Shown in pieces: positions 1-64,000 of a DNA stretch of 64,000 nt (position 1 is its first letter; the number at the start of each line of letters is the position of its first letter). The notes under the pieces were generated by a model. It worked only from the letters and a program-made list of their open reading frames with translations, searched no databases and had not been told where the DNA came from. The translations under genes were made by a program, and so were the position numbers. The stretch comes from an uncultured Cryomorphaceae bacterium (GTDB taxonomy: Bacteria; Bacteroidota; Bacteroidia; Flavobacteriales; Schleiferiaceae). The DNA lies in the NCBI GenBank assembly GCA_902614915.1, contig CACMMX010000007.1:1-64000 (forward strand), read 5' to 3'.

Positions 1-46
1 AATAACAAAATTTCCCTGCATAGAGGCTAAAAACGGTCAAAAGAAC

Positions 47-2365
47 CTAATCTTTCAAATATAATCGTGGAATGCGCGCGCCTATTCCGGCAAGGACCTC
101 ATAGGAAATAGTTCCTGCTGCTTCCGCTAATTCTAAAACACTTTGATTAGGACCCAGAAGTTCCACCTCATCTCCTTCTTGGACTTGTAAACCTGATACG
201 TCTATCATACACATATCCATGCAAACTCTACCTAAAATGATGCAGGCTTGTCCGTTTATAAAAACTCGTCCATTTCCGTCGGACAGGGAGCGAGTGAGGC
301 CATCCGCATAACCCACTGGGAGGGTCGCGTAAGTCATATTTCTTTCTGCTTTGAAGGCAAGACCGTAGCCTATAAAATCGCCTTTCCCTATGTGGCTAAC
401 TTGACTAACCTTACACTTCCAAGCAATCACTTCTTCTAGCGGCTTGATGCCTTGGTATGTTCCTGCACCATACAGACCAATACCCAAGCGTACCATGTCT
501 TTTTGTTCGCTTCCGAACCGGTGTATGCCGTGTGTATTGAGAATATGAGAGACTGCTGCTGGATATTGGGTTTTAACTTGAGCCGATACTTCTTCAAATA
601 CCGCTAATTGCTTTTTAGTATAAGAATCTTTTGAAGGATCGTCGGCCGCTGCAAGATGGGAGAATACGCCAACCACTTCTACAGAAGATATCGCCGCCAA
701 TGCTCCCAGTAATTCCGGAATTGCTTCCGGTTTAAAACCCAAACGATTCATGCCCGTATTAATTTTTAAATGCACCTTCAATACCTCATTGCGTTTCACG
801 GAAAGCCAATGGTCTAATTGATGGCGAGAAAACAATTCTACTTCTGTCTGAGCCATGGCAAGCATAGGCATTTGCTTCGCTTCCACGTTTAACACCAAAA
901 TGGGCATTCTTATGCCTTGAGCACGCAGTCTCAAGGCCTCTTGCGCGAAGGCCACCCCCAAGTAATCTAGATGCAAGCTTTGCAGCCAACGTGCCACTTC
1001 CAGAGTACCTGAACCGTAGCTGGCTGCCTTTACCATGGCCATCACTTTAGTTTTCGGCCGCAGTACAGCTTTAAACTTTTGAAAATTCCTGCGCATGGCG
1101 CTCAAATTAACTTCTGCCCAAGTACTGTGATATTGATCCTGGAGGGTAGCAGCAAATTGCTCTAGTTTGAACGTGCGCTGCCCCTTTATAAGAATTGTAA
1201 TTTTGCCCAAATCCAAACCTGAAAAACTTGCGGTAAGTTCCGAAACATCCTCAGGCTGTTCCACCCACCAAACGCGATCGAGGCGATAACTCTTAACCAG
1301 TTCTTTGGCCTGGGCTGTGCGTTCATTATTTCCCAAATGGCTTAACACGGCCCATTTTTTTTCTGTGGGGGCGCTACTCACCAATTCTTCTAAAGCCCAA
1401 CGGAGGCTGTTTAAATCTGAACTATAGGTATCTTCCAAGAGGTAACCGCCGTCTTTACCGCGGCGAAGTTGCATGCGCATCTCCAAGGGCTGTAATAAGG
1501 ATAGGCGCTCTTTAATATCCTCTATTGATGCATCTAAAAGTAAGGCGCCACCTACAGCCGCCATGGCATTGGCAATATGGTATTTGCCTTTGAAAGATCG
1601 TGGGGCAATTTTATCGGGGTCCAGGGCTTCACCCTTACCCCAAAGTATGATTTCATTGGGGATTGGAAGTTTCAATTGTACGGCGAGATTGTAGTGCTTT
1701 CTGCTGAGAACCAGACTGCGGCACGATGCAAACAGTTTCCACTTTTGCTCAAATTTATGGGCGTCGCTTGCAAAATATTCCCCGTGTGCATCACCGAGTG
1801 TGGTAAAAATACCAAGGGTTGGCTGTACCAATTCTGCGTGATGTTCCATCTGTCCAGGGCCATCAATACCAACTTCTACTATGGCATTTTTATGCTGCGG
1901 ACCAAGGGCGCTTAAGGTGAGCGGTACACCCAAAGAACTGTTGAAACTTGCATGTGTTCTGTGCACATCTTCTGGGGCACCCAAAAGTTCATAAAGCCAT
2001 TCCTTTACCACCGTTTTTCCGTTGCTGCCCGTAATAGCCATTACTTCTCCTTGTACCTGCTTACGCTGTTCCCTACCCCAAGCTCGAAGTACTTCGAGAG
2101 GTTCTGGATGAACAATAAATGCAACGCCGGGATAGGAATCCACATTTTCAGTTTTACTGCAAATAACCGTTTTCGCCCCTGCTGAAATGGCACTGTCAAT
2201 GTGCTGATGACCGTCTGCGTGTTCTGTTTTTAATGCAATAAAACAAGTGGGCTGCACGCTGTGAATTCTTCTAGAATCAAATGCAAATTGGGTAAACCAA
2301 TTCTCCTGCGAACCCAACAACTTAGCTCCTGCTAATGCGGCAATATGTGCGGCTTTAATGGCCAC
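47..2365 (-). CDS. murF/alr: MurF-alanine racemase bifunctional enzyme
   Basis: This is a 772-residue fusion of two peptidoglycan-precursor enzymes. Residues 1 to about 410 resemble MurF, the cytoplasmic ligase that adds D-Ala-D-Ala to UDP-MurNAc-tripeptide; the ATP loop GSNGKT is at 113-118. Residues from about 415 to the end form an alanine racemase; the PLP-binding lysine is predicted at K447 in VKAASYGSG, and the family-typical end GARIPRLY is present. The racemase supplies the D-alanine used for the dipeptide, so the fusion links supply and use. Such fusions are common in Bacteroidota. The start overlaps the 3' end of tdk by 11 bases, implying co-transcription from the tdk side. The N-terminal MurF part is divergent and may be partly degenerate; the racemase assignment is the firmer one. 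Confidence 0.95.
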   Translation of the reverse strand: MAIKAAHIAALAGAKLLGSQENWFTQFAFDSRRIHSVQPTCFIALKTEHADGHQHIDSAISAGAKTVICSKTENVDSYPGVAFIVHPEPLEVLRAWGREQRKQVQGEVMAITGSNGKTVVKEWLYELLGAPEDVHRTHASFNSSLGVPLTLSALGPQHKNAIVEVGIDGPGQMEHHAELVQPTLGIFTTLGDAHGEYFASDAHKFEQKWKLFASCRSLVLSRKHYNLAVQLKLPIPNEIILWGKGEALDPDKIAPRSFKGKYHIANAMAAVGGALLLDASIEDIKERLSLLQPLEMRMQLRRGKDGGYLLEDTYSSDLNSLRWALEELVSSAPTEKKWAVLSHLGNNERTAQAKELVKSYRLDRVWWVEQPEDVSELTASFSGLDLGKITILIKGQRTFKLEQFAATLQDQYHSTWAEVNLSAMRRNFQKFKAVLRPKTKVMAMVKAASYGSGTLEVARWLQSLHLDYLGVAFAQEALRLRAQGIRMPILVLNVEAKQMPMLAMAQTEVELFSRHQLDHWLSVKRNEVLKVHLKINTGMNRLGFKPEAIPELLGALAAISSVEVVGVFSHLAAADDPSKDSYTKKQLAVFEEVSAQVKTQYPAAVSHILNTHGIHRFGSEQKDMVRLGIGLYGAGTYQGIKPLEEVIAWKCKVSQVSHIGKGDFIGYGLAFKAERNMTYATLPVGYADGLTRSLSDGNGRVFINGQACIILGRVCMDMCMIDVSGLQVQEGDEVELLGPNQSVLELAEAAGTISYEVLAGIGARIPRLYLKD

Positions 2366-2945
2366 TCTTTGTTTTATTCAATTCGTTGTATACCAAGCGG
2401 CTGACCGGTTCGTATTCATTTTGTTCACCTAAAAGAAACGTTTGATCACCTTCCACAATTCTAAACGAAAAATGCGCTGGACCGCCGGTACGTCTGCAGA
2501 TTGCGTGAAGTTTGGTCACGTACTCCGCCGTGGCAAGCAAGTCAGGCATGGGTCCAAATGGTCGGCCCTTGAAGTCTTTATCGAGTCCGGCAATTACCAC
2601 GCGTTTTCCTTGATTCGCAATGGCATTGGCTACTTCAATAATACCGTCATCAAAGAACTGGGCCTCGTCAATGCCCACCACTTGAACTTCATTTACGAGC
2701 AACAACATGTTGGACGAATTCTCTATGGGTGTGGAGGGTATGGAATTCTTATCGTGACTGACGACTTCTTGATTGTCATAACGAACGTCTGAAACAGGTT
2801 TAAAAATCTCTACTTTCTGTCCTGCAATTTGTGCACGGCGCATTCTACGAATCAACTCTTCTGTCTTTCCGCTAAACATGGGACCGCATACTACTTCTAT
2901 CCAGCCGCCTTTTTGTTGGTTAAATTCTATACCTCTTTGATACAT
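2355..2945 (-). CDS. tdk: Thymidine kinase
   Basis: A 196-residue type II thymidine kinase that phosphorylates thymidine to dTMP in the salvage pathway. The ATP loop GPMFSGKT is at 21-28, followed by the DEAQFF metal/ATP motif and the lasso region ending in HFSFR. The enzyme normally has a structural zinc site of two CxxC pairs. Here the first pair is reduced to a single cysteine (AICRRTG) and no second pair is visible near the C-terminus, so the zinc site looks lost. Loss of these ligands is, as far as I recall, not rare in this phylum. It is the first gene of a two-gene leftward unit with murF/alr, overlapping it by 11 bases. Confidence 0.93.
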   Translation of the reverse strand: MYQRGIEFNQQKGGWIEVVCGPMFSGKTEELIRRMRRAQIAGQKVEIFKPVSDVRYDNQEVVSHDKNSIPSTPIENSSNMLLLVNEVQVVGIDEAQFFDDGIIEVANAIANQGKRVVIAGLDKDFKGRPFGPMPDLLATAEYVTKLHAICRRTGGPAHFSFRIVEGDQTFLLGEQNEYEPVSRLVYNELNKTKSGH

Positions 2946-3011
2946 AAGAACAGATTAATACTACTTTCAAAGCGTTAAAGGTAGATAATATACTATCTTG
3001 GAGAAAGGGTT

Positions 3012-3731
3012 ATGAAGAAGAGAACGCAGATTAAAGCAGAATTGGCGGATTTGGCAGAAAACATTGGTTCTAAATCCAACACTGAAGCGGCAAGTGCCGT
3101 ATTGGAATTGTACAAAGAGTTTGCCCTTTTGGCCGCTGAAGAGCACATCCAAGTACAAATGAATGATATAAAAGAAGACCTTAAAGCACAACTTCAAGCA
3201 CGTATTGCCGCTATTCAAAGTCAGACAGAAGTCGTACCCAAAGAAACAGCGCTGAAAAATACTTCCCATGAAGAAGATAATCAACTCTCTTTGGTTGATG
3301 TGGCAGAAGAAATTGAAAAAGAGGAAGCCGCTAAAGCTGCGGAGTCTGACACGGATAAACTCGTTTTAAATGAGGTCACTCAGGAACGTACGGTTTATCA
3401 ATTGGAGGAAGAAGAGGTACCATCTCAGGAAGTGGCGCATCAGGAGCGAATGGTTGATGAGGCAATAAAAGGAGAAAGCAAAAGCCTCAACGAACGATTA
3501 GCAGGGGATGCACTTAAATTTGGACTGAATGATAGAATAGGCTTTGTAAAAGACTTATTTGACGGTTCTGCCGAAGATTTCAATCGTGTAGTGAGTCAAT
3601 TAAATTCGCTAGGAAGCCTTTCAGAGGCTCAGGAGTTTCTCAATACACACGTGGTGCCGGAATACGATTGGGCAGCGAATGAGGAGACTGCGGAGCGATT
3701 CATGGCGGCGGTAGAACAACGGTTCGGCTAG
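3012..3731 (+). CDS. Conserved cytoplasmic protein of unknown function
   Basis: A 239-residue acidic protein without signal peptide or membrane segment. Residues 1-70 are predicted helical. Residues about 75-160 are a low-complexity, Glu-rich linker. The C-terminal 75 residues look like the conserved part: a helical domain beginning SLNERLAGDALKFGLNDRIG and ending in WAANEETAERFMAAVEQRFG. I recall similar C-terminal domains in uncharacterised Bacteroidota proteins, but no function is known to me. It is followed after two bases by rsmI and probably starts the rightward rsmI-DAHP synthase-recJ unit. It is divergent from tdk, with a 66-base shared upstream region. Confidence 0.8.
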   Translation: MKKRTQIKAELADLAENIGSKSNTEAASAVLELYKEFALLAAEEHIQVQMNDIKEDLKAQLQARIAAIQSQTEVVPKETALKNTSHEEDNQLSLVDVAEEIEKEEAAKAAESDTDKLVLNEVTQERTVYQLEEEEVPSQEVAHQERMVDEAIKGESKSLNERLAGDALKFGLNDRIGFVKDLFDGSAEDFNRVVSQLNSLGSLSEAQEFLNTHVVPEYDWAANEETAERFMAAVEQRFG

Positions 3732-3733
3732 TT

Positions 3734-4435
3734 ATGGCCGCGGTGCTCTACATTGTGCCCACCCCTGTGGGTAATCTTGATGATATGACCTTTCGGGCCA
3801 TTGCCGTTTTGAAGGAGGCAGACCTAATCCTTGCAGAAGATACGCGCACCACAGGAAAGTTAACGGCCCACTTTGGGATTGACACCCCCAAGCAAAGTTT
3901 TCACATGCACAATGAGCATAAAGTAATTGAGCGCTACATACATCAGTTGCAAGGTGGCAATACCATTGCCCTTGTTTCTGATGCAGGAACACCAGGCATT
4001 AGTGACCCTGGTTTTTTACTGATTCGCTCGGCAGTAGCGGCGGGTATTGAAATTATCACATTACCTGGAGCGACGGCCTTTGTACCCGCCCTAGTTAGTA
4101 GCGGATTGCCCTGCGACACCTTTTATTTTGAAGGATTTCTACCGCCTAAAAAAGGGCGTAAATCCAAGCTGTTGCAGATTGCTGAATCCCCCTCTACCGT
4201 TATACTTTACGAGAGTCCTCATAAAATCATCAAAACTCTTGAACAAATTGTAAAATTTTGCGGCAGCGACCGTCCCGTTTCTTTGAGCAGAGAAATATCC
4301 AAGAAATTTGAGGAGACACTACGGGGTTCTATCCAAGAAGTCCTTAAACAGGTGGAACAGCGCGGCGGCGTAAAGGGCGAAATAGTTTTGATTGTTGGTG
4401 GTAAAACCAAACAAGAACGTAAGGAAAAGGGTTAA
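3734..4435 (+). CDS. rsmI: 16S rRNA (cytidine-1402-2'-O)-methyltransferase RsmI
   Basis: A 233-residue SAM-dependent tetrapyrrole-methylase-fold enzyme that 2'-O-methylates C1402 of 16S rRNA in the ribosome decoding centre. The family motifs appear in order: PTPVGNLDDMTFRA near residue 10, AEDTRTT, the glycine-rich SAM loop SDAGTPGISDPG, LPGATAFVPALVSSGL and FEGFLPPKKGRK. The length is slightly below proteobacterial RsmI because the C-terminal extension is short. The start lies two bases after the preceding stop, and the next gene begins six bases after this one, so the three are likely one transcript. Confidence 0.95.
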   Translation: MAAVLYIVPTPVGNLDDMTFRAIAVLKEADLILAEDTRTTGKLTAHFGIDTPKQSFHMHNEHKVIERYIHQLQGGNTIALVSDAGTPGISDPGFLLIRSAVAAGIEIITLPGATAFVPALVSSGLPCDTFYFEGFLPPKKGRKSKLLQIAESPSTVILYESPHKIIKTLEQIVKFCGSDRPVSLSREISKKFEETLRGSIQEVLKQVEQRGGVKGEIVLIVGGKTKQERKEKG

Positions 4436-4441
4436 TAAGCT

Positions 4442-5530
4442 ATGACTACCATCCATGCACAATCCATTGAAGAATGGTTCGATTCAACCGCGATTATCCC
4501 ACTACTAATTGCTGGACCCTGTAGTGTGGAAAGTCCCGAACAAATGTTGGAAACCGCGCAGCAGATTAAGAAGTATGCGCCGGTCTCTTTACTTAGAGGA
4601 GGCGTATGGAAACCGCGTACCAAACCGGGCTCTTTTGAAGGAATTGGCGGCGAAGCCATGCGGTGGCTCATTGATGCGGGTAAAGAAACCAAGACTCCTA
4701 CCACAGTGGAAGTTGCCAATGCAGATCATGTTGAACTGGCCTTGAAGGAAGGAGCAGATGTCCTTTGGATTGGCGCAAGAACAACGGTTAATCCTTTTTA
4801 TGTGCAGGAAATTGCACAGGCGCTCAAAGGTGTGAAAATTCCTGTCCTGGTCAAAAATCCAATTCATGCAGAAATAGGTCTATGGGCAGGGGCTATTGAA
4901 CGATTTCTACATGCAGGAACAGCGCGGGTAGCCGCCGTGCACCGCGGTTTCTTTTCCACAGCTAAAAGCCACTACCGCAATGAACCCGAATGGCAGCATA
5001 GCTTTGATTTGCGGGCGCTCATGCCAGAAATAAAAATCATTTGCGACCCTAGTCACATTGCTGGTGACCGCAGCCTTATTCATGAAGTAAGTCAAGTGGC
5101 CATGGACCTAGGCATGGAAGGATTGATGATTGAGACGCATGAAGACCCAGATGTTGCTTTAAGCGATCCCCAACAGCAAGTCACTCCGAGTAGGTTGGGA
5201 GAAATAATTCGCACCTTAAAAATTCATACCGAGGTCCCACTTGAACCAAATGCAGAACTGGCCACTTTACGCGAAGCTCTAGATGTTTTGGATAATCAAA
5301 TTGTGGACGTTCTTCAAAAGCGATTTGAAAAGGTAAAAGACATTGCCGCAATCAAAGAACGCGAGGGGCTTAGCATTTTTCACATGGAGCGCTGGTTGAA
5401 ATTGGTTCAGGAGCAAACTGCACGAGCAGAAAGCAAGCGAATGTCTCCGGCCTTTATTCATGAGCTCTTTGCCTTGGTGCATAAGTACAGCGTGGATTAC
5501 CAAACGGAACTTATTAAAAAAGAATCCTGA
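4442..5530 (+). CDS. DAHP synthase-chorismate mutase fusion
   Basis: A 362-residue bifunctional shikimate-pathway enzyme. Residues 1 to about 260 are a 3-deoxy-7-phosphoheptulonate synthase of the KdsA-like (type I beta) class, with IAGPCSVES at 20-28, LRGGVWKPRT, VLVKNP and CDPSHIAGDR. Residues about 265-355 form an AroQ-type chorismate mutase, starting at LATLREALDVLDNQIVDVL with the typical helical Arg/Lys/Glu pattern. DAHP synthase condenses erythrose-4-phosphate with phosphoenolpyruvate, and the mutase converts chorismate to prephenate for Phe/Tyr synthesis. In related fusions the mutase domain also conveys feedback control; whether it does here is inference. The stop codon overlaps the recJ start by one base. 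Confidence 0.95.
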   Translation: MTTIHAQSIEEWFDSTAIIPLLIAGPCSVESPEQMLETAQQIKKYAPVSLLRGGVWKPRTKPGSFEGIGGEAMRWLIDAGKETKTPTTVEVANADHVELALKEGADVLWIGARTTVNPFYVQEIAQALKGVKIPVLVKNPIHAEIGLWAGAIERFLHAGTARVAAVHRGFFSTAKSHYRNEPEWQHSFDLRALMPEIKIICDPSHIAGDRSLIHEVSQVAMDLGMEGLMIETHEDPDVALSDPQQQVTPSRLGEIIRTLKIHTEVPLEPNAELATLREALDVLDNQIVDVLQKRFEKVKDIAAIKEREGLSIFHMERWLKLVQEQTARAESKRMSPAFIHELFALVHKYSVDYQTELIKKES

Positions 5531-7230
5531 TGCGTTGGAGCCCAAGGCCTGCTCCCGAGCAAGGCATTACGTCAATTCTAACTGCAGAAGTCACCAAGGA
5601 CCCGCTTCTATCCCATCTTTTGGCTGTGCGGGGAATTCAGGATTTTCAAGAAGCAAAAAGTTTTTTTAGGCCCGAACTAGCGCACCTCCACGACCCTTAC
5701 AGAATGAAGGATATGGAAGTGGCCGTGGAACGCATTGAGCAAGCCCGATTAAAAAAGGAGCATGTGATGGTGTTTGGCGATTACGATGTAGATGGTACCA
5801 CTTCTGTAGCTTTGATGTGCGATTTTCTTGACGGAAAATTTCCCATTGAACCCTACATTCCCGACCGCTATAAAGAAGGATACGGCTTGTCTTTTGATGG
5901 CATCACCCTAGCCGCTGAATTAGGCATTACACTAATCATTGCCTTGGATTGTGGGATAAAAGCTTTTGACCAAATTGCCCATGCACGGCAGTTAGGTATT
6001 GATATTATAATATGTGACCATCACCGTCCAGAGAAAGAACTTCCTCAGGCAAAAGCCATTCTTAATCCCAAGCGATTTGATTGTCCCTACCCCTACAAGG
6101 AACTCTCTGGATGCGGAGTGGGCTTCAAATTATGTCAAGCACTCTGCGAGCGCTGGGGACTGCCCCACGAACACCACCTCTACCCTCACCTGGACCTCTG
6201 CGCCATTTCTATTGCTGCAGATATTGTACATGTTACGGGAGAGAATCGGCTCCTTGCCCATTTTGGCATGCAGCGTTTACAGAGTGGCGCGTGTAGAACA
6301 GGAATCAAAGCTTTGCTTGAAGTTACGGCTAAGAATCCATCATCACTTACGTTCAGAGACCTAGGGTTCACCATTGGCCCAAGAATTAATGCCGCCGGTA
6401 GAATGGAAAGCGGCCTGAGAGCCGTTGAACTGCTTCGTTCAAAGAAGGCTGAAGAGCAACTAGAGTTGGCCCAGAAGATTCAACAGTTTAATAAGGAGCG
6501 GCGTGAAGTTCAAAAGGAAATGTTTGATCAGGCCAAAGAACTTCTAGACAAAGAAAACCATACTTTCTCCAACGTCCTATACCATCAAAATTGGCACAAA
6601 GGCGTGGTAGGCATCGTAGCTAGCAAGGTGTTAGAAACACGATATCGCCCTACTATTGTGCTGACCAAAAGCGGGGATACGCTTGCCGGTAGTGCGCGTT
6701 CGGTGACCGACTTTGATCTTTATGAAGCGCTTACAGCCTGTGAGAGGCACCTCATTCAATTTGGGGGACATAAATATGCTGCGGGGATGACGCTCCATGA
6801 AAGTCAGCTTCCTCACTTTAAAAAGGCATTTGAATTGTATTGTCAAAAAAATTTGCACCCTGAACAACTGGAGCACAACCTGTATTACGATGCTCCTGCA
6901 CACCTGAGCCAATTCACTCCAAGGTTTTATGAAATTCTAAAACAACTAGACCCCCACGGACCCGAAAACCCTACGCCAGTTTTTCTGCTAAAAAATCTGG
7001 TTAATGCAGGATCTACCAAGGCCGTCGGTGGTGGAAAACACCTCAAGGTTCACCTGAAGCAACAGGATGGCGGACCAGCCATTTCAGGAATAGCCTTTGG
7101 TAAAGGAAATGAAGCAAAAGCCTTCAGTAGTGGTGCGGCGTTTGACATGTTGGTCTCACTCACAGAAAATCGCTATCGCGGTGAAACCTCTATTGAACTC
7201 ATGGTGATAAGCCTAAAGCAGGCTCATTAG
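5530..7230 (+). CDS. recJ: Single-stranded-DNA-specific exonuclease RecJ
   Basis: A 566-residue DHH-superfamily 5'-3' exonuclease acting in recombination and mismatch or base-excision repair. Motif I VFGDYDVDGTTS and motif III IIICDHHRP supply manganese ligands. The DHHA1 half has GVVGIVASKVLE and the loop FGGHKYAAGMTL. A C-terminal OB-like domain covers about 450-566. Length is normal for the family. The ATG begins on the last base of the upstream TGA, indicating translational coupling. It is the last gene of the rightward core run before the A+T-rich accessory segment. Confidence 0.96.
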   Translation: MRWSPRPAPEQGITSILTAEVTKDPLLSHLLAVRGIQDFQEAKSFFRPELAHLHDPYRMKDMEVAVERIEQARLKKEHVMVFGDYDVDGTTSVALMCDFLDGKFPIEPYIPDRYKEGYGLSFDGITLAAELGITLIIALDCGIKAFDQIAHARQLGIDIIICDHHRPEKELPQAKAILNPKRFDCPYPYKELSGCGVGFKLCQALCERWGLPHEHHLYPHLDLCAISIAADIVHVTGENRLLAHFGMQRLQSGACRTGIKALLEVTAKNPSSLTFRDLGFTIGPRINAAGRMESGLRAVELLRSKKAEEQLELAQKIQQFNKERREVQKEMFDQAKELLDKENHTFSNVLYHQNWHKGVVGIVASKVLETRYRPTIVLTKSGDTLAGSARSVTDFDLYEALTACERHLIQFGGHKYAAGMTLHESQLPHFKKAFELYCQKNLHPEQLEHNLYYDAPAHLSQFTPRFYEILKQLDPHGPENPTPVFLLKNLVNAGSTKAVGGGKHLKVHLKQQDGGPAISGIAFGKGNEAKAFSSGAAFDMLVSLTENRYRGETSIELMVISLKQAH

Positions 7231-7273
7231 ATTCCGATGATTAACCATTGGTAAATACAAAGTTTCAATTTAA

Positions 7274-7301
7274 TTGTACATTCGGAAATGAATTATTTTT
7301 C
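7274..7301 (+). promoter_or_regulatory. Putative Bacteroidota-type promoter
   Basis: TTG at 7274-7276 and TATTTTTC at 7294-7301 are separated by 17 bases and lie just upstream of the ATG at 7307. They match the phylum consensus TTG/TAnnTTTG except for the last base. The site would transcribe the truncated phosphatase frame. It is predicted by eye only. Confidence 0.4.
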
Positions 7302-7306
7302 TGCCT

Positions 7307-7507
7307 ATGAAAAGAGCTTCGAGCCTTATTTCTTTACTATTTATTTGCTATCTGCTCACTAGTGCAGGATTGAAAAGTGAGATTTTTACCCTCTATTTGG
7401 TGCGTCATTCCGAAAAAATAATTTCCTCTGAATACCCCTATGATCCGCCTTTGACTGACTGTGGTACGGAACGGGCAAAACACCTAAGATCCTTTAATGA
7501 ATTTTAG
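7307..7507 (+). pseudogene. Truncated histidine phosphatase (phosphoglycerate mutase family)
   Basis: This 66-codon frame has an N-terminal signal-like stretch followed by LYLVRHSEK, the catalytic RHxE-type motif of the histidine phosphatase superfamily, then DPPLTDCGTERAKHL, the usual next block. The frame stops soon after. Complete exported members are about 160-180 residues and need a second catalytic histidine near the C-terminus, which is absent here and not visible in the next 160 bases in any frame. It therefore looks like the surviving 5' end of a deleted gene. It lies at the left edge of the accessory segment, where a deletion or insertion junction would be expected. Confidence 0.7.
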
Positions 7508-7667
7508 AATCGTCAAAATCTAAAGAAACTCCTTGGCAGTAACTTTAAATAGCTCGTTTATGTCTTTTTGCAAAAAGATGAAGATACCCTTTAAGACAAA
7601 AGGATTTTATGAACGAAAAATAAACCCAAATAAAGAGCTATTTAAATCTAACCCAATCAGAAAGATT

Positions 7668-8126
7668 TTGAAACAAGTTACGCTGCTTTCATTAATAGTT
7701 CTATTCTTCCAAAACTGCCATTCACTTACCTTTAAGTTGAAAGATGAATGGAGTATAACTAATTTTAGGTTTGCTGACATCAGCGCAATGGATGAAGAAA
7801 TGGTATTAGAATGGATTGGGAAAAAGGCAATAATTGATAAGCAATTGTATTTCGAGTATCAGGACATCAAGAGTTACAAAAACATCTTTAAAGGCGATAG
7901 CTTTTGTGCTTACCGCAAAAGTTGGACTAAAGAAAAGGTTTCTACTGATTCGTTCTTACGTTATTACGGAATATCTGCCGTTGAGCTGGGAATGAATCAA
8001 AACGAAATATTAATTATCCATACAGCTTGCTCTGGCTCTCCATTTCATGATATTATAATAAAGAGCAATAATGAAATCATAGTGTCTTGGGACGGAGTAT
8101 TTTTTACCCTCATAAGAAAGAAATGA
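7668..8126 (+). CDS. Predicted lipoprotein of unknown function
   Basis: The open frame extends back to 7533 (197 residues from a TTG, or 188 from the ATG at 7560). I prefer the TTG at 7668 because it places a normal lipoprotein signal (MKQVTLLSLIVLFFQNC) at the very N-terminus, with the lipid-accepting cysteine at residue 17. That gives a 152-residue protein. The mature part has no motif I recognise; it contains two aromatic-rich segments (KQLYFEYQDIKSYKN and TDSFLRYYGISAVELG) and a possible disulfide-capable Cys in HTACSGSPFHD. It is probably attached to a membrane on the periplasmic side. The start is uncertain. It follows the broken phosphatase and precedes another lipoprotein by 25 bases. 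Confidence 0.6.
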   Translation: MKQVTLLSLIVLFFQNCHSLTFKLKDEWSITNFRFADISAMDEEMVLEWIGKKAIIDKQLYFEYQDIKSYKNIFKGDSFCAYRKSWTKEKVSTDSFLRYYGISAVELGMNQNEILIIHTACSGSPFHDIIIKSNNEIIVSWDGVFFTLIRKK

Positions 8127-8151
8127 TGAAACCAACTATCAAAAAGAAATA

Positions 8152-9357
8152 ATGAACAAATATTTATTCTTAATAATTCTCGTTATCTCAAGCTGTAAAA
8201 AGGTTAATGATGATTGTAACCTTTTTGAATACCCACAAGCTCCAGGAATAGAGTGGTTTGAATCTGTGAAGGGATCGGAAAAAGAATCCCACGGACACTT
8301 CATTATAACTTGTACTGATGGTGGTTACCTTCAAGTTGGAGAGACAGGATTAATGTCTCATTCATCCAAAATTCTTGTAGTGAAAACTGATAAAAAAGGA
8401 AATGTGATATGGAAACAAGAATTTGGAACAAGTGGAGTAAATCTTGGAAATTCAGCTCTTGAAACTACCGACAGCTATTTAGTATGTGGTGCTTTAGATG
8501 GGAACAGTGCGCTTATCAAATTAGAGAAAAATACAGGTAAAAAAAAAGTCTCATACGTTATTGATAATGGGGGAGCTGACGCTTTTGAGCATCTGATCGA
8601 AACTTCAAATGGTTTCCTTGGTGTGGGATATGTTCATGCCCAAGACCTCACAAATACTTTCTTCACGGAAGGTGAAGGATATATTACTTTTCTAGATTCA
8701 TTAGGTTTAGTGTTATACGGATTAAACATCAGCGCTAACTTATCACAGGCTTATAGAATCCACAGTTTTGGCAATCATTTTTATATCTCAGGATTAACAC
8801 AAAACGCTCAAGAATACGGCCTTCTCAAAATCGATAGTTTAGGAGGCATTCTTTGGTCTAAAAGATACGGAGGAACAGCTGATGACCATTGTTTTGGTAT
8901 GGATATTGAACCTGACGACGGATCTATTTTTCTTACCGGCCATACCTTAAGCGAAACAGAAAATTGGGATACATATACCATGAAGATAGATTCCTCTGGA
9001 AATCTGCGTTGGGAAAGTAGGGCAGGAAACCCTAGAGGTTTTAACCCAAAGTTTATACACGATGAAGCATGGGACGTAAAGAGCACAGGAGACGGAGGAT
9101 GCATAATAGTTGCAGGGACAGGAGATGAATACAATAGTTACGTGAGACGATGCGGGAGCGATGGTGATGATTCAAACACTTGGCATATTTATTTAGTAAA
9201 ATTTGATGCTAACGGCTTAGTAGAATGGCAAAAAACATATGGCAGCGAGGACGGTATTGACTGGGCTGGAGAAGCCTTAGATTTAACCCCAGACGGAGGA
9301 GCTATTATAGGGTTTGATAATGGGGGATTTGGCTATTTGAAAATTGAAGCCTTTTAA
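8152..9357 (+). CDS. Lipoprotein with beta-propeller-like repeats
   Basis: A 401-residue protein beginning MNKYLFLIILVISSCKK, a clear lipoprotein signal with the lipid cysteine at residue 15. The mature part contains at least four spaced repeats of a W-x-K/S-x-x-x-G core, each followed by a DGG or DDG turn and a hydrophobic strand ending in G: VIWKQEFG, ILWSKRYGG, LRWESRAG and VEWQKTYG. This is the pattern of bladed propeller proteins often annotated in Bacteroidota as delta-60 or PQQ-like repeat proteins. There is no catalytic motif; binding or structural roles at the cell surface are inference. It shares direction with its neighbours, but no shared promoter was identified. Confidence 0.8.
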   Translation: MNKYLFLIILVISSCKKVNDDCNLFEYPQAPGIEWFESVKGSEKESHGHFIITCTDGGYLQVGETGLMSHSSKILVVKTDKKGNVIWKQEFGTSGVNLGNSALETTDSYLVCGALDGNSALIKLEKNTGKKKVSYVIDNGGADAFEHLIETSNGFLGVGYVHAQDLTNTFFTEGEGYITFLDSLGLVLYGLNISANLSQAYRIHSFGNHFYISGLTQNAQEYGLLKIDSLGGILWSKRYGGTADDHCFGMDIEPDDGSIFLTGHTLSETENWDTYTMKIDSSGNLRWESRAGNPRGFNPKFIHDEAWDVKSTGDGGCIIVAGTGDEYNSYVRRCGSDGDDSNTWHIYLVKFDANGLVEWQKTYGSEDGIDWAGEALDLTPDGGAIIGFDNGGFGYLKIEAF

Positions 9358-9569
9358 TTTTTAAATGATTAATTAAAACTAATAAATTTTAGATGTTCCA
9401 CTTGTTTAAGTATGTTTCAAAGTATTAGATTGAAACCCTAAATAGGGAGTAATTGGCAGATTTTATTTGCCGAATAATATAGAACATCAATGCTGAAAAT
9501 GATGTTATTGCTAAAAGATCTGAAAGAATTTTTTAAAGCTATTTTCTGCTTAGTTAAATCTATGGCTCT

Positions 9570-10277
9570 ATGATAAAGAAAAGTATTTCACTCCTAATTT
9601 TATGTGCTCAATTCGCTTCTTTAAATGATTTAAAAGCGCAGCCACAAAATGACCAATTAGGTGCGTGGTATATGTATTTCTTCGATACCAACTTTAATGA
9701 CAGCCCTTGGGGTTTTCAAGGTGATATACAGCACCGCAATTGGAATATTGCTGGTGATTTAGAGCAATTACTATTACGCGGTGGTTTGACTTATTCACCT
9801 AAAACGGCGAAGATAAAATTCACTTTGGGTTATGGCAACATTAAAACAGGAGTATATGGCGAGGATAATTCAACATCAACAGAAAGCAGGATTTATCAAG
9901 AAGCATTATTTCCAGTCAAATTTGGAAACCGATTTCATACCAACCATCGCTTTCGTTACGAGCAGAGGTTGATTGAAAATCAAAATTTAAGGACTCGGTA
10001 TAGGTATAACTTTTTCGTGAATATAGCATTGAATAGGCCAGAAATGAAAAGAAACACAATTTATCTAGCCTGTTACAATGAGCTTTTCATTAATGGACAA
10101 AAAATCATTAGCAACCCAAATACTGTTGAATATTTTGATAGAAATAGGTTCTATGCTGCTTTAGGTTATGTTATTCGAAATGGACTAAAGGTTCAATTGG
10201 GTGTTATGAACCAAACTACGGATACTTATGGCAAGAATCAAATACAACTTAGTCTTCATCACTCTTTTAAAAGATAA
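9570..10277 (+). CDS. DUF2490 outer-membrane beta-barrel-like protein
   Basis: A 235-residue exported protein with a signal peptide (MIKKSISLLILCAQFASLNDLKAQ). The mature part opens with LGAWYMYFFDTNFNDSPWGF and continues with alternating aromatic strands such as IQHRNWNI, LLRGGLTYSP, HRFRYEQRL and LRTRYRYNFFVNI, ending QIQLSLHHSFKR. This pattern matches the DUF2490 family of small predicted barrels. Function is unknown. A terminal aromatic-rich strand fits outer-membrane insertion by the BAM machinery. It stands alone with gaps of about 210 and 95 bases on either side. Confidence 0.85.
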   Translation: MIKKSISLLILCAQFASLNDLKAQPQNDQLGAWYMYFFDTNFNDSPWGFQGDIQHRNWNIAGDLEQLLLRGGLTYSPKTAKIKFTLGYGNIKTGVYGEDNSTSTESRIYQEALFPVKFGNRFHTNHRFRYEQRLIENQNLRTRYRYNFFVNIALNRPEMKRNTIYLACYNELFINGQKIISNPNTVEYFDRNRFYAALGYVIRNGLKVQLGVMNQTTDTYGKNQIQLSLHHSFKR

Positions 10278-10372
10278 CACCTCCCTAGACCTATTGCTCT
10301 ATTTTTAACTTTAACTATAGAAGAATTTTATTATTTTCAAGCAAGTAAGAAGTATAAATTTTTAGATAAACT

Positions 10373-10834
10373 ATGATAACAAAAGAACAAGTAGTTACCG
10401 CGCAAAGTGAGTGGGGTGCTGGTGTAGTAAGAATTGGATCATTAAAAAATAATAGAAAGGAATGTGAGTCTTTTACGAGCGATTTCCTCGACAAACTTTA
10501 TTCATTTGAAAATGGTCCAGTTTTATTCAAGCCTACTAAATGTGCAATAGAACAATTCAGACCAACTAAGGCGGAAGCTGAATCTTATTTTATTGCTGGA
10601 GACGATCGCGCTTGTAAAGAAGATAAAGGCTTTGCAATTAACCCATGGACCAAGGTTCGTTTTGAAAACTCTAACATCATTCTCGAGGAAAATCGTGCCA
10701 TTGCCATGGGCAATTACTATTTCACAGATCTCAATGGGGACGAGGCTAAAGTGGAATATACTTTTGGATATAAATTGTCAGGCGGTCAGTTGAAAATTGA
10801 CCTGCACCACTCTTCTTTTCCTTATTCAATTTAA
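10373..10834 (+). CDS. NTF2-like small protein of unknown function
   Basis: A 153-residue soluble protein with no signal peptide. It begins with MITKEQVVTAQSEWGAGVV and has conserved-looking blocks VLFKPTKC, KGFAINPWTKVRFEN, AMGNYYFTDLNG and a C-terminal LHHSSFPYSI. I recall this pattern from bacterial proteins of similar length that are sometimes labelled phosphoribosyl-AMP cyclohydrolase although they are not HisI. The predicted alpha+beta cone fits the NTF2/SnoaL superfamily. No catalytic role can be assigned. A good hairpin terminator follows 40 bases downstream, so it ends its transcript there. Confidence 0.75.
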   Translation: MITKEQVVTAQSEWGAGVVRIGSLKNNRKECESFTSDFLDKLYSFENGPVLFKPTKCAIEQFRPTKAEAESYFIAGDDRACKEDKGFAINPWTKVRFENSNIILEENRAIAMGNYYFTDLNGDEAKVEYTFGYKLSGGQLKIDLHHSSFPYSI

Positions 10835-10873
10835 TTGAAAAAGTAACGGATATATTTCCGTTGATATCTTATG

Positions 10874-10918
10874 CAGGGTACGAAAGGCTATTTAATGCTC
10901 TTTGTACCCTGTCTTTTT
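10874..10918 (+). terminator. Rho-independent terminator
   Basis: CAGGGTAC at 10874-10881 pairs perfectly with GTACCCTG at 10904-10911. Pairing extends inward through GAAAG/CTTT with one bulge, and the run TCTTTTT follows at once. It ends transcription of the NTF2-like gene and isolates the metal-responsive-looking region downstream. Confidence 0.75.
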
Positions 10919-10963
10919 GCAGCTTAATCGAGAAAATAATGCCTGTGCTTAGATAAACATCTC

Positions 10964-10990
10964 ATTAAATGCAACACAGTTGCATTTAAT
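10964..10990. promoter_or_regulatory. Perfect 11-bp palindrome, candidate Fur/Zur-type operator
   Basis: ATTAAATGCAA at 10964-10974 and TTGCATTTAAT at 10980-10990 are exact reverse complements around CACAG. The right arm contains the TTG of the likely -33 element of the MerC gene promoter, so a bound protein would block polymerase. Size, symmetry and position fit a Fur-family dimer (Fur, Zur or Nur); the link to zinc is inference from the MerC gene. There is no T-run after it, so it is not a terminator. Confidence 0.55.
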
Positions 10991-11008
10991 AAAATATTGC
11001 TATTTTCA
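10980..11008 (+). promoter_or_regulatory. Putative promoter of the MerC-like gene
   Basis: TTG at 10980-10982 and TATTTTCA at 11001-11008 are 18 bases apart, a reasonable if imperfect match to the phylum promoter. The -33 element sits inside the palindrome's right arm. AAGGAG at about 11023-11028 is a recognisable ribosome binding site before the ATG at 11034. Confidence 0.4.
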
Positions 11009-11033
11009 CCTTTGTAAAATTTAAGGAGAAGAC

Positions 11034-11441
11034 ATGTTCATATCGCGCAACAGACTGGTCTCGGATGTAATTGGAGCATCGGCAAGTGCCCTTTGTTTTA
11101 TTCATTGTTTAGCAACGCCATTTTTATTTGTCGCCAAAGCCTGTTCGGCAGCCTGCTGTTCTCATGAAGGGGTCCCATCATGGTGGAAGACCGTTGATTA
11201 CATTTTCTTGTTTATTTCTTTCATTGCCATTTACTACACTTCAAAATCATCAACGATGAATTGGATTAAATATATACTTTGGTCAGCGTGGACTTTATTA
11301 TTTGTCGGTCTTTTGAATGAAATATTACAATTATTACCGCTTCCAGAATCATTTATTTACTTCCCTGCTGTAACATTGATTTCAGTACATCTTTATAATT
11401 TAAAGTTTCATAGGAATCATAAAGAAAACTGCTGCGTATAA
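11034..11441 (+). CDS. MerC-domain inner-membrane metal protein
   Basis: A 135-residue protein with four hydrophobic helices, as in the MerC family first known from mercury-resistance operons. Helix 1 holds the pair in ALCFIHCLATPF, the family's metal-binding cysteines. The first loop is Cys/His-rich (ACSAACCSHEG), and the protein ends in ENCCV. No merA, merR, merT or merP is nearby, so mercury transport is unlikely to be the main role. Family members in marine Bacteroidota are often next to Fur-family regulators, and the perfect palindrome directly upstream suggests metal-responsive control. The substrate (zinc or another soft metal) is inference. The start is supported by AAGGAG six bases before ATG. 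Confidence 0.88.
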   Translation: MFISRNRLVSDVIGASASALCFIHCLATPFLFVAKACSAACCSHEGVPSWWKTVDYIFLFISFIAIYYTSKSSTMNWIKYILWSAWTLLFVGLLNEILQLLPLPESFIYFPAVTLISVHLYNLKFHRNHKENCCV

Positions 11442-11589
11442 TCTTTGGAAGGGCGAAGTACTTACTCTGACTTTAATTAAATTACCGTAACTTCTATTCT
11501 AGTAATCATTAACTGTTGATTATTATCAGGAAGTTATTAGATAAATAGATTTCTCAACAGATTGACCAAAACTGTAATCGTAGAATTGT

Positions 11590-12765
11590 ATGAGTACCAT
11601 ATCTTTTAAAAATAAATACCTTATAATCTGCAGTATAATTGTCTTGGTCAAAACTCACGCAGTAGGTCAAGGTTTAAGTGATATTTCCTTTGGAACAGAT
11701 TCTACTTTTGACGTAATCACTTGGAATGTAGAGTGGTTTCCTAAAAATGGATTGAACACTGTTGATTCCGTAAATAAAATTATCCGAGCACTGAATGCAG
11801 ATATAATAGGGCTGCAGGAAATAGATGATACGAGCCTATGCAGACAAATGATTAATGACATCCCCGGCTACGAACTCTTTATGGATGACGAGTGGTTCGG
11901 TGGACTCGCCTATGTGTATAATTCAAATTCTGTAACCGTTCATTCCATCTATAAAATTTACGACACAGCACCGTATTGGAATACATTCCCTAGATCGCCA
12001 TTAGTTATTGAGTTAACTCATAATGGAGAGCATTACATCGTAATAAATAATCACTATAAATGCTGCGGTGACGGCATTCTAGATATGGGGAATACTTCTG
12101 ATGAAGAGTATAGGCGTTACCAGGCCAATACACTTTTAAAACAGTATATCACCTCCAACTTTGATACCAATAACGTTCTTGTCATTGGCGATTTGAATGA
12201 TTTAATCAACGAGCCGAGTGCAAATAATGTTTTTGACATGTTTATCAACGATTCCAGCGCCTACTATTTTGCGGATTCTGATATTGCCTCAGGCCCCTCA
12301 TCTAGCTGGTCTTTTCCAAATTGGCCGTCACATCTAGATCATATATTGATTACAAATGAGCTGTTTCAAGCATTTGCTCATCCCCATTCCCAAATTCAAA
12401 CCATTAAAGTCGACGACTATTTTTCCGCCGGTTTTCCCGATTATGATTACTATGTTTCAGATCACAGACCCGTTGGTATCAAGATTAAGCATAATTCAAA
12501 AGACATTGGTGTCATCGCTGCGAATAAATCTCATTTAAAGATATCACCAAACCCCTCCAGCGAATGGATACAAATAGATTTAACTGCTTTTAGCGGAGTA
12601 ACAACGATTACTATTAGTGATATTAATGGAAAGATTATTCATTTGGCAAAATATCAAGGAGGACAGCTGCTTGATTATCACTTCAAAGGTTTACCTGGAT
12701 TATATTTTTTAAGTGCCGAATCAGGTAAATTGAAGTCAAGAGTAAAGTGGTTGAAACGCTATTAA
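11590..12765 (+). CDS. Exported endonuclease/exonuclease/phosphatase with T9SS tail
   Basis: A 391-residue secreted enzyme. Residues 1-26 form a signal peptide. Residues about 35-300 are an EEP (DNase I-like) domain with a full catalytic set: ITWNVEWF (Asn), GLQEID (Glu77, metal), NNHYKC (His), IGDLND (Asp/Asn), SHLDHIL and YVSDHRP (His292). The C-terminal 80 residues form a type A type IX secretion domain, with ISPNPSSEWIQIDL, ISDINGKII and a final strand ending VKWLKRY. The protein should cross the outer membrane and be released or anchored there. Substrate could be extracellular DNA, a phosphoester lipid or an inositol-type phosphate; the sequence does not decide. It is monocistronic. Confidence 0.9.
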   Translation: MSTISFKNKYLIICSIIVLVKTHAVGQGLSDISFGTDSTFDVITWNVEWFPKNGLNTVDSVNKIIRALNADIIGLQEIDDTSLCRQMINDIPGYELFMDDEWFGGLAYVYNSNSVTVHSIYKIYDTAPYWNTFPRSPLVIELTHNGEHYIVINNHYKCCGDGILDMGNTSDEEYRRYQANTLLKQYITSNFDTNNVLVIGDLNDLINEPSANNVFDMFINDSSAYYFADSDIASGPSSSWSFPNWPSHLDHILITNELFQAFAHPHSQIQTIKVDDYFSAGFPDYDYYVSDHRPVGIKIKHNSKDIGVIAANKSHLKISPNPSSEWIQIDLTAFSGVTTITISDINGKIIHLAKYQGGQLLDYHFKGLPGLYFLSAESGKLKSRVKWLKRY

Positions 12766-13108
12766 TCCTTCAAGGGTAAAAAATCCTAATGTATTGTTAG
12801 ATGGGTGAATATTTATTCAAAACTCTAAAATATAAAGGATCAAACTTATCTAATCCTTACCTTTTATCTTCTTAGCAGTCATATTCTTCTAGGATGGTTG
12901 GCAGTTCCAACTTCAATATGCTCATTGATGCTATCCAAGATAATCGCTTTACCATTCAAGTGATAAAGCATGACTAAATTTATTCCCTTGTACTTTATTA
13001 AATGCTTCACTTGTGAACATATAATTGTTACGTTCTAATCATTGAATAGCATAAATAGAGGCAATCATTATACTATATTGGAGTTGATTAATTCCTTTAG
13101 ATGAATCA
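12766..13108. other. 343-base region without a convincing gene
   Basis: A+T-rich gap between the secreted nuclease and the SGNH-like lipoprotein. The only item seen is a short frame on the minus strand (12879-13034) whose last 30 codons begin with ATG. It has no signal or recognised motif and is treated as uncertain. No hairpin followed by T's was found. Confidence 0.5.
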
Positions 13109-13948
13109 ATGAAAAAATTTACACTCTATTTAATTACCCTAATCGCTTTAATGACATCATGTAAGGAGAATAAAGGAGTAGAGAATCCTCAAGGTAAGAA
13201 CCTGTTGCTTATTGGTAACAGCTTCTTTCGGCCATACGCAGAAAAACTGAATGCTATTGCACTAGCAACTGATTTTGAAAATCATAATAGTACCATCATT
13301 TTTAGAGGCGGTAGTAACGGGAGAGCTATAAATTTTTGGAGGGATTCAACAACCTCTGAACATAAGGCTATCAAAGCAGCCCTTGACCAAGGTAATATTG
13401 ATATATTCGGAATGACTTCAGGTCATGATACTAATGATTATACGGAAGGGTTCAGCGCGTGGATAGCTTATGCATTGCAAAACAATCCAGACCTCACTGT
13501 TTTTATATCTATTTCCACCATTGATTATCCAGATTATTGGGATACAACTGCATTGCAATATGGTTTCAACACCATTGAGGAATTATACGACCATTATGTG
13601 ACCGATAGAATTCATGAAAACATCGTAGATTCATTACGATTGGAGTTTCCGAATACTACAATTTTTACGATTCCAACAGGCTGGGCAACGTTCCAATTAC
13701 ATGAAATGTGGAAAGACTCACTACTCTTGGACAACATCAACAGAATGGGCCCACTTTCAACCTCCATTTTTACTGATACAAAGGGCCACCAAGGCAATAT
13801 TGTAAGAGAAACAGGGGGGCTAATTTGGATGAATAGTATTTATAATTATGACTTGTCATCTAGTACGTACAATACAGGTTTCCAAACGGACCTGCATGAT
13901 GTAGCTATACAGATTGTAAATAATCATGACTCAAATTACAAGCAATAG
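13109..13948 (+). CDS. SGNH-like lipoprotein
   Basis: A 279-residue protein starting MKKFTLYLITLIALMTSCKE, a lipoprotein signal with Cys at residue 18. The mature part has features of SGNH/GDSL-type hydrolases: LLLIGNSFFRPYAEKL holds a GNS block I serine, IFRGGSNGRAIN fits the block II glycine, and GMTSGHDTND may be block III. A late Asp/His pair is less clear (DTKGHQG). Members remove acyl or acetyl groups from sugars, lipids or peptides. The catalytic assignment is tentative. The CotH kinase gene starts six bases after its stop, so the two are almost certainly translated from one mRNA and probably act together outside the cytoplasm. Confidence 0.75.
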   Translation: MKKFTLYLITLIALMTSCKENKGVENPQGKNLLLIGNSFFRPYAEKLNAIALATDFENHNSTIIFRGGSNGRAINFWRDSTTSEHKAIKAALDQGNIDIFGMTSGHDTNDYTEGFSAWIAYALQNNPDLTVFISISTIDYPDYWDTTALQYGFNTIEELYDHYVTDRIHENIVDSLRLEFPNTTIFTIPTGWATFQLHEMWKDSLLLDNINRMGPLSTSIFTDTKGHQGNIVRETGGLIWMNSIYNYDLSSSTYNTGFQTDLHDVAIQIVNNHDSNYKQ

Positions 13949-13954
13949 ATATTT

Positions 13955-15373
13955 ATGCGAAACATTACATTTTTTTTGGGTATAATTCTCGCTTTGAATG
14001 CAGTAAATGGTCAATCTATTGTCCATCCTGGAAATAATGAAGCGTTTATTCAAAATGAAATTGCTGAAGTTCACATTCAACTGCATCCTAACGACCTAAT
14101 CAGTTTGCTTAATGATAGTTTATATAGCGATTATCATTTCCCTGCCACCTTTGAATATTTTTCTTCGAACTATTCTGATACCATTCAAAATGTAGGGTTT
14201 CGTGTTAGGGGGAATACTTCTAGAAATGCCCACAAGAAAGGATTTAAGGTGTCCTTCAACGAATATACTTCTGGTCAAAAGTTTAAGGGAATAGAAAAGA
14301 TGAATCTTATAGGTCAACATAACGACCCTTCATTACTACGTTATTGGATGAGCTTAACCACGTTGACCAATAACGCTCTGGTAAGCTCCAGAGCTAGTTT
14401 TGTAAAACTGTATATAAACAGCCAGTACAAAGGGGTTTATTTAAATGTGGAACATATAGACGATGAATTTCTTCAAAAGAGGTTCCCGGGAGATGATGAA
14501 GGTAACTTATACAAATGCACTTGGGGAGCCGATCTCAAATATGAAGGAAACAATCCTTCCGATTACTATGGTCCTTATGAGCTAAAGACTAATAAATCTA
14601 CGAATGATTATTCTGAATTAATTCAATTCATAAATACTCTCAATAACGTTAGTGCCACGGATTTCCCCTGCTTTATTGAGGATAATTTTGAAGTGAATCT
14701 GTACCTAAAAACCCTCGCAGCTGAAATCTTAATTGGACATTGGGACGGTTATGCCTACAACAACAATAACTACTATCTGTATCAAAAACCTTCAGACGGG
14801 AAATTCGTCTTTATAGAGTATGATATGGACAATACCTTTGGTATTGATTGGACCGGTATTGACTGGTCAAACAGAGATTTAAACTCTTGGCACAACACGA
14901 ACAGACCTCTCATTGAACGCTTACTTTCTTACCCGTTTTACAAGGATGTATTTAATTCTTATCTGGATAATATGCTATTCGGTTTAAATACCTCATCTTG
15001 GTATAGTAATCTTCAACAAAAACAATTAGAAATCAGCAATGCCGTTCAATCGGACCCTTATTATTCTTTGGATTATGGGTTCCAATATACTGATTTTTTG
15101 CATGCAATAGATTCTAGCTATGGAGCACATGTAAAAAAGGGTGTTGCGGAATACCTTAATGGGCGGATCAATAGTGGCCTAAATCAGATTCAGATTACAG
15201 GAAATCAAAACCACCCCTGCTTAAGTTCAATAGAGGACTTGAAGCGTCCGGGTAAAAAATTGGTGAAAGTCGTTGACTTCTACGGCAGAGAAACTACATT
15301 CAAAGCAAATGTTCCCTTAATTTACATTTATAGTGACGGCACCGTTGAAAAAGTTGTTTTTGTCAATGAATAA
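13955..15373 (+). CDS. CotH-family protein kinase-like secreted protein
   Basis: A 472-residue exported protein with a signal peptide ending near QS (residue 21). The CotH domain covers about 28-390: FRVRGNTSRNAHKKGFKVSF supplies the early basic motif, AEILIGHWDGYAYNNNNYYL the middle block, and FIEYDMDNTFG (about 287-297) the predicted metal-binding acidic motif. CotH proteins are atypical Ser/Thr kinases known from Bacillus spore coats. Bacteroidota relatives are secreted and uncharacterised. The last 45 residues do not look like the usual T9SS type A domain but form a compact tail (KLVKVVDFYGRET, then PLIYIYSDGTVEKVVF). It is paired with the upstream SGNH-like lipoprotein. Confidence 0.88.
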   Translation: MRNITFFLGIILALNAVNGQSIVHPGNNEAFIQNEIAEVHIQLHPNDLISLLNDSLYSDYHFPATFEYFSSNYSDTIQNVGFRVRGNTSRNAHKKGFKVSFNEYTSGQKFKGIEKMNLIGQHNDPSLLRYWMSLTTLTNNALVSSRASFVKLYINSQYKGVYLNVEHIDDEFLQKRFPGDDEGNLYKCTWGADLKYEGNNPSDYYGPYELKTNKSTNDYSELIQFINTLNNVSATDFPCFIEDNFEVNLYLKTLAAEILIGHWDGYAYNNNNYYLYQKPSDGKFVFIEYDMDNTFGIDWTGIDWSNRDLNSWHNTNRPLIERLLSYPFYKDVFNSYLDNMLFGLNTSSWYSNLQQKQLEISNAVQSDPYYSLDYGFQYTDFLHAIDSSYGAHVKKGVAEYLNGRINSGLNQIQITGNQNHPCLSSIEDLKRPGKKLVKVVDFYGRETTFKANVPLIYIYSDGTVEKVVFVNE

Positions 15374-15489
15374 ATTCCCCCTTACCGATTAGAATAAACT
15401 GCTATTAAAAATTCCTTTCGCAATGTTATCCGTATTGGCTTTGTCAAAGCTTAATAATTGAGTGGCGCGCAAATCAAGAACTATTTAAA

Positions 15490-16722
15490 ATGACCCCTAA
15501 TCGGAAGCGTAACATTTATTTTAGTATTGCTCTCGGCCTAATCACGATGCTGATTACAAATGTCTCAGGGCAAACCATAACAAATGAAGGAGCTACGCCT
15601 TTTGATTTTCAATCAAACCTAAAAAGGCTTCAAAAAGGTTCTATTTCCTCTTTATCATTAGCTTTAATGGATTCTGTTCCAATAGTGACCTTTATGCTGG
15701 AAAAAATAGACGAGCGTGACCAACGTAGAAATCCATCAGGGTATTTAAATCCCAAATTCTTCAAGGCAATTACAAGGCAAAATATTCAAGAGGTTACCAA
15801 AAATTACGTTCTGTTAGTGGTGATTGACAAGTTTGGTCAGCGAAGAGCCGTGACTTTGACACTTGATGGCGTACCTATTGAAAGCATATTACTTAACGAT
15901 CAATTATACTATACCGGTAGTATTACTCATGAAGTAGAATCAAGAAGGTATTCGCCTTCTATTCCCTATTTCTATGACCGAATTTCTCATGAATTTGTGT
16001 TCTCGACCATTTTTAAGATCATAAGTCCTCAAGAAAACAACCCTTTGGAGGATCTACATTTTCATGATGATGAAACAACAAATATCTGCCGTGTTGCCGT
16101 GAGTTCACAGGGACGTTTTAGCGACGCCCGAATTAATCAGGTAAATAGCCCAAGTATTACTTCTGAAAGATTCGTTCTAACCTCACCATTTTTCAATGAA
16201 TTATCCGACCCAAGTGATGAGTTTGATTATAAGAAACGTGGTGACAGTTTGACCATTTATCTGAACCGGGATAAATCTTTACAACTACTCGGTTATGATA
16301 CTTTGTTTGGGGCCGCAACGCTTAGACTAATGCCTTTAAAGCCTGGAACTTTCATCGTCTCGCAGCAATATAAAAGCACATTTAAAATCAACGGTGATGG
16401 TGATTTTTACGATCTTAAATCACCAGCGTATACGTCAGCATGGAAGAAGCTAACACTTGAATATGATCTCTTTGATATTGCCAAATATATTGACGAGGAG
16501 CAATCTACAATGTCTAAAATTACCGCGAAGAATTTCAGGAAATTAGTCAAAACACACTGCGGGAATTACCATTACCAATTTGTAAAACAAATTCGTAAGA
16601 ATGAAGAAATCGCAATATATTATTCAATAAGTCAAATCGTCCTAAAAATCGACTATCAACCCTTTGATAGTGAGGAATTTTTTACCAATTACGTAGTTTT
16701 CGAGCTTGACCGTTGTCGCTAA
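15490..16722 (+). CDS. Secreted protein of unknown function
   Basis: A 410-residue protein with a signal peptide (residues 1-28, ending VSGQ). I recognise no family. The mature part is mixed strand and helix. Observable features are a basic segment DERDQRRNPSGYL near 75, a His/Asp-rich turn DLHFHDDETTNIC near 195, and a long charged C-terminal third. There are only two cysteines plus the penultimate one. No lipobox, membrane segment or T9SS tail is evident, so a periplasmic location is the simplest guess. It lies 116 bases after the CotH gene in the same direction and is the last gene of the accessory segment. Confidence 0.7.
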   Translation: MTPNRKRNIYFSIALGLITMLITNVSGQTITNEGATPFDFQSNLKRLQKGSISSLSLALMDSVPIVTFMLEKIDERDQRRNPSGYLNPKFFKAITRQNIQEVTKNYVLLVVIDKFGQRRAVTLTLDGVPIESILLNDQLYYTGSITHEVESRRYSPSIPYFYDRISHEFVFSTIFKIISPQENNPLEDLHFHDDETTNICRVAVSSQGRFSDARINQVNSPSITSERFVLTSPFFNELSDPSDEFDYKKRGDSLTIYLNRDKSLQLLGYDTLFGAATLRLMPLKPGTFIVSQQYKSTFKINGDGDFYDLKSPAYTSAWKKLTLEYDLFDIAKYIDEEQSTMSKITAKNFRKLVKTHCGNYHYQFVKQIRKNEEIAIYYSISQIVLKIDYQPFDSEEFFTNYVVFELDRCR

Positions 16723-16760
16723 GTTCAATATTAGCCTCCTCTTCTTCCGAACCGATTCGC

Positions 16761-16768
16761 TACATTTG
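16761..16768 (+). promoter_or_regulatory. -7 promoter element of the kds operon
   Basis: TACATTTG is an exact match to the Bacteroidota -7 consensus TAnnTTTG, 56 bases before the kdsA ATG. No TTG stands at the right distance upstream, so the -33 element is weak or absent. Confidence 0.4.
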
Positions 16769-16824
16769 ATACTTATTGAAGAACACATTCATTGTACTCT
16801 TCTCCAAACCGAAGTAAGTAAAAC

Positions 16825-17574
16825 ATGAAAATCATTGCTGGACCTTGCGTCATTGAAAGTGAAAAGTTGCTGCGTGAAGTAGCGCAGGAACTTGTTCGTA
16901 TTAGAGCAACCTATGATGATTTGGAGGTATACTTTAAAGCAAGTTTTGACAAAGCCAACAGAACGAGCCTTAGCAGTTTTAGAGGTCCTGGTATTGAACA
17001 AGGCGTAGCCATGCTGGAAAACATTCGGGAGGAGTTTGGCCTGCCCATTACCACAGATTTTCATACAGCCGAGCAAATTGTTGAATACGGACATCGTGTT
17101 GATATCGTTCAAATTCCTGCGTTTTTATGTCGCCAGACAGACATGCTGATTGCAGCTGGCAACACTGGTAAAATTGTAAATATCAAGAAGGCACAATTTC
17201 TCAATGCAGAAAAAATGAAGTTTGTTGTAGACAAAGTAAAGTCTACAGGAAATCAGAAGGTATGGCTTACAGAACGAGGTACCCTATATGGTCCTCGTGA
17301 GTTAGTTGTTGATTTTAGAAACATCCAAAAGTTAAGTGCATGGACTGATCATGTTGTGATGGACTGTACACATGCCGCTCAAGAAACGCATGGCAATAAT
17401 GGTAAAACTGATGGTAATCGGGCCTACGTTCCCTATTTCGCACAAACGGCGAAGCTTTGGGGGGCTAATGCCTATTTCTTGGAAACCCACCCCAATCCCG
17501 ATCAAGGTCTCTCTGACGGGCCCAATATGCTCGCGCTTTCTGATTTGGATGCACTTGTTAAATCGCTGTTATGA
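16825..17574 (+). CDS. kdsA: 3-deoxy-8-phosphooctulonate synthase
   Basis: A 249-residue enzyme that condenses arabinose-5-phosphate and phosphoenolpyruvate into Kdo-8-phosphate for the lipopolysaccharide inner core. Family motifs are IIAGPCVIES at the N-terminus, FKASFDKANRTSLSSFRGPG (the substrate-binding Lys and the NRSS-like loop), IPAFLCRQTDML, WLTERGTLYG and the C-terminal ETHPNPDQGLSDGPNML. The cysteine of IAGPCVIE may indicate the metal-dependent class, but this is not decided. The ATG of kdsC lies in the last codons (ATGA overlap), so the two are translationally coupled. It heads a complete Kdo-precursor operon. Confidence 0.96.
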   Translation: MKIIAGPCVIESEKLLREVAQELVRIRATYDDLEVYFKASFDKANRTSLSSFRGPGIEQGVAMLENIREEFGLPITTDFHTAEQIVEYGHRVDIVQIPAFLCRQTDMLIAAGNTGKIVNIKKAQFLNAEKMKFVVDKVKSTGNQKVWLTERGTLYGPRELVVDFRNIQKLSAWTDHVVMDCTHAAQETHGNNGKTDGNRAYVPYFAQTAKLWGANAYFLETHPNPDQGLSDGPNMLALSDLDALVKSLL

Positions 17575-18032
17575 TTCAATGGATTATTTCAGATTGCGAC
17601 GGTGTCCTAACCGATGGAAGATTGTATTATGATCAAGAAGGTGAGGTACTTAAGGTTTTTAATGTCAAGGACGGTACTGCCATTAAAGCGATAAAAGCTT
17701 TGGGTATTAAATTTGGTGTTATAAGCGGCAGGAGTTCTAAGGCACTCCAAAAACGCTCTGATGAACTGGGATTTGATTTTTGTTATATGGGCGTGGTAAA
17801 TAAAGCCGCCGTAATCAGCGAATTACGGCGAGAACATCAAATTCCCAAAAACAAGATATTATTTGTTGGAGACGATGTGAATGATTGTTCCGCAAGGGAA
17901 GAATGTGGACTGCTCTTTGCCGTAAATGACGCGACAGAAGAGCTCAAAGAAATAGCCGATATTACACTTAGAACCAAAGGAGGGTTGGGTGTATTCCAAG
18001 AAGTTTTAAAGAAGATACATGAGCATCAATAA
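17571..18032 (+). CDS. kdsC: Kdo-8-phosphate phosphatase
   Basis: A 153-residue HAD-superfamily phosphatase without a cap domain. It removes phosphate from Kdo-8-phosphate to give free Kdo. The nucleophile motif is ISDCDGVLTDGRLY (first Asp at residue 7), followed by GVISGRSSKALQKR and the Mg-binding ILFVGDDVNDCSA. Length is a little short of E. coli KdsC but typical for the tetrameric C0-type enzymes. It overlaps kdsA by four bases and kdsD by 14, so all three are produced together. Confidence 0.93.
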   Translation: MIQWIISDCDGVLTDGRLYYDQEGEVLKVFNVKDGTAIKAIKALGIKFGVISGRSSKALQKRSDELGFDFCYMGVVNKAAVISELRREHQIPKNKILFVGDDVNDCSAREECGLLFAVNDATEELKEIADITLRTKGGLGVFQEVLKKIHEHQ

Positions 18033-18957
18033 ACTCACCATTCAATCTATAGAGGCACAAGCTCAATCGCTATTGGATATGGCGCGGAAAGATAATAACG
18101 ACTATGAGGCTGCCGTGAAGCTTATCATGTCTTGTAAAGGTAAGTTGGTTTTCACAGGTATGGGCAAAAGCGGAATTATTGCACGTAAACTATCAGCCAC
18201 ATATTCAAGCACAGGCGTTGCCTCTTTTTATGTTCACCCCGGTGAAGCTTATCATGGTGATCTTGGAATGATTGAGGAGAATGATGTCATCTTTGCCTTC
18301 TCCAACTCTGGCGAAACTCCTGAATTGATTAATCTTTTAAAGTTCAGCAGGACAAAGGCTATCATTGCCGTTTCACAATCAAAAAGTAGCAATATTGGGC
18401 AATACGCGACCATACATTTAGAATGTAAAGTAGACAAGGAAATCTGCCCCTTGAACCTAGCTCCAACGACTAGTACAACTGCTGCTCTAGTTATGGGAGA
18501 TGCCATTTGTGCAAGTATCATGGAGCGTTCAAAATTCTCTGAAAAAGACTTTGCGCAATTTCATCCCGGAGGCACTTTAGGAAGAAATCTATTGACCAAA
18601 GCACAAGATATAATGAACACAAAAGTACCGTTTGTTCAGAAATCGGATACGCTTCATGAAATCTTACTTAAGGTGTCTGAAGGAAGGTTGGGTTTAACAT
18701 GTGTTGGAAGCGCTACTAATGTTGTAGGAGTCATTACTGACGGAGATCTAAGACGAGCTATAGCGCGCTCAGACAAAGCGAATAGCTTAACCGCGGAACA
18801 GATTGCAACGACTAAGCCCGTCTTTTTGAAAGAAAAAGCCGGTTTAGCAGAAATGCATGCAGTTTTTCAAGAAAGGAAAATTGTTTCTATTCTAATAGGT
18901 TCACCGACTAATCTAAAGGGTGTTGTTCAATTTTATGACCTTCAAAAATGTAATTGA
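18019..18957 (+). CDS. kdsD: Arabinose-5-phosphate isomerase
   Basis: A 312-residue KpsF/KdsD enzyme that converts ribulose-5-phosphate to arabinose-5-phosphate, the substrate of KdsA. Residues about 30-190 form the sugar isomerase (SIS) domain, with FTGMGKSGIIARKLSATYSS, HPGEAYHGDLGM, FSNSGETPELINLL and FHPGGTLGRNLL. Residues about 200-312 carry two CBS domains, the second ending VVQFYDLQKC. Genes in this operon catalyse three successive steps from ribulose-5-phosphate to Kdo. No CMP-Kdo synthetase or transferase gene is in the window. Confidence 0.95.
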   Translation: MSINKLTIQSIEAQAQSLLDMARKDNNDYEAAVKLIMSCKGKLVFTGMGKSGIIARKLSATYSSTGVASFYVHPGEAYHGDLGMIEENDVIFAFSNSGETPELINLLKFSRTKAIIAVSQSKSSNIGQYATIHLECKVDKEICPLNLAPTTSTTAALVMGDAICASIMERSKFSEKDFAQFHPGGTLGRNLLTKAQDIMNTKVPFVQKSDTLHEILLKVSEGRLGLTCVGSATNVVGVITDGDLRRAIARSDKANSLTAEQIATTKPVFLKEKAGLAEMHAVFQERKIVSILIGSPTNLKGVVQFYDLQKCN

Positions 18958-19184
18958 AATTAAGGCCCCAGTTCCGTCTAAGAGTCTCTATGGCACAAGT
19001 TATATAAGAAGGTGCATTATACTCAGATTTAACTTGTGAAAGAAAAAGGTAGATAAATTCATTTGCAAATACGATAAAACTATTTCTAATAGAACCGTTC
19101 GGTTTTAATCTTACTAAAGAACTTCTTTACGCCGCAAACTAAATGGGTAGATGAGGGTTTTATTCTTGAACTAAGCATACAATC

Positions 19185-20420
19185 GTGGCTGCTAAAGAAA
19201 CCATTTACATTGTTGGAGCTGGAATTAGCGGATTAATTGCCGCCTATGAACTCGAAAAAGCTGGATACGCGCCTGTGATATTGGAAAAATCAGATAGTAT
19301 TGGAGGACGAGTGCAGACGGTGAGCGTAAATGGTTTTGACTTGGACCTTGGTTTTCAAGTCCTTCTAAGCTCCTATCCACTAGTCAATAAATACCTTGAC
19401 ATGAGTGCGCTGCGATTAAAAAAGTTAAAATCTGCATCACAGATTTATATCAACGGAAAGCGCTACCTCATTGGAGACGGATTAAGAAACATTGGATTGC
19501 TATTACCAACTTTAATGGCAGATATTGGATCATTGAATGATAAATGGAAGGTGTTCAAACTGAAGATGCGATTAAAGAAAAAATCAATTGATGCCATTTT
19601 TACAAGTCCTGAAACCACTACAAAAGAATATTTGAGGACACAGGGATTTTCCAAAAAGATTATAGATCGATTCTTTCGTCCTTTCTTTTCAGGCATATTC
19701 CTAGAATCCGAATTACGTACTTCCAGTAGAATGTTTGAATTTGTGTATAAGATGTTCGGGGAAGGCTTTGCCTCAATACCCGAATTGGGTATTGGAGCAA
19801 TAAGTACACAACTCAAAGAGAAGTTGAAATGTAGTGAATTCCAATTTGGACAAGAAGTAAAACAGGTGACCAATACGCACATCATACTGAAAAATGGTGA
19901 AAAGCTTACGCACGGCGGGGTCATTATTACTGTAAATGCATCTGCCCTTGTTCCCAACATGAACGATCAAGCCATTCAATGGAAGTCTTGTACCTGTCTC
20001 TATTTTGAAGTAGATTTCACCAATATTCCAGAAGGGACCATTGCACTTGTTGGGGAACAAGGGAAATTGGCCAACAGCATGTATGCGTACCAGGACATTT
20101 CCGGAAGGCGATTGCTGTCTGTAACCACACTAAAAGTCACTGAAAAGACCGAGCAAGAACTTACCGAAGCCATTGCAGCGGAAGTCAAACATTACTGCGG
20201 TATTCAACAAATAAAGCACATTACAAATTTCAATATTACCAAAGCTTTACCAGATTTAACGCATCTCAAAATGACGGCAGAGCCGAGTGAAAGCCAACTT
20301 ACCGATCATATTTTCGTGGCTGGAGACATTCTCTTTAATGGTTCTCTGAATGCCGCCATGGAAAGTGGGCGATTAGCTGCCGATGGACTCATTCAAAAGA
20401 AAAATGGAATCATGATGTGA
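19185..20420 (+). CDS. FAD-dependent amine oxidase-type oxidoreductase
   Basis: A 411-residue flavoprotein of the protoporphyrinogen oxidase/phytoene desaturase-like group. The dinucleotide-binding fold starts at residue 6 with IYIVGAGISGLIAAYELEKAG, followed by the ribose-binding acidic residue in VILEKSDSIGGRVQT. The C-terminal FAD motif is VAGDILFNGSLNAAMESGRLAA. The middle domain includes RFFRPFFSGIFLESELRTSS. Function is unassigned: carotenoid, heme or amine substrates are possible, and no carotenoid or heme cluster is nearby. Translation appears to start at a GTG; the next in-frame ATG lies far beyond the FAD loop. It precedes a CapA-like gene after 91 bases. Confidence 0.88.
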   Translation: MAAKETIYIVGAGISGLIAAYELEKAGYAPVILEKSDSIGGRVQTVSVNGFDLDLGFQVLLSSYPLVNKYLDMSALRLKKLKSASQIYINGKRYLIGDGLRNIGLLLPTLMADIGSLNDKWKVFKLKMRLKKKSIDAIFTSPETTTKEYLRTQGFSKKIIDRFFRPFFSGIFLESELRTSSRMFEFVYKMFGEGFASIPELGIGAISTQLKEKLKCSEFQFGQEVKQVTNTHIILKNGEKLTHGGVIITVNASALVPNMNDQAIQWKSCTCLYFEVDFTNIPEGTIALVGEQGKLANSMYAYQDISGRRLLSVTTLKVTEKTEQELTEAIAAEVKHYCGIQQIKHITNFNITKALPDLTHLKMTAEPSESQLTDHIFVAGDILFNGSLNAAMESGRLAADGLIQKKNGIMM

Positions 20421-20511
20421 TTTGGATAGTTCCTAGTATTTTTAGGAATCTATATGATGCAAAAACTCTTGTATTTTCATCAGAATTTGCTCAAAATTCA
20501 AAACGCATAAC

Positions 20512-21585
20512 TTGAAAAGAAACATACTTTTTAGCGCTTTTATACTTAGTACAATTGCACAAGCACAAGTATTAGACTCGGTAGGCATACAGCTTGATTC
20601 CTACGAAACGGTAACTGTTATTGGAGTGGGAGATATTATGTTGGGAACCAATTTTCCCAATGCCTCTTATTTGCCGCCCAATCAAGGTAAAAATATCTTA
20701 AGCGGCGTGGATTCTATTTTGCGCCAAGCAGATATTACTTTTGGCAACCTTGAGGGCGTGATTTTATCTGGAGAAGGTGAGGTTAAGAACTGTAGAGATC
20801 CTAAATTCTGTTATGCTTTTAAAATGCCGGACAGCTATATAGATCACTTTGTTCATGCTGGATTTGATGTTCTGAGTCTAGCGAATAATCATTCAAACGA
20901 TTTTGGCACTCCGGGTAAACGCAATACTCAACGCATCTTAAATGAGTCCGGGATTGCTTTTGCAGGTCTAATAGAATGTCCTACTACTACATTTAAAAAA
21001 GATGGCACCACTTATGGATTCATGGCCTTTTCTCCAAATAGGGGAACGGTGCGCATAAATAATTACGAATATGCGCGTAGGCAAATAGCAAGACTAGATA
21101 GCGCATGCGATATAGTCATTGTATCTTTTCACGGCGGAGCAGAAGGCGCAGCAAATACGCATCTAACCAAGAAAACAGAAATCTACCTCGGTGAGAATCG
21201 TGGAAACCCATACGAATTTGCAAGAATGGCGATTGATGCAGGTGCCGATGTCATTTTTGGCCACGGCCCGCATATAACCCGAGCCATGGACTTGTATAAG
21301 GGCAGGTTCATTGCTTACAGTTTAGGGAACTTTGCCACGTATGCACGTTTCAACCTCAGCGGAGCCAACGGCCTCTGTCCTATTGTTGAATTGAATTTAG
21401 CTAAAGATGGTAAGTTTACATCTGGAAAAATCCATTCTTGCAAACAACAAGGAGAAGGAGGTCCAATAATTGACCCAAATAAAGAAGTTCTTCGAGAGAT
21501 TATTGCTTTAAATCAAATAGACTTACCAGAATCTAACTTAAAAGTTGGAAAGGATGGTTCTTTGGTTTTTTTTGATTTAGACTAA
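20512..21585 (+). CDS. CapA-family exported metallophosphatase-like protein
   Basis: A 357-residue protein starting at TTG, with a signal peptide (MKRNILFSAFILSTIAQAQ). The PGA_cap domain covers most of the mature part: TVIGVGDIMLG near 34-44, FGNLEGVIL, LSLANNHSNDFG, FHGGAEG and a later GHGPH plus FIAYSLGNF. These are the metal-ligand blocks of the calcineurin-like fold in CapA/PgsA proteins, linked to poly-gamma-glutamate or capsule assembly. No capBC-like polymerase genes are present, so a role in capsule polyglutamate cannot be claimed. The 3' end overlaps the opposing small gene by four bases. Confidence 0.87.
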   Translation: MKRNILFSAFILSTIAQAQVLDSVGIQLDSYETVTVIGVGDIMLGTNFPNASYLPPNQGKNILSGVDSILRQADITFGNLEGVILSGEGEVKNCRDPKFCYAFKMPDSYIDHFVHAGFDVLSLANNHSNDFGTPGKRNTQRILNESGIAFAGLIECPTTTFKKDGTTYGFMAFSPNRGTVRINNYEYARRQIARLDSACDIVIVSFHGGAEGAANTHLTKKTEIYLGENRGNPYEFARMAIDAGADVIFGHGPHITRAMDLYKGRFIAYSLGNFATYARFNLSGANGLCPIVELNLAKDGKFTSGKIHSCKQQGEGGPIIDPNKEVLREIIALNQIDLPESNLKVGKDGSLVFFDLD

Positions 21586-21779
21586 ACTCTGTGGTCTAAG
21601 TCCTGCTCACCGGAATAGTTTTCTTTGAAAGCCCTGAGAAGCGTCCTTCCATAATGGCGGTTGCGGCGCTTCGCTGTTTTTTTATTGGCACGCTTGACTG
21701 TACGTTTATCTTTCACAAGATCCTCTAGGTCCTTGGCTTGGTCTATTTTTTCAAAATCTTGAATTTGGGTGCGCCTCAT
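21582..21779 (-). CDS. Small highly basic protein
   Basis: A 65-residue protein rich in Lys and Arg, with an acidic N-terminal third and a basic core (KRANKKTAKRRNRHYGRTLL). It has no signal peptide or membrane helix. I do not recognise a family; the composition suggests nucleic-acid or ribosome contact, which is inference. The frame fits neatly between capA and menB, with an ATG at 21779. It is divergent from menB with a 71-base spacer that includes the menB promoter. Confidence 0.6.
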   Translation of the reverse strand: MRRTQIQDFEKIDQAKDLEDLVKDKRTVKRANKKTAKRRNRHYGRTLLRAFKENYSGEQDLDHRV

Positions 21780-21810
21780 GGTTAACGGTTTCCTATCAAC
21801 TATTACATAG

Positions 21811-21818
21811 TACCTTTG
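21811..21818 (+). promoter_or_regulatory. -7 promoter element of menB
   Basis: TACCTTTG is an exact TAnnTTTG match 32 bases before the menB ATG. TTT at 21789-21791 stands at the -33 position with a 19-base spacer, close to the TTG consensus. Confidence 0.45.
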
Positions 21819-21850
21819 TTAATGTTCAAAACCAACTAAAAAATTGGACC

Positions 21851-22693
21851 ATGGCCCAACTAGAATGGCAAACCGTTAAGAATTACGAGGAAATTACTTT
21901 TAAGCAATGGAACGGCGTTGCGCGTATTGCATTTAACCGACCGGAAGTGAGGAATGCGTTTACTCCAAAAACTGTAGATGAGCTTCTCGAGGCACTTGTT
22001 TTTTGTCACGAAAGCCAAGAGATTGGTGTGGTACTCCTAACCGGCGAAGGGCCTTCACGTAGAGATGGCGGCTGGGCCTTCTGCTCAGGCGGAGATCAAC
22101 GCATTCGATCAACAACCGGATATAAAGGTGAAAACGGGATCAATCGCTTCAATATCCTCGACGTTCAGCGCCAGATACGATTCATGAACAAGGTGGTCAT
22201 AGCCGTAGTACCTGGATGGGCCGTAGGTGGTGGACACAGTCTGCACGTAGTGTGTGATATGACTATAGCTTCCAAAGAACACGCCATCTTCAAACAAACA
22301 GATGTAGATGTAGCAAGCTTTGACGGTGGTTTTGGTTCTGCATACTTGGCACGCCAAGTGGGACAAAAACGCGCTCGCGAAATCTTCTTTCTCGGCGCTG
22401 AATATTCCGCTCAGGAAGCGTACGAGATGGGGATGGTAAATAAAGTCGTTCCGCATGAAAAATTGGAGCAGGTGGCTTACGAATGGGCACAGGAAATTAT
22501 GACCAAGAGTCCTACTGCTATCAAAATGCTAAAATTCGGTTTCAATCTTATAGACGACGGTCTGGTAGGTCAGCAAATATATGCTGGTGAAGCTACTCGA
22601 CTGGCCTACGGAACGAAGGAAGCCATGGAGGGACGAAATGCTTTTTTAGAAAAGCGTCCTAGAGACTTTTCCAAATTTCCGAAATTTCCTTAA
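21851..22693 (+). CDS. menB: 1,4-dihydroxy-2-naphthoyl-CoA synthase
   Basis: A 280-residue crotonase-fold enzyme that closes the second ring of the naphthoquinone in menaquinone synthesis, acting on o-succinylbenzoyl-CoA. Evidence includes RIAFNRPEVRNAFTPKT, the oxyanion block FCSGGDQRIRS, the inserted tyrosine/loop region YKGENGINRFN, VPGWAVGGGHSLHVVCDMTIAS and FDGGFGSAYLARQVGQKRAR. The C-terminal PRDFSKFPKFP is typical of MenB. It implies menaquinone as the respiratory quinone, matching sdhCAB elsewhere in the window. Other men genes are not in the window. Confidence 0.95.
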   Translation: MAQLEWQTVKNYEEITFKQWNGVARIAFNRPEVRNAFTPKTVDELLEALVFCHESQEIGVVLLTGEGPSRRDGGWAFCSGGDQRIRSTTGYKGENGINRFNILDVQRQIRFMNKVVIAVVPGWAVGGGHSLHVVCDMTIASKEHAIFKQTDVDVASFDGGFGSAYLARQVGQKRAREIFFLGAEYSAQEAYEMGMVNKVVPHEKLEQVAYEWAQEIMTKSPTAIKMLKFGFNLIDDGLVGQQIYAGEATRLAYGTKEAMEGRNAFLEKRPRDFSKFPKFP

Positions 22694-22713
22694 TCCTAAA
22701 TCTGTATAATAAT

Positions 22714-23391
22714 ATGAATACAGAACGGCACATAGGTGATGATATCAAGCAGCGGAAAACAGCGAAAGTTTTGGCAGACATACCCTGGAAGCCAAGTTTA
22801 AATTATTCAGAACAAGAAGAGCTTATTAGGGACCTTTTAGAACTAGCTGCATGTGCGCCTTACCACTATAAAAGCGCCGCTAAATACCATACTTCTGGAC
22901 TAGAAAGTCCACTGCCCTTTAGAGCTTATACGTTGACCAGTGAGACCTGCCGTAAGCTCGCTGATCAATTGCTATCTATGAATCCACCACCTGGGAAAAT
23001 CTCTAATATGTTATGGGCTGCAGAAGTCTTGATAATGATTACTTGGCTTCCTGATGTGTTTGGAGACCAACCGCAAGAACGTGAAATGGAACCGCTCCCC
23101 TTTACAGGAAACATTAGAAACATGGAGCATATTGCTGCGAGTAGTGCTGCCATTCAAAATATTTTAATTGGTGCAACCCAAAAGGGATTCCCAAATTATT
23201 GGTCATCTGGAGGTGTATTACGTCAAAAGCCGGCGCGTCGATTATTAAGCGTACCGTTAGAAGAAATGTTATTGGGCTGCTTATTCATTTTCCCTAAAGA
23301 TGCATACGAAAGAGGCGTAGAGATTAAGGCCGGGAAGCTCCATAAAGAAGGAAAAAATATTCAAACATGGTCAAAATCAGTTACCTTATGA
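22714..23391 (+). CDS. Nitroreductase-family protein
   Basis: A 225-residue flavin-dependent nitroreductase-fold protein. Characteristic elements are LIRDLLELAACAPYHYKSAAKYH (FMN-phosphate region), the middle helix AAEVLIMITWLPD, EHIAASSAAIQNILIGATQKGFPNYWSSGG and PLEEMLLGCLFIFP. Members reduce nitro groups, quinones or other electrophiles with NAD(P)H. The first basic motif (usually RRSxR) is only partly kept (KQRKTAKVL), so substrate and cofactor binding may be altered. The stop TGA is inside the ATGA that starts the next gene, showing translational coupling with an SGNH lipoprotein. Confidence 0.82.
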   Translation: MNTERHIGDDIKQRKTAKVLADIPWKPSLNYSEQEELIRDLLELAACAPYHYKSAAKYHTSGLESPLPFRAYTLTSETCRKLADQLLSMNPPPGKISNMLWAAEVLIMITWLPDVFGDQPQEREMEPLPFTGNIRNMEHIAASSAAIQNILIGATQKGFPNYWSSGGVLRQKPARRLLSVPLEEMLLGCLFIFPKDAYERGVEIKAGKLHKEGKNIQTWSKSVTL

Positions 23392-24107
23392 GCATGAGAA
23401 AATGGTTAGTCCCCCTATTGGTTTTAATAGTAATCGCCTCTTGTAAAAAAAGTAACTCTGAACCAGAAATTAAGAAAATCATGCCATTAGGCGCTTCACG
23501 CGTTCAAGGAAGCCCTCCTGCATACATTAGTTACCGGTATAATCTATGGAAAAAACTCCGACTAAACGGCTACAACGTAAATTTCATTGGCGGGGAAGTG
23601 GACAGTGAGATCTATCCTCTTGTTAATGAAAAGGAATTTGATCCACATCATGAGGGTCATAGCGGCTGGACATCAGGTCAACTTCTAGCGGATCTTCCCA
23701 ATTGGACCTCAAGATTAGACACCCCTGATTTAGTGTTATATAGTTCCCCGGGAGCCAATGACATTATTGATGGATTTAGCTATGAAAGCGCTATAGAAAA
23801 TGTGGTAGATATTGTTAAAGGGCTGCAAAGTTTCAATCCTGAAGTAACCATTGTTTTGGAAAAAATGGCCCCAGGACACAGTTTAGTCATGATGATTGGT
23901 CCATTAGGTAGGAGTCACGGGCGTCTACTGAATGATATTGACAGTCTTGCCTCCTCTTTGACCACAATATCCTCAGAGGTCTTAGTTATAGACATGGCTA
24001 CAGGATTTACAGACAGCATGCTTGCTGATCCCATTCACTACAACCAAGACGGAGCAACATTTATTGCGAATCGTTATTATTCACTTCTAGAAACCCTTAT
24101 GGATTAG
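23388..24107 (+). CDS. SGNH/GDSL hydrolase-family lipoprotein
   Basis: A 239-residue protein. I chose the ATG at 23388 (ATGA overlap) over the one seven codons upstream because it gives a compact lipoprotein signal, MSMRKWLVPLLVLIVIASCKK, with Cys19. The mature part shows SGNH blocks: KIMPLGASRVQG (block I; the usual GDS reads GAS but keeps the nucleophile Ser), the HSGWTSGQL region, SSPGANDIIDG (block III GxND), and DPIHYNQDGATFIANRY (block V Asp/His). It should be an acyl- or acetyl-esterase facing the periplasm or surface. The D-to-A change in block I is unusual but not predicted to abolish activity. Confidence 0.83.
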   Translation: MSMRKWLVPLLVLIVIASCKKSNSEPEIKKIMPLGASRVQGSPPAYISYRYNLWKKLRLNGYNVNFIGGEVDSEIYPLVNEKEFDPHHEGHSGWTSGQLLADLPNWTSRLDTPDLVLYSSPGANDIIDGFSYESAIENVVDIVKGLQSFNPEVTIVLEKMAPGHSLVMMIGPLGRSHGRLLNDIDSLASSLTTISSEVLVIDMATGFTDSMLADPIHYNQDGATFIANRYYSLLETLMD

Positions 24108-24117
24108 TCAACTATAA

Positions 24118-24309
24118 ATGAACAGAACCTCCAATTCATACAACTTGGAACCTTACCAGTACGCATGAGGATACAGCGGCATAGTTTCCGAGCAGTATGA
24201 GGTCATTGGTGAAGTAAGTACTTGGTTTCATATTGATCTCAAAGGGAAAAGAGCCAACTGGCTGTTGTAGGAGTTTTTTGATGAATTTGACTTCAACTTA
24301 AAGTATTAA
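24118..24309 (+). pseudogene. Decayed reading frame with two internal stops
   Basis: One reading frame starting at ATG 24118 gives a protein-like translation interrupted by TGA at 24166 and TAG at 24268, ending at TAA 24307. The open blocks look like real protein: MNRTSNSYNLEPYQYA, then YEVIGEVSTWFHIDLKGK, then EFFDEFDFNLKY. I recognise no family. The remnants suggest a small cytoplasmic protein gene inactivated by point mutations, with no frameshift needed. It might instead be chance. Confidence 0.35.
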
Positions 24310-24317
24310 AAAGACGA

Positions 24318-24325
24318 TATCTTTG
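24318..24325 (+). promoter_or_regulatory. -7 promoter-like element before the RluA-family gene
   Basis: TATCTTTG matches TAnnTTTG exactly but lies only five bases before the ATG at 24331. If it is used, the transcript would be nearly leaderless. No TTG stands at the proper distance, so the call is weak. Confidence 0.25.
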
Positions 24326-24330
24326 AATCC

Positions 24331-26004
24331 ATGACGCTGAATAAATACCTTCACTCTTTTTCTCAGGAAATCAGCGGTATTGACCCTCCTGATAAATTCA
24401 CTTATCCCTTCTTCTATACACCTCATCCATTGGTTGAATTAGCGGCTAATCAGCTCAAAATCTACCTAGAACAAGCCAACCTCATACACAATTTTGGCCT
24501 AGGAAAGAATCAAAACCTGATTGAACAAGGTAAAATGTTTGGTGTTCTTGTTGTCCGCAATAAAGCTGGTAAATTAGGCTGGCTTGCTGCTTATTCCGGG
24601 AAACTAAGTAAGGATATAAAAGAATACTTTGTTCCACCAATTTGCGATATTCATGCAGCGCAATCCTTTTATAAAAAAGGGGAAATAGAACTCAATGAAA
24701 TGACCGCAAAAATTGTTGCTTTGGAAAATGACTCGCGACGATTGGAAGCGATTAGAAAGCTTGAAAACCGACTTTCTGAAATCAAGGAATTACTCCGTAA
24801 GGGACGAGCAGATTTAAAAGACGCTAAAAAAGCACGACAGAAGTATCGGGAAACGGTAAGAAAAACTTTGAAGCCAAAGGAATTTGAAGAAGTCAAAGAA
24901 AGATTGGCCAAAGAGAGTATCAGAGGTCAACTGATGTTCAAGCAAAGCAGCAAAAAATGGATTATTGAACAAGAAGAATTGGAGGGGAAATTAAGAGACT
25001 TCTCTGAGAAAATCAAAATACTCAAAAATGAAAGACGTGCCAAATCCAATGCATTACAACGTAAAATATTTGACCAATATATTTTTCTCAATGCACGCAA
25101 AGAAAAACAAGTTTTAAGTGACTGCTTTCCAGACTTTGACCTAAGGCATCCCCCAAGCGGTTCCGGGGATTGTGCTGCTCCCAAACTATTGCAATATGCT
25201 TTTAAAAACAACCTTCACCCCGTTTGTATGGGTGAGTTTTGGTGGGGAGCAGCACCGGCAAAGGAAGTTCGTAAACACGGATATTTTTATCCTTCATGTG
25301 CGTCCCGTTGCAGACCTATTTTAGGACATATGCTTAAAGGTCTTGAGGTAGAAGAAAACCCCTTACTTACCAAAGGTGACGATAAACCTATGCCTATCGT
25401 CTATGAAGATGAGGATTTGGTTGTCGTAGACAAACCTGCTGGGCTTTTAAGTGTTCCCGGAGTAGAAATAGAAGACTCAGCACTCAGCCGAATTAAAGAT
25501 AAATACCCCAATGCTACAGGACCAATCTTAGTGCACCGGCTTGATATGAGCACTTCGGGACTACTCATATTCACATTAAACCCGAAAGCAAATAAACTCA
25601 TGCAACGGCAATTCATAAAAAGGCAAGTTGAAAAAACTTATGTTGCTGAAGTTATTGGTACTATAGCGAATAGTGAAGGATGCATCAACCTTCCCCTAGC
25701 TCCAGATTATTTTGATTTACCTCGTCAAATGGTTTGTCGGGAAAACGGAAAGCCTTCACAAACAAAATGGAGAGTTTTGGGCAGTAAAGACGGTAAGACA
25801 AGATTAGCACTAAAACCGATTACCGGCAGAACACATCAACTTAGGGTGCATTGTGCACATCCCAAGGGGCTCGGGCTACCTATGATAGGAGACGAACTAT
25901 ATGGTATTGCAGGAGAACGATTACATCTTCACGCTCAGCAGCTTGAATTCACCCATCCTACTAAAAAAGAACGAATTTCTCTAACTACGCCAATTCCTTT
26001 TTGA
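24331..26004 (+). CDS. RluA-family pseudouridine synthase with long N-terminal extension
   Basis: A 557-residue enzyme. The C-terminal catalytic domain (about 350-557) has IVYEDEDLVVVDKPAGLLSVPG, PILVHRLDMSTSGLLIFTLN (catalytic Asp in HRLD), KTYVAEVIG and ITGRTHQLRVHCAHP, the RluA signature order. Residues 1-350 are an accessory region with a charged coiled coil (about 110-260) and a Cys/His-containing segment (SGSGDCAAPKLLQYA and SCASRCRP) that might bind nucleic acid or metal. Enzymes with this long form are known in Bacteroidota and Vibrio relatives; the target uridine in rRNA or tRNA is not known to me. It stands alone. Confidence 0.9.
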   Translation: MTLNKYLHSFSQEISGIDPPDKFTYPFFYTPHPLVELAANQLKIYLEQANLIHNFGLGKNQNLIEQGKMFGVLVVRNKAGKLGWLAAYSGKLSKDIKEYFVPPICDIHAAQSFYKKGEIELNEMTAKIVALENDSRRLEAIRKLENRLSEIKELLRKGRADLKDAKKARQKYRETVRKTLKPKEFEEVKERLAKESIRGQLMFKQSSKKWIIEQEELEGKLRDFSEKIKILKNERRAKSNALQRKIFDQYIFLNARKEKQVLSDCFPDFDLRHPPSGSGDCAAPKLLQYAFKNNLHPVCMGEFWWGAAPAKEVRKHGYFYPSCASRCRPILGHMLKGLEVEENPLLTKGDDKPMPIVYEDEDLVVVDKPAGLLSVPGVEIEDSALSRIKDKYPNATGPILVHRLDMSTSGLLIFTLNPKANKLMQRQFIKRQVEKTYVAEVIGTIANSEGCINLPLAPDYFDLPRQMVCRENGKPSQTKWRVLGSKDGKTRLALKPITGRTHQLRVHCAHPKGLGLPMIGDELYGIAGERLHLHAQQLEFTHPTKKERISLTTPIPF

Positions 26005-26065
26005 CACGGGTTAAAGTGAAAATAAATTTGTTTACATTTCGATCTAATAATTACTTAAAAAAAAC

Positions 26066-26479
26066 ATGAAAATTTTAACAGCCTTCAAAATCATTGCATT
26101 TTCTTCTCTAGTAACACTAGCTTCATGCTCATCTACACAAGATTATTCAGGAACCTATAGCGGTGACCTTATTATGGTAACCTCAATGACCGGCCTCCCA
26201 GATCAAACAATGGTTGTGCCCGCGACCTTTGATGTCTTTCAATCAGATGGTACTTATCATATAGCTGATGGATCCAACTCGAGTGGCGCTGTTGGCTATG
26301 CATTAGAAGGTAGTGGTTCTTCATATAGTGTCTCGTTTTCTGACTCAAATGGTACTGATTTTACCATGTTTCTCGAATTTTCTGCTGATGCTTTAACTAT
26401 AAATTATACCATAGAAGACACTCAGCAAGGAACCACTTTTACGACATCCTTTTCTGGTGTATTAGATAAGGTTGAATAA
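26066..26479 (+). CDS. Small lipoprotein of unknown function
   Basis: A 137-residue protein with a lipoprotein signal (MKILTAFKIIAFSSLVTLASC; Cys21). The mature part is Ser/Thr/Gly-rich and strand-like (DYSGTYSGDLIMV, VGYALEGSGSSYSVSFSDS, TTSFSGVLDKVE), resembling lipocalin- or META-type small beta-barrels that measure out a FxGTY-like opening. No catalytic residues are apparent. It is monocistronic; the 3' flank is A+T-rich with a weak hairpin. Confidence 0.75.
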   Translation: MKILTAFKIIAFSSLVTLASCSSTQDYSGTYSGDLIMVTSMTGLPDQTMVVPATFDVFQSDGTYHIADGSNSSGAVGYALEGSGSSYSVSFSDSNGTDFTMFLEFSADALTINYTIEDTQQGTTFTTSFSGVLDKVE

Positions 26480-26594
26480 AATAATTGGTTTTTTAATAAA
26501 TAGCATTTTAGGATTAATCTAAAAAATATTGTTCTTAAATAACTGATATAGTTGTTTAAACTGTATTTGAAGTTTTTAAACGTTACCCACAGCA

Positions 26595-28784
26595 GTGATA
26601 CAAGAACACTTAGCTAAATCAAATAAATACTTTACTGCAGCTCTAATTATTGCCTTGTGTTGCTCGGCAAAATTAGTGGCTCAAGTTGACCATTGGGAGC
26701 AATTGGTAGGAGAGTCCAATCTATGGAAATATCGCTTAGGTAATAGTGAGCCTGCTTTTGATTGGATGAGTCCATCCTTCAATGACGCAGGATGGCAAGC
26801 TGCTTCAGGTGGTATAGGATATGGTGATGGTGATGACCAAACTATAATTGCAAATTGTTCATCACTCTATATGCGACGTTCATTTACAATTAGTCAAAAA
26901 CAGGATATAGAAGCGCTCATTTTCCATGCCGATTACGACGATGGATTTGTAGCCTACCTGAACGGTTTTGAAATAGCACAAGGCAATATTGACACCGTAA
27001 CTCCTCCATTCAATTATTCACCTGTACAATGGCGAGAAGCTCAAATGTATCAAGGAGGAGACGCCGTTACTTATGTGGTAGAAGACAGTATTTGGAAAAC
27101 TGCACTTCAAAATGGCACCAATGTGTTGGCTATTCAAACTGTAAATAACAACGGAACTAGCAGCTCAGATATGACCGCTAGGTATTGGTTGCATTGTGGT
27201 TTGAACACATCAACTCAAGCTTACAGCGCACCGGCTGCATGGTTTAATTATGAGACATTCGAAAGTGATATTGCGGTACTCAGAATTAATACTTGGGAGG
27301 AAAATATAGTCGATGACCCCTCTATTCGCGGTGAAATGGAAATCATCTGGAACGACTCCTCTAACACCAACGCTTCGTATGGACCTGCACTGCACTTGAA
27401 ATCTAATATAGAGATTGAAAAGCGCGGAAGATGGTCACAGTTTGTTTATCCCAAAAACGGTTACGCCATAGAGACAAAAGACGAAAATTGGGAAGACACA
27501 GATGTCAGTCCGTTAGGAATGCCTGAAGAAGAAGACTGGATTTTACACGGCCCTTATGGTGACCGAAGTTTTATGAGAAATGTACTCGCCATGTACATGG
27601 CCAATAAACAAGGTAACTATGCCTCTAGAACTGAATATGTTGAGCTTTTTATTAATGGGGATTACGAAGGGATTTACGTGTTGATGGAAAAGATAAAACG
27701 CGGTCCTGATAGAGTGGATATTGCCAAATTAAACCCGAACGAAATTACCGGAGATGATATTACCGGAGGATATATTTTCAAGACTGATTGGGAGCCTGTA
27801 GATTGGCGATCTAGCTTCAGTATGCTTTCTGATACAACGAGGATTCCCTACACCTACACCTACCCTAAGCGGAAGAATATTGTCTGGCAGCAAGAACAAT
27901 ACATTCAAGAATACGTGGACGATTGGGAACATTCCTTGCAGAATACAAGCATACCCTTCAACGGTAAATATTGGCACGAATACATGGATTTAAATTCATT
28001 TGTAGACTTCTTTCTCATGATGGAAGTCACCAAGGATATAGATGCATACCGGGCGAGCAGCTATTATCACAAGAAAAAAGACAGCAACGGCGGGAAGGTT
28101 CATGCCGGACCCATTTGGGATTTCAATTTTGCATTTGGATTAGTTGATTATTGTGGAGGATACCTTCCAACCGGCTACATGTTTTCAGGCAACTGGTGTT
28201 CAGGAACCAATCCAGCATGGTGGGAAGATTTGGTATATACTCCACAATTTGCAGATGCCGTGAATTGCCGCTGGAAAGAGCTAAGAGCAGGCGTATGGGA
28301 CAAAGACAGTTTAAGACATTTTATTGCTACCAATAGAATACTTCTAGGTAATGCCGTTTCAAGAAATCATATCAGGTGGCCACTTATGGGACAAAATCCC
28401 GCCGCAGTAAAGTATGTAGCCGGAACCTTTAACGGTGATGTGGCGCTCGTGGAAGATTGGCTGATGAACAGAATAGACTGGTTAGACGCCAATATGATAG
28501 GAAACGATTGTAGCCTGAGCATTGACAACCCTCTGCCCGTTTCAGAACTTCGTATATATCCTAATCCAAATACCGGTTTATTCCATATTTCAGCAGTAAA
28601 TAAGCTTGCCGGTAAGTTCGTAATCCGTAATATAATGGGGCAAACTGTTTATCAAGGTGAACTTTTAGAGAGCGGTCAGAGCCGAGTGTTGATTGACCTG
28701 AATCATGTGCAATCAGGAGTCTATTTTATTGACCTTTTCAATGAAAGTAAACACCACATTGAAAAAGTAATCATCCAACATTAA
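26595..28784 (+). CDS. Secreted CotH-family kinase-like protein with T9SS tail
   Basis: A 729-residue multidomain protein. Translation seems to begin at a GTG, since the first ATG lies after the signal peptide (cleavage near LVAQ, residue 35). Residues about 36-210 form a jelly-roll, carbohydrate-binding-like domain (WQAASGGIGYGDGDDQTI, FHADYDDGFVAYLNG). Residues about 215-630 are a CotH domain with the basic motif around IEIEKRGRWSQF, the block EYVELFINGDYEGIYVLMEK, and the metal-binding GPIWDFNFAFG (W508, D509). The last 85 residues are a canonical type A T9SS domain (LRIYPNPNTGLFHIS, IRNIMGQTVYQG, SGVYFIDLF). The protein is predicted to be surface-exposed or released. Its phosphorylation target is unknown. 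Confidence 0.9.
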   Translation: MIQEHLAKSNKYFTAALIIALCCSAKLVAQVDHWEQLVGESNLWKYRLGNSEPAFDWMSPSFNDAGWQAASGGIGYGDGDDQTIIANCSSLYMRRSFTISQKQDIEALIFHADYDDGFVAYLNGFEIAQGNIDTVTPPFNYSPVQWREAQMYQGGDAVTYVVEDSIWKTALQNGTNVLAIQTVNNNGTSSSDMTARYWLHCGLNTSTQAYSAPAAWFNYETFESDIAVLRINTWEENIVDDPSIRGEMEIIWNDSSNTNASYGPALHLKSNIEIEKRGRWSQFVYPKNGYAIETKDENWEDTDVSPLGMPEEEDWILHGPYGDRSFMRNVLAMYMANKQGNYASRTEYVELFINGDYEGIYVLMEKIKRGPDRVDIAKLNPNEITGDDITGGYIFKTDWEPVDWRSSFSMLSDTTRIPYTYTYPKRKNIVWQQEQYIQEYVDDWEHSLQNTSIPFNGKYWHEYMDLNSFVDFFLMMEVTKDIDAYRASSYYHKKKDSNGGKVHAGPIWDFNFAFGLVDYCGGYLPTGYMFSGNWCSGTNPAWWEDLVYTPQFADAVNCRWKELRAGVWDKDSLRHFIATNRILLGNAVSRNHIRWPLMGQNPAAVKYVAGTFNGDVALVEDWLMNRIDWLDANMIGNDCSLSIDNPLPVSELRIYPNPNTGLFHISAVNKLAGKFVIRNIMGQTVYQGELLESGQSRVLIDLNHVQSGVYFIDLFNESKHHIEKVIIQH

Positions 28785-28825
28785 TCGGATTTCTTATAAA
28801 TCAAAACACACTGTAATTTCGCGGC

Positions 28826-29536
28826 ATGGGCAAAGATAAACTTCGCAAGTTTCGTGAAAACGAAGAGATGGACAATGTGGTGCAGCCTACCACGGAAGAG
28901 GCTATTAAAGGCCTTCACTTAAAAAATCATTGGGCCGAAAAGCAATTTAGAAACGGCCAAGGTATTATACTTGAGTTAGGCTGCGGAAAAGGTGAGTATA
29001 CTTTGGAAATGGCTCGGAAAAGTTCGAGGAAAAACCATATTGGAGTCGATATCAAAGGCGCTCGACTTTGGAAAGGAGCAAAATCGGCAACTGAAGAAGG
29101 GCTAAAAAACGTTGCTTTCTTGCGGACAAGAATAGATTTTATAGAGAATTGTTTTGGTAAAAATGAAATAGAAGAAATCTGGATAACCTTCCCAGATCCT
29201 CAAATAAAATACAATCGCGCTAAACACCGCTTAACGCATCCTGCATACTTACTTAAGTATTCAAAGCTTTTGCAACCGGGCGGCACTGTAAACCTCAAGT
29301 GCGATAGCGAGTACTTGCATGGGTATACTCACGGCATCATTCAAATGCTTGGACTCGAAACTGAAGCGTCCTACCACGATATCTATGCACAAATTCAACC
29401 AAATGAAGGAATTCTATTTGATGTTATTACTCACTATGAAAGGATTTGGCTGAAACAGGGCAAGGCAATAACCTATCTAAGGTTTAAACTTGACGGTATA
29501 GAAAATGCCTTGAAACATTGGAAAAGCCGTGGCTAG
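28826..29536 (+). CDS. trmB: tRNA (guanine-N7-)-methyltransferase
   Basis: A 236-residue SAM-dependent enzyme that makes m7G46 in the variable loop of tRNAs. Motif I is ILELGCGKGEYTLEMAR, followed by HIGVDIKGARLWKGA, the active-site ITFPDPQIKYNRAKHRLTHP, and the C-terminal THYERIWLKQGKAITYLRF. Length and order are normal. The 3' end overlaps the GTG start of the next gene by eight bases, so they are co-translated. TAATTTCG just upstream is a plausible -7 element. Confidence 0.95.
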   Translation: MGKDKLRKFRENEEMDNVVQPTTEEAIKGLHLKNHWAEKQFRNGQGIILELGCGKGEYTLEMARKSSRKNHIGVDIKGARLWKGAKSATEEGLKNVAFLRTRIDFIENCFGKNEIEEIWITFPDPQIKYNRAKHRLTHPAYLLKYSKLLQPGGTVNLKCDSEYLHGYTHGIIQMLGLETEASYHDIYAQIQPNEGILFDVITHYERIWLKQGKAITYLRFKLDGIENALKHWKSRG

Positions 29537-29885
29537 TGCGTTTTTTGAAAAAGTCTATCAAGTGGTCCGCGTCATTCCGGAGGGTAAAGTGACTACTTAC
29601 GGTCATATTGCACGGTTTTTAGGGGAATCAAGGAGTGCGCGCGTGGTAGGTTATGCCATGAATGCTTCACATAACGATTCCTCTATCCCAGCACACCGGG
29701 TAGTGAATCGTTCCGGAGTACTCACCGGAAAACACTTCTTTGCGGGTTCAACCCTCATGCAAGATCTTCTAGAGAGTGAGGGGATAAAGGTAATTGAAGA
29801 TCGGGTTCAGTCTTTTGAAAATCACCTATGGGATCCCATAAAACATCTTAATCAAGAGGATTTTATTCAGGGCCTTACAGGCTGA
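29529..29885 (+). CDS. Alkyltransferase-like (MGMT-fold) protein without the catalytic cysteine
   Basis: A 118-residue protein with only the C-terminal DNA-binding domain of O6-alkylguanine transferases. The start is a GTG inside the trmB stop region. Features are VIPEGKVTTYGHIARFLG, the helix-turn-helix RSARVVGYAMNAS, and SIPAHRVVNRSGVLTG in place of the catalytic PCHRV. Alanine replaces the methyl-accepting cysteine, as in alkyltransferase-like (ATL) proteins, which bind alkylated bases and hand them to nucleotide excision repair instead of repairing them. It could also be an MGMT-family transcription-related protein. It converges with the CAT-like gene, overlapping by 11 bases. Confidence 0.9.
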   Translation: MASAFFEKVYQVVRVIPEGKVTTYGHIARFLGESRSARVVGYAMNASHNDSSIPAHRVVNRSGVLTGKHFFAGSTLMQDLLESEGIKVIEDRVQSFENHLWDPIKHLNQEDFIQGLTG

Positions 29886-30513
29886 ATTTGTTTAACTCAT
29901 TTTGAAGTGTATCAAAATACTGAGCCATATGAATGCCGTCCATTAGTGCGTGATCAACCTCTAACTGAAAAGGGAGTATATCTATGCCGTCTCGATTAAA
30001 AATTTTTCCAATAACCGTTCTAGGAATACTGTGTCCTCCACCTTTTTTCGGATGCGTAAATGAGGTGAATGAAATCCAAGGCAAGGTGGTTCCATATATC
30101 AAGTTAGTTCGGTCCGGTCTATGCGCTAAAGGCAATCCTTGAGCAGTCTTCTTGGTAATTTCCAATGCACGCGCAATAAAGTCCTTGGCATCATCCCCAT
30201 CATGCCAAGGATAATAGGCAAAAGTAAAAGCAGAGGTGCCTTCTCTCATTACCGCACACCCCATATCAATGGTACTGTGCTCTACCACGCCGTCTTCATT
30301 TCTTCTTAGGCGCATGGGAAGACATTGGTTGGCTGCAGAAATAGTACAGAACAAAAGGGCATGATGAATGCTGATGGACTTTGATTTACAGATACGCACC
30401 AATTTCGTAGCATCCAATTCTACCGTTATGCCGACAAATGGTTCCTTAAAATCTTTGAAAAAGAAATAATTCTCCTTTCTCTCCCAATTTTCAATATCAA
30501 AGATACGTTCCAT
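29875..30513 (-). CDS. Chloramphenicol-acetyltransferase-like enzyme
   Basis: A 212-residue protein of the CAT fold. The catalytic region QLEVDHALMDGIHMAQYFD retains the catalytic His and the structural Asp of the HHAxxDG block, with Asp in place of the first His. Other conserved points are FDIENWERKENYFFFKDF at the N-terminus, HHALLFCTISAANQ, PWISFTSFTHP and VIGKIFNRDGIDILPF. Chromosomal CAT-like proteins occur in many Bacteroidota and may acetylate other substrates, so drug resistance is not proven. It is convergent with the ATL gene and divergent from the YjbR gene. Confidence 0.85.
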   Translation of the reverse strand: MERIFDIENWERKENYFFFKDFKEPFVGITVELDATKLVRICKSKSISIHHALLFCTISAANQCLPMRLRRNEDGVVEHSTIDMGCAVMREGTSAFTFAYYPWHDGDDAKDFIARALEITKKTAQGLPLAHRPDRTNLIYGTTLPWISFTSFTHPKKGGGHSIPRTVIGKIFNRDGIDILPFQLEVDHALMDGIHMAQYFDTLQNELNKFSL

Positions 30514-30550
30514 GGAAACGAAGATAAACGCTCCGCGCTATCTTTAGCAA

Positions 30551-30901
30551 ATGAATCATCAAGTAATCAGAGAATTTGCCCTACGTTTTCCAAATGCCAC
30601 AGAAGGATTTCCATTTGACGAATCTTCATTGGTTTTTAAAGTACATGGAAAGATTTTTGCCGTCTTGAACCTCGACTGTCAACCCCCAAGGATTAATCTT
30701 AAAAACTATCCTGAACGTAATATTGAGCGGCGTGAAACATACGAATGGATAATACCCGGTTACCATTCGAACAAGCAACATTGGAATACGGTTATAGCCG
30801 TTGAATATGCCTCATGGGGTCTCATAAAGGACATGATAACCACAAGCTACAAACTTGTTTGGCAAAAGCTATCAAAGAAAGTGCAAGAAGGAAGAGTATA
30901 G
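30551..30901 (+). CDS. MmcQ/YjbR family protein
   Basis: A 116-residue protein of the CyaY-like/YjbR fold. Recognisable blocks are REFALRFPNATEGFPFDESSLVFKV, PRINLKNYPERNIERRE, IIPGYHSNKQHWNTV and the C-terminal TSYKLVWQKLSKKV. The family contains a double-wing DNA-binding-like fold, but its biochemical role is unknown. It lies 16 bases before lepA and is likely co-transcribed with it. TATCTTTA just upstream of the ATG may be a -7 element overlapping the divergent CAT promoter. Confidence 0.87.
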   Translation: MNHQVIREFALRFPNATEGFPFDESSLVFKVHGKIFAVLNLDCQPPRINLKNYPERNIERRETYEWIIPGYHSNKQHWNTVIAVEYASWGLIKDMITTSYKLVWQKLSKKVQEGRV

Positions 30902-30917
30902 TGTATTTTAGCAGCCT

Positions 30918-32714
30918 ATGAATAACATCCGTAATTTCTGTATCATCGCCCACATTGATCACGGTAAATCAACTTTGGCGGATCGCTTGTTGGACATTAC
31001 TTCCGCGGTCAGTGAGCGTGAAAAACAAGACCAGCTTTTGGACGATATGGACTTAGAAAGAGAACGCGGCATTACGATTAAATCGCACGCCGTTCAGATG
31101 TACCATGAAAAAAACGGAGAGAAGTATACCATCAATCTAATTGATACTCCGGGACACGTAGATTTTTCCTATGAAGTTTCGCGATCTATCGCGGCTTGTG
31201 AAGGAGCACTCTTGATTGTTGATGCCGCTCAAGGTATCCAAGCCCAAACGATATCTAATCTTTATTTGGCCTTAGAGCACGACCTAGAGATTATTCCTAT
31301 TCTTAATAAGATTGACCTTCCTTCTGCAAACCCAGAAGAGATTGGCGACCAGATTATTGATTTATTAGGCTGTGACCGCGAAGAGATATTGCACTGTTCA
31401 GCGAAGACAGGTCATGGTGTACAGGAAATTCTCAATGCCATAATTGAGCGTATTCCAGCGCCTGAAGGAAATCCAAATGGTCCGCTTCAAGCATTGATTT
31501 TTGACAGTCATTTCAACCCATTCAGAGGTATTGAGGCCATTTATAAAGTCGTCAATGGCTCTATCAAGAAAAGTCAACGGGTAAAATTTATGTCTACTGG
31601 CAAGCAGTACGATGCTGATGAAATCGGTGTAAATTTGATCAAGCAGAACCCAACGAAGGAGATTAAAACTGGAGATGTTGGCTACATCATTTCCGGAATT
31701 AAAGATGCCAAAGAGGTAAAAGTTGGTGATACTATTACCGCAGTTGAAAACCCGGCATCTTCGCCAATCGAGGGATTTGAAGAAGTAAAACCGATGGTAT
31801 TTGCCGGCATTTACCCCGTGGATACTGAAGAGTTTGAGGAGCTTCGTGCTTCATTAGAAAAGCTCCAGCTTAACGATGCGTCTCTAACTTTTGAAGCAGA
31901 GACCTCAGTCGCACTTGGCTTTGGTTTCCGGTGTGGATTCCTTGGAATGCTGCACATGGAAATCATCCAAGAACGATTGGAGCGCGAATTCAACATGACA
32001 GTAATTACTACCGTTCCTAACGTAAGCTATAAAGCCTACATGAAAAGCGAACCTGAAAAGGCCATTTGGGTTCAAAACCCAACTGACTTCCCAGATCCAA
32101 CAAAAATGGACTACATGGAAGAGCCTTTCATTAAAGCTCAAATCATTACTAGTGCGGACTTTGTAGGTCCTGTGATGAACCTCTGTATTGGAAAGCGTGG
32201 TCAATTGACCAATCAAACGTACCTCACCAGCAATCGTGTGGAGCTAAGTTTCGATATGCCGCTGGCCGAAATTGTATTTGATTTCTACGACCGGTTGAAA
32301 ACCATCTCAAAAGGGTATGCTTCTTTCGACTACCACCCTATTGGCTACCGTGAAAGTATACTTGTTAAGGTAGATGTCATGCTTAATGGCGACCCTGTTG
32401 ATGCGTTGAGTGCATTGATTCATAAAGACAACGCATATGACATCGGTAAAAAAATGTGTGTGAAGTTGAAAGAATTGATACCACGTCAACAATTCATGAT
32501 TGCCATTCAAGCTGGAATAGGCAACAAGATTATTGCCCGTGAAACTTTAAGCCCCCTTCGGAAGGACGTTACCGCTAAATGTTACGGCGGTGATATCTCA
32601 CGAAAGCGCAAGCTTCTTGAAAAACAAAAGGCGGGTAAGAAACGTATGCGACAGCTCGGAAACGTAGAGATTCCGCAAAGTGCATTTCTTGCCGTTCTTA
32701 AACTGAATGATTAA
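30918..32714 (+). CDS. lepA: Elongation factor 4 (back-translocase)
   Basis: A 598-residue translational GTPase. G1 is [14 protein letters not shown] at 10-23, then [12 protein letters not shown] (G2), [12 protein letters not shown] (G3), NKIDLP (G4) and CSAKTGHGV (G5). The EF-G-like domains III-V follow, with [16 protein letters not shown] and the LepA-specific C-terminal domain containing [29 protein letters not shown] split over the tRNA-contact loop. LepA rescues stalled or mistranslocated ribosomes, especially at altered ionic strength. The length is standard. It converges with sdhB with a 37-base spacer. Confidence 0.97.
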
Positions 32715-32751
32715 AACTAATTGCATCAGCAATGCAGCTGGGTTTAGAATC

Positions 32752-33504
32752 TTACTTATTACTGCTTAGAGAAGCGAGCAAGTAGTCGCGATTCATTCGC
32801 GCAATATTTTCTAGAGAGATGCCCTTGGGACACTCTACCTCACAGGCACCTGTATTAGTACAATTACCAAATCCCTCTAAATCCATTTGATTCACCATAT
32901 TCAATACCCGCTCTTTAGCCTCAGGTTGTCCTTGCGGAAGCAAGGAGAACTGACTGATTTTCGCAGAAGCAAATAACATTGCCGAAGAATTCTTACAAGT
33001 AGCCACACATGCCCCACAACCAATACAAGTTGCTGCATCAAAGGCCTTATCTGCGTCCTCTTTTGGTACGGGAATGGCGTTAGCATCAATGGTATTACCT
33101 GAAGTATTTACTGAGATGAATCCTCCTGCCCGTTGGATGCGATCAAATGCAGAACGATCCACCATCAAATCTTTAACAATCGGAAATGCCTTTGCACGGA
33201 ACGGCTCAATGTAAATTGTATCGCCATCCTTGAACTCTCGCATGTGTAGTTGACAGGTAGTAATCTTTCTACTGGGACCGTGTGCTTCACCGTTGATGAA
33301 GAGCGAACACATCCCACAGATTCCTTCACGACAATCATGATCAAAAACCACAGGCTCAATACCTTGATCAATCAACTGCTCGTTTAAGTAATCTAGCATT
33401 TCTAAAAAACTCATGTCTTCCTCAACTCCCGCAATTGGGTACGATTTCATTTCACCCTTTGTTTGAGGTCCTTCCTGTCTCCAGATCTTTAATGTTAAAT
33501 CCAT
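32752..33504 (-). CDS. sdhB: Succinate dehydrogenase/fumarate reductase iron-sulfur subunit
   Basis: A 250-residue subunit carrying electrons from FAD to quinone. The plant-type ferredoxin half has cysteines in [15 protein letters not shown] and ITTCQLHM for the [2Fe-2S] cluster. The C-terminal half has [15 protein letters not shown] and [15 protein letters not shown] for the [4Fe-4S] and [3Fe-4S] clusters. It is membrane-associated on the cytoplasmic side. It is the last gene of the leftward sdhC-sdhA-sdhB operon, eight bases after sdhA. Confidence 0.96.
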
Positions 33505-33512
33505 AGTCTGAA

Positions 33513-35513
33513 TTATTTGTATGAACGTGTCTTCAGTTCTACATTCTCAAAAGTCAATTCTTCTTTGTGTAAGTTGGCTTCAGCAGGAACTCCTGTAAAT
33601 TCCCAAGCACTTACAAATGTGAATTTTTCATCATCGCGCAGCGCTTCACCTTCTTCACTTTGGTATTCTTCGCGGAAATGACCTCCACAACTCTCGTTAC
33701 GTTCTAGCGCATCTTTGGCCATCAACTCGCCCAACTCCATCAAATCTGCAACGCGTCCCGCCTTATCTAGCTCTGGATTCATTCCATTGGCTGAACCTAA
33801 TACGCGAACGTTCGCATAAAACTCCTCGCGCAACGCTTTGATATCTGAAATAGCCTGCTTCAATCCTTTTTCATTTCTAGCCATACCCACTTCATTCCAC
33901 ATAATCTTCCCAAGACGTTTATGGAAATAGTCAACGGATTTAGTACCGTTATTGTTGATGAACTTATCGGTTCGTTCACGAACTAATTTTTCAGCTTCTT
34001 CAAATTCTTTTGAATCCGTAGATATTGTACCTGTACGTATATCCTTACTCAAGAATTCTCCGACAGTATAGGGTGCCACGAAATAGCCGTCTGCCAATCC
34101 TTGCATTAATGCAGAAGCACCTAATCTATTTGCACCATGATCAGAAAAATTAGCCTCGCCGAGTGCAAAACATCCTGGAATGGTGGTCATTAAATTATAA
34201 TCGACCCAAAGCCCACCCATGGTATAGTGCACCGCCGGGTAGATCATCATGGGTTCTTTATACGGATTTGATGCCGTAATTTTTTCGTACATCTGGAATA
34301 GATTACCGTATTTGGCCTCAACCACTTTCTCTCCTAACGCTTTGATATCTGCATCTGATGCATTTTTAACACCTTTTACATGCGCCTCTTCCGCACCGTA
34401 GCGCATAATTGCAGCGGCAAAATCTAAGTATACTGCTTCACCAGTTTTATTAACACCGTAACCGGCATCACAACGCTCTTTGGCGGCACGGGAAGCTACA
34501 TCTCTAGGGACTAAATTCCCAAACGCAGGGTAGCGTCGCTCTAGGTAGTAATCTCTATGTTCTTCGGCGATATCGTTTGGATGAAGTGTACCCGAACGAA
34601 TGCCCTCAGCGTCTTCTTTCTGGGCCGGAACCCAAATACGACCGTCGTTGCGCAACGATTCAGACATTAAGGTCAACTTACTTTGGTTTTCACCACTAAC
34701 TGGAATACAGGTTGGATGAATCTGTGTAAAACAAGGGTTTGCCATGTAAGCCCCTTTTCGGTGTGCCTTCCACGCCGCAGTTACGTTTGAACCCATTGCA
34801 TTGGTGGATAGGAAAAATACGTTTCCATAGCCTCCGGTACATAGCAATACAGCGTGCGCACTGTGGCGCTCAAACTCACCCGTAACCAAGTTTTTCGCGA
34901 TGATTCCACGAGCCTTACCGTCTACTACAACCAGCTCCTGCATCTCGTGGCGGGCGTACATTTTAACACGACCTTTTGCAATCTGACGGTTCAAGGCTGA
35001 ATAAGCACCTAACAATAACTGTTGACCCGTCTGACCTTTTGCATAGAACGTTCGGCTTACTTGAACCCCGCCAAAAGATCGGTTATCTAATAACCCACCG
35101 TAATCACGAGCAAAAGGAACACCTTGAGCAACACATTGGTCAATAATGTTTCGGCTTACCTCTGCTAAACGGTGAACGTTCGCTTCTCTTGATCGGTAAT
35201 CTCCACCTTTTATCGTATCATAAAACAGACGATAAACCGAATCACCGTCATTTTGGTAATTCTTTGCTGCGTTAATTCCTCCTTGTGCCGCAATAGAGTG
35301 TGCACGACGTGGAGAATCTTGGAAACAGAATGCTTTTACATTGTAACCCATCTCAGCCAAAGAGGCAGCCGCTGAAGAACCGGCTAGACCTGTACCTACT
35401 ACGATTACATCAATCAGTCTTTTATTCGCTGGTGATACCAAAGGGATTTCACCTTTATGTTTGGTCCACTTATCAGCTAACACGCCAGCTGGAATTTTAG
35501 AATCTAATGCCAT
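33513..35513 (-). CDS. sdhA: Succinate dehydrogenase/fumarate reductase flavoprotein subunit
   Basis: A 666-residue FAD-binding subunit catalysing succinate-fumarate interconversion. The N-terminal FAD fold is [21 protein letters not shown], followed by [21 protein letters not shown] with the histidine that covalently binds FAD in this family. Further blocks are [28 protein letters not shown], the active-site [16 protein letters not shown] and [20 protein letters not shown]. The size and the presence of a single cytochrome b gene fit the B-type (Bacteroidota, epsilonproteobacterial) enzyme. It lies 13 bases downstream of sdhC. Confidence 0.97.
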
Positions 35514-35526
35514 ATCGGTAAATGAA

Positions 35527-36228
35527 TTATAAGTTTTGACCCGGTTGCGCGACGTACAAGAAAACAGCTACGGCTATAAATCCTGCAGGAATTAACCATG
35601 CAAAAGCAGTCATCACATTCTTAATAATTGGAGTGTATTTGGGATGATTTACACCCAAGGTTTGAAAAGCACTTTGAGCACCGTGACTCAGGTGAAATGC
35701 CAAACCTATGATTGCTACCACATAAAACGTAGCGTACCACCATTGCTCAAAAGCAGTTACCGTTAAAGTCCAAAGGTCTTTGTTACCATTACTATCTTTT
35801 CCTAGTACTCCAAAGTGCATCTCATACCAAAAGCTTTTCATATGAACAATAATGAAGAAAAGGGTTAGAATACCTAGTAATGCCATTTTTCTTGAAGCCC
35901 AAGAGGCATTCACAGATTGCTTTTCTTTAACATAACCAACGGGACGCGCTGCGCGGTTTTGCCTTGCCAGCATAATGCCATCAACGGTATGCAAAAGAAT
36001 ACTGATGTAGGTTAAATAAGAAAGGATTTTCACCAGCGGAAAAGTAGTCATAAAATGACCGTAAGCATTGAACGCTAAGCGACCCTCTTCTCCTAAGACA
36101 AATAGTTGGAGATTACCAAATAAGTGCCCGACTAAAAACGTACACAAAAACAATCCTGTAACAGCCATCCAATACTTACGAGCCAAGGATGAGCCGAAAA
36201 GACCTTTAGAAGTTGATGACATAAGCAA
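35527..36228 (-). CDS. sdhC: Succinate dehydrogenase cytochrome b subunit
   Basis: A 233-residue integral membrane subunit with five predicted helices, of the di-heme cytochrome b558 type. Candidate heme ligands include His in [34 protein letters not shown] and [14 protein letters not shown]. It anchors SdhAB and reduces menaquinone. No sdhD is present, as expected for this single-subunit anchor. Translation may start at the second ATG (36222). It heads the sdhCAB operon, divergent from the aminopeptidase P gene. Confidence 0.93.
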
Positions 36229-36260
36229 TTTTATAGTTTAAGAGCCGTATTTTAGCTTTT

Positions 36261-36268
36261 CAAATTTA
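36261..36268 (-). promoter_or_regulatory. -7 promoter element of sdhCAB
   Basis: On the minus strand this reads TAAATTTG, an exact TAnnTTTG match 32 bases before the sdhC ATG. Just upstream lies an inverted repeat, CAGACTTTTGTCTG (36274-36287), in the spacer between the expected -33 and -7 sites, so a repressor bound there would cover the promoter. Confidence 0.45.
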
Positions 36269-36349
36269 CAACACAGACTTTTGTCTGAATCGTAATGAGG
36301 ATGAAAATCACAATAGAACGTTTCTAAATTAACATAGTTAGAGCCTATC

Positions 36350-37639
36350 ATGAGATACCACCAATTAAATAGTCAGCTTTTTGTTGAAAACCGTAAAAAG
36401 TTTACTTCTCTTCTAAAGCGAAATTCATTGGCCATTTTCACTTCGAATGATATTTATCCTTCAAGCGCAGATGGTCACCTCCCCTTTAAGCAGCATAGTG
36501 ATATTCTATATCTCAGTGGGGCAGATCAGGAGGAAAGCATTCTCGTGCTATTTCCCGATGCGCACAAAGAAAGTCTCCGTGAAGTTCTTTTTCTAAAGGA
36601 AACAAATGAGCTTATTGCTGTTTGGGAAGGTGCTAAATTCAGTGAAGAGCAAGTCTTCAATATAAGCGGTATTAAAACAGTGTTTTGGCTGTCCGAATTC
36701 GAGCGTGTATTCAATGAAATGGCGATAAATGCTGAACGAATATATCTAAACGGCAACGAACACACAAGAGCTCGTGTAGAGACTGAATTAAGACAGGATC
36801 GCATGAATACATGGATTAAAGAGCATTACCAGGCACATGAATTTGAGCGAAGTCAACCCATTTTACACCGTATTCGTGGTACAAAAACAATGCTTGAATT
36901 AGAGGTCATGCGCAAGGCTGCGGAGATTACCATAAAAGGCTACAAGCGTATTTTGAAATTCATGAAACCCGGTGTTTGGGAATATGAATTGGAAGCGGAA
37001 TTCATGCATGAATTCTTAATCAACCGCAGTCGTGGATTTGCTTATACCCCAATTATAGCCTCGGGGAATAATGCTAACGTGTTGCATTATATTGAGAATA
37101 ACGACCAATGTAAAGACGGCGATCTTGTCCTTTTTGATGTAGGCGCTGAATATGGAAATTATACGTGTGATGTAACACGTTGTTTTCCAGTAAATGGGAA
37201 ATTCACCAAGCGTCAGACAGAGGTATATAATGCAGTATTGCGGGTTCATGAAGGTGCCATTACACTGCTTCGCCCGGGAATTCTTTTGGATGATTACCAC
37301 AATAAGGTAGGTGATTTGATGACCGATGAGTTATTAAAACTAGGCCTGATTACTAAAAACCAGGTAGCCAATGAAGATCCCGCATGGCCTGCTTATAAAA
37401 AGTACTTTATGCACGGTACAAGTCACTATTTAGGAATAGACGTGCACGATTACGGTTTATGGACCATTCCTGTTGAAGAAGGGATGGTATTCACCGTAGA
37501 ACCTGGTATCTACATTCCTGAAGAAGGTCTTGGAATTCGTATTGAAGACGACATTGTAGTAACCAAGGAAGGACACGAAAATTTGACTCGTGACATTCCG
37601 AAAACAGTGGAAGAAATCGAGACGTTCATGGCACAATAA
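36350..37639 (+). CDS. Xaa-Pro aminopeptidase (M24B)
   Basis: A 429-residue cytoplasmic metallopeptidase that removes N-terminal residues ahead of proline. Residues 1 to about 140 form the AMP_N domain (SNDIYPSSADGHLPFKQHSD). The pita-bread catalytic domain has metal ligands in LFDVGAEYGNYTCDVTRCFP (two Asp), MHGTSHYLGIDVHD (His), VFTVEPGIYIP (Glu) and GIRIEDDIVVT (Glu). Length and motifs are standard for PepP. Its stop TAA shares an A with the start of the downstream alpha/beta hydrolase (TAATG), so the two are coupled. Confidence 0.94.
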   Translation: MRYHQLNSQLFVENRKKFTSLLKRNSLAIFTSNDIYPSSADGHLPFKQHSDILYLSGADQEESILVLFPDAHKESLREVLFLKETNELIAVWEGAKFSEEQVFNISGIKTVFWLSEFERVFNEMAINAERIYLNGNEHTRARVETELRQDRMNTWIKEHYQAHEFERSQPILHRIRGTKTMLELEVMRKAAEITIKGYKRILKFMKPGVWEYELEAEFMHEFLINRSRGFAYTPIIASGNNANVLHYIENNDQCKDGDLVLFDVGAEYGNYTCDVTRCFPVNGKFTKRQTEVYNAVLRVHEGAITLLRPGILLDDYHNKVGDLMTDELLKLGLITKNQVANEDPAWPAYKKYFMHGTSHYLGIDVHDYGLWTIPVEEGMVFTVEPGIYIPEEGLGIRIEDDIVVTKEGHENLTRDIPKTVEEIETFMAQ

Positions 37640-38454
37640 TGTTTTGTATTGAATACAAAGGCGCACTAGTTTATTATCAAATATCGGGAACACCTTCTTT
37701 ATTTCCCCCACTCTTATTGCTGCATGGCTTTCTTGAGGACAGCAGAATGTGGGACGGTATGATTTCTAGTCTTGAATCCAGGGGACTAGTAGTTCGCGTT
37801 GATTTACCCGGACACGGTAAAAGTGGTTGTTTTGATAGTACGCACACCATGGAAGAAATGGCGGCAACAGTCTTTGCAATCATTAAACACCTTGAAATCC
37901 ATAAACCAATTATTCTCGGACACAGTATGGGCGGGTATGTTGCATTAGCTTATGCGCAAAACTATACGCAAATAGGAGGATTGGGATTATTTTTCTCTAC
38001 CCCATACGCGGACAGTGCAGCACGGCAGATGATGCGTGAACGATCAGAAAAACTCGTAACATACCACAAAGAGTCCTTTATAAGAGCCGCTATTACTCAA
38101 CTATTCAGTAAAAATTTAAGACCCATTTATGCTGATAAAATTTCTCAGCAAATTGAATATAGTCTTGAAATAAGTATGAAAGGTATAATTGCAGCAATCA
38201 GAGGTATCAAAATTCGCTCTGATAAAACAAATATTTTGGATCAGCCACCGCATGCATTAAGCCCGAACAAAATTGGTGTTTTTGTTGGTCAGACGGATAC
38301 TATTATCCCATTCGAAAAAACTAAAGAATGGATAGCTCTTCCGGGAATTGGCTTCAATTTTATTTCTCTCCACGGTCACATGGGACATATTTCCGACACT
38401 TTAAATTGTACTAATGCTGTAATCAAATGGTGGTCAATGTTCAAAAAAAACTAA
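37639..38454 (+). CDS. Alpha/beta hydrolase
   Basis: A 271-residue single-domain hydrolase. The oxyanion segment is LLLHGFLEDSRMWDGM, the nucleophile elbow is ILGHSMGGYVAL (Ser), the acid is probably Asp in FVGQTDTIIP, and the catalytic His is in HGHMGHISDT. The fold matches carboxylesterases, haloperoxidase-like and MenH-like enzymes. MenH is conceivable because menB is in the window, but no specific MenH marker was found. It is translationally coupled to the peptidase gene and converges with gdhA. Confidence 0.88.
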   Translation: MFCIEYKGALVYYQISGTPSLFPPLLLLHGFLEDSRMWDGMISSLESRGLVVRVDLPGHGKSGCFDSTHTMEEMAATVFAIIKHLEIHKPIILGHSMGGYVALAYAQNYTQIGGLGLFFSTPYADSAARQMMRERSEKLVTYHKESFIRAAITQLFSKNLRPIYADKISQQIEYSLEISMKGIIAAIRGIKIRSDKTNILDQPPHALSPNKIGVFVGQTDTIIPFEKTKEWIALPGIGFNFISLHGHMGHISDTLNCTNAVIKWWSMFKKN

Positions 38455-38509
38455 GCGAAACTCCGCATAAAGAGACCTGCAATTAAATACTGTACAAACA
38501 AATTTTCGA

Positions 38510-39862
38510 TTACACGACCCCTTGATCTAACATCGCATCGGCAACCTTCACAAATCCAGCAATGTTTGCTCCACTCACATAATCGACGGTTCCATCTTCC
38601 CTAGTACCATATTGCACGCATGCAGCGTGAATGTCCTTCATTATTTTACTTAGATGACCATCCACTTCTTCTCGAGTCCAATTCATCCTTAATGAGTTTT
38701 GACTCATTTCTAATCCTGAAGTGGCTACACCGCCTGCGTTAGAAGCTTTGCCCGGAGCAAATAAAACACTATTACTCTGAAAAATTTCTACTGCCTCAGG
38801 TGTGCATGGCATATTAGCCCCTTCCGCAAGGGCGTTGAGGCCGTTACCCACAAGCGTTTTAGCATCTACCCCGTGCAGCTCGTTCTGAGTAGCACATGGT
38901 AAAGCAACATCCGCCTTTACATTCCAAGGTGTACCTTCTTTAAAAGAAATGTTGTCAAATTCACCAGCTGCTTCATGAATACGGCCCCTACGAACATTTT
39001 TCAAATCCATGATGAATTTCAACTGTTCGCCGCTTAATCCTTCTTCACAGATAATATGACCCGAAGAATCTGACATCGTTATGACCTTTGCACCATAGTC
39101 TTGACATTTCTCAGCAGCGAACTGAGCAACATTCCCAGAACCGGAGATAATTACGCGTTTACCTTCAAAAGTATCTGATTTAGTTGCGAGCATTTCTTTT
39201 GTAAAATACACCGTTCCATAACCTGTTGCCTCTGGTCGTATCAATGAACCTCCCCAGCTAAGACTCTTACCAGTTAATACTCCAGTAAATTCATTGCGAA
39301 GACGCTTATACTGGCCAAACATATAACCAATTTCACGACCTCCTACACCAATATCACCAGCAGGAATATCTGTATTAGGGCCAATATGACGGCTCAATTC
39401 TATCATAAAAGATTGGCAAAATCGCATGACCTCAGCATCTGATTTGCCCTTTGGGTTAAAATTTGCGCCTCCTTTACCGCCACCAAGGGGTAGTGTAGTG
39501 AGGGAGTTTTTGAAAATTTGTTCAAAGCCAAGGAACTTAAGAACACTTAGATTTACCGTAGGATGAAAACGCAATCCACCCTTAAAGGGACCTATTGCGC
39601 TATTAAACTCAACGCGATAACCTTTGTTCACGTGAACATTGCCTTTGTCGTCTGTCCATGGGACGCGGAACATTAATACACGTTCTGGCTCAACGATTCG
39701 TTCCAACAGGCTCTTGCCCTTGTACTTAGTATGGTTTTCTATAAATGGTATGACAGATTCTGCAACCTCAACCACAGACTGCATAAACTCAGGCTCATTA
39801 GGGTTGGCAGCATCCACTTTCTCTACAAAAGCATCTATCTGCGATTTATACGGAATTGACAT
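38510..39862 (-). CDS. gdhA: NADP-specific glutamate dehydrogenase
   Basis: A 450-residue hexameric-type glutamate dehydrogenase that aminates 2-oxoglutarate to glutamate. The catalytic segments are YRVEFNSAIGPFKGGLRF, PLGGGKGGANFNPKGKSD (substrate Lys), the Rossmann loop ISGSGNVAQFAAEK and PCATQNELHG. The motif around the adenine ribose (MSDSSG) fits NADP-type enzymes. It is a monocistronic leftward gene with its own promoter at about 39,896. It ends in convergence with the alpha/beta hydrolase. Confidence 0.96.
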   Translation of the reverse strand: MSIPYKSQIDAFVEKVDAANPNEPEFMQSVVEVAESVIPFIENHTKYKGKSLLERIVEPERVLMFRVPWTDDKGNVHVNKGYRVEFNSAIGPFKGGLRFHPTVNLSVLKFLGFEQIFKNSLTTLPLGGGKGGANFNPKGKSDAEVMRFCQSFMIELSRHIGPNTDIPAGDIGVGGREIGYMFGQYKRLRNEFTGVLTGKSLSWGGSLIRPEATGYGTVYFTKEMLATKSDTFEGKRVIISGSGNVAQFAAEKCQDYGAKVITMSDSSGHIICEEGLSGEQLKFIMDLKNVRRGRIHEAAGEFDNISFKEGTPWNVKADVALPCATQNELHGVDAKTLVGNGLNALAEGANMPCTPEAVEIFQSNSVLFAPGKASNAGGVATSGLEMSQNSLRMNWTREEVDGHLSKIMKDIHAACVQYGTREDGTVDYVSGANIAGFVKVADAMLDQGVV

Positions 39863-39895
39863 AAATGGCTGTTAATTGATGATAGGTTTCTACAA

Positions 39896-39903
39896 CAAAT
39901 GTA
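39896..39903 (-). promoter_or_regulatory. -7 promoter element of gdhA
   Basis: The minus strand reads TACATTTG, an exact TAnnTTTG match 33 bases before the gdhA ATG. The -33 position holds TTT rather than TTG. Confidence 0.5.
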
Positions 39904-40446
39904 GAATAAATGTTTACTCATAAATACTTTGAATCAGTAGTTTTTCGAGCATATGTACATAAGCTCATTCCTTAAACTACTGGGTACTTGATTTGAACTA
40001 AAATAATTTTTAAAATGAGTTAGTTACCTCTAAAAAGTTTATCGCGTTCACAAGAATTAGCCAAGGAATCACATTAAATGAAAGCTACTATCACTCTTGA
40101 CTATATGTTTGTGTTGCTCTATTCTTATAGTTAATAAGCAGCAAAAAAGAGAGCTAAATTTCAAAGGAATGCAAAAGAAGTTATCAACATCATTGAAATG
40201 CGTGATAGCTATGTCTCTCTTGGCTTATAACTTATTCATTTGCTAAATCCGCAATTATTTTATCCTAGCTAAAACTTAATCACTATTTAACTCTAATCAT
40301 CTGATATACAATAGATTTAACCCCCCTATATGCTGATTTGTTTCGATGATATAATGATTTTGAATGTAAGTAGTTTCCTTTAAAAACGGATTATCAAGAG
40401 ATGTGTAATCGCAGTTATTAACATTAACTTTTAAAATTTAACGGCT

Positions 40447-40476
40447 TTGGTATAAAATAATAAAATCTAGTTTTTG
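40447..40476 (+). promoter_or_regulatory. Putative promoter of the SPOR-domain gene
   Basis: TTGG at 40447-40450 and TAGTTTTTG at 40468-40476, with an 18-base spacer, fit the Bacteroidota promoter with one extra T. Transcription would start about 18 bases before the ATG at 40501. Confidence 0.4.
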
Positions 40477-40500
40477 GCACATTATGCATTTTTGTAATTG

Positions 40501-41421
40501 ATGAAGATAGAATCAATTATATCAAAACGCTTACAAAAATCAGGAAAAGCATATTTATCCGGTTGGGGAACTTTTTATTTAAAAAAGCAATCTGTTCGTT
40601 GGGATTATATTACGAATACGGCGTTCCCCGCAGGTTTATATTTACACTTTAATCCTAATCCAGGATCAACTCAAGATTCACTAATTTCTGAAGTAATGAA
40701 TTTAATGGGTGCTTCAATGGACGTTGCTAACCAATGGATTGCCAGAAAAATTAAAGATTGGCAAAATGAAATTGATAACCAAAACGTATTGATTTTACCT
40801 GGCTTAGGTTCATTTTCATCTCTAAATACATTCACTCCTGAAGCTCGGACTTTTGATGCCAAAAGCTTCGGTTTCGTTCCAATTATGATTCATAAACTTG
40901 AGGAACAGCGCGCTTTACAATCTAAGGTTATTGCAAGCTTAAAAATTCCAATTGAGGATACCCAAAATAAATTAAAAACATGGCAACGCGCAGCTGCTGC
41001 AGCAGCTGTTGCGGCATTGTTCAGTTTAGGAGTTATGCAAAGTTCCGTGTCGCAGCAAGTAGCAGGATGGTTCACCCAAATTGAAGAAACCAATTCCTCG
41101 GAGAACCAAAATTCAGAAATTGAGGCTTCTTTTCAAAAGGATTTTAACAGTACGCCTCCTACTCTAACCGAAAAGTCTATACCGGTAAATGAAAAGATTC
41201 ATTCGAAAGGATATAGCATTATTGTTGGCTCTTTTAAAGAAAAAAATAATGCGGACAGGTATGCTGCAGATTTAGCTAACAATGGAATGGAAGTAATTAT
41301 AATTCCTGGCTCCTTGAGAAAAGTTGGAATTGGATATTATAATTCAAGATCGGAGGCACTTAAAGCCATGAATACTATCAAGTCTTCCGTTAATTCACGT
41401 GCTTGGATTTACGCGTACTAA
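40501..41421 (+). CDS. HU-like/SPOR-domain membrane protein
   Basis: A 306-residue protein; the ATG at 40501 is preferred over the TTG just before it. Residues about 1-140 form the paired HU-like (CCDC81-type) domains seen at the N-terminus of Bacteroidota SPOR proteins (SGWGTFYLKKQSVRWDYI, ILPGLGSFSSL). A short hydrophobic segment at about 160-178 (AAAAAVAALFSLGVM) is the single membrane helix. A flexible linker follows. Residues about 235-306 are a SPOR domain (SIIVGSFKEKNNADRYAADL, IGYYNSRSEALKAM), which binds denuded septal peptidoglycan. A septum-localised division or wall-remodelling role is inferred. It precedes a thioesterase gene by 41 bases. Confidence 0.9.
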   Translation: MKIESIISKRLQKSGKAYLSGWGTFYLKKQSVRWDYITNTAFPAGLYLHFNPNPGSTQDSLISEVMNLMGASMDVANQWIARKIKDWQNEIDNQNVLILPGLGSFSSLNTFTPEARTFDAKSFGFVPIMIHKLEEQRALQSKVIASLKIPIEDTQNKLKTWQRAAAAAAVAALFSLGVMQSSVSQQVAGWFTQIEETNSSENQNSEIEASFQKDFNSTPPTLTEKSIPVNEKIHSKGYSIIVGSFKEKNNADRYAADLANNGMEVIIIPGSLRKVGIGYYNSRSEALKAMNTIKSSVNSRAWIYAY

Positions 41422-41462
41422 GCCCGCACAGGCGAGCCTCAAAATAAATCCAATTTATAATC

Positions 41463-41996
41463 ATGAGCACTATAAAACATCCAAAGGATAGTCTAACAGT
41501 CATGACACAAATTGTCATGCCTAATGATACAAACCAGATGAACAACCTCTTTGGAGGGCAACTTTTAAGTTGGATGGACCGCTGCTGTGCAATTGCCGCT
41601 CATAGGCATTGCAAGCATCAAGTGGTTACCTCAACTATAAATAATGTTGCCTTCAAAAATGCCATCCCTCATGGATCTATCGTAACGATTGAAGCCAAAG
41701 TAAGTCGTGCATTTTCATCTTCAATGGAAATCATTGCAGACGTTTTTCTAGAAGAACAGCGACCCAACGGAGCTCGAATTAAAGCAAATGAGGGGATTTT
41801 TACTTTTGTGGCTGTCGATCAATTAGGGAATCCCATTAATGTCCCTAAGATTGAGCCAGAGACAGAACTTGAAACAGAACGTTATGCATCCGCGCTGCGC
41901 AGAAGGCAATTGGCATTGATAATCGCAGGAAAAATGGACCCGGAGGTGGCAACCGAACTTAAGGCTTTGTTCTATCCTGAAGAATCCCAGCAATAA
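41463..41996 (+). CDS. Acyl-CoA thioesterase (hotdog fold)
   Basis: A 177-residue cytoplasmic protein of the YciA/BFIT-like hotdog family that hydrolyses acyl-CoA. The active-site block is MPNDTNQMNNLFGGQLLSWMD, with the key Asn and the GG turn. The central helix is CCAIAAHRHC and the later strand NNVAFKNAIPHGSIVTIEAKV. Substrate chain length is not evident. The 3' end overlaps the convergent glycosyltransferase gene by 38 bases, so their transcripts are complementary at the ends. Confidence 0.92.
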   Translation: MSTIKHPKDSLTVMTQIVMPNDTNQMNNLFGGQLLSWMDRCCAIAAHRHCKHQVVTSTINNVAFKNAIPHGSIVTIEAKVSRAFSSSMEIIADVFLEEQRPNGARIKANEGIFTFVAVDQLGNPINVPKIEPETELETERYASALRRRQLALIIAGKMDPEVATELKALFYPEESQQ

Positions 41997-42897
41997 CGTT
42001 TTGGATTTCATTTACGTCTAGACTCAACATTGGATTAGTTGCATAAAAGGGTACGTTACCGTGCTTGCTCCGTGGTGAAGGCGCACTAGTAATCAAACAA
42101 TGTTGATTTGTTCTAGCCGGCCAAGGTCCAAATCCTAAAGATGGATGCGTAGCTCCCCAGAGGCTAACTAACGGCACACCCATTAAAGCAGCAGCATGCA
42201 TAAATCCGGTATCTCCGCTAACAACCAACTTTGACTCTTGAATAATTGCCATTCCCTCTTCTACCGAAGTTTGCGTTGCATTCTTACATTCTGGAAAAGT
42301 CGCTATGATTTCAAGTGCCGTTTGCTGATCCGCAGGACCGCCTAAAAGGACCGCCTTTTGCTGAGGTAAACTACTAATAATCCGAAGCCATTGTTGTTTA
42401 TTCAATCGTTTTCCAGATTTAGTGCCGCCGATCACTAAAACCGGCTTATCCCTCCAGAGGGCTCGTACCTTAATATTAAATTTTATTTCTTTTGATTTTA
42501 GCACAACACCTGAGGCTTGAGCGTAGCGATGAACAACAGGAGTAAGCGCATAACGCTTATTTTTAGTTACAATCAATAGTACTCTGCGGACATAAGGCTT
42601 TTTGAATGTTTCCGTCGGAATCCCTAGTTTATTGGTAAACCTTTTTGATTGGGCTGTGCCTTGTAAATCAATTGCCCGGTCAAAATTATATACAGATCCA
42701 TGAAGAATTTCTTCCATAGATTCTTCCCAGCATAATACGACATCTATACCATAAAGCAGAAGCGCCGTAGACTTAAAACGACTCTTCACTAAAAGAGTAA
42801 TATGGTGGCCTGCCTCCTTTAATTCGCAAATTACTGGTGCAATAAGTAAAATATCACCTATTGAGGAAAACCGAATAACAAGAAGTCTATTCTTCAT
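41959..42897 (-). CDS. Glycosyltransferase family 9 (heptosyltransferase-like)
   Basis: A 312-residue GT-B enzyme of family GT9. The N-terminal part has LVIRFSSIGDILLIAPVICEL. The nucleotide-sugar-binding C-terminal half has LVIGGTKSGKRLNKQQW, LLGGPADQQTA and VVSGDTGFMHAAALMGVPLVSLWG. GT9 enzymes add heptose or related sugars to the lipopolysaccharide core, complementing the Kdo operon upstream. The donor sugar is not determined. Its start overlaps the DUF6427 gene by four bases (ATGA-type coupling). Confidence 0.92.
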   Translation of the reverse strand: MKNRLLVIRFSSIGDILLIAPVICELKEAGHHITLLVKSRFKSTALLLYGIDVVLCWEESMEEILHGSVYNFDRAIDLQGTAQSKRFTNKLGIPTETFKKPYVRRVLLIVTKNKRYALTPVVHRYAQASGVVLKSKEIKFNIKVRALWRDKPVLVIGGTKSGKRLNKQQWLRIISSLPQQKAVLLGGPADQQTALEIIATFPECKNATQTSVEEGMAIIQESKLVVSGDTGFMHAAALMGVPLVSLWGATHPSLGFGPWPARTNQHCLITSAPSPRSKHGNVPFYATNPMLSLDVNEIQNVIAGILQDRTKP

Positions 42898-43775
42898 ATA
42901 GGAAGTGTAACGTCAAATAACAACAAACTGCTATAAACAACCATAATAAGTGCTATCCCTTCAATGTACCACCTTGGTTTGGTAAAATAAAGAGCATTGG
43001 AAACTTGAAAACTAAGACCTAACATGGCTATAGCAACTGCGATACCCCCAACACCTTGCAATGCGCCAAAGGCCCCTAGGAGAAATAAGAATAACGATAT
43101 TATTGTTCGCCGCTTGTTTTTTTGATTCGCTTTTCTATAAGAATATAGCACTTGATTGAGTGTCAAGATAAAAAGTAAAATTAGCGGAAACCAAATATTG
43201 ATATAAGTGGGATAGTCTGAGAACCATTCAAAGGTAAAATCCACAACTCCATAAGTATTTAAAAAATAAGTTACCAATAAGGGAAAGACTAAACCCGTAA
43301 ACCATTGAAGTAAGAATAACGGTCTCCAATCTATTGTTAGTAGCAAAATCAAGAGGGAACATATTCCAAAGTAATAGCCGTTTCCGTAACCAAAAACTAA
43401 TACTATAGCGATTATACTCGCATGATTCAGCAACCAAACCGGATTCCTTTTCGTTCTGAAGTTTTCTGAGAGTTGCCATTGAATTTCTAGAAGAAAAGAC
43501 CAAATCAAAAGTTCGAATACCTCATAAGATACAGACCATAGAAGGGTGAAAACAGAAAATACAAAATACCTTAAGTTAGTGCTTTTAAAAGCCCATCGTT
43601 CCCTGAACACAACATTTACAAGGCTCCCTGAAACAACCAATAAGGACAATAATAATATAACTTCGATGATCGAATGGTTTCTAGTAAATCCGATTACAAC
43701 GGCAACCGCAACCGAAGTTAGTAATAGCTTGATCCCAGAATAACTATCAATCTTTCGAAATTGGCGAATGAGCAT
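42894..43775 (-). CDS. DUF6427 multi-pass membrane protein
   Basis: A 293-residue protein with about eight to nine hydrophobic helices and short loops, beginning MLIRQFRKIDSYSG. I recognise it as the DUF6427 type of Flavobacteriales membrane proteins, which are of unknown function. Helices contain aromatic clusters (LLWSVSYEVFELLIWSFLLE) but no transporter signature. It is coupled to the downstream GT9 gene and divergent from the DUF6341 gene, with which it usually travels. A role in envelope glycolipid handling is possible from context only. Confidence 0.82.
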   Translation of the reverse strand: MLIRQFRKIDSYSGIKLLLTSVAVAVVIGFTRNHSIIEVILLLSLLVVSGSLVNVVFRERWAFKSTNLRYFVFSVFTLLWSVSYEVFELLIWSFLLEIQWQLSENFRTKRNPVWLLNHASIIAIVLVFGYGNGYYFGICSLLILLLTIDWRPLFLLQWFTGLVFPLLVTYFLNTYGVVDFTFEWFSDYPTYINIWFPLILLFILTLNQVLYSYRKANQKNKRRTIISLFLFLLGAFGALQGVGGIAVAIAMLGLSFQVSNALYFTKPRWYIEGIALIMVVYSSLLLFDVTLPI

Positions 43776-43817
43776 TACTTTTTCTGTATTATTTTAGCGC
43801 ACTTAAACGTTCATGCT

Positions 43818-43985
43818 ATGTTAAGAAATTTCTTTGAAGGGTTGGGAGATTTATTCCAAGCAACTTTTAAAATACTTCCAATTGCAGGTGATATTGTAAA
43901 TAGAATATTTATGCTAATTATTGCAGGCGGACTATTATACTGGGTGATTCAAATGAGAAACCATAAAGCAAATGATGAAGCATAA
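43818..43985 (+). CDS. DUF6341 small membrane protein
   Basis: A 55-residue protein starting at the ATG at 43818; a longer frame from TTG at 43761 would overlap the divergent gene and is not favoured. One amphipathic N-terminal helix (LRNFFEGLGDLFQATFKIL) is followed by a membrane helix (RIFMLIIAGGLLYWVIQM) and a charged tail. It resembles the DUF6341 family found beside DUF6427 and purD in Flavobacteriales. Function is unknown. A bidirectional terminator follows directly. Confidence 0.85.
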   Translation: MLRNFFEGLGDLFQATFKILPIAGDIVNRIFMLIIAGGLLYWVIQMRNHKANDEA

Positions 43986-43998
43986 TGAAAAATGATTT

Positions 43999-44031
43999 AA
44001 AAAAGCCTCGGCAATAGCTGGAGCTTTTTTT
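43999..44031. terminator. Bidirectional terminator between the DUF6341 gene and purD
   Basis: AAAAAAGC at 43999-44006 pairs with GCTTTTTT at 44023-44030. Inner pairing of TC/GA and GGC/GCT closes an AATA loop. The flanking A- and T-runs let it act on both strands between these convergent genes. Confidence 0.75.
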
Positions 44032-44066
44032 ACAAGTACCATATTGATTCGAAAATGAGCTTCAAT

Positions 44067-45338
44067 TTAAAGATCAAAACCAATATCCTTACGATAGTTC
44101 ATTCCCTCAAAGCTTACCTCATTTAAAGCAGCATAACTCTTGGACAAAGCTTCTTCTTTATTTAATCCAAAGCTAGTAAATGCCATCACTCGACCACCTG
44201 AGGTGATTATCTCTTTGAGAAGCCTCGTTCCTGCGTGATAAACGGTTGTCTGATCAAAATCGCGCAACCCATGAATCACTTTTCCTTTTTCATATGAACC
44301 AGGGTAACCACCGCTTACAGCCATTACGGTTGCAGCAGTTTGTGGATTAACGTTAACCTCTATCTCGTTAATTGTGCCGTTATTCATGGCAATAAATAAA
44401 TCGATAATGTCCGTTTCAAGTCGAGGAATAATAACTTCTGTCTCCGGATCACCTAAGCGAACATTGTATTCAATTACCTTCGGACCTCTGTCGGTATTGA
44501 TTAATCCAAAGAATATGAAACCTTGATAGGGTAAATCATCTTTTACCAATCCTTTAATGGTAGGTTCAATTATTTCTTTAATCGTACGATTACGTAGAGC
44601 ATCGTCAAAAAATGGTATAGGACTAATAGCACCCATCCCTCCTGTATTCAACCCCGTATCACCTTCGCCGATTCGCTTATAATCTTTTGCCTCAGGTAAT
44701 AAGGCGTATCCTCCATGACCATCCGCCAATGCAAATAAACTAAACTCTAAACCTGACAAGAATTCTTCTACAACTACACGAGTTGAAGCATCTCCAAACT
44801 TTGCATCAACAAGCATTCTTTTTAGTTCGCCTTTTGCTTCGTTGAGGTCTTCAATAATTAGCACTCCTTTACCAGCGGCCAAACCATCTGCTTTTAAAAC
44901 GTACGGAGGATCCAGCGTTTCTAGAAAAGCTTGACCCTGCTCCAAAGTGTCTTTTGTAAAAGTTTCATAGGCTGCTGTTGGAATTTTGTGACGAAACATG
45001 AACTTCTTAGCAAAGTCTTTGGAGCCCTCCAACTTTGCAGCAGCTTGACGTGGGCCAACGACTATAAGTTCTGTCAATGTTGGATCTGCTTTAAGCCCGT
45101 CGTGAAGTCCCAAAACTAATGGTGCTTCAGGACCAATAACCACTATTCCTATGTCGTTCGCTTTTACAAAAGCTCCGACCTCAAAAGCATCCTCTATGTT
45201 CAAGCTTACATTTTCACCTAAACGAGCCGTGCCAGCATTTCCCGGAGCTATAAATAATTTTTCACAACGATTACTTTGTGATATTTTATGCGATAGCGCA
45301 TGCTCCCGTCCACCGGAGCCTAAAACCAATATATTCAT
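44067..45338 (-). CDS. purD: Phosphoribosylamine-glycine ligase
   Basis: A 423-residue ATP-grasp enzyme (GARS) that joins phosphoribosylamine and glycine in purine synthesis. The start was moved to the ATG at 45338 because MNILVLGSGGREHALSHKI is the canonical PurD N-terminus. Other blocks are VIGPEAPLVLGLHDGLK, LKADGLAAGKGVLI (ATP-grasp) and YNVRLGDPETEVIIPRL. Size is normal. It lies 60 bases after the polyprenyl synthase gene and could be read as the last member of that leftward run. Confidence 0.96.
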   Translation of the reverse strand: MNILVLGSGGREHALSHKISQSNRCEKLFIAPGNAGTARLGENVSLNIEDAFEVGAFVKANDIGIVVIGPEAPLVLGLHDGLKADPTLTELIVVGPRQAAAKLEGSKDFAKKFMFRHKIPTAAYETFTKDTLEQGQAFLETLDPPYVLKADGLAAGKGVLIIEDLNEAKGELKRMLVDAKFGDASTRVVVEEFLSGLEFSLFALADGHGGYALLPEAKDYKRIGEGDTGLNTGGMGAISPIPFFDDALRNRTIKEIIEPTIKGLVKDDLPYQGFIFFGLINTDRGPKVIEYNVRLGDPETEVIIPRLETDIIDLFIAMNNGTINEIEVNVNPQTAATVMAVSGGYPGSYEKGKVIHGLRDFDQTTVYHAGTRLLKEIITSGGRVMAFTSFGLNKEEALSKSYAALNEVSFEGMNYRKDIGFDL

Positions 45339-45398
45339 GACATGGAGATTTGGCGGCAAAAATAACCCGAAATAATGGGTTTATAAAAACCTTTACCA

Positions 45399-46361
45399 TT
45401 ATGACTCTCGATGGTAAAGCCAATAGGCAAACTCCTTCAATGGAATCAATTTTTTCTCATCAACACTTACTCTAGACAACGCCTCAAGCGATAAATTATA
45501 ATACCTACTTATCTCTTCTTTTGCGAAGGTATCCACAGCCAATAAATTATACAATTCTAGGAAGCTATTAACTTTATGGTCATTGGGAGACATGGAACGG
45601 TAGCTCCCAAAATCAATACCTTGATATTGAGCTCTGCGTCTGGCCTCAATCCACAACAAGGTTTTTTTGTTGCTCAATATATCGCCTCCAACCTGCTTGC
45701 CAAACTTTTCTGGATCTCCATACACATCAAGGTAATCGTCCTTAATCTGAAAAGAGGTTCCCAATAACATTGCAAATTGATACAATGCATCTGCATCTTC
45801 TTTAGAAGCACCACCCACTAAGGCACCTATTTTGATCGCGCAACCTAATAACACAGAAGTTTTGTATTGAATCATTTTAATGTAAGCAGATACGCTCACC
45901 TCGTCCATGGCTTCAAAATCAATATCCATTTGCTGACCCTCGCAAACCTCAATAGCAGTAGTAGAAAACGTATCTAAAACTTCAGGTAAAATAGCGGGAT
46001 CGCATTTGGCAATGTATTGATAAGCTTTTACCAGCATTGCGTCTCCAGATAATATTCCCACGTTTTCATTCCACTTGGCGTGAACAGTAGTTTTTCCTCG
46101 GCGTAAAGGAGCCGAATCCATTATATCGTCGTGAATAAGCGAGAAATTATGAAACAGTTCTATTGCCATTGCTTGAGGCATTGCTTTTGAAACATCACCG
46201 TAAATACCCGCTCCCATTAATGAAAGAATAGGACGTAAACGCTTTCCCCCTAATTGTAAAATATAGTGCATTGGATTATACAGCATCTCTGGTTTAGTTC
46301 CCAAATTCAATTGATTCACCTCTTTTTGGAAGAGAGCTTGTAGAATAGCAAGTTGTTTCAT
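45399..46361 (-). CDS. Polyprenyl diphosphate synthase
   Basis: A 320-residue trans-isoprenyl diphosphate synthase. The first aspartate-rich motif is SLIHDDIMDSAPLRRG and the second is QIKDDYLDVYGDPEKFG, both intact for Mg-diphosphate binding. Related motifs include GGKRLRPIL and GDAMLVKAYQYI. The product length (C15-C40 or longer, e.g. the menaquinone side chain or undecaprenyl precursors) is not fixed by these motifs. It follows rmlA after one base and is part of the secA-RND-rmlA run. Confidence 0.93.
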   Translation of the reverse strand: MKQLAILQALFQKEVNQLNLGTKPEMLYNPMHYILQLGGKRLRPILSLMGAGIYGDVSKAMPQAMAIELFHNFSLIHDDIMDSAPLRRGKTTVHAKWNENVGILSGDAMLVKAYQYIAKCDPAILPEVLDTFSTTAIEVCEGQQMDIDFEAMDEVSVSAYIKMIQYKTSVLLGCAIKIGALVGGASKEDADALYQFAMLLGTSFQIKDDYLDVYGDPEKFGKQVGGDILSNKKTLLWIEARRRAQYQGIDFGSYRSMSPNDHKVNSFLELYNLLAVDTFAKEEISRYYNLSLEALSRVSVDEKKLIPLKEFAYWLYHRES

Positions 46362-46362
46362 G

Positions 46363-47223
46363 TTATTTTAACAATTTCAAAAGGTACTTTCCATAGCCAC
46401 TCTTCACGAGAGGCTTGGCAATTTGCTTGAGTTGATTCGAATCTATAAACCCTTGTTCAAAAGCTATTTCTTCTATACACCCTACTTTTAATCCTTGTCG
46501 TTCCTCGATTACCTCAACGAAATGACCAGCTTGTTGAAGGCTTGTAAAAGTTCCAGTATCCAACCAAGCCGTTCCTCGATCCAACACTCCTACCTCCAAC
46601 TCACCCAATTCTAAATACTTTTTATTGACGTCTGTAATTTCTAGTTCTCCTCTTGGAGAAGGTTTCAAATTTTTGGCAATATCTACTACTCGATTATCGT
46701 AGAAGTACAGGCCCGGTACTGCATAATCACTTTTAGGAAATTCTGGCTTTTCCTCAATAGAAAGCGCTTTCATACCCTCGTCAAATTCTACTACGCCATA
46801 GCGCTCAGGATCGCTCACTCTATAAGCAAAAACTACTCCCCCTCTAGGATTTTTGCTTGCTTTGAGCACATTTGTCATGGTAGAACCGTAGAATATATTA
46901 TCACCCAGAATCAAGGCAACGCTATCCTCGCCGATAAAATCTTCACCTAGAATAAATGCTTGCGCCAAACCTTCTGGATTTTCTTGAATGGTATAATAAA
47001 ACGTACAACCCAAACGAGAACCGTCGCCTAAGAGTTTTTTAAACAAAGGAGCGTCTTGAGGAGTGGTAATAATCAAAATCTCATTGATACCGGCCTGCAT
47101 AAGAGTGCTTAACGGATAATAAATCATTGGCTTATCGTAAACAGGCATCATTTGCTTGCTTACTGCCAATGTTAATGGATGTAATCGAGTACCGGAGCCA
47201 CCGGCAAGAATAATTCCCTTCAT
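46363..47223 (-). CDS. rfbA: Glucose-1-phosphate thymidylyltransferase
   Basis: A 286-residue RmlA/RfbA enzyme that makes dTDP-glucose, the first step toward dTDP-L-rhamnose and related sugars. The N-terminal nucleotide loop is [20 protein letters not shown], followed by [28 protein letters not shown] and YGVVEFD. The usual rmlBCD genes are absent from the window. It starts three bases after the RND gene and ends one base before the polyprenyl synthase gene. Confidence 0.95.
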
Positions 47224-47226
47224 GGT

Positions 47227-49602
47227 TTAATTTTTTTCTATATCGGTATCACTGTCAACTTCTAAATCATTAATATCAAGGATATTATCACTTAAGTCAC
47301 TTTTAACCAACCAATTGTTTACGGTAAGCAAAAATGAAGGTAGTAATATTAAGTTGCTCAACATGGCCACAAGCAATGTAATAGAAGTCAAAAGTCCCAA
47401 AGCTTGAGTTCCTCCGAATCCGGAAGTCATAAATACTGAAAACCCACAGAACAGGACAATTGAGGTATAAAACATACTTAAACCTGTCTCTATAATAGAA
47501 CTTTTAACCGCCCATTTTATATTCCAATTGTTCGCTTTTAACTCTTGTTTATACTTTGCTAAGAAATGCAAGCTATCGTCGACGGATATACCAAAAGCAA
47601 TACTAAAAACCAAAATGGTTGACGGCTTTAACGGTATACCAAAATATCCCATAATACCTGCCGTAAATAACATGGGAATTAAGTTGGGAATCAAACTTAC
47701 TATAACCATTCTCCAACTCATAAATAGCACAGCCATAATTATGGAAATGGCAACAATTGCAATACTCAAGGACAGAATTAAGTTCTTAATTAAATAGGTC
47801 GTTGAACGAATGAACTTAATGGAGGCTCCTGTTACAATTACATCGAATCGGTTGTCCGGGAAAACACTCGCAACCATTTGATTCACTTTCGTGGTCAATG
47901 CTTTCATTTCAGGCGTACCAATATCTGCCATTTGCACCGTAATTCTTGCCTTTTGACCATTTGGAGTAACCATAGAATTGGCAAGCCCGGTTTGATCCTT
48001 AGAATTTCTAGGAATGTACGCTAAAAGCCATTGCTGCTCACTGCGCGTAGGTAATTCATAGAGATCAGGATTTCCAAACATGACTCCTTGTTTTGCAAAT
48101 TTTACAGCATCTACTAACGAAACCGCGCGACTCAATTCGGGTAAGGTAGCTAGCGAATCTTGGAGCTGCTCAATACGACGTAGCGTGCTTAATTTTTCCA
48201 CACCACCTTCACGCTTAGTATCAATGATGATATCCATTGGTATCACACCGCCAAACTTACTTTCGAAATATTTAACATCTTTATAGATGTTCAAATCCCT
48301 ATTAAAGTCGGCCGTTAAATTTCCTGCAGTTTCAATTTTAGTGACCCCGTAGATACTAAATCCAACTATAACAAGAGTGATTCCATAGACCACGGCACGC
48401 TTCTTCTCTGCAGTATGATTCAAAAAATCCAAAAAACCCACTAGCCATCCTATATCAAAATGGCTCATGTGGCGCTCCTTTGGAGGTCGCGTATAAGCAT
48501 AAAAAATCGGAATTAAAATCATAGAAATAAAGAAAACTACCATGATACTTAGGGAGCTAATTAGGCCGAATTCTTCTAAGCTTTGACTATTGGTCAGCAT
48601 AAATGCCGCAAAGCCCAAAGCAGTGGTAGTATTTGTTATCAATGCGATATATCCAACCTTCTTAATCACATTTTCAATAGCCAAACTCTTGTTGCCGTGT
48701 TTCTTATACTCTTGATGGTATTTATTAATCAAATAGATGCAATTCGGTACACCAATTACAATTATCAGCGGCGGTATCAATGAGGTCAATATGCTTATAC
48801 CGTGCCCACACATAGCCATGATACCAAGTGAATAAGTTACACCAAGGAGAACTACCAAGAAAGAAATAGCAGTCGCCCTGACGCTCTTGAGAAACAAAAA
48901 GAAAATCACAATAGTGACAAGTAAGGTAAGACTTATTGTTCTGTAAATTTCTTTTTCTAGGTTGCTGGCGTTAGCAATTCTAAGCCATGGTAAGCCACTC
49001 ATATGTAAATTACGCCCCGTAGCTTTTTCCCAATTAAGAATTTGTTTTTTTGCCCCCTCGATAATACTCACAATACTTTCATTGTACAAACGTGTTTCAT
49101 CAATGCGTAATATCATCATGTATGTATCGCCTTGATAAAGCCCTCCTTTATAAAAAGGCCATGATTTAACCTTAGCCTCAAGAGCAATTTCTTCCTCAAC
49201 GTTGGCAGGAAGCTTATCAAAGAGAATAAATGGCTTTAATTTTTCTGTGATTGTATCTACCTCAAGACCATAAGCCTCTGTTAAACTTTGGACATCTGTA
49301 ATACCGTCAACTAACTTGAGACTATCCACTAAACTTAACCATTCCTTCAGGTGCTCACGCTCAAAGAAATCTGAATCTTCCATTGCAATAACTATGGTGT
49401 TGGAAGCCTGACCAAACTCTTCAACAAGAATATTGTACTCAATGCTCACAGAATCCGTTTCGGGCATGAGCTTCGCAAATTCATAGCCCATTTCTACCTT
49501 GCTGCCCGTATAGCCCATAAAAACTGCAGAAAGTCCCAAAAAAACCAACCAAGCAAGTTTATTTTTTAGAATGAGTTTTATGATTGCGTTCCAGAACATC
49601 AA
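47227..49602 (-). CDS. RND-superfamily (MMPL-type) exporter
   Basis: A 791-residue inner-membrane protein with about 12 membrane helices in two halves, each with a large periplasmic domain (about 35-210 and 410-610). It resembles the HpnN/MMPL branch of RND transporters, which export lipids or hydrophobic molecules, more than drug-efflux AcrB. Recognisable blocks are the GISILTSLIPPLIIVIGVPN and VFSIAFGISVDDSLHFLAKY helices with the proton-relay Asp region in the second. No membrane-fusion protein or TolC gene is adjacent. It lies three bases downstream of secA, a striking and probably conserved neighbour relation. Confidence 0.9.
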   Translation of the reverse strand: MMFWNAIIKLILKNKLAWLVFLGLSAVFMGYTGSKVEMGYEFAKLMPETDSVSIEYNILVEEFGQASNTIVIAMEDSDFFEREHLKEWLSLVDSLKLVDGITDVQSLTEAYGLEVDTITEKLKPFILFDKLPANVEEEIALEAKVKSWPFYKGGLYQGDTYMMILRIDETRLYNESIVSIIEGAKKQILNWEKATGRNLHMSGLPWLRIANASNLEKEIYRTISLTLLVTIVIFFLFLKSVRATAISFLVVLLGVTYSLGIMAMCGHGISILTSLIPPLIIVIGVPNCIYLINKYHQEYKKHGNKSLAIENVIKKVGYIALITNTTTALGFAAFMLTNSQSLEEFGLISSLSIMVVFFISMILIPIFYAYTRPPKERHMSHFDIGWLVGFLDFLNHTAEKKRAVVYGITLVIVGFSIYGVTKIETAGNLTADFNRDLNIYKDVKYFESKFGGVIPMDIIIDTKREGGVEKLSTLRRIEQLQDSLATLPELSRAVSLVDAVKFAKQGVMFGNPDLYELPTRSEQQWLLAYIPRNSKDQTGLANSMVTPNGQKARITVQMADIGTPEMKALTTKVNQMVASVFPDNRFDVIVTGASIKFIRSTTYLIKNLILSLSIAIVAISIIMAVLFMSWRMVIVSLIPNLIPMLFTAGIMGYFGIPLKPSTILVFSIAFGISVDDSLHFLAKYKQELKANNWNIKWAVKSSIIETGLSMFYTSIVLFCGFSVFMTSGFGGTQALGLLTSITLLVAMLSNLILLPSFLLTVNNWLVKSDLSDNILDINDLEVDSDTDIEKN

Positions 49603-49605
49603 TTA

Positions 49606-52600
49606 TTACTCTATGATTTCCCAGCCTTTGGCCAATAACGGTTCAGCCTTCTTGTACTTTATATTTTGAACTTCGCCCGTCGCTGTGTTGCGTATAGATA
49701 CAACATCATTTCTACCATAACTTTTACCCGTCCTTACAATTGGAGTAGGCTTACGAGGTGACCCTGCAGGTGTCGATTGGCCTAGATTTTGACTCTGCTG
49801 CGAAACGCCACTGTCATTTCTACCTTCTTGTAGTTTAGGCTGCTTTGGCACATTTGCTGGAGCCCTACGAACCTGAGAAGGATTGTTCTCTGGTAAATTA
49901 CCACGGAATAAAAAACTCACTATTTCCTGATTCACCTTACTTACCAAACCTTTGAAAAGCTCAAAAGATTCAAATTTATAGATCAATAGCGGATCTTTTT
50001 GCTCATATACTGCACCTTGTACACTTTGACGCAAATCATCCATGGCACGGAGATGATTCTTCCATTCTTCGTCCATGATAGCAATTGAAATACCCTTTTC
50101 CACGTCTGAAATTAAACTACGGCCCTCCGATTCTATCACATCATGCAATACGCTAGTAACCTGCATAGCTTTTCTGCCGTCTGTAATCGGAACTAAGATT
50201 TTATCAAAACTGTTCTTCGGGTCGTCATAGACTTGTTTGAAGATGGGCATTGCCGCAGTAGAAATTCGCGTACTTTTTTTGTTATAGAACTTAGTAGATT
50301 GTTTAAATAGGTTATTACAAACCGTTTCAAAATCACCACCAACAAATTCTTCCGCAATCATATCTGGCTCAAAAGCAAAGGTGCGGAAGAAATCCAATTT
50401 GAAATTTTCAAAATCTTTTGATGGCTGATATGCCTCTACCAAATCGGCTAATGTATCGAACATCATATTGGCAATGTCTACCTTAATTCGCTGTCCTTTC
50501 AGAGCGTTAGATCGACGTTTATAAATAACCGTACGCTGGCTGTTCATCACATCATCGTACTCCAATAATCGTTTTCGCGTACCGAAGTTGTTTTCCTCTA
50601 CTTTTTTCTGCGCACGCTCAATACTCTTCGAAACCATGCTGTGCTGAATCACCTCGCCCTCTTCCAAGCCTAGTCGGTCCATCAGACCGGCAATACGCTC
50701 AGAATTGAAAAGACGCATAAGCTTGTCCTCTAATGAAACAAAAAACTGCGAGGAACCCACATCTCCTTGACGTCCAGCACGACCTCTGAGCTGACGGTCC
50801 ACACGGCGGCTGTCGTGGCGTTCTGTACCTATGATAGCCAATCCACCCGAAGCCTTAGCTTCATCGGTCAGCTTTATATCCGTTCCACGTCCGGCCATGT
50901 TCGTTGCAATAGTCACCATTCCTGGCTTACCTGCTTCAGCTACAACTTCAGCTTCTTTTTGGTGCATCTTGGCATTTAACACCTGATGAGGAACCTTTCT
51001 AATTTTCAATGCGCGGCTCAATAGTTCTGAAATCTCAACCGAAGTAGTACCAACAAGAATAGGTCGACCTGCCTCTCTGAGCTGGAAAATCTCCTCAATT
51101 ACAGCATTGTACTTTTCGCGATTTGTTTTGTACACATAATCCTCACGATCGTCGCGCGCAATTTGACGATTGGTTGGAATAACAACCACTTCGAGTTTAT
51201 AAATTTCCCAGAATTCGCCCGCTTCTGTTTCTGCCGTTCCCGTCATTCCGGCAAGCTTGTGGTACATCCGGAAGTAATTCTGCAAAGTAATGGTCGCATA
51301 GGTCTGCGAGGCGGCCTCTATTTTAACATTTTCCTTTGCTTCAATAGCCTGATGCAAACCGTCTGAATAACGACGACCTTCCATGACACGACCCGTTTGC
51401 TCATCCACAATCTTTACTTTGTTATCCATTATGACGTACTCCGTATCCTTTTCAAAAAGTGCATAGGCTTTTAAGAGCTGATTGACAGTATGAATGCGTT
51501 CGCTTTTCACGCCATAATCGCGCATAATTTCATCTTTCTTTTCTGCTTTCGTCTCTGCAGAAACATCTAGATGTTCTAAAGCACTTAATTCGGCAGTAAT
51601 ATCAGGCATTACAAAGAAATCTTTTGCTGTACTCTTGGAAATTAAGTCGATTCCTTTTCCAGTTAAGTCTATTTGATTGTTCTTTTCTTCAATTGTGAAA
51701 AACAAGTCCTCATCAATGAGCTTCATTTTTTTACCCTGCTCTTGTAGGTACACGCTTTCTGTTTTTTGGAGCAGGGTTTTCATTCCCTCTTGGGAGAGGA
51801 ATTTAATTAAAGGTTTTGACTTAGGCAGTCCACGATAGGCGCGTAGAAGCTTAACTCCGCCTTCATCCGTTTCACCGTCTGCAATCATTCTTTTCGCGTC
51901 GGTCAATTCCTTTTGAACCAAGTTCTTTTGAGCAGTTATTAGAGATTCTACGAATCCTTTGAGCTCATTAAACTCATGCTGGTCACCTTTTGGTGTTGGA
52001 CCAGAAATAATTAAGGGTGTTCTTGCATCATCAATAAGAACGCTATCTACCTCATCTACAATAGCAAAATGATGCCCTCTAGTTTGCACACGGTCTTCGT
52101 CTCTGCGAGCCATGTTGTCGCGCAAATAATCAAACCCAAATTCATTATTGGTTCCGTAGGTAATATCGCTGTAATACGCCATACGACGGGCTTCGGAATT
52201 AGGCTGGTATTTATCAATACAATCAATGGTTAAGCCGTGAAAATTGAATAATGGGGCCATCCATTCACAATCGCGTTTGGCGAGGTAATCATTGACAGTA
52301 ACGACGTGCACGCCTCTACCGGCAAGTGCATTTAAATAAACAGGCAGGGTTGCAACAAGGGTTTTCCCTTCTCCTGTTTGCATCTCCGCAATTTTCCCCT
52401 CGTGCAGTACGGTACCACCAATGAGCTGTACATCATAATGGACCATATTCCATTTAATGTCTCCACCTGCTGCCTTCCATGAATTTGCAAATACCACCTG
52501 ATCGTCTTCTATGGTGATATGATGAAGCTTTGAGGCTAGGTCCCGATCCAATGCCGTTGCTGTTGCCCGTACCTCGCCCGCCATAAATCGTTTTGCAGTT

Positions 52601-52944
52601 TCTCTTACGACAGCAAATGCCTCAGGATGTACCTCCAAAAGAACGCGCTCAATTTCATTCAATACTTCCGCATCTAGCGCCTCAATCTGTTCGTACAGTG
52701 GTTCTTGCACATCATAATTCTCCGTAGCCTGAATCTGCTCAAATAAAGAAGTCTTTTGCGCTTCAAGGCTTGATGTAGCAGTTTCTATTGCCGACCTAAA
52801 ATTCAAAGTCTTTTGACGTAGGGCATCATTAGAAAGTGACTCTATATTATCTGTGTATGAATTTACAGCATCAACAAAGGGTTGAAGCTTTTTTAAATCG
52901 CGGTCGCTTTTGGAGCCGACTAGTTTTGATATAAATTTCAGCAT
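49606..52944 (-). CDS. secA: Protein translocase ATPase SecA
   Basis: A 1,112-residue motor that drives unfolded proteins through SecYEG. The Walker A loop MQTGEGKTL is at 189-197. Further landmarks are YGTNNEFGFDYLRDNMARR, the DEVD box in IVDEVDSVLIDDARTPLIISG, YFRMYHKLAGMTGTAETEA, GTERHDSRRVDRQLRGRAGRQGD split across the motif, and the helical scaffold domain SMVSKSIERAQKKVE. It is longer than E. coli SecA through inserts typical of Bacteroidota and lacks the C-terminal zinc finger (it ends AKGWEIIE). It heads the leftward run and has a clear promoter upstream. Confidence 0.97.
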   Translation of the reverse strand: MLKFISKLVGSKSDRDLKKLQPFVDAVNSYTDNIESLSNDALRQKTLNFRSAIETATSSLEAQKTSLFEQIQATENYDVQEPLYEQIEALDAEVLNEIERVLLEVHPEAFAVVRETAKRFMAGEVRATATALDRDLASKLHHITIEDDQVVFANSWKAAGGDIKWNMVHYDVQLIGGTVLHEGKIAEMQTGEGKTLVATLPVYLNALAGRGVHVVTVNDYLAKRDCEWMAPLFNFHGLTIDCIDKYQPNSEARRMAYYSDITYGTNNEFGFDYLRDNMARRDEDRVQTRGHHFAIVDEVDSVLIDDARTPLIISGPTPKGDQHEFNELKGFVESLITAQKNLVQKELTDAKRMIADGETDEGGVKLLRAYRGLPKSKPLIKFLSQEGMKTLLQKTESVYLQEQGKKMKLIDEDLFFTIEEKNNQIDLTGKGIDLISKSTAKDFFVMPDITAELSALEHLDVSAETKAEKKDEIMRDYGVKSERIHTVNQLLKAYALFEKDTEYVIMDNKVKIVDEQTGRVMEGRRYSDGLHQAIEAKENVKIEAASQTYATITLQNYFRMYHKLAGMTGTAETEAGEFWEIYKLEVVVIPTNRQIARDDREDYVYKTNREKYNAVIEEIFQLREAGRPILVGTTSVEISELLSRALKIRKVPHQVLNAKMHQKEAEVVAEAGKPGMVTIATNMAGRGTDIKLTDEAKASGGLAIIGTERHDSRRVDRQLRGRAGRQGDVGSSQFFVSLEDKLMRLFNSERIAGLMDRLGLEEGEVIQHSMVSKSIERAQKKVEENNFGTRKRLLEYDDVMNSQRTVIYKRRSNALKGQRIKVDIANMMFDTLADLVEAYQPSKDFENFKLDFFRTFAFEPDMIAEEFVGGDFETVCNNLFKQSTKFYNKKSTRISTAAMPIFKQVYDDPKNSFDKILVPITDGRKAMQVTSVLHDVIESEGRSLISDVEKGISIAIMDEEWKNHLRAMDDLRQSVQGAVYEQKDPLLIYKFESFELFKGLVSKVNQEIVSFLFRGNLPENNPSQVRRAPANVPKQPKLQEGRNDSGVSQQSQNLGQSTPAGSPRKPTPIVRTGKSYGRNDVVSIRNTATGEVQNIKYKKAEPLLAKGWEIIE

Positions 52945-52972
52945 TGGGCTGGATTTAACTTAAAATGGTCCA

Positions 52973-53002
52973 CAAAAATAATAGGTATCCAAGGTTGTAC
53001 AA
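52973..53002 (-). promoter_or_regulatory. Promoter of secA
   Basis: On the minus strand TTG (53002-53000) and TATTTTTG (52980-52973) are separated by 19 bases, an exact match to the Bacteroidota promoter consensus, 28 bases before the secA ATG. Confidence 0.6.
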
Positions 53003-53331
53003 GATGCTTTTACGCTAAAAAAACGCCAAATAACACATATTGAATAAAAATTGAACACCATGATAGTGCAGAAGCGGAAGTTAAGCCAAAAAATAGTAGT
53101 TGTACTGAAGGTTCATTAAAAGAAAAAAAGGGGAATTTGGAAGTATTTCCTAATGTTAAAAATCGATTCAATAACACTGCGAAAATCCTGCCAAATAGCC
53201 CCTAGAACCTATCACAGAAGCATGTAAAAAAAGAACCACCAATCTTCACATACAAATTCAAATATAATTGGTTTTGGAGTAAGTGTCCAAATAACACTAA
53301 GTTTATTTTTTAACCTAAAGCATTTTATACC

Positions 53332-53360
53332 TTGCTTCCGAGGCACATTCTTTATTTTTG
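53332..53360 (+). promoter_or_regulatory. Promoter of the RidA-ileS unit
   Basis: TTG at 53332-53334 and TATTTTTG at 53353-53360 are separated by 18 bases, an exact consensus match 20 bases before the ATG at 53381. Confidence 0.6.
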
Positions 53361-53380
53361 CAGCCATAAAACGTCTAACT

Positions 53381-53812
53381 ATGTCCGATTCTAATAAAAT
53401 ATCTACCACCGCTGCCCCAAAACCAGTTGGATTATATCCACATGCAAGGAGAGTTGGGGACCTGTTATTTTTGTCCGGTGTAGGCCCACGTACAGTTGGG
53501 AGTGATGCTAATGATAGTGGCGTTTTAGGTTTAGAATTAGACCACAATGGAAATTTTAAATCCTTTGACTTTGAAGCACAAGTACATAGTGTTTTTGCGA
53601 ATGTGAAAGCAATTTTAGAAGCAAGCGGCTCTTCTTGGGAAAAACTTGTAGATATAACCGTATTCCTTGTGGATATGAAGCGTGACTTTCACACATTCAA
53701 TACTATTTACGCTGAATACTTCAAAAAAAATCAACCGTGTAGAACTACCGTTGAAATCAACAGTCTACCCACTCCTATAGCAATCGAACTTAAGTGCGTT
53801 GCCACTGTATAG
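53381..53812 (+). CDS. RidA-family protein
   Basis: A 143-residue trimeric YjgF/YER057c/UK114-type protein. It shows PVGLYPHARRVGDLLFLSGVGP at the N-terminus and CRTTVEINSLPTPIAIELKC at the C-terminus, where the Arg that contacts the imine carboxylate is present (CRTTVE). RidA hydrolyses reactive imines from PLP enzymes; subgroup members act on aminomuconate or related compounds. A mid-sequence insertion (GSDANDSGVLGLELDHNG) is longer than in E. coli RidA and suggests the aminomuconate-deaminase-like subgroup. It is followed by ileS after seven bases. Confidence 0.9.
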   Translation: MSDSNKISTTAAPKPVGLYPHARRVGDLLFLSGVGPRTVGSDANDSGVLGLELDHNGNFKSFDFEAQVHSVFANVKAILEASGSSWEKLVDITVFLVDMKRDFHTFNTIYAEYFKKNQPCRTTVEINSLPTPIAIELKCVATV

Positions 53813-53819
53813 AAACCCA

Positions 53820-56800
53820 ATGAGCACATTCCCCGAATATTCACATTTAGATTTAGCTGCTGTACACAAAAACGTTCTTGAGCGCTGGAGGGCAGAAAAC
53901 GTATTTGAACAAACGCTCTCGAAACGTCAAGGAGCTGAACCTTGGATTTTCTTTGAAGGCCCACCAAGCGCCAACGGTTTGCCAGGTATTCATCACGTGA
54001 TGGGGCGTTGCCTTAAGGACGTCTTCTGTCGGTACAAAACGCAACAAGGCTATTTAGTTAATCGCAAAGCGGGATGGGATACACACGGACTTCCGGTTGA
54101 ATTGGGGGTAGAAAAAGAATTAGGAATCACCAAAGAAGATATTGGCAACAAAATTTCCATATTCGATTACAATAATGCATGTAGAAAAGCCGTAATGCGT
54201 TACACGGACATCTGGAAAGAACTTACCAATCAGATGGGGTACTGGGTGGACTTGGACAATCCCTATGTAACCTACGATGCTAAATACATGGAGAGCGTAT
54301 GGTGGCTTCTCGCTGAACTGTATAAGAAAGGACTTATTTACAAGGGATATACGATTCAACCTTATTCACCGAAGGCCGGAACGGGTTTAAGTTCGCACGA
54401 GCTCAATCAACCCGGATGCTATAGGAATGTAAAAGACCACTCGGTTATTGCACAATTCAAGATGATTTCATCTGAGAAAACAAGGGCGCTCTTTGACACA
54501 GAGGATGCACAATTCTTAGCTTGGACCACTACACCTTGGACCTTGCCATCCAATACTGCGCTAACCGTTGGTCCAAAGATTGAATATTCCTTAGTAAAGA
54601 CCTTCAATCAATATACTTTTGAGCCCGTTAATATCATTGCAGCATCGGCATTACTGGGTAAACTTTTTGGTAAAAAATTCGCGGAGGGCGATACTAATTC
54701 GTATCAAAACGGCGACAAAAAAATTCCCTTCGAAGTACTAAAAAGTTTTCAAGGAAAAGACCTTGTGGGTATTCGGTACGAGCAACTTTTGCCCTACGCT
54801 TTACCTCATGAAAGACCAGAAGATGCTTTTCAGATCATTCCAGGGGATTTCGTTACAACGGAAGACGGAACAGGGATTGTTCACACTGCTCCGACCTTTG
54901 GTGCAGAGGATGCCAAAGTGGCTGCTGATGCTGGGGTGCCACCTCTATTGGTACTCGACGAGAATAATGAGTTAGTTCCACTAGTAGATTTACGAGGAAA
55001 ATTCAGATCGGAATTAGCAGACCCAATATTTGGCTTGGGCAACGAATACATCAAATCAGAATACCTTACAGACAACGAAAAAGAAACAGCATTCCGCGAG
55101 CAAAAAGAAAAACTTAAGCCAATCATCCCCGAGCTCAAGACTTATTTGAGCGTTGATGAACGCATTGCCTTAAAACTAAAGTTAGAAAACAAAGCGTTCA
55201 AGATTGAGAAGTACGAACACAGCTATCCACATTGTTGGCGTACGGACAAACCTGTCTTGTACTACCCGCTTGATAGCTGGTTTATAAAATCTACCTCCAA
55301 AAAGGACCAGATGATTGCTTTGAACAAAACCATCAACTGGAAACCTGCTTCATCAGGAACTGGACGCTTTGGGAATTGGCTCGAAAATTTAAACGATTGG
55401 AACCTAAGTCGTTCCAGATTTTGGGGTATCCCATTACCCATATGGAGCACTGAAGATGGCGACCATCACATCTGCATTGGAAGCGTAGAGATGCTTCAAT
55501 CGGAAATACGCAAGTCCATAGATGCTGGAAATATGGACCACAATCCGCTCGAAGGTTTTGTTGCTGGTGATATGAGTGCGTCTAACTATGATAAGATTGA
55601 CCTTCATCGTCACATCATGGATAAAGTCATTTTGACAAGTCCTAAGGGCAAGGTAATGCGCCGTGAAAGTGACTTGATTGACGTTTGGTTTGATAGCGGT
55701 TCAATGCCCTATGCTCAATGGCACTATCCTTTTGAAAACAGGGACAAAGTGGATGGCCATGGGGCGTTTCCAGCCAACTTCATTGCTGAAGGGGTAGATC
55801 AAACGCGCGGTTGGTTTTTCACACTGCACGCCATCTCGTCAATGATATTCAATAAAGTGGCCTATAAAAACGTAATCTCAAACGGTCTTGTTTTAGATAA
55901 AAATGGCATGAAAATGTCCAAACGATTGGGCAATGCTGTGGACCCTTTTGAGACTATGGAAAAATACGGAGCGGATACGCTTCGTTGGTATATGCTCACC
56001 AATGCCTCACCTTGGGATAACCTAAGATTTGATGTGGATGGCCTAGAGGAAGTTCGTCGTAAATTCTTCGGCACATTGCACAATACATACGCCTTCTTTG
56101 CACTCTACGCCAATGTAGATGATTTTCAATTCAAAGAAGCAGCCATTCCGGCATCGATGCGACCAGAAATGGATCAATGGATTTTATCCGAATTAAATTC
56201 CTTGATAGCACAAGTAGTTGATAGCATGGAAGCCTTTGAACCTACCCGCGCTTTCCGACCAATTCAAGAATTTACCGTCGAAAAACTTTCTAATTGGTAT
56301 GTTAGACTCGGTCGTCGCAGATTTTGGAAAGGTGAATATGAGGCTGATAAAATAAGCGCTTACCAAACTTTATGGACCTGTTTAGAAACATTGAGTCGTC
56401 TAATGGCGCCGTTAGCGCCATTTTATGCAGACCGATTGTATCATGACCTTCACAACGGTGTGGTTTTAGAAAAAGAAAATAGCGTTCATTTAACGGAATA
56501 TCCTTCTAGTAATGAATCGCTCATCAATAAGGAACTAGAACATAAAATAAACACCGCAAGGAAACTAACTTCATTAGTTTTAAGTATCCGTAAAAAGGAA
56601 AATTTAAAAGTTAGACAGCCTCTTGCGAGAGTTCTTGTTCCCGCTTTAAATGATGATGACACCAAAATATTAGAAAGCATACAGGATCTTTTACTTGCAG
56701 AAGTCAACGTGAAAACCATTGAAATCATAGCTCCAGATGCTGGGGTCTTTATCAAAAAAGTACGGCCCAATTTTAAGGCGCTGGGACCTAAAGTTGGCCG

Positions 56801-57269
56801 TCACATGAAAGCCGTGAAGGCTTTTATTGAAGGCATGGAGCCCGGTGCAATAGATGATTTTGAAAGCAAAGGAGCAATCTCCTTTGAAGATCAAGGTCAA
56901 CTGGTCACCATAGACATCGCTGATTGTGAAGTAGTAACAGAAGACATTCCGGGAATGCTGGTTGCAACCGGTGATGGTTTAACCGTTGCATTAGACGCCG
57001 AATTGACGGAGGAATTACGCAATGAAGGATTGGCAAGAGAATTGGTGAACAGACTTCAAAATTTGCGTAAATCATCAGGATTAGATGTTATGGACAGAAT
57101 TTCTGTTACGATTCAATCTGAAGAAACCTTCTCGTCGAATCTAGAAAATTTCGAAACATATATAAAAGACGAAGTGCTAGCAGATTGTATATTATGGAGC
57201 GAAACCTCTGAAAACGAAACAGAAGTAGAAGGGTATAATATTTATATTTCCATTTCAAAGATTTATTAA
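53820..57269 (+). CDS. ileS: Isoleucyl-tRNA synthetase
   Basis: A 1,149-residue class I synthetase; the ATG at 53820 (MSTFPEYSHLDLAAVHKN) is preferred to an upstream TTG. The HIGH-like signature is PPSANGLPGIHHVMGR, the tRNA-Ile editing domain lies at about 190-400, and the KMSKS loop is GMKMSKRLGN. The long C-terminal region and overall size match the eukaryote-like IleS2 class, associated with lower mupirocin sensitivity, though that property is inference here. It is co-transcribed with the RidA-family gene and followed by the dksA-like gene after 40 bases. Confidence 0.96.
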   Translation: MSTFPEYSHLDLAAVHKNVLERWRAENVFEQTLSKRQGAEPWIFFEGPPSANGLPGIHHVMGRCLKDVFCRYKTQQGYLVNRKAGWDTHGLPVELGVEKELGITKEDIGNKISIFDYNNACRKAVMRYTDIWKELTNQMGYWVDLDNPYVTYDAKYMESVWWLLAELYKKGLIYKGYTIQPYSPKAGTGLSSHELNQPGCYRNVKDHSVIAQFKMISSEKTRALFDTEDAQFLAWTTTPWTLPSNTALTVGPKIEYSLVKTFNQYTFEPVNIIAASALLGKLFGKKFAEGDTNSYQNGDKKIPFEVLKSFQGKDLVGIRYEQLLPYALPHERPEDAFQIIPGDFVTTEDGTGIVHTAPTFGAEDAKVAADAGVPPLLVLDENNELVPLVDLRGKFRSELADPIFGLGNEYIKSEYLTDNEKETAFREQKEKLKPIIPELKTYLSVDERIALKLKLENKAFKIEKYEHSYPHCWRTDKPVLYYPLDSWFIKSTSKKDQMIALNKTINWKPASSGTGRFGNWLENLNDWNLSRSRFWGIPLPIWSTEDGDHHICIGSVEMLQSEIRKSIDAGNMDHNPLEGFVAGDMSASNYDKIDLHRHIMDKVILTSPKGKVMRRESDLIDVWFDSGSMPYAQWHYPFENRDKVDGHGAFPANFIAEGVDQTRGWFFTLHAISSMIFNKVAYKNVISNGLVLDKNGMKMSKRLGNAVDPFETMEKYGADTLRWYMLTNASPWDNLRFDVDGLEEVRRKFFGTLHNTYAFFALYANVDDFQFKEAAIPASMRPEMDQWILSELNSLIAQVVDSMEAFEPTRAFRPIQEFTVEKLSNWYVRLGRRRFWKGEYEADKISAYQTLWTCLETLSRLMAPLAPFYADRLYHDLHNGVVLEKENSVHLTEYPSSNESLINKELEHKINTARKLTSLVLSIRKKENLKVRQPLARVLVPALNDDDTKILESIQDLLLAEVNVKTIEIIAPDAGVFIKKVRPNFKALGPKVGRHMKAVKAFIEGMEPGAIDDFESKGAISFEDQGQLVTIDIADCEVVTEDIPGMLVATGDGLTVALDAELTEELRNEGLARELVNRLQNLRKSSGLDVMDRISVTIQSEETFSSNLENFETYIKDEVLADCILWSETSENETEVEGYNIYISISKIY

Positions 57270-57309
57270 ATTCGTGCTTCCTCAACCTATACAGTAAACT
57301 AATTTGAAC

Positions 57310-57693
57310 ATGTCGGATAAAGCAAAAACCAGATATAATGATTCAGAATTAGCAGAATTCAGAGCAATCATTGAAAAAAAAATAGTAAAAGCTGAAGAAG
57401 ATTTAGCGCTTCTAAGAGAGCAATTTGCAAATGATATGAATAATGGTACAGACGATACCTCTCCTCAGTTTAAATCATTTGAAGAGGGCTCTATCACCAT
57501 GAGTAAAGAAAGAAACTCTCAATTAGCTTCACGGCAGGAGAAATTTATTCGCGATTTAAAAAATGCCATCGTGCGTATTGAAAATAAAACTTATGGGATA
57601 TGCAGAGTTACCGGTAAACTTATTGAAGCAGATAGACTTAAATTAGTTCCTCACGCGACACTAAGCATGGAAGCTAAACTTAATCAGCGTTGA
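57310..57693 (+). CDS. DksA/TraR-family protein with degenerate zinc finger
   Basis: A 127-residue protein, from the ATG at 57310. It has an N-terminal coiled coil (residues about 10-75) and the C-terminal DksA-like segment YGICRVTGKLIEADRLKLVPHAT. The four zinc cysteines of DksA are reduced to one, as in the Bacteroidota branch of the family. DksA proteins enter the RNA polymerase secondary channel and act with ppGpp; whether this variant does so is unknown. Its stop TGA overlaps the TTG start of lspA. Confidence 0.88.
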   Translation: MSDKAKTRYNDSELAEFRAIIEKKIVKAEEDLALLREQFANDMNNGTDDTSPQFKSFEEGSITMSKERNSQLASRQEKFIRDLKNAIVRIENKTYGICRVTGKLIEADRLKLVPHATLSMEAKLNQR

Positions 57694-58277
57694 GAAAAGC
57701 AACTTCAATTGTTCTAGCCGTACTGCTAATTGACCAATTGGTAAAGCTTTGGATAAAGAGCACTATGTATCTTGGTCAAAGCTTTGAAATCACCTCTTGG
57801 TTTCATATTCATTTTACCGAAAACCCGGGAATGGCTTTTGGATTAGAGCTCGGGGGCGTTACAGGAAAATTAGTTTTGACGATTTTCAGAATTATCGCCA
57901 TAGTTGGCCTGACTTTTTGGCTTCGCTCAAATATTAAATCGGGTGCCCCCCAAACAGCTATTTGGGGGATAAGTCTCATTTTGGCGGGGGCGATTGGTAA
58001 TGTTTTAGACAGTTTGTATTACGGTCTTATTTTTTCAGATTCATTGGGAAAGATTGCAGAATTTATGCCTGAAACAGGAGGTTACGCTCCGGCATTACAA
58101 GGTAAAGTGGTGGATATGCTCTACTTCCCGCTCTATGAAGGAAATCTTCCAGAATGGCTGCCTATTTGGGGCGGTAAATACTTTACCTTTTTTAGGCCTA
58201 TATTCAATATTGCAGATACCGCAATATCTACTGGTGTAGGCCTTCTATTTATCTTTCAACGTAGTGTTTTTAGGTAA
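57690..58277 (+). CDS. lspA: Lipoprotein signal peptidase
   Basis: A 195-residue inner-membrane aspartyl protease that cleaves prolipoproteins after lipid attachment. The start is a TTG overlapping the upstream stop. Conserved blocks are FTENPGMAFGLELGG, GAIGNVLDSLYYG (first catalytic Asp) and FNIADTAISTGVG (second catalytic Asp). Four membrane helices are predicted. The loop before the second catalytic Asp, about residues 115-165, is longer than in E. coli, as in other Bacteroidota. Several lipoproteins in this window would be its substrates. Confidence 0.95.
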   Translation: MRKATSIVLAVLLIDQLVKLWIKSTMYLGQSFEITSWFHIHFTENPGMAFGLELGGVTGKLVLTIFRIIAIVGLTFWLRSNIKSGAPQTAIWGISLILAGAIGNVLDSLYYGLIFSDSLGKIAEFMPETGGYAPALQGKVVDMLYFPLYEGNLPEWLPIWGGKYFTFFRPIFNIADTAISTGVGLLFIFQRSVFR

Positions 58278-58981
58278 TGGGGCAGTGGCTCGACTTCACC
58301 TTCGGCGACCAATCTTGTCGTTTATATTTTGACGGTTCAATGCATGTGAATGCTTTGAATACTTTATTTATTTCTGACCTTCATCTTGGCAAAAGCGGTC
58401 AATTACGAAAAGAAGGAATCCCAACTCCTGTTGCGGTTCATAAAAAAGGAATGCAAAGATTAAAAGAGGCTATAAAAAGGCATCCTTATTCCAATGTGGT
58501 ATTTCTTGGGGACCTTTTTGATGGGTATCAAAATAGAGAAACTATAGATCTAAAGAGTCTTATTGAAAAAGAATACCACCGTACTTTTACTTTAGTCAGA
58601 GGGAATCACGACCATGATGTACCAGATTGGAGTGACTTAAATATCACTGATGTATTAGAAATTGGAAACTTTATCTGTATCCATGAACCGCCAGGCACTA
58701 ATTTCAAAAACAACAGGCCCTTCCGATGGGCTACAGCAAAAACAGTCTTCCCAGAACTATCAAGGGAAAAAGTTCTTCTGTGTGGCCATCTTCATCCTGG
58801 TGCTACACTAAAGGGGAAAGGAAAATTCAGAGTAAAAATCAAAGCATTTTTCTTCAACGATTGGATAGCTATCCTGCCTGCTTTTGGAGCATTGACTGGA
58901 CACCATCCTTTGGGCGAGGCGGGCCATTATTTCGGAATATTTGAAAACCAAATTAAATCACTCGGTAATTGGTCAGAATAA
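58277..58981 (+). CDS. pdeM: PdeM-like metallophosphoesterase
   Basis: A 234-residue calcineurin-type phosphoesterase. Metal ligands are in SDLHLGKSGQLRKEGIPTP, FLGDLFDG, VRGNHDHDVPDW, CIHEPPG and LCGHLHPGATLKGKG. The region after the first motif and the C-terminal ILPAFGALTGHHPL match the ligase-associated DNA-repair endonuclease PdeM. That system usually includes an ATP-dependent ligase, an exonuclease and a helicase, none of which are nearby, so the name rests on motifs only. The ATG overlaps the last base of the lspA stop. Confidence 0.82.
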   Translation: MGQWLDFTFGDQSCRLYFDGSMHVNALNTLFISDLHLGKSGQLRKEGIPTPVAVHKKGMQRLKEAIKRHPYSNVVFLGDLFDGYQNRETIDLKSLIEKEYHRTFTLVRGNHDHDVPDWSDLNITDVLEIGNFICIHEPPGTNFKNNRPFRWATAKTVFPELSREKVLLCGHLHPGATLKGKGKFRVKIKAFFFNDWIAILPAFGALTGHHPLGEAGHYFGIFENQIKSLGNWSE

Positions 58982-59056
58982 TCGTTTTTTAACCCTCTTT
59001 TAACCAATTATTTTCCGCAATATGCGTTCTTTTGACCTTGATTAAAAACCATATTT

Positions 59057-60052
59057 ATGCAGACGACTCCTGATATCATCGCATTAAATGAAAGCATTAA
59101 AAATGAAAGTTCATTTATAACCCTCATTCAAAATGAACTGAGTAAAGTAATCATTGGCCAACAAGGCATGGTCGAAGGTCTTTTAATTGGATTGTTAGCC
59201 GACGGTCATGTTTTATTAGAAGGTGTACCTGGTTTAGCAAAAACACTTGCCATTAATAGTCTAAGTCAGACTATTGGCGCTTCATTCTCTCGGGTACAGT
59301 TTACCCCAGATTTGTTACCGTCAGATATCATAGGTACACAGATTTACAACATGAGTGAACATCTTTTTGAAACTAAAAAAGGCCCGGTATTTAGCAACTT
59401 TGTCCTTGCAGATGAAATCAATAGAGCTCCTGCAAAAGTTCAAAGTGCACTACTTGAAGCAATGCAAGAAAGGCAAGTGACTCTAGGTGATAAAAGCTAC
59501 TCATTGCCTAAGCCTTTTTTGGTAATGGCTACTCAAAACCCGGTTGAACAAGAAGGGACTTATCCTCTCCCTGAAGCGCAAATGGACCGATTCCTGTTGA
59601 AAATCACATTGACCTATCCTGAAAGAGATAATGAAAGAACCATAATGCGTAATCAGCTTCGCAGCAACACGGAATCATTAAATTCCGTGATCAGTACCGA
59701 GCAAATTCTAAAGGCGCGTGCAGCTATTGATAGTATCTATATGGATGAAAAGATTGAATCTTACATCCTTGATATTGTTTTTGCAACTCGATTTCCAGAG
59801 GAATTTGCCATCCCTAGCTTGAGTAATAAAATTAGTTTTGGTGCCTCACCACGTGGTTCTATAGCATTAGCAAAGGCGGCAAAATGCCATGCATTCCTTA
59901 GACATCGGGGCTTTGTTATTCCAGAAGATGTCCGAGCTGTAGCCCCCTCCGTTTTGCGACATAGGATTGGTTTAACCTATGAGGCAGAAGCGGAAGAAAT
60001 CACCCAAGACGATATAGTTACCGAGGTGCTCAACACCTTAATGGTTCCCTAG
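59057..60052 (+). CDS. MoxR-family AAA ATPase
   Basis: A 331-residue AAA+ chaperone-like ATPase. Walker A is GVPGLAKT at 56-63 and Walker B is FVLADEINRAP with LADE at 117-120. Sensor and arginine-finger segments include MATQNPVEQEGTYPLPEAQMDRF. MoxR proteins work with von Willebrand A-domain proteins to insert metal or to assemble complexes, and they head the Bacteroidota aerotolerance (Bat) operon. DUF58, BatD-like, BatA and BatB genes follow in order, supporting that role. Confidence 0.94.
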   Translation: MQTTPDIIALNESIKNESSFITLIQNELSKVIIGQQGMVEGLLIGLLADGHVLLEGVPGLAKTLAINSLSQTIGASFSRVQFTPDLLPSDIIGTQIYNMSEHLFETKKGPVFSNFVLADEINRAPAKVQSALLEAMQERQVTLGDKSYSLPKPFLVMATQNPVEQEGTYPLPEAQMDRFLLKITLTYPERDNERTIMRNQLRSNTESLNSVISTEQILKARAAIDSIYMDEKIESYILDIVFATRFPEEFAIPSLSNKISFGASPRGSIALAKAAKCHAFLRHRGFVIPEDVRAVAPSVLRHRIGLTYEAEAEEITQDDIVTEVLNTLMVP

Positions 60053-60064
60053 AATTCCTCTGAT

Positions 60065-60934
60065 TTGGACGCAATTACCTTATTACAACAAGTTCGTCGC
60101 ATAGAAATTAAAACGCGCCGATTAAGCGATCAGCTCTTTTCCGGAGAATATCAAAGTTCATTCAAAGGAAGAGGTATGAGCTTTACCGAAGTTCGTCCTT
60201 ACCAAAGTGGTGATGATGTCCGGAGCATAGATTGGAATGTCACTGCTAGAAAACGTGCACCCTACATTAAAGTATTTGAGGAAGAACGCGAATTAACCTT
60301 GTTTTTAGTAATCGACATCAGCAAGAGTATACAGTACGGAACAAGCGAGCGTAGCAAGCGCGATTCATTAACTGAAATAGCCGCGACTTTAGCTTTTAGT
60401 GCTATGGGTAATAATGATAAAATTGGCATCATACTCTTTGCTGGAGAGGTTGAAAAGGTGATTCCACCTAAAAAAGGTAAAAAGCATGTCATGCGAATAA
60501 TTCAGACCCTTTTGGAATGGAAGCCTCAATCTTCCGGAACGAATATTGACCTAGCAATAGAACATTTATTGAAAATTCAAAAGCGGCACAGTAATGTGTT
60601 TATAATGAGCGATTTTATTGGCAATTTGCCCGATAAAAGTTTTAAAATCGCGGCAAAACGCTATGATTTGTGTGCAATTCACAGTTTTGACGAAAAAGAA
60701 ATTTCATTGCCCTCTTTGGGTATGGTCCCAATACAGGATCTTGAAACTGGTACCGTGCGTTGGATAAATTCAAACAGCAGAGAATTACGAAATAAACTAT
60801 TTAAGCGATTTGAATATAAAAACACGCAACTGAGCACCCTTGCTAAGCAGTCCGGTGCCGGCTTAATCTCAGTAGAGATGAATGAAGATTATGTTCCTCC
60901 ACTATTGAACTACTTAAAATCTAAGTCGCGATAA
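60065..60934 (+). CDS. DUF58 protein of the aerotolerance operon
   Basis: A 289-residue protein starting at a TTG. It has the DUF58 signature GRGMSFTEVRPYQSGDDVRSIDWNVTAR near residue 38, followed by a vWA-like region with the metal-site block LVIDISKSIQYG. It is cytoplasmic and probably works with MoxR. The function of DUF58 in this operon is not established. It is 12 bases after moxR and its stop shares an A with the next start. Confidence 0.9.
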   Translation: MDAITLLQQVRRIEIKTRRLSDQLFSGEYQSSFKGRGMSFTEVRPYQSGDDVRSIDWNVTARKRAPYIKVFEEERELTLFLVIDISKSIQYGTSERSKRDSLTEIAATLAFSAMGNNDKIGIILFAGEVEKVIPPKKGKKHVMRIIQTLLEWKPQSSGTNIDLAIEHLLKIQKRHSNVFIMSDFIGNLPDKSFKIAAKRYDLCAIHSFDEKEISLPSLGMVPIQDLETGTVRWINSNSRELRNKLFKRFEYKNTQLSTLAKQSGAGLISVEMNEDYVPPLLNYLKSKSR

Positions 60935-61830
60935 TGGTTAGAACTATAGTATTTATCCTTATTCTATCCTCAAATTGGCTTGTTGGTCAAGAACAACGTG
61001 CTGTGGATCATGCTGTATTACATGCGTATTGTGATACCTCAAATTATTACGTTGGTGATCTAATAAAGTATACCATAGAGCACACAAGCAGCGCAGATTC
61101 ATTCGAGCTTGATTCCATTCAGGAATTGACGTTAATTTCATTGCAAACCGATACTTTGAAACAAAGTATTCAATATAGTATTTCCTTTCTTGCGCTTGAT
61201 TCGGGAACGTTCACCTTACCCTTTGCAGAAGTGCGAATTGGTGCCAATTTGTATAAAAATGACTCCGTAGTTGTACAAGTGAATATTATTCCTGAGGCGC
61301 AAGGGGTATTACGTGCAGAAGATAGAGCATTAGCAACCGTTCCATTTAGTTTATTGGGTTGGGTCAATCATTATAAAATTCATCTAGGGCTTGGCGCTCT
61401 TGCCTTATTAATACTCTTTGCAATTGTTCGATATTTTCAACGTAAACCTTCCCCCTCTGAAAAACCTTTAGCTGTTTCTTCAAAAGATTGGTTTGGTGAC
61501 ACGATGAGAGAACTGGCAAGGCTCAAAGAAGAAAAACTTTGGGAACAAGATGCGAAAGATTACTATGTACAAATTGGCGACATACTTAGACTGTATCTAA
61601 GCGAGCAATGTGGTTTACCTCTGACCGAACAAACTACTGCCGAGAGTCTCTCTATGCTTCAAAATAAATGGAAAGAAGAATGGCTACAGAGTTATGAATT
61701 TATAATGACTCGAGCAGATTTTGTAAAATTTGCAAAAGGTCAGATGACCGTTCAAGACCATCTAGACTGCCTGAGCCGAGCGGAAGAATTGGTGGTTAAT
61801 TTCAAACCTAAATCTGACCAAGATGAGTGA
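60934..61830 (+). CDS. BatD-like membrane protein of the aerotolerance operon
   Basis: A 298-residue protein with a signal peptide (MVRTIVFILILSSNWLVGQ), a beta-rich periplasmic region to about 140, one membrane helix near residues 148-167 (GLGALALLILFAIVRYFQ), and a cytoplasmic helical tail of about 120 residues with KDYYVQIGDILRLYLSEQ. It sits where batD or a batD-like gene is expected, between DUF58 and batA. It is shorter than the classical BatD, so it may be a partial equivalent (the DUF4381-like short form). Its stop overlaps the batA start by eight bases. Confidence 0.75.
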   Translation: MVRTIVFILILSSNWLVGQEQRAVDHAVLHAYCDTSNYYVGDLIKYTIEHTSSADSFELDSIQELTLISLQTDTLKQSIQYSISFLALDSGTFTLPFAEVRIGANLYKNDSVVVQVNIIPEAQGVLRAEDRALATVPFSLLGWVNHYKIHLGLGALALLILFAIVRYFQRKPSPSEKPLAVSSKDWFGDTMRELARLKEEKLWEQDAKDYYVQIGDILRLYLSEQCGLPLTEQTTAESLSMLQNKWKEEWLQSYEFIMTRADFVKFAKGQMTVQDHLDCLSRAEELVVNFKPKSDQDE

Positions 61831-62818
61831 TTGGAATTTTAGCGACCCATTGTGGATTTACGGCCTGATAGCAATACCTATTGCCATTATAATGATGGTG
61901 ATATTGCGTTCCAAACGGATGAATCATTATGGGTACTCTCAAATAGAAGGGATAGGGAAATATTGGGTTGCATCGTTAAAAAACTATACGGGTATTTTAT
62001 CATGGTTAGCCGTAGGTTCTATTTGTATCGCCTTGGCTCGCCCACAGACAACACAAGTCAACCAACAACCATCACAAACCCTAGGTATTGATATGATGTT
62101 GGCGTTAGATATAAGCACGTCCATGTTGGCAAAAGACCTAAAACCAAATAGACTAGAAGCATTAAAGGAAGTTGCTACAGACTATGTGATTAGAAGGAAT
62201 ATGGATAGGATTGGCCTAGTGATTTACGCAGGAGAATCATATAGCCCCGTTCCTTTAACTACTGATCATAGCTTACTTAATGAACAAATTAGGTCATTGC
62301 AATATGATATGCTTGATGGTGGTACAGCAATTGGCATGGGACTTAGTACTGCAGCAAATAGACTAGCAGAAAGCACAGCTAAAAGTAAAATCATCATCCT
62401 TCTCACAGATGGTGAGAATAATGCTGGGTTAGTAGATCCTATTCAAGCAGGCGAATTATGTGCAAGTTTGGGCATCAAAGTATATACAATTGGCCTAGGC
62501 ACCAATGGGATTGCTTCGATGCCCGTGGGTATTGACCCGAATACTAAAAAATTTGTTTACCGTCCTGTGCAAGTTACCATAGACGAATCGCTACTTAAAA
62601 GAATAGCTGAGATGACCAATGGTCAATATTTTAGAGCTACGGACAGGGAAAGCTTGGAGAATATTTATGAAATTATTGACAGTCTAGAAAAAAGTGAAAT
62701 TGAAGGATTTCAATTTTACAGATATGATGAACATTATTCCGTTTTTGTGTGGATAGCAATAGCTTTCATAGCATTTGAATTGTTATTAAATTTTGTAGTC
62801 TTAAAATCTGCTTTTTAA
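61823..62818 (+). CDS. batA: BatA, von Willebrand A-domain membrane protein
   Basis: A 331-residue protein with N-terminal helices at about 12-28 and 57-72, a vWA domain from about 90, and a C-terminal helix (VFVWIAIAFIAFELLLNFVV). The MIDAS metal site is intact: DISTS at 96-100 and a later Thr/Asp region (ILLTDGENNAG). BatA is one of the aerotolerance proteins, first named in Bacteroides, whose biochemical role is unclear. The overlap with the next gene is a single base. Confidence 0.9.
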   Translation: MSDWNFSDPLWIYGLIAIPIAIIMMVILRSKRMNHYGYSQIEGIGKYWVASLKNYTGILSWLAVGSICIALARPQTTQVNQQPSQTLGIDMMLALDISTSMLAKDLKPNRLEALKEVATDYVIRRNMDRIGLVIYAGESYSPVPLTTDHSLLNEQIRSLQYDMLDGGTAIGMGLSTAANRLAESTAKSKIIILLTDGENNAGLVDPIQAGELCASLGIKVYTIGLGTNGIASMPVGIDPNTKKFVYRPVQVTIDESLLKRIAEMTNGQYFRATDRESLENIYEIIDSLEKSEIEGFQFYRYDEHYSVFVWIAIAFIAFELLLNFVVLKSAF

Positions 62819-64000
62819 TGGATTTCAAGTGGCAATTTCCAGAATTATTAATCGTTGGACCGGTGCTATTTACAACGCTGACTATCTGTTCTTTTCTATT
62901 TCATAATTGGAGAAAAAAGGTCTGGAAAATCTTGGGCTTAGCGTATTCATCTGCTAAACTTGAGAGGTCATTTGCATCTATAAGGTTCTTCACTAAATAC
63001 GCCCTGCTTGCTCTATCTCTGTTATTTCTTGGGCTGAGTCTAGCAAACCTTCAAATGGGTGGTCAAAAGCAAAAGGTAAATCGCAAGGGTACGGATGTAG
63101 TATTTGCACTTGATGTGAGCCGCTCTATGTTGGCGGAAGATATTGCCCCTAATAGATTAGACAAGGCAAAGCTGCTCATTTCAAGAACACTTGGCCAGCT
63201 GAGCGGTGATCGTGTTGGTCTAATTGCATATGCCGGAAGTGCATATCCTGCCCTGCCAATTACAACAGATTATGTGTCAGCAAAAATGGCTTTGGATGCT
63301 GCTAATCCAAATGCAATTCCATCGCAAGGAACAAACCTGGCTGCAGCCCTCGAATATGCCTTTGGTTACTTTAATCCAGCATCCCCAGCGGGCAGGTTAA
63401 TAATTGTCTTTACCGACGGAGAAGATCATGAAGAATTGACGGGGCTTGAACTTCCAGAATTTCCTGTACAAATTCTCTTTGTAGGGCTGGGCACGCAAAC
63501 CGGCGGTCCCATTCCAATTCAGAAAACCAAATCGGGAACTATTTACAAAAAGGATAAAAAAGGCGAAGTAGTCATTACAAGAAGAGATGAAAAAATATTG
63601 TCCAATCTCATGGAAGAAATCGGTGCAAAATATATAGACGGAAACAGAACTGATGAGGCAATTAAACTTGTACAAGATTTTATACTAACGGGCGAGCAAG
63701 CGGCTATTTCAGAGGAAATCGCAATTGACTATGAGCCACAGTTTCAATGGTTTCTTTTTCCCGCGTTACTCTTCCTTTTACTTTATACACTCTTACCTAA
63801 TAAAATAGGTAATCCAACCAAATACGGTACCTTAATCGTGCTATTGGCCTGTTCATCGTTAAAGGCACAGAATGCCGACACCCTTAAATCAAGTCCAACA
63901 ATTAAAGAAGGCAGTGCTCACGATTATTACAACAGTATCAAACAAGGGAATAAATTAGCCGAAGGGGATAATTCATCTATCGCATCCCAAGAATTTCTGA
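62818..64000 (+). CDS. batB: BatB-type vWA protein, apparent BatB-BatC fusion, cut by the window edge
   Basis: The frame stays open for 394 codons to the end of the window. Residues about 10-27 and 60-78 are membrane helices, then a vWA domain with MIDAS DVSRS at 99-103 and VFTDGEDHEEL. A third helix at about 309-329 would normally end BatB. Here the frame continues through another hydrophobic stretch (GTLIVLLACSSLKAQ, 337-351) into a soluble segment AHDYYNSIKQGNKLAEGDN that looks like the first TPR helices of BatC. The fused part is incomplete, so its TPR content needs the sequence beyond 64000. Confidence 0.85.
   Translation, partial: MDFKWQFPELLIVGPVLFTTLTICSFLFHNWRKKVWKILGLAYSSAKLERSFASIRFFTKYALLALSLLFLGLSLANLQMGGQKQKVNRKGTDVVFALDVSRSMLAEDIAPNRLDKAKLLISRTLGQLSGDRVGLIAYAGSAYPALPITTDYVSAKMALDAANPNAIPSQGTNLAAALEYAFGYFNPASPAGRLIIVFTDGEDHEELTGLELPEFPVQILFVGLGTQTGGPIPIQKTKSGTIYKKDKKGEVVITRRDEKILSNLMEEIGAKYIDGNRTDEAIKLVQDFILTGEQAAISEEIAIDYEPQFQWFLFPALLFLLLYTLLPNKIGNPTKYGTLIVLLACSSLKAQNADTLKSSPTIKEGSAHDYYNSIKQGNKLAEGDNSSIASQEFL

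Follow-up and report, generated by a model that had tools for sequence, protein, structure and literature searches.

A palindrome over the promoter of a MerC-like gene is a predicted Zur-type operator in marine Bacteroidota

The stretch of DNA analyzed here (the window, 64,000 nucleotides) comes from an uncultured Cryomorphaceae bacterium of the order Flavobacteriales, whose assembly comprises 1.65 Mb and is 86% complete. A palindrome at positions 10964-10990, which reads ATTAAATGCAACACAGTTGCATTTAAT, is predicted to be an operator that places a MerC-like membrane protein gene under Zur-type zinc control. Judged from sequence comparisons, this reading is assigned a probability of about 0.87. 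Zur boxes and Zur regulons are known from Escherichia coli, Bacillus subtilis, and Caulobacter (reviewed in PMC6103462 and PMC4176598), and TonB receptors and COG0523 chaperones under Zur control are, like the operators themselves, already well known (PMC6103462, PMC4176598, PMC2770081). The regulation described here is of a known kind, in an apparently undescribed lineage form and with an unexpected target. The features of the locus are listed in Table 1.

Table 1. Features at the MerC-like locus, in window coordinates
Feature	Position	Strand	Basis or remark
Predicted Zur box, operator: ATTAAATGCAAC-ACA-GTTGCATTTAAT	10964..10990	.	12-bp inverted-repeat arms around 3 bases
15-bp core TGCAAC-ACA-GTTGCA, 7-1-7 format	10970..10984	.	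Portion common to relatives; column counts, 62 homologous sites
TTG in right arm, likely -33 element	10980..10982	+	Promoter spacing seen in relatives
Putative -7 element TATTTTCA, weak, 4/6 positions	11001..11008	+	18 bp past TTG
Alternative -7 element CACCTTTG, 5/6	11007..11014	+	Long 24-bp spacing
MerC-like gene, 135 aa, four predicted membrane helices, C21-x2-H24-C25, H119, C-terminal CC	11034..11441	+	Pfam MerC, alignment of 81, structure model
Intrinsic-terminator-like hairpin, then UCUUUUU	10873..10912	+	Fold -22.8 kcal/mol, z -4.4

In the original prediction, the palindrome was described as two 11-bp arms around a 5-base centre. The palindrome is real, but the outer C...G pair of that centre is symmetric as well, which gives arms of 12 bp and an ACA centre. 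The resulting 12-3-12 repeat with its 7-1-7 core shows the dyad symmetry expected of a Zur box, which spans approximately 15-23 bp and overlaps or adjoins the core promoter. Its end is separated by 43 bases from the start of the MerC-like ORF. Since the terminator-like hairpin divides the upstream 153-aa ORF from the MerC-like gene, this gene forms a transcription unit of its own, and the box falls within its promoter region. No second match to 10964-10990 was found in the window at up to three mismatches (0 in 100 shuffles), and an Rfam scan of the window gave no match. At window composition, chance would yield about 0.05 perfect 12-bp repeats (centre 0-8 bases) per 64 kb, so a lone palindrome is suggestive rather than conclusive, and recurrence had to decide.

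Further sites in this genome, at zinc or iron genes or next to a zur-like gene, had been named as support for the original prediction, and the scan found such sites. The assembly holds three exact copies of the core TGCAACN3GTTGCA, compared with 0.08 expected, and all three lie 5' of zinc-type genes. One is the window box; the second (C14:14611) lies 5' of an operon that consists, in this order, of genes for a lipoprotein, a TonB-dependent receptor, and the only Fur-family regulator detected genome-wide; the third (C37:928) precedes a CobW-type GTPase. The best NCBIfam match of this GTPase is the zinc metallochaperone ZigA, at 544.7 bits and below the equivalog cut-off of 600. It thus resembles the Zur-regulated COG0523 metal chaperones described by Haas et al. 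in 2009 (PMC2770081) in lying directly 3' of a predicted Zur site, and differs from ZigA proper in falling under that cut-off. The TonB receptor of the C14 operon shows weak similarity to ZnuD and scores highest on a heme-receptor model, under that model's cut-off. Looser genome scans (2-3 mismatches) returned 58 matches versus 33 for a reversed-pattern control, and 90 versus 67. As regulon members these near-matches were rejected, being little above background, and those inspected sit in unrelated places; for this reason, the three exact sites alone were used.

Conservation of the palindrome was assessed in 80 MerC-like loci, from as many related species, obtained from a single genome-contig scan, mostly from Flavobacteriales, with some from Saprospiraceae and other groups. 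The core was present at 11 or 12 of its 12 positions within 350 bp upstream of the MerC-like gene in 60 of these loci, and a mean of 0.025 loci is expected from dinucleotide shuffles of the same 80 upstream regions; the remaining 20 lack a box of at least 11/12 within that distance. Conservation of the palindrome 5' of MerC-domain genes from related Bacteroidota, the other check put forward with the original prediction, is thus confirmed as well. In Wenyingzhuangia sp. (L099), the two 12-bp arms are identical to those in the window and surround another centre. A functionless chance palindrome, for which it can be said that 0.05 repeats per 64 kb make a single one not impossible, is refuted by this conservation together with the other two exact copies, both of them at zinc genes, and retains a negligible probability. 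A Zur-type gene is present in 48 of the 80 loci (adjacent and divergent in 35), and zur or CobW in 62. Relatives also often have a MacB/FtsX-like pair of ABC permease and ATPase genes next to the Zur-type gene or 3' of it (L031:2494-4358, L033:374-2322, and others).

Most genomes of the same genus are without MerC. Six other same-genus genomes carry a strict box, in each case 5' of the same lipoprotein and TonB receptor pair. When the strict box was sought independently of MerC in 118 genomes of the order, 10 sites were found in 9 genomes, compared with one place for the reversed-pattern control, and most of the 10 are located at MerC, CobW, lipoprotein/TonB receptor, or Zur units. The small number of strict sites is attributed to the use of CGCAAC and TGCAAT variants by relatives. 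Across the exact genome sites and the same-genus and order scans, the box recurs at predicted zinc-acquisition genes and at the operon of its predicted regulator.

Two of the 10 strict sites adjoin an uncharacterized small protein rich in His and Cys and an NAD(P)/FAD oxidoreductase. The former, of 116 aa (L152:3463-3813), lies immediately 3' of the box at L152:3860-3880 and near an ABC ATPase, and is possibly zinc-related. The latter (L153:3120-4088) is thioredoxin-reductase-like and directly 3' of its box, which makes it an unexpected regulon candidate. Another thioredoxin-reductase-like NAD(P)/FAD oxidoreductase (L036:4533-5438) directly follows the MerC-like gene in a different genome.

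Sigma-A promoters of Bacteroidota carry a TTG at -33. Their -7 box is TAnnTTTG (PMC9723704). It had been predicted that the right arm of the palindrome holds the -33 TTG; the placement is correct, and the reservation concerns its -7 partner in the window, TATTTTCA, which is imperfect. Of the 62 sites from relatives, 30 have a left half-site that runs on directly from a TAnnTTTG (TAnnTTTGCAAC...), and for 29 of these 30 a TTG lies 17-23 bp upstream, with 19 bp the commonest distance. Of the sites whose half-site resembles TTTGCAAC, 30 of 32 have the full TAnnTTTG; for TTTG sites at large, the figure is about 9%. Among the other 32 relatives' sites, 23 have a TAnnTTTG-like element matching at least 5/6 positions located 18-21 bp past the TTG of the right half, against a background of 4.5%. 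In the boxes of relatives, the left arm thus extends the -7 element, or the right arm supplies the -33 TTG, or both; the window box belongs to the -33 type and has a poor -7 element. In this merging with the -7 and -33 elements of Bacteroidota, the box is unlike known Zur boxes, and it shows how a predicted Zur-type operator can be joined to the unusual promoter of this phylum. Its sequence, TGCAACN3GTTGCA, also differs from the proteobacterial Zur motif GTTA-N5-TAAC (PMC4176598). As in known Zur regulons, it is a dyad-symmetric, here predicted, Fur-family operator over a promoter.

A dimer bound at -33 or -7 would exclude RNA polymerase, which argues for repression, and the regulator very probably represses the boxed genes. 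Two other arrangements, activation by Zur or a box that functions for the divergent zur gene of relatives alone, are regarded as very improbable. One marine cyanobacterial Zur reportedly differs from every other Zur protein known (PMC9337993), so the sign of control is perhaps not universal; activation is nevertheless hard to reconcile with boxes positioned directly on the -33 and -7 elements, and service to a divergent zur gene alone with a window in which the MerC-like gene is boxed without a zur gene nearby. In L052, L054, L057, L063, L080, and L099, two tandem Zur-like boxes precede the MerC-like gene, one over the -33 element and the other continuing the -7 TAnnTTTG, an arrangement that suggests two-dimer or graded repression.

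The regulator of the C14 operon contains a Fur domain (PF01475, 42.6 bits against a cut-off of 23.1). For a profile built from five members, the best PDB match is E. coli Zur (4mtd), ahead of Fur proteins. In E. coli Zur, the regulatory zinc site is formed by His77, Cys88, His96, and Glu111, with Cys88 being the B-site residue most conserved among Zur proteins (PMC4219657). Residues were compared in an alignment of 53 homologues, most of which come from MerC loci. In all 53, the structural Cys pairs of two CxxC motifs (C101, C104, C136, and C139, corresponding to E. coli Cys103/106/143/146) are invariant, and His77, Cys88, and His96 have conserved equivalents in 53, 50, and 48 homologues, respectively. 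No conserved residue aligns with Glu111; the conserved Cys109 of the regulator aligns with Cys113. By these residues, the regulator is Zur-like at its predicted metal site, with equivalents of three of the four E. coli ligands. The predicted regulon also resembles known Zur regulons in comprising a TonB receptor, a COG0523/CobW GTPase, and a Fur-family regulator. On the NCBI Zur equivalog model (PRK11639), it reaches 35.5 bits, far below the cut-off of 167, so it is termed Zur-type and is not a member of the equivalog as NCBI defines it.

Zinc is highly likely to be the effector. An unlikely alternative is that the same box and the same Fur-family regulator respond to iron or manganese, with the MerC-like gene belonging to an iron- or manganese-starvation response. 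This would fit the missed NCBI Zur cut-off, the preference of the TonB receptor for a heme-receptor model (though under cut-off), and the detection of only one Fur-family gene, to which it must be added that a further Fur paralogue could be missing from an assembly that is 86% complete. It is opposed by the boxed ZigA-type zinc GTPase, by the retained thiol-containing Zur site (Cys88 equivalent in 50/53) and the closeness to E. coli Zur among PDB entries, and by a DtxR/MntR-like gene beside a separate, boxless ABC metal transporter.

The protein encoded 3' of the box scores 70.9 bits against Pfam MerC (PF03203; cut-off 27.6) and is modeled with helices at 5-38, 49-72, 76-98, and 105-131 (mean pLDDT 81). 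It resembles the MerC mercury transporter family in this score, in its four predicted membrane helices, and in the Cys pair LCxxHC. In an alignment of 81 MerC-like sequences, C21, H24, C25, and H119 are essentially invariant; most sequences end in a CxC...CC tail, of which the window copy retains the final CC alone. The conserved His24 and His119 and the frequent C-terminal Cys cluster set these proteins apart from MerC mercury transporters. A fold search with the structure model was uninformative, yielding no PDB match at E < 0.001 and mostly generic helical bundles.

No mer genes were found among the ORFs flanking the MerC-like gene, and the best genome-wide match to the MerA model (371 bits) is below the curated cut-off of 454; the original prediction of a MerC-type gene without a mercury operon thus holds. 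The above-threshold Pfam match and a Cys pair of the kind expected in a metal transporter could still be taken to indicate an orphan mercury-resistance transporter, with the palindrome being a MerR-type or unrelated operator. This is extremely unlikely: besides the lack of an adjacent mercury operon and of a MerA above cut-off, the same palindrome recurs at units with zur, a TonB receptor, or CobW and not at mer genes, which largely refutes it. Conservation at MerC loci, the recurrent genome sites, the Zur-like regulator, and the lack of MerA above cut-off agree with the earlier proposal of a Fur/Zur-family operator for metal starvation and not for mercury resistance, in which the metal and direct binding of the box by a Zur-type protein are what we infer.

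Under Zur-type zinc control, a zinc-loaded Zur dimer would occupy the inverted repeat over the -33 element when zinc is sufficient and keep RNA polymerase off the promoter. When zinc becomes scarce, Zur would be released and the MerC-like gene would be transcribed along with the two other boxed units. The lipoprotein/TonB receptor/zur unit could then provide zinc capture at the outer membrane and feedback on zur, the ZigA/CobW-type GTPase unit could supply a zinc chaperone, and the MerC-like protein would most likely act in zinc acquisition at the inner membrane, where it would partner the TonB receptor.

Other candidate metal importers of the source genome were examined for the box. None was found at two ABC-3 metal transporter loci or at a ZIP gene, so that, unlike in known Zur regulons, the inner-membrane member is MerC-like and the examined ABC-3 permease and ZIP loci are boxless. 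The presence of two separate, boxless ABC-3 loci (L148 and L149; C10) in such a small genome is an observation in its own right; one of them adjoins the DtxR/MntR-like gene mentioned above. Among the importer candidates examined, a box is found at one inner-membrane gene alone, the MerC-like one, and inner-membrane zinc import is therefore the leading hypothesis for its product. MerC takes up Hg(II). By analogy with this uptake, the chance that the MerC-like protein imports zinc at the inner membrane is put at about even.

A broader and more tentative proposal, held at slightly less than even odds, is that Bacteroidota MerC-like proteins may form an unrecognized class of Zur-controlled inner-membrane zinc importers that partner the TonB receptor and the ZigA-type chaperone, replace or work alongside ZnuABC, and are widely misannotated as mercury resistance. 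Among the 118 order genomes, MerC is found in 34, ABC-3 in 29, and ZIP in 96, and MerC and strong ABC-3 matches seldom occur in the same genome. This pattern was not accepted as proof of replacement, since it follows family lines and the source genome has both.

No Bacteroidota or Flavobacteria are named in the main text of PMC2770081, and a search that covered open-access text found neither a Bacteroidota Zur motif nor a link between MerC and Zur; priority is thus unproven. The present analysis offers TGCAACN3GTTGCA as a testable Zur motif for a major marine phylum; no description of zinc regulation in this phylum was found in the open-access literature searched. A protein family that carries a mercury-resistance annotation in many marine Bacteroidota would accordingly be moved to zinc homeostasis and the zinc-starvation response. 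If MerC-like proteins do import zinc, abundant ocean bacteria would possess a zinc transporter of a new kind, and metagenomic counts of "mercury resistance genes" based on MerC matches would be misleading. Two of the MerC-like loci (L105 and L049) lie on contigs labeled Neomarinimicrobiota and Melioribacteraceae, which hints at transfer or mis-binning.
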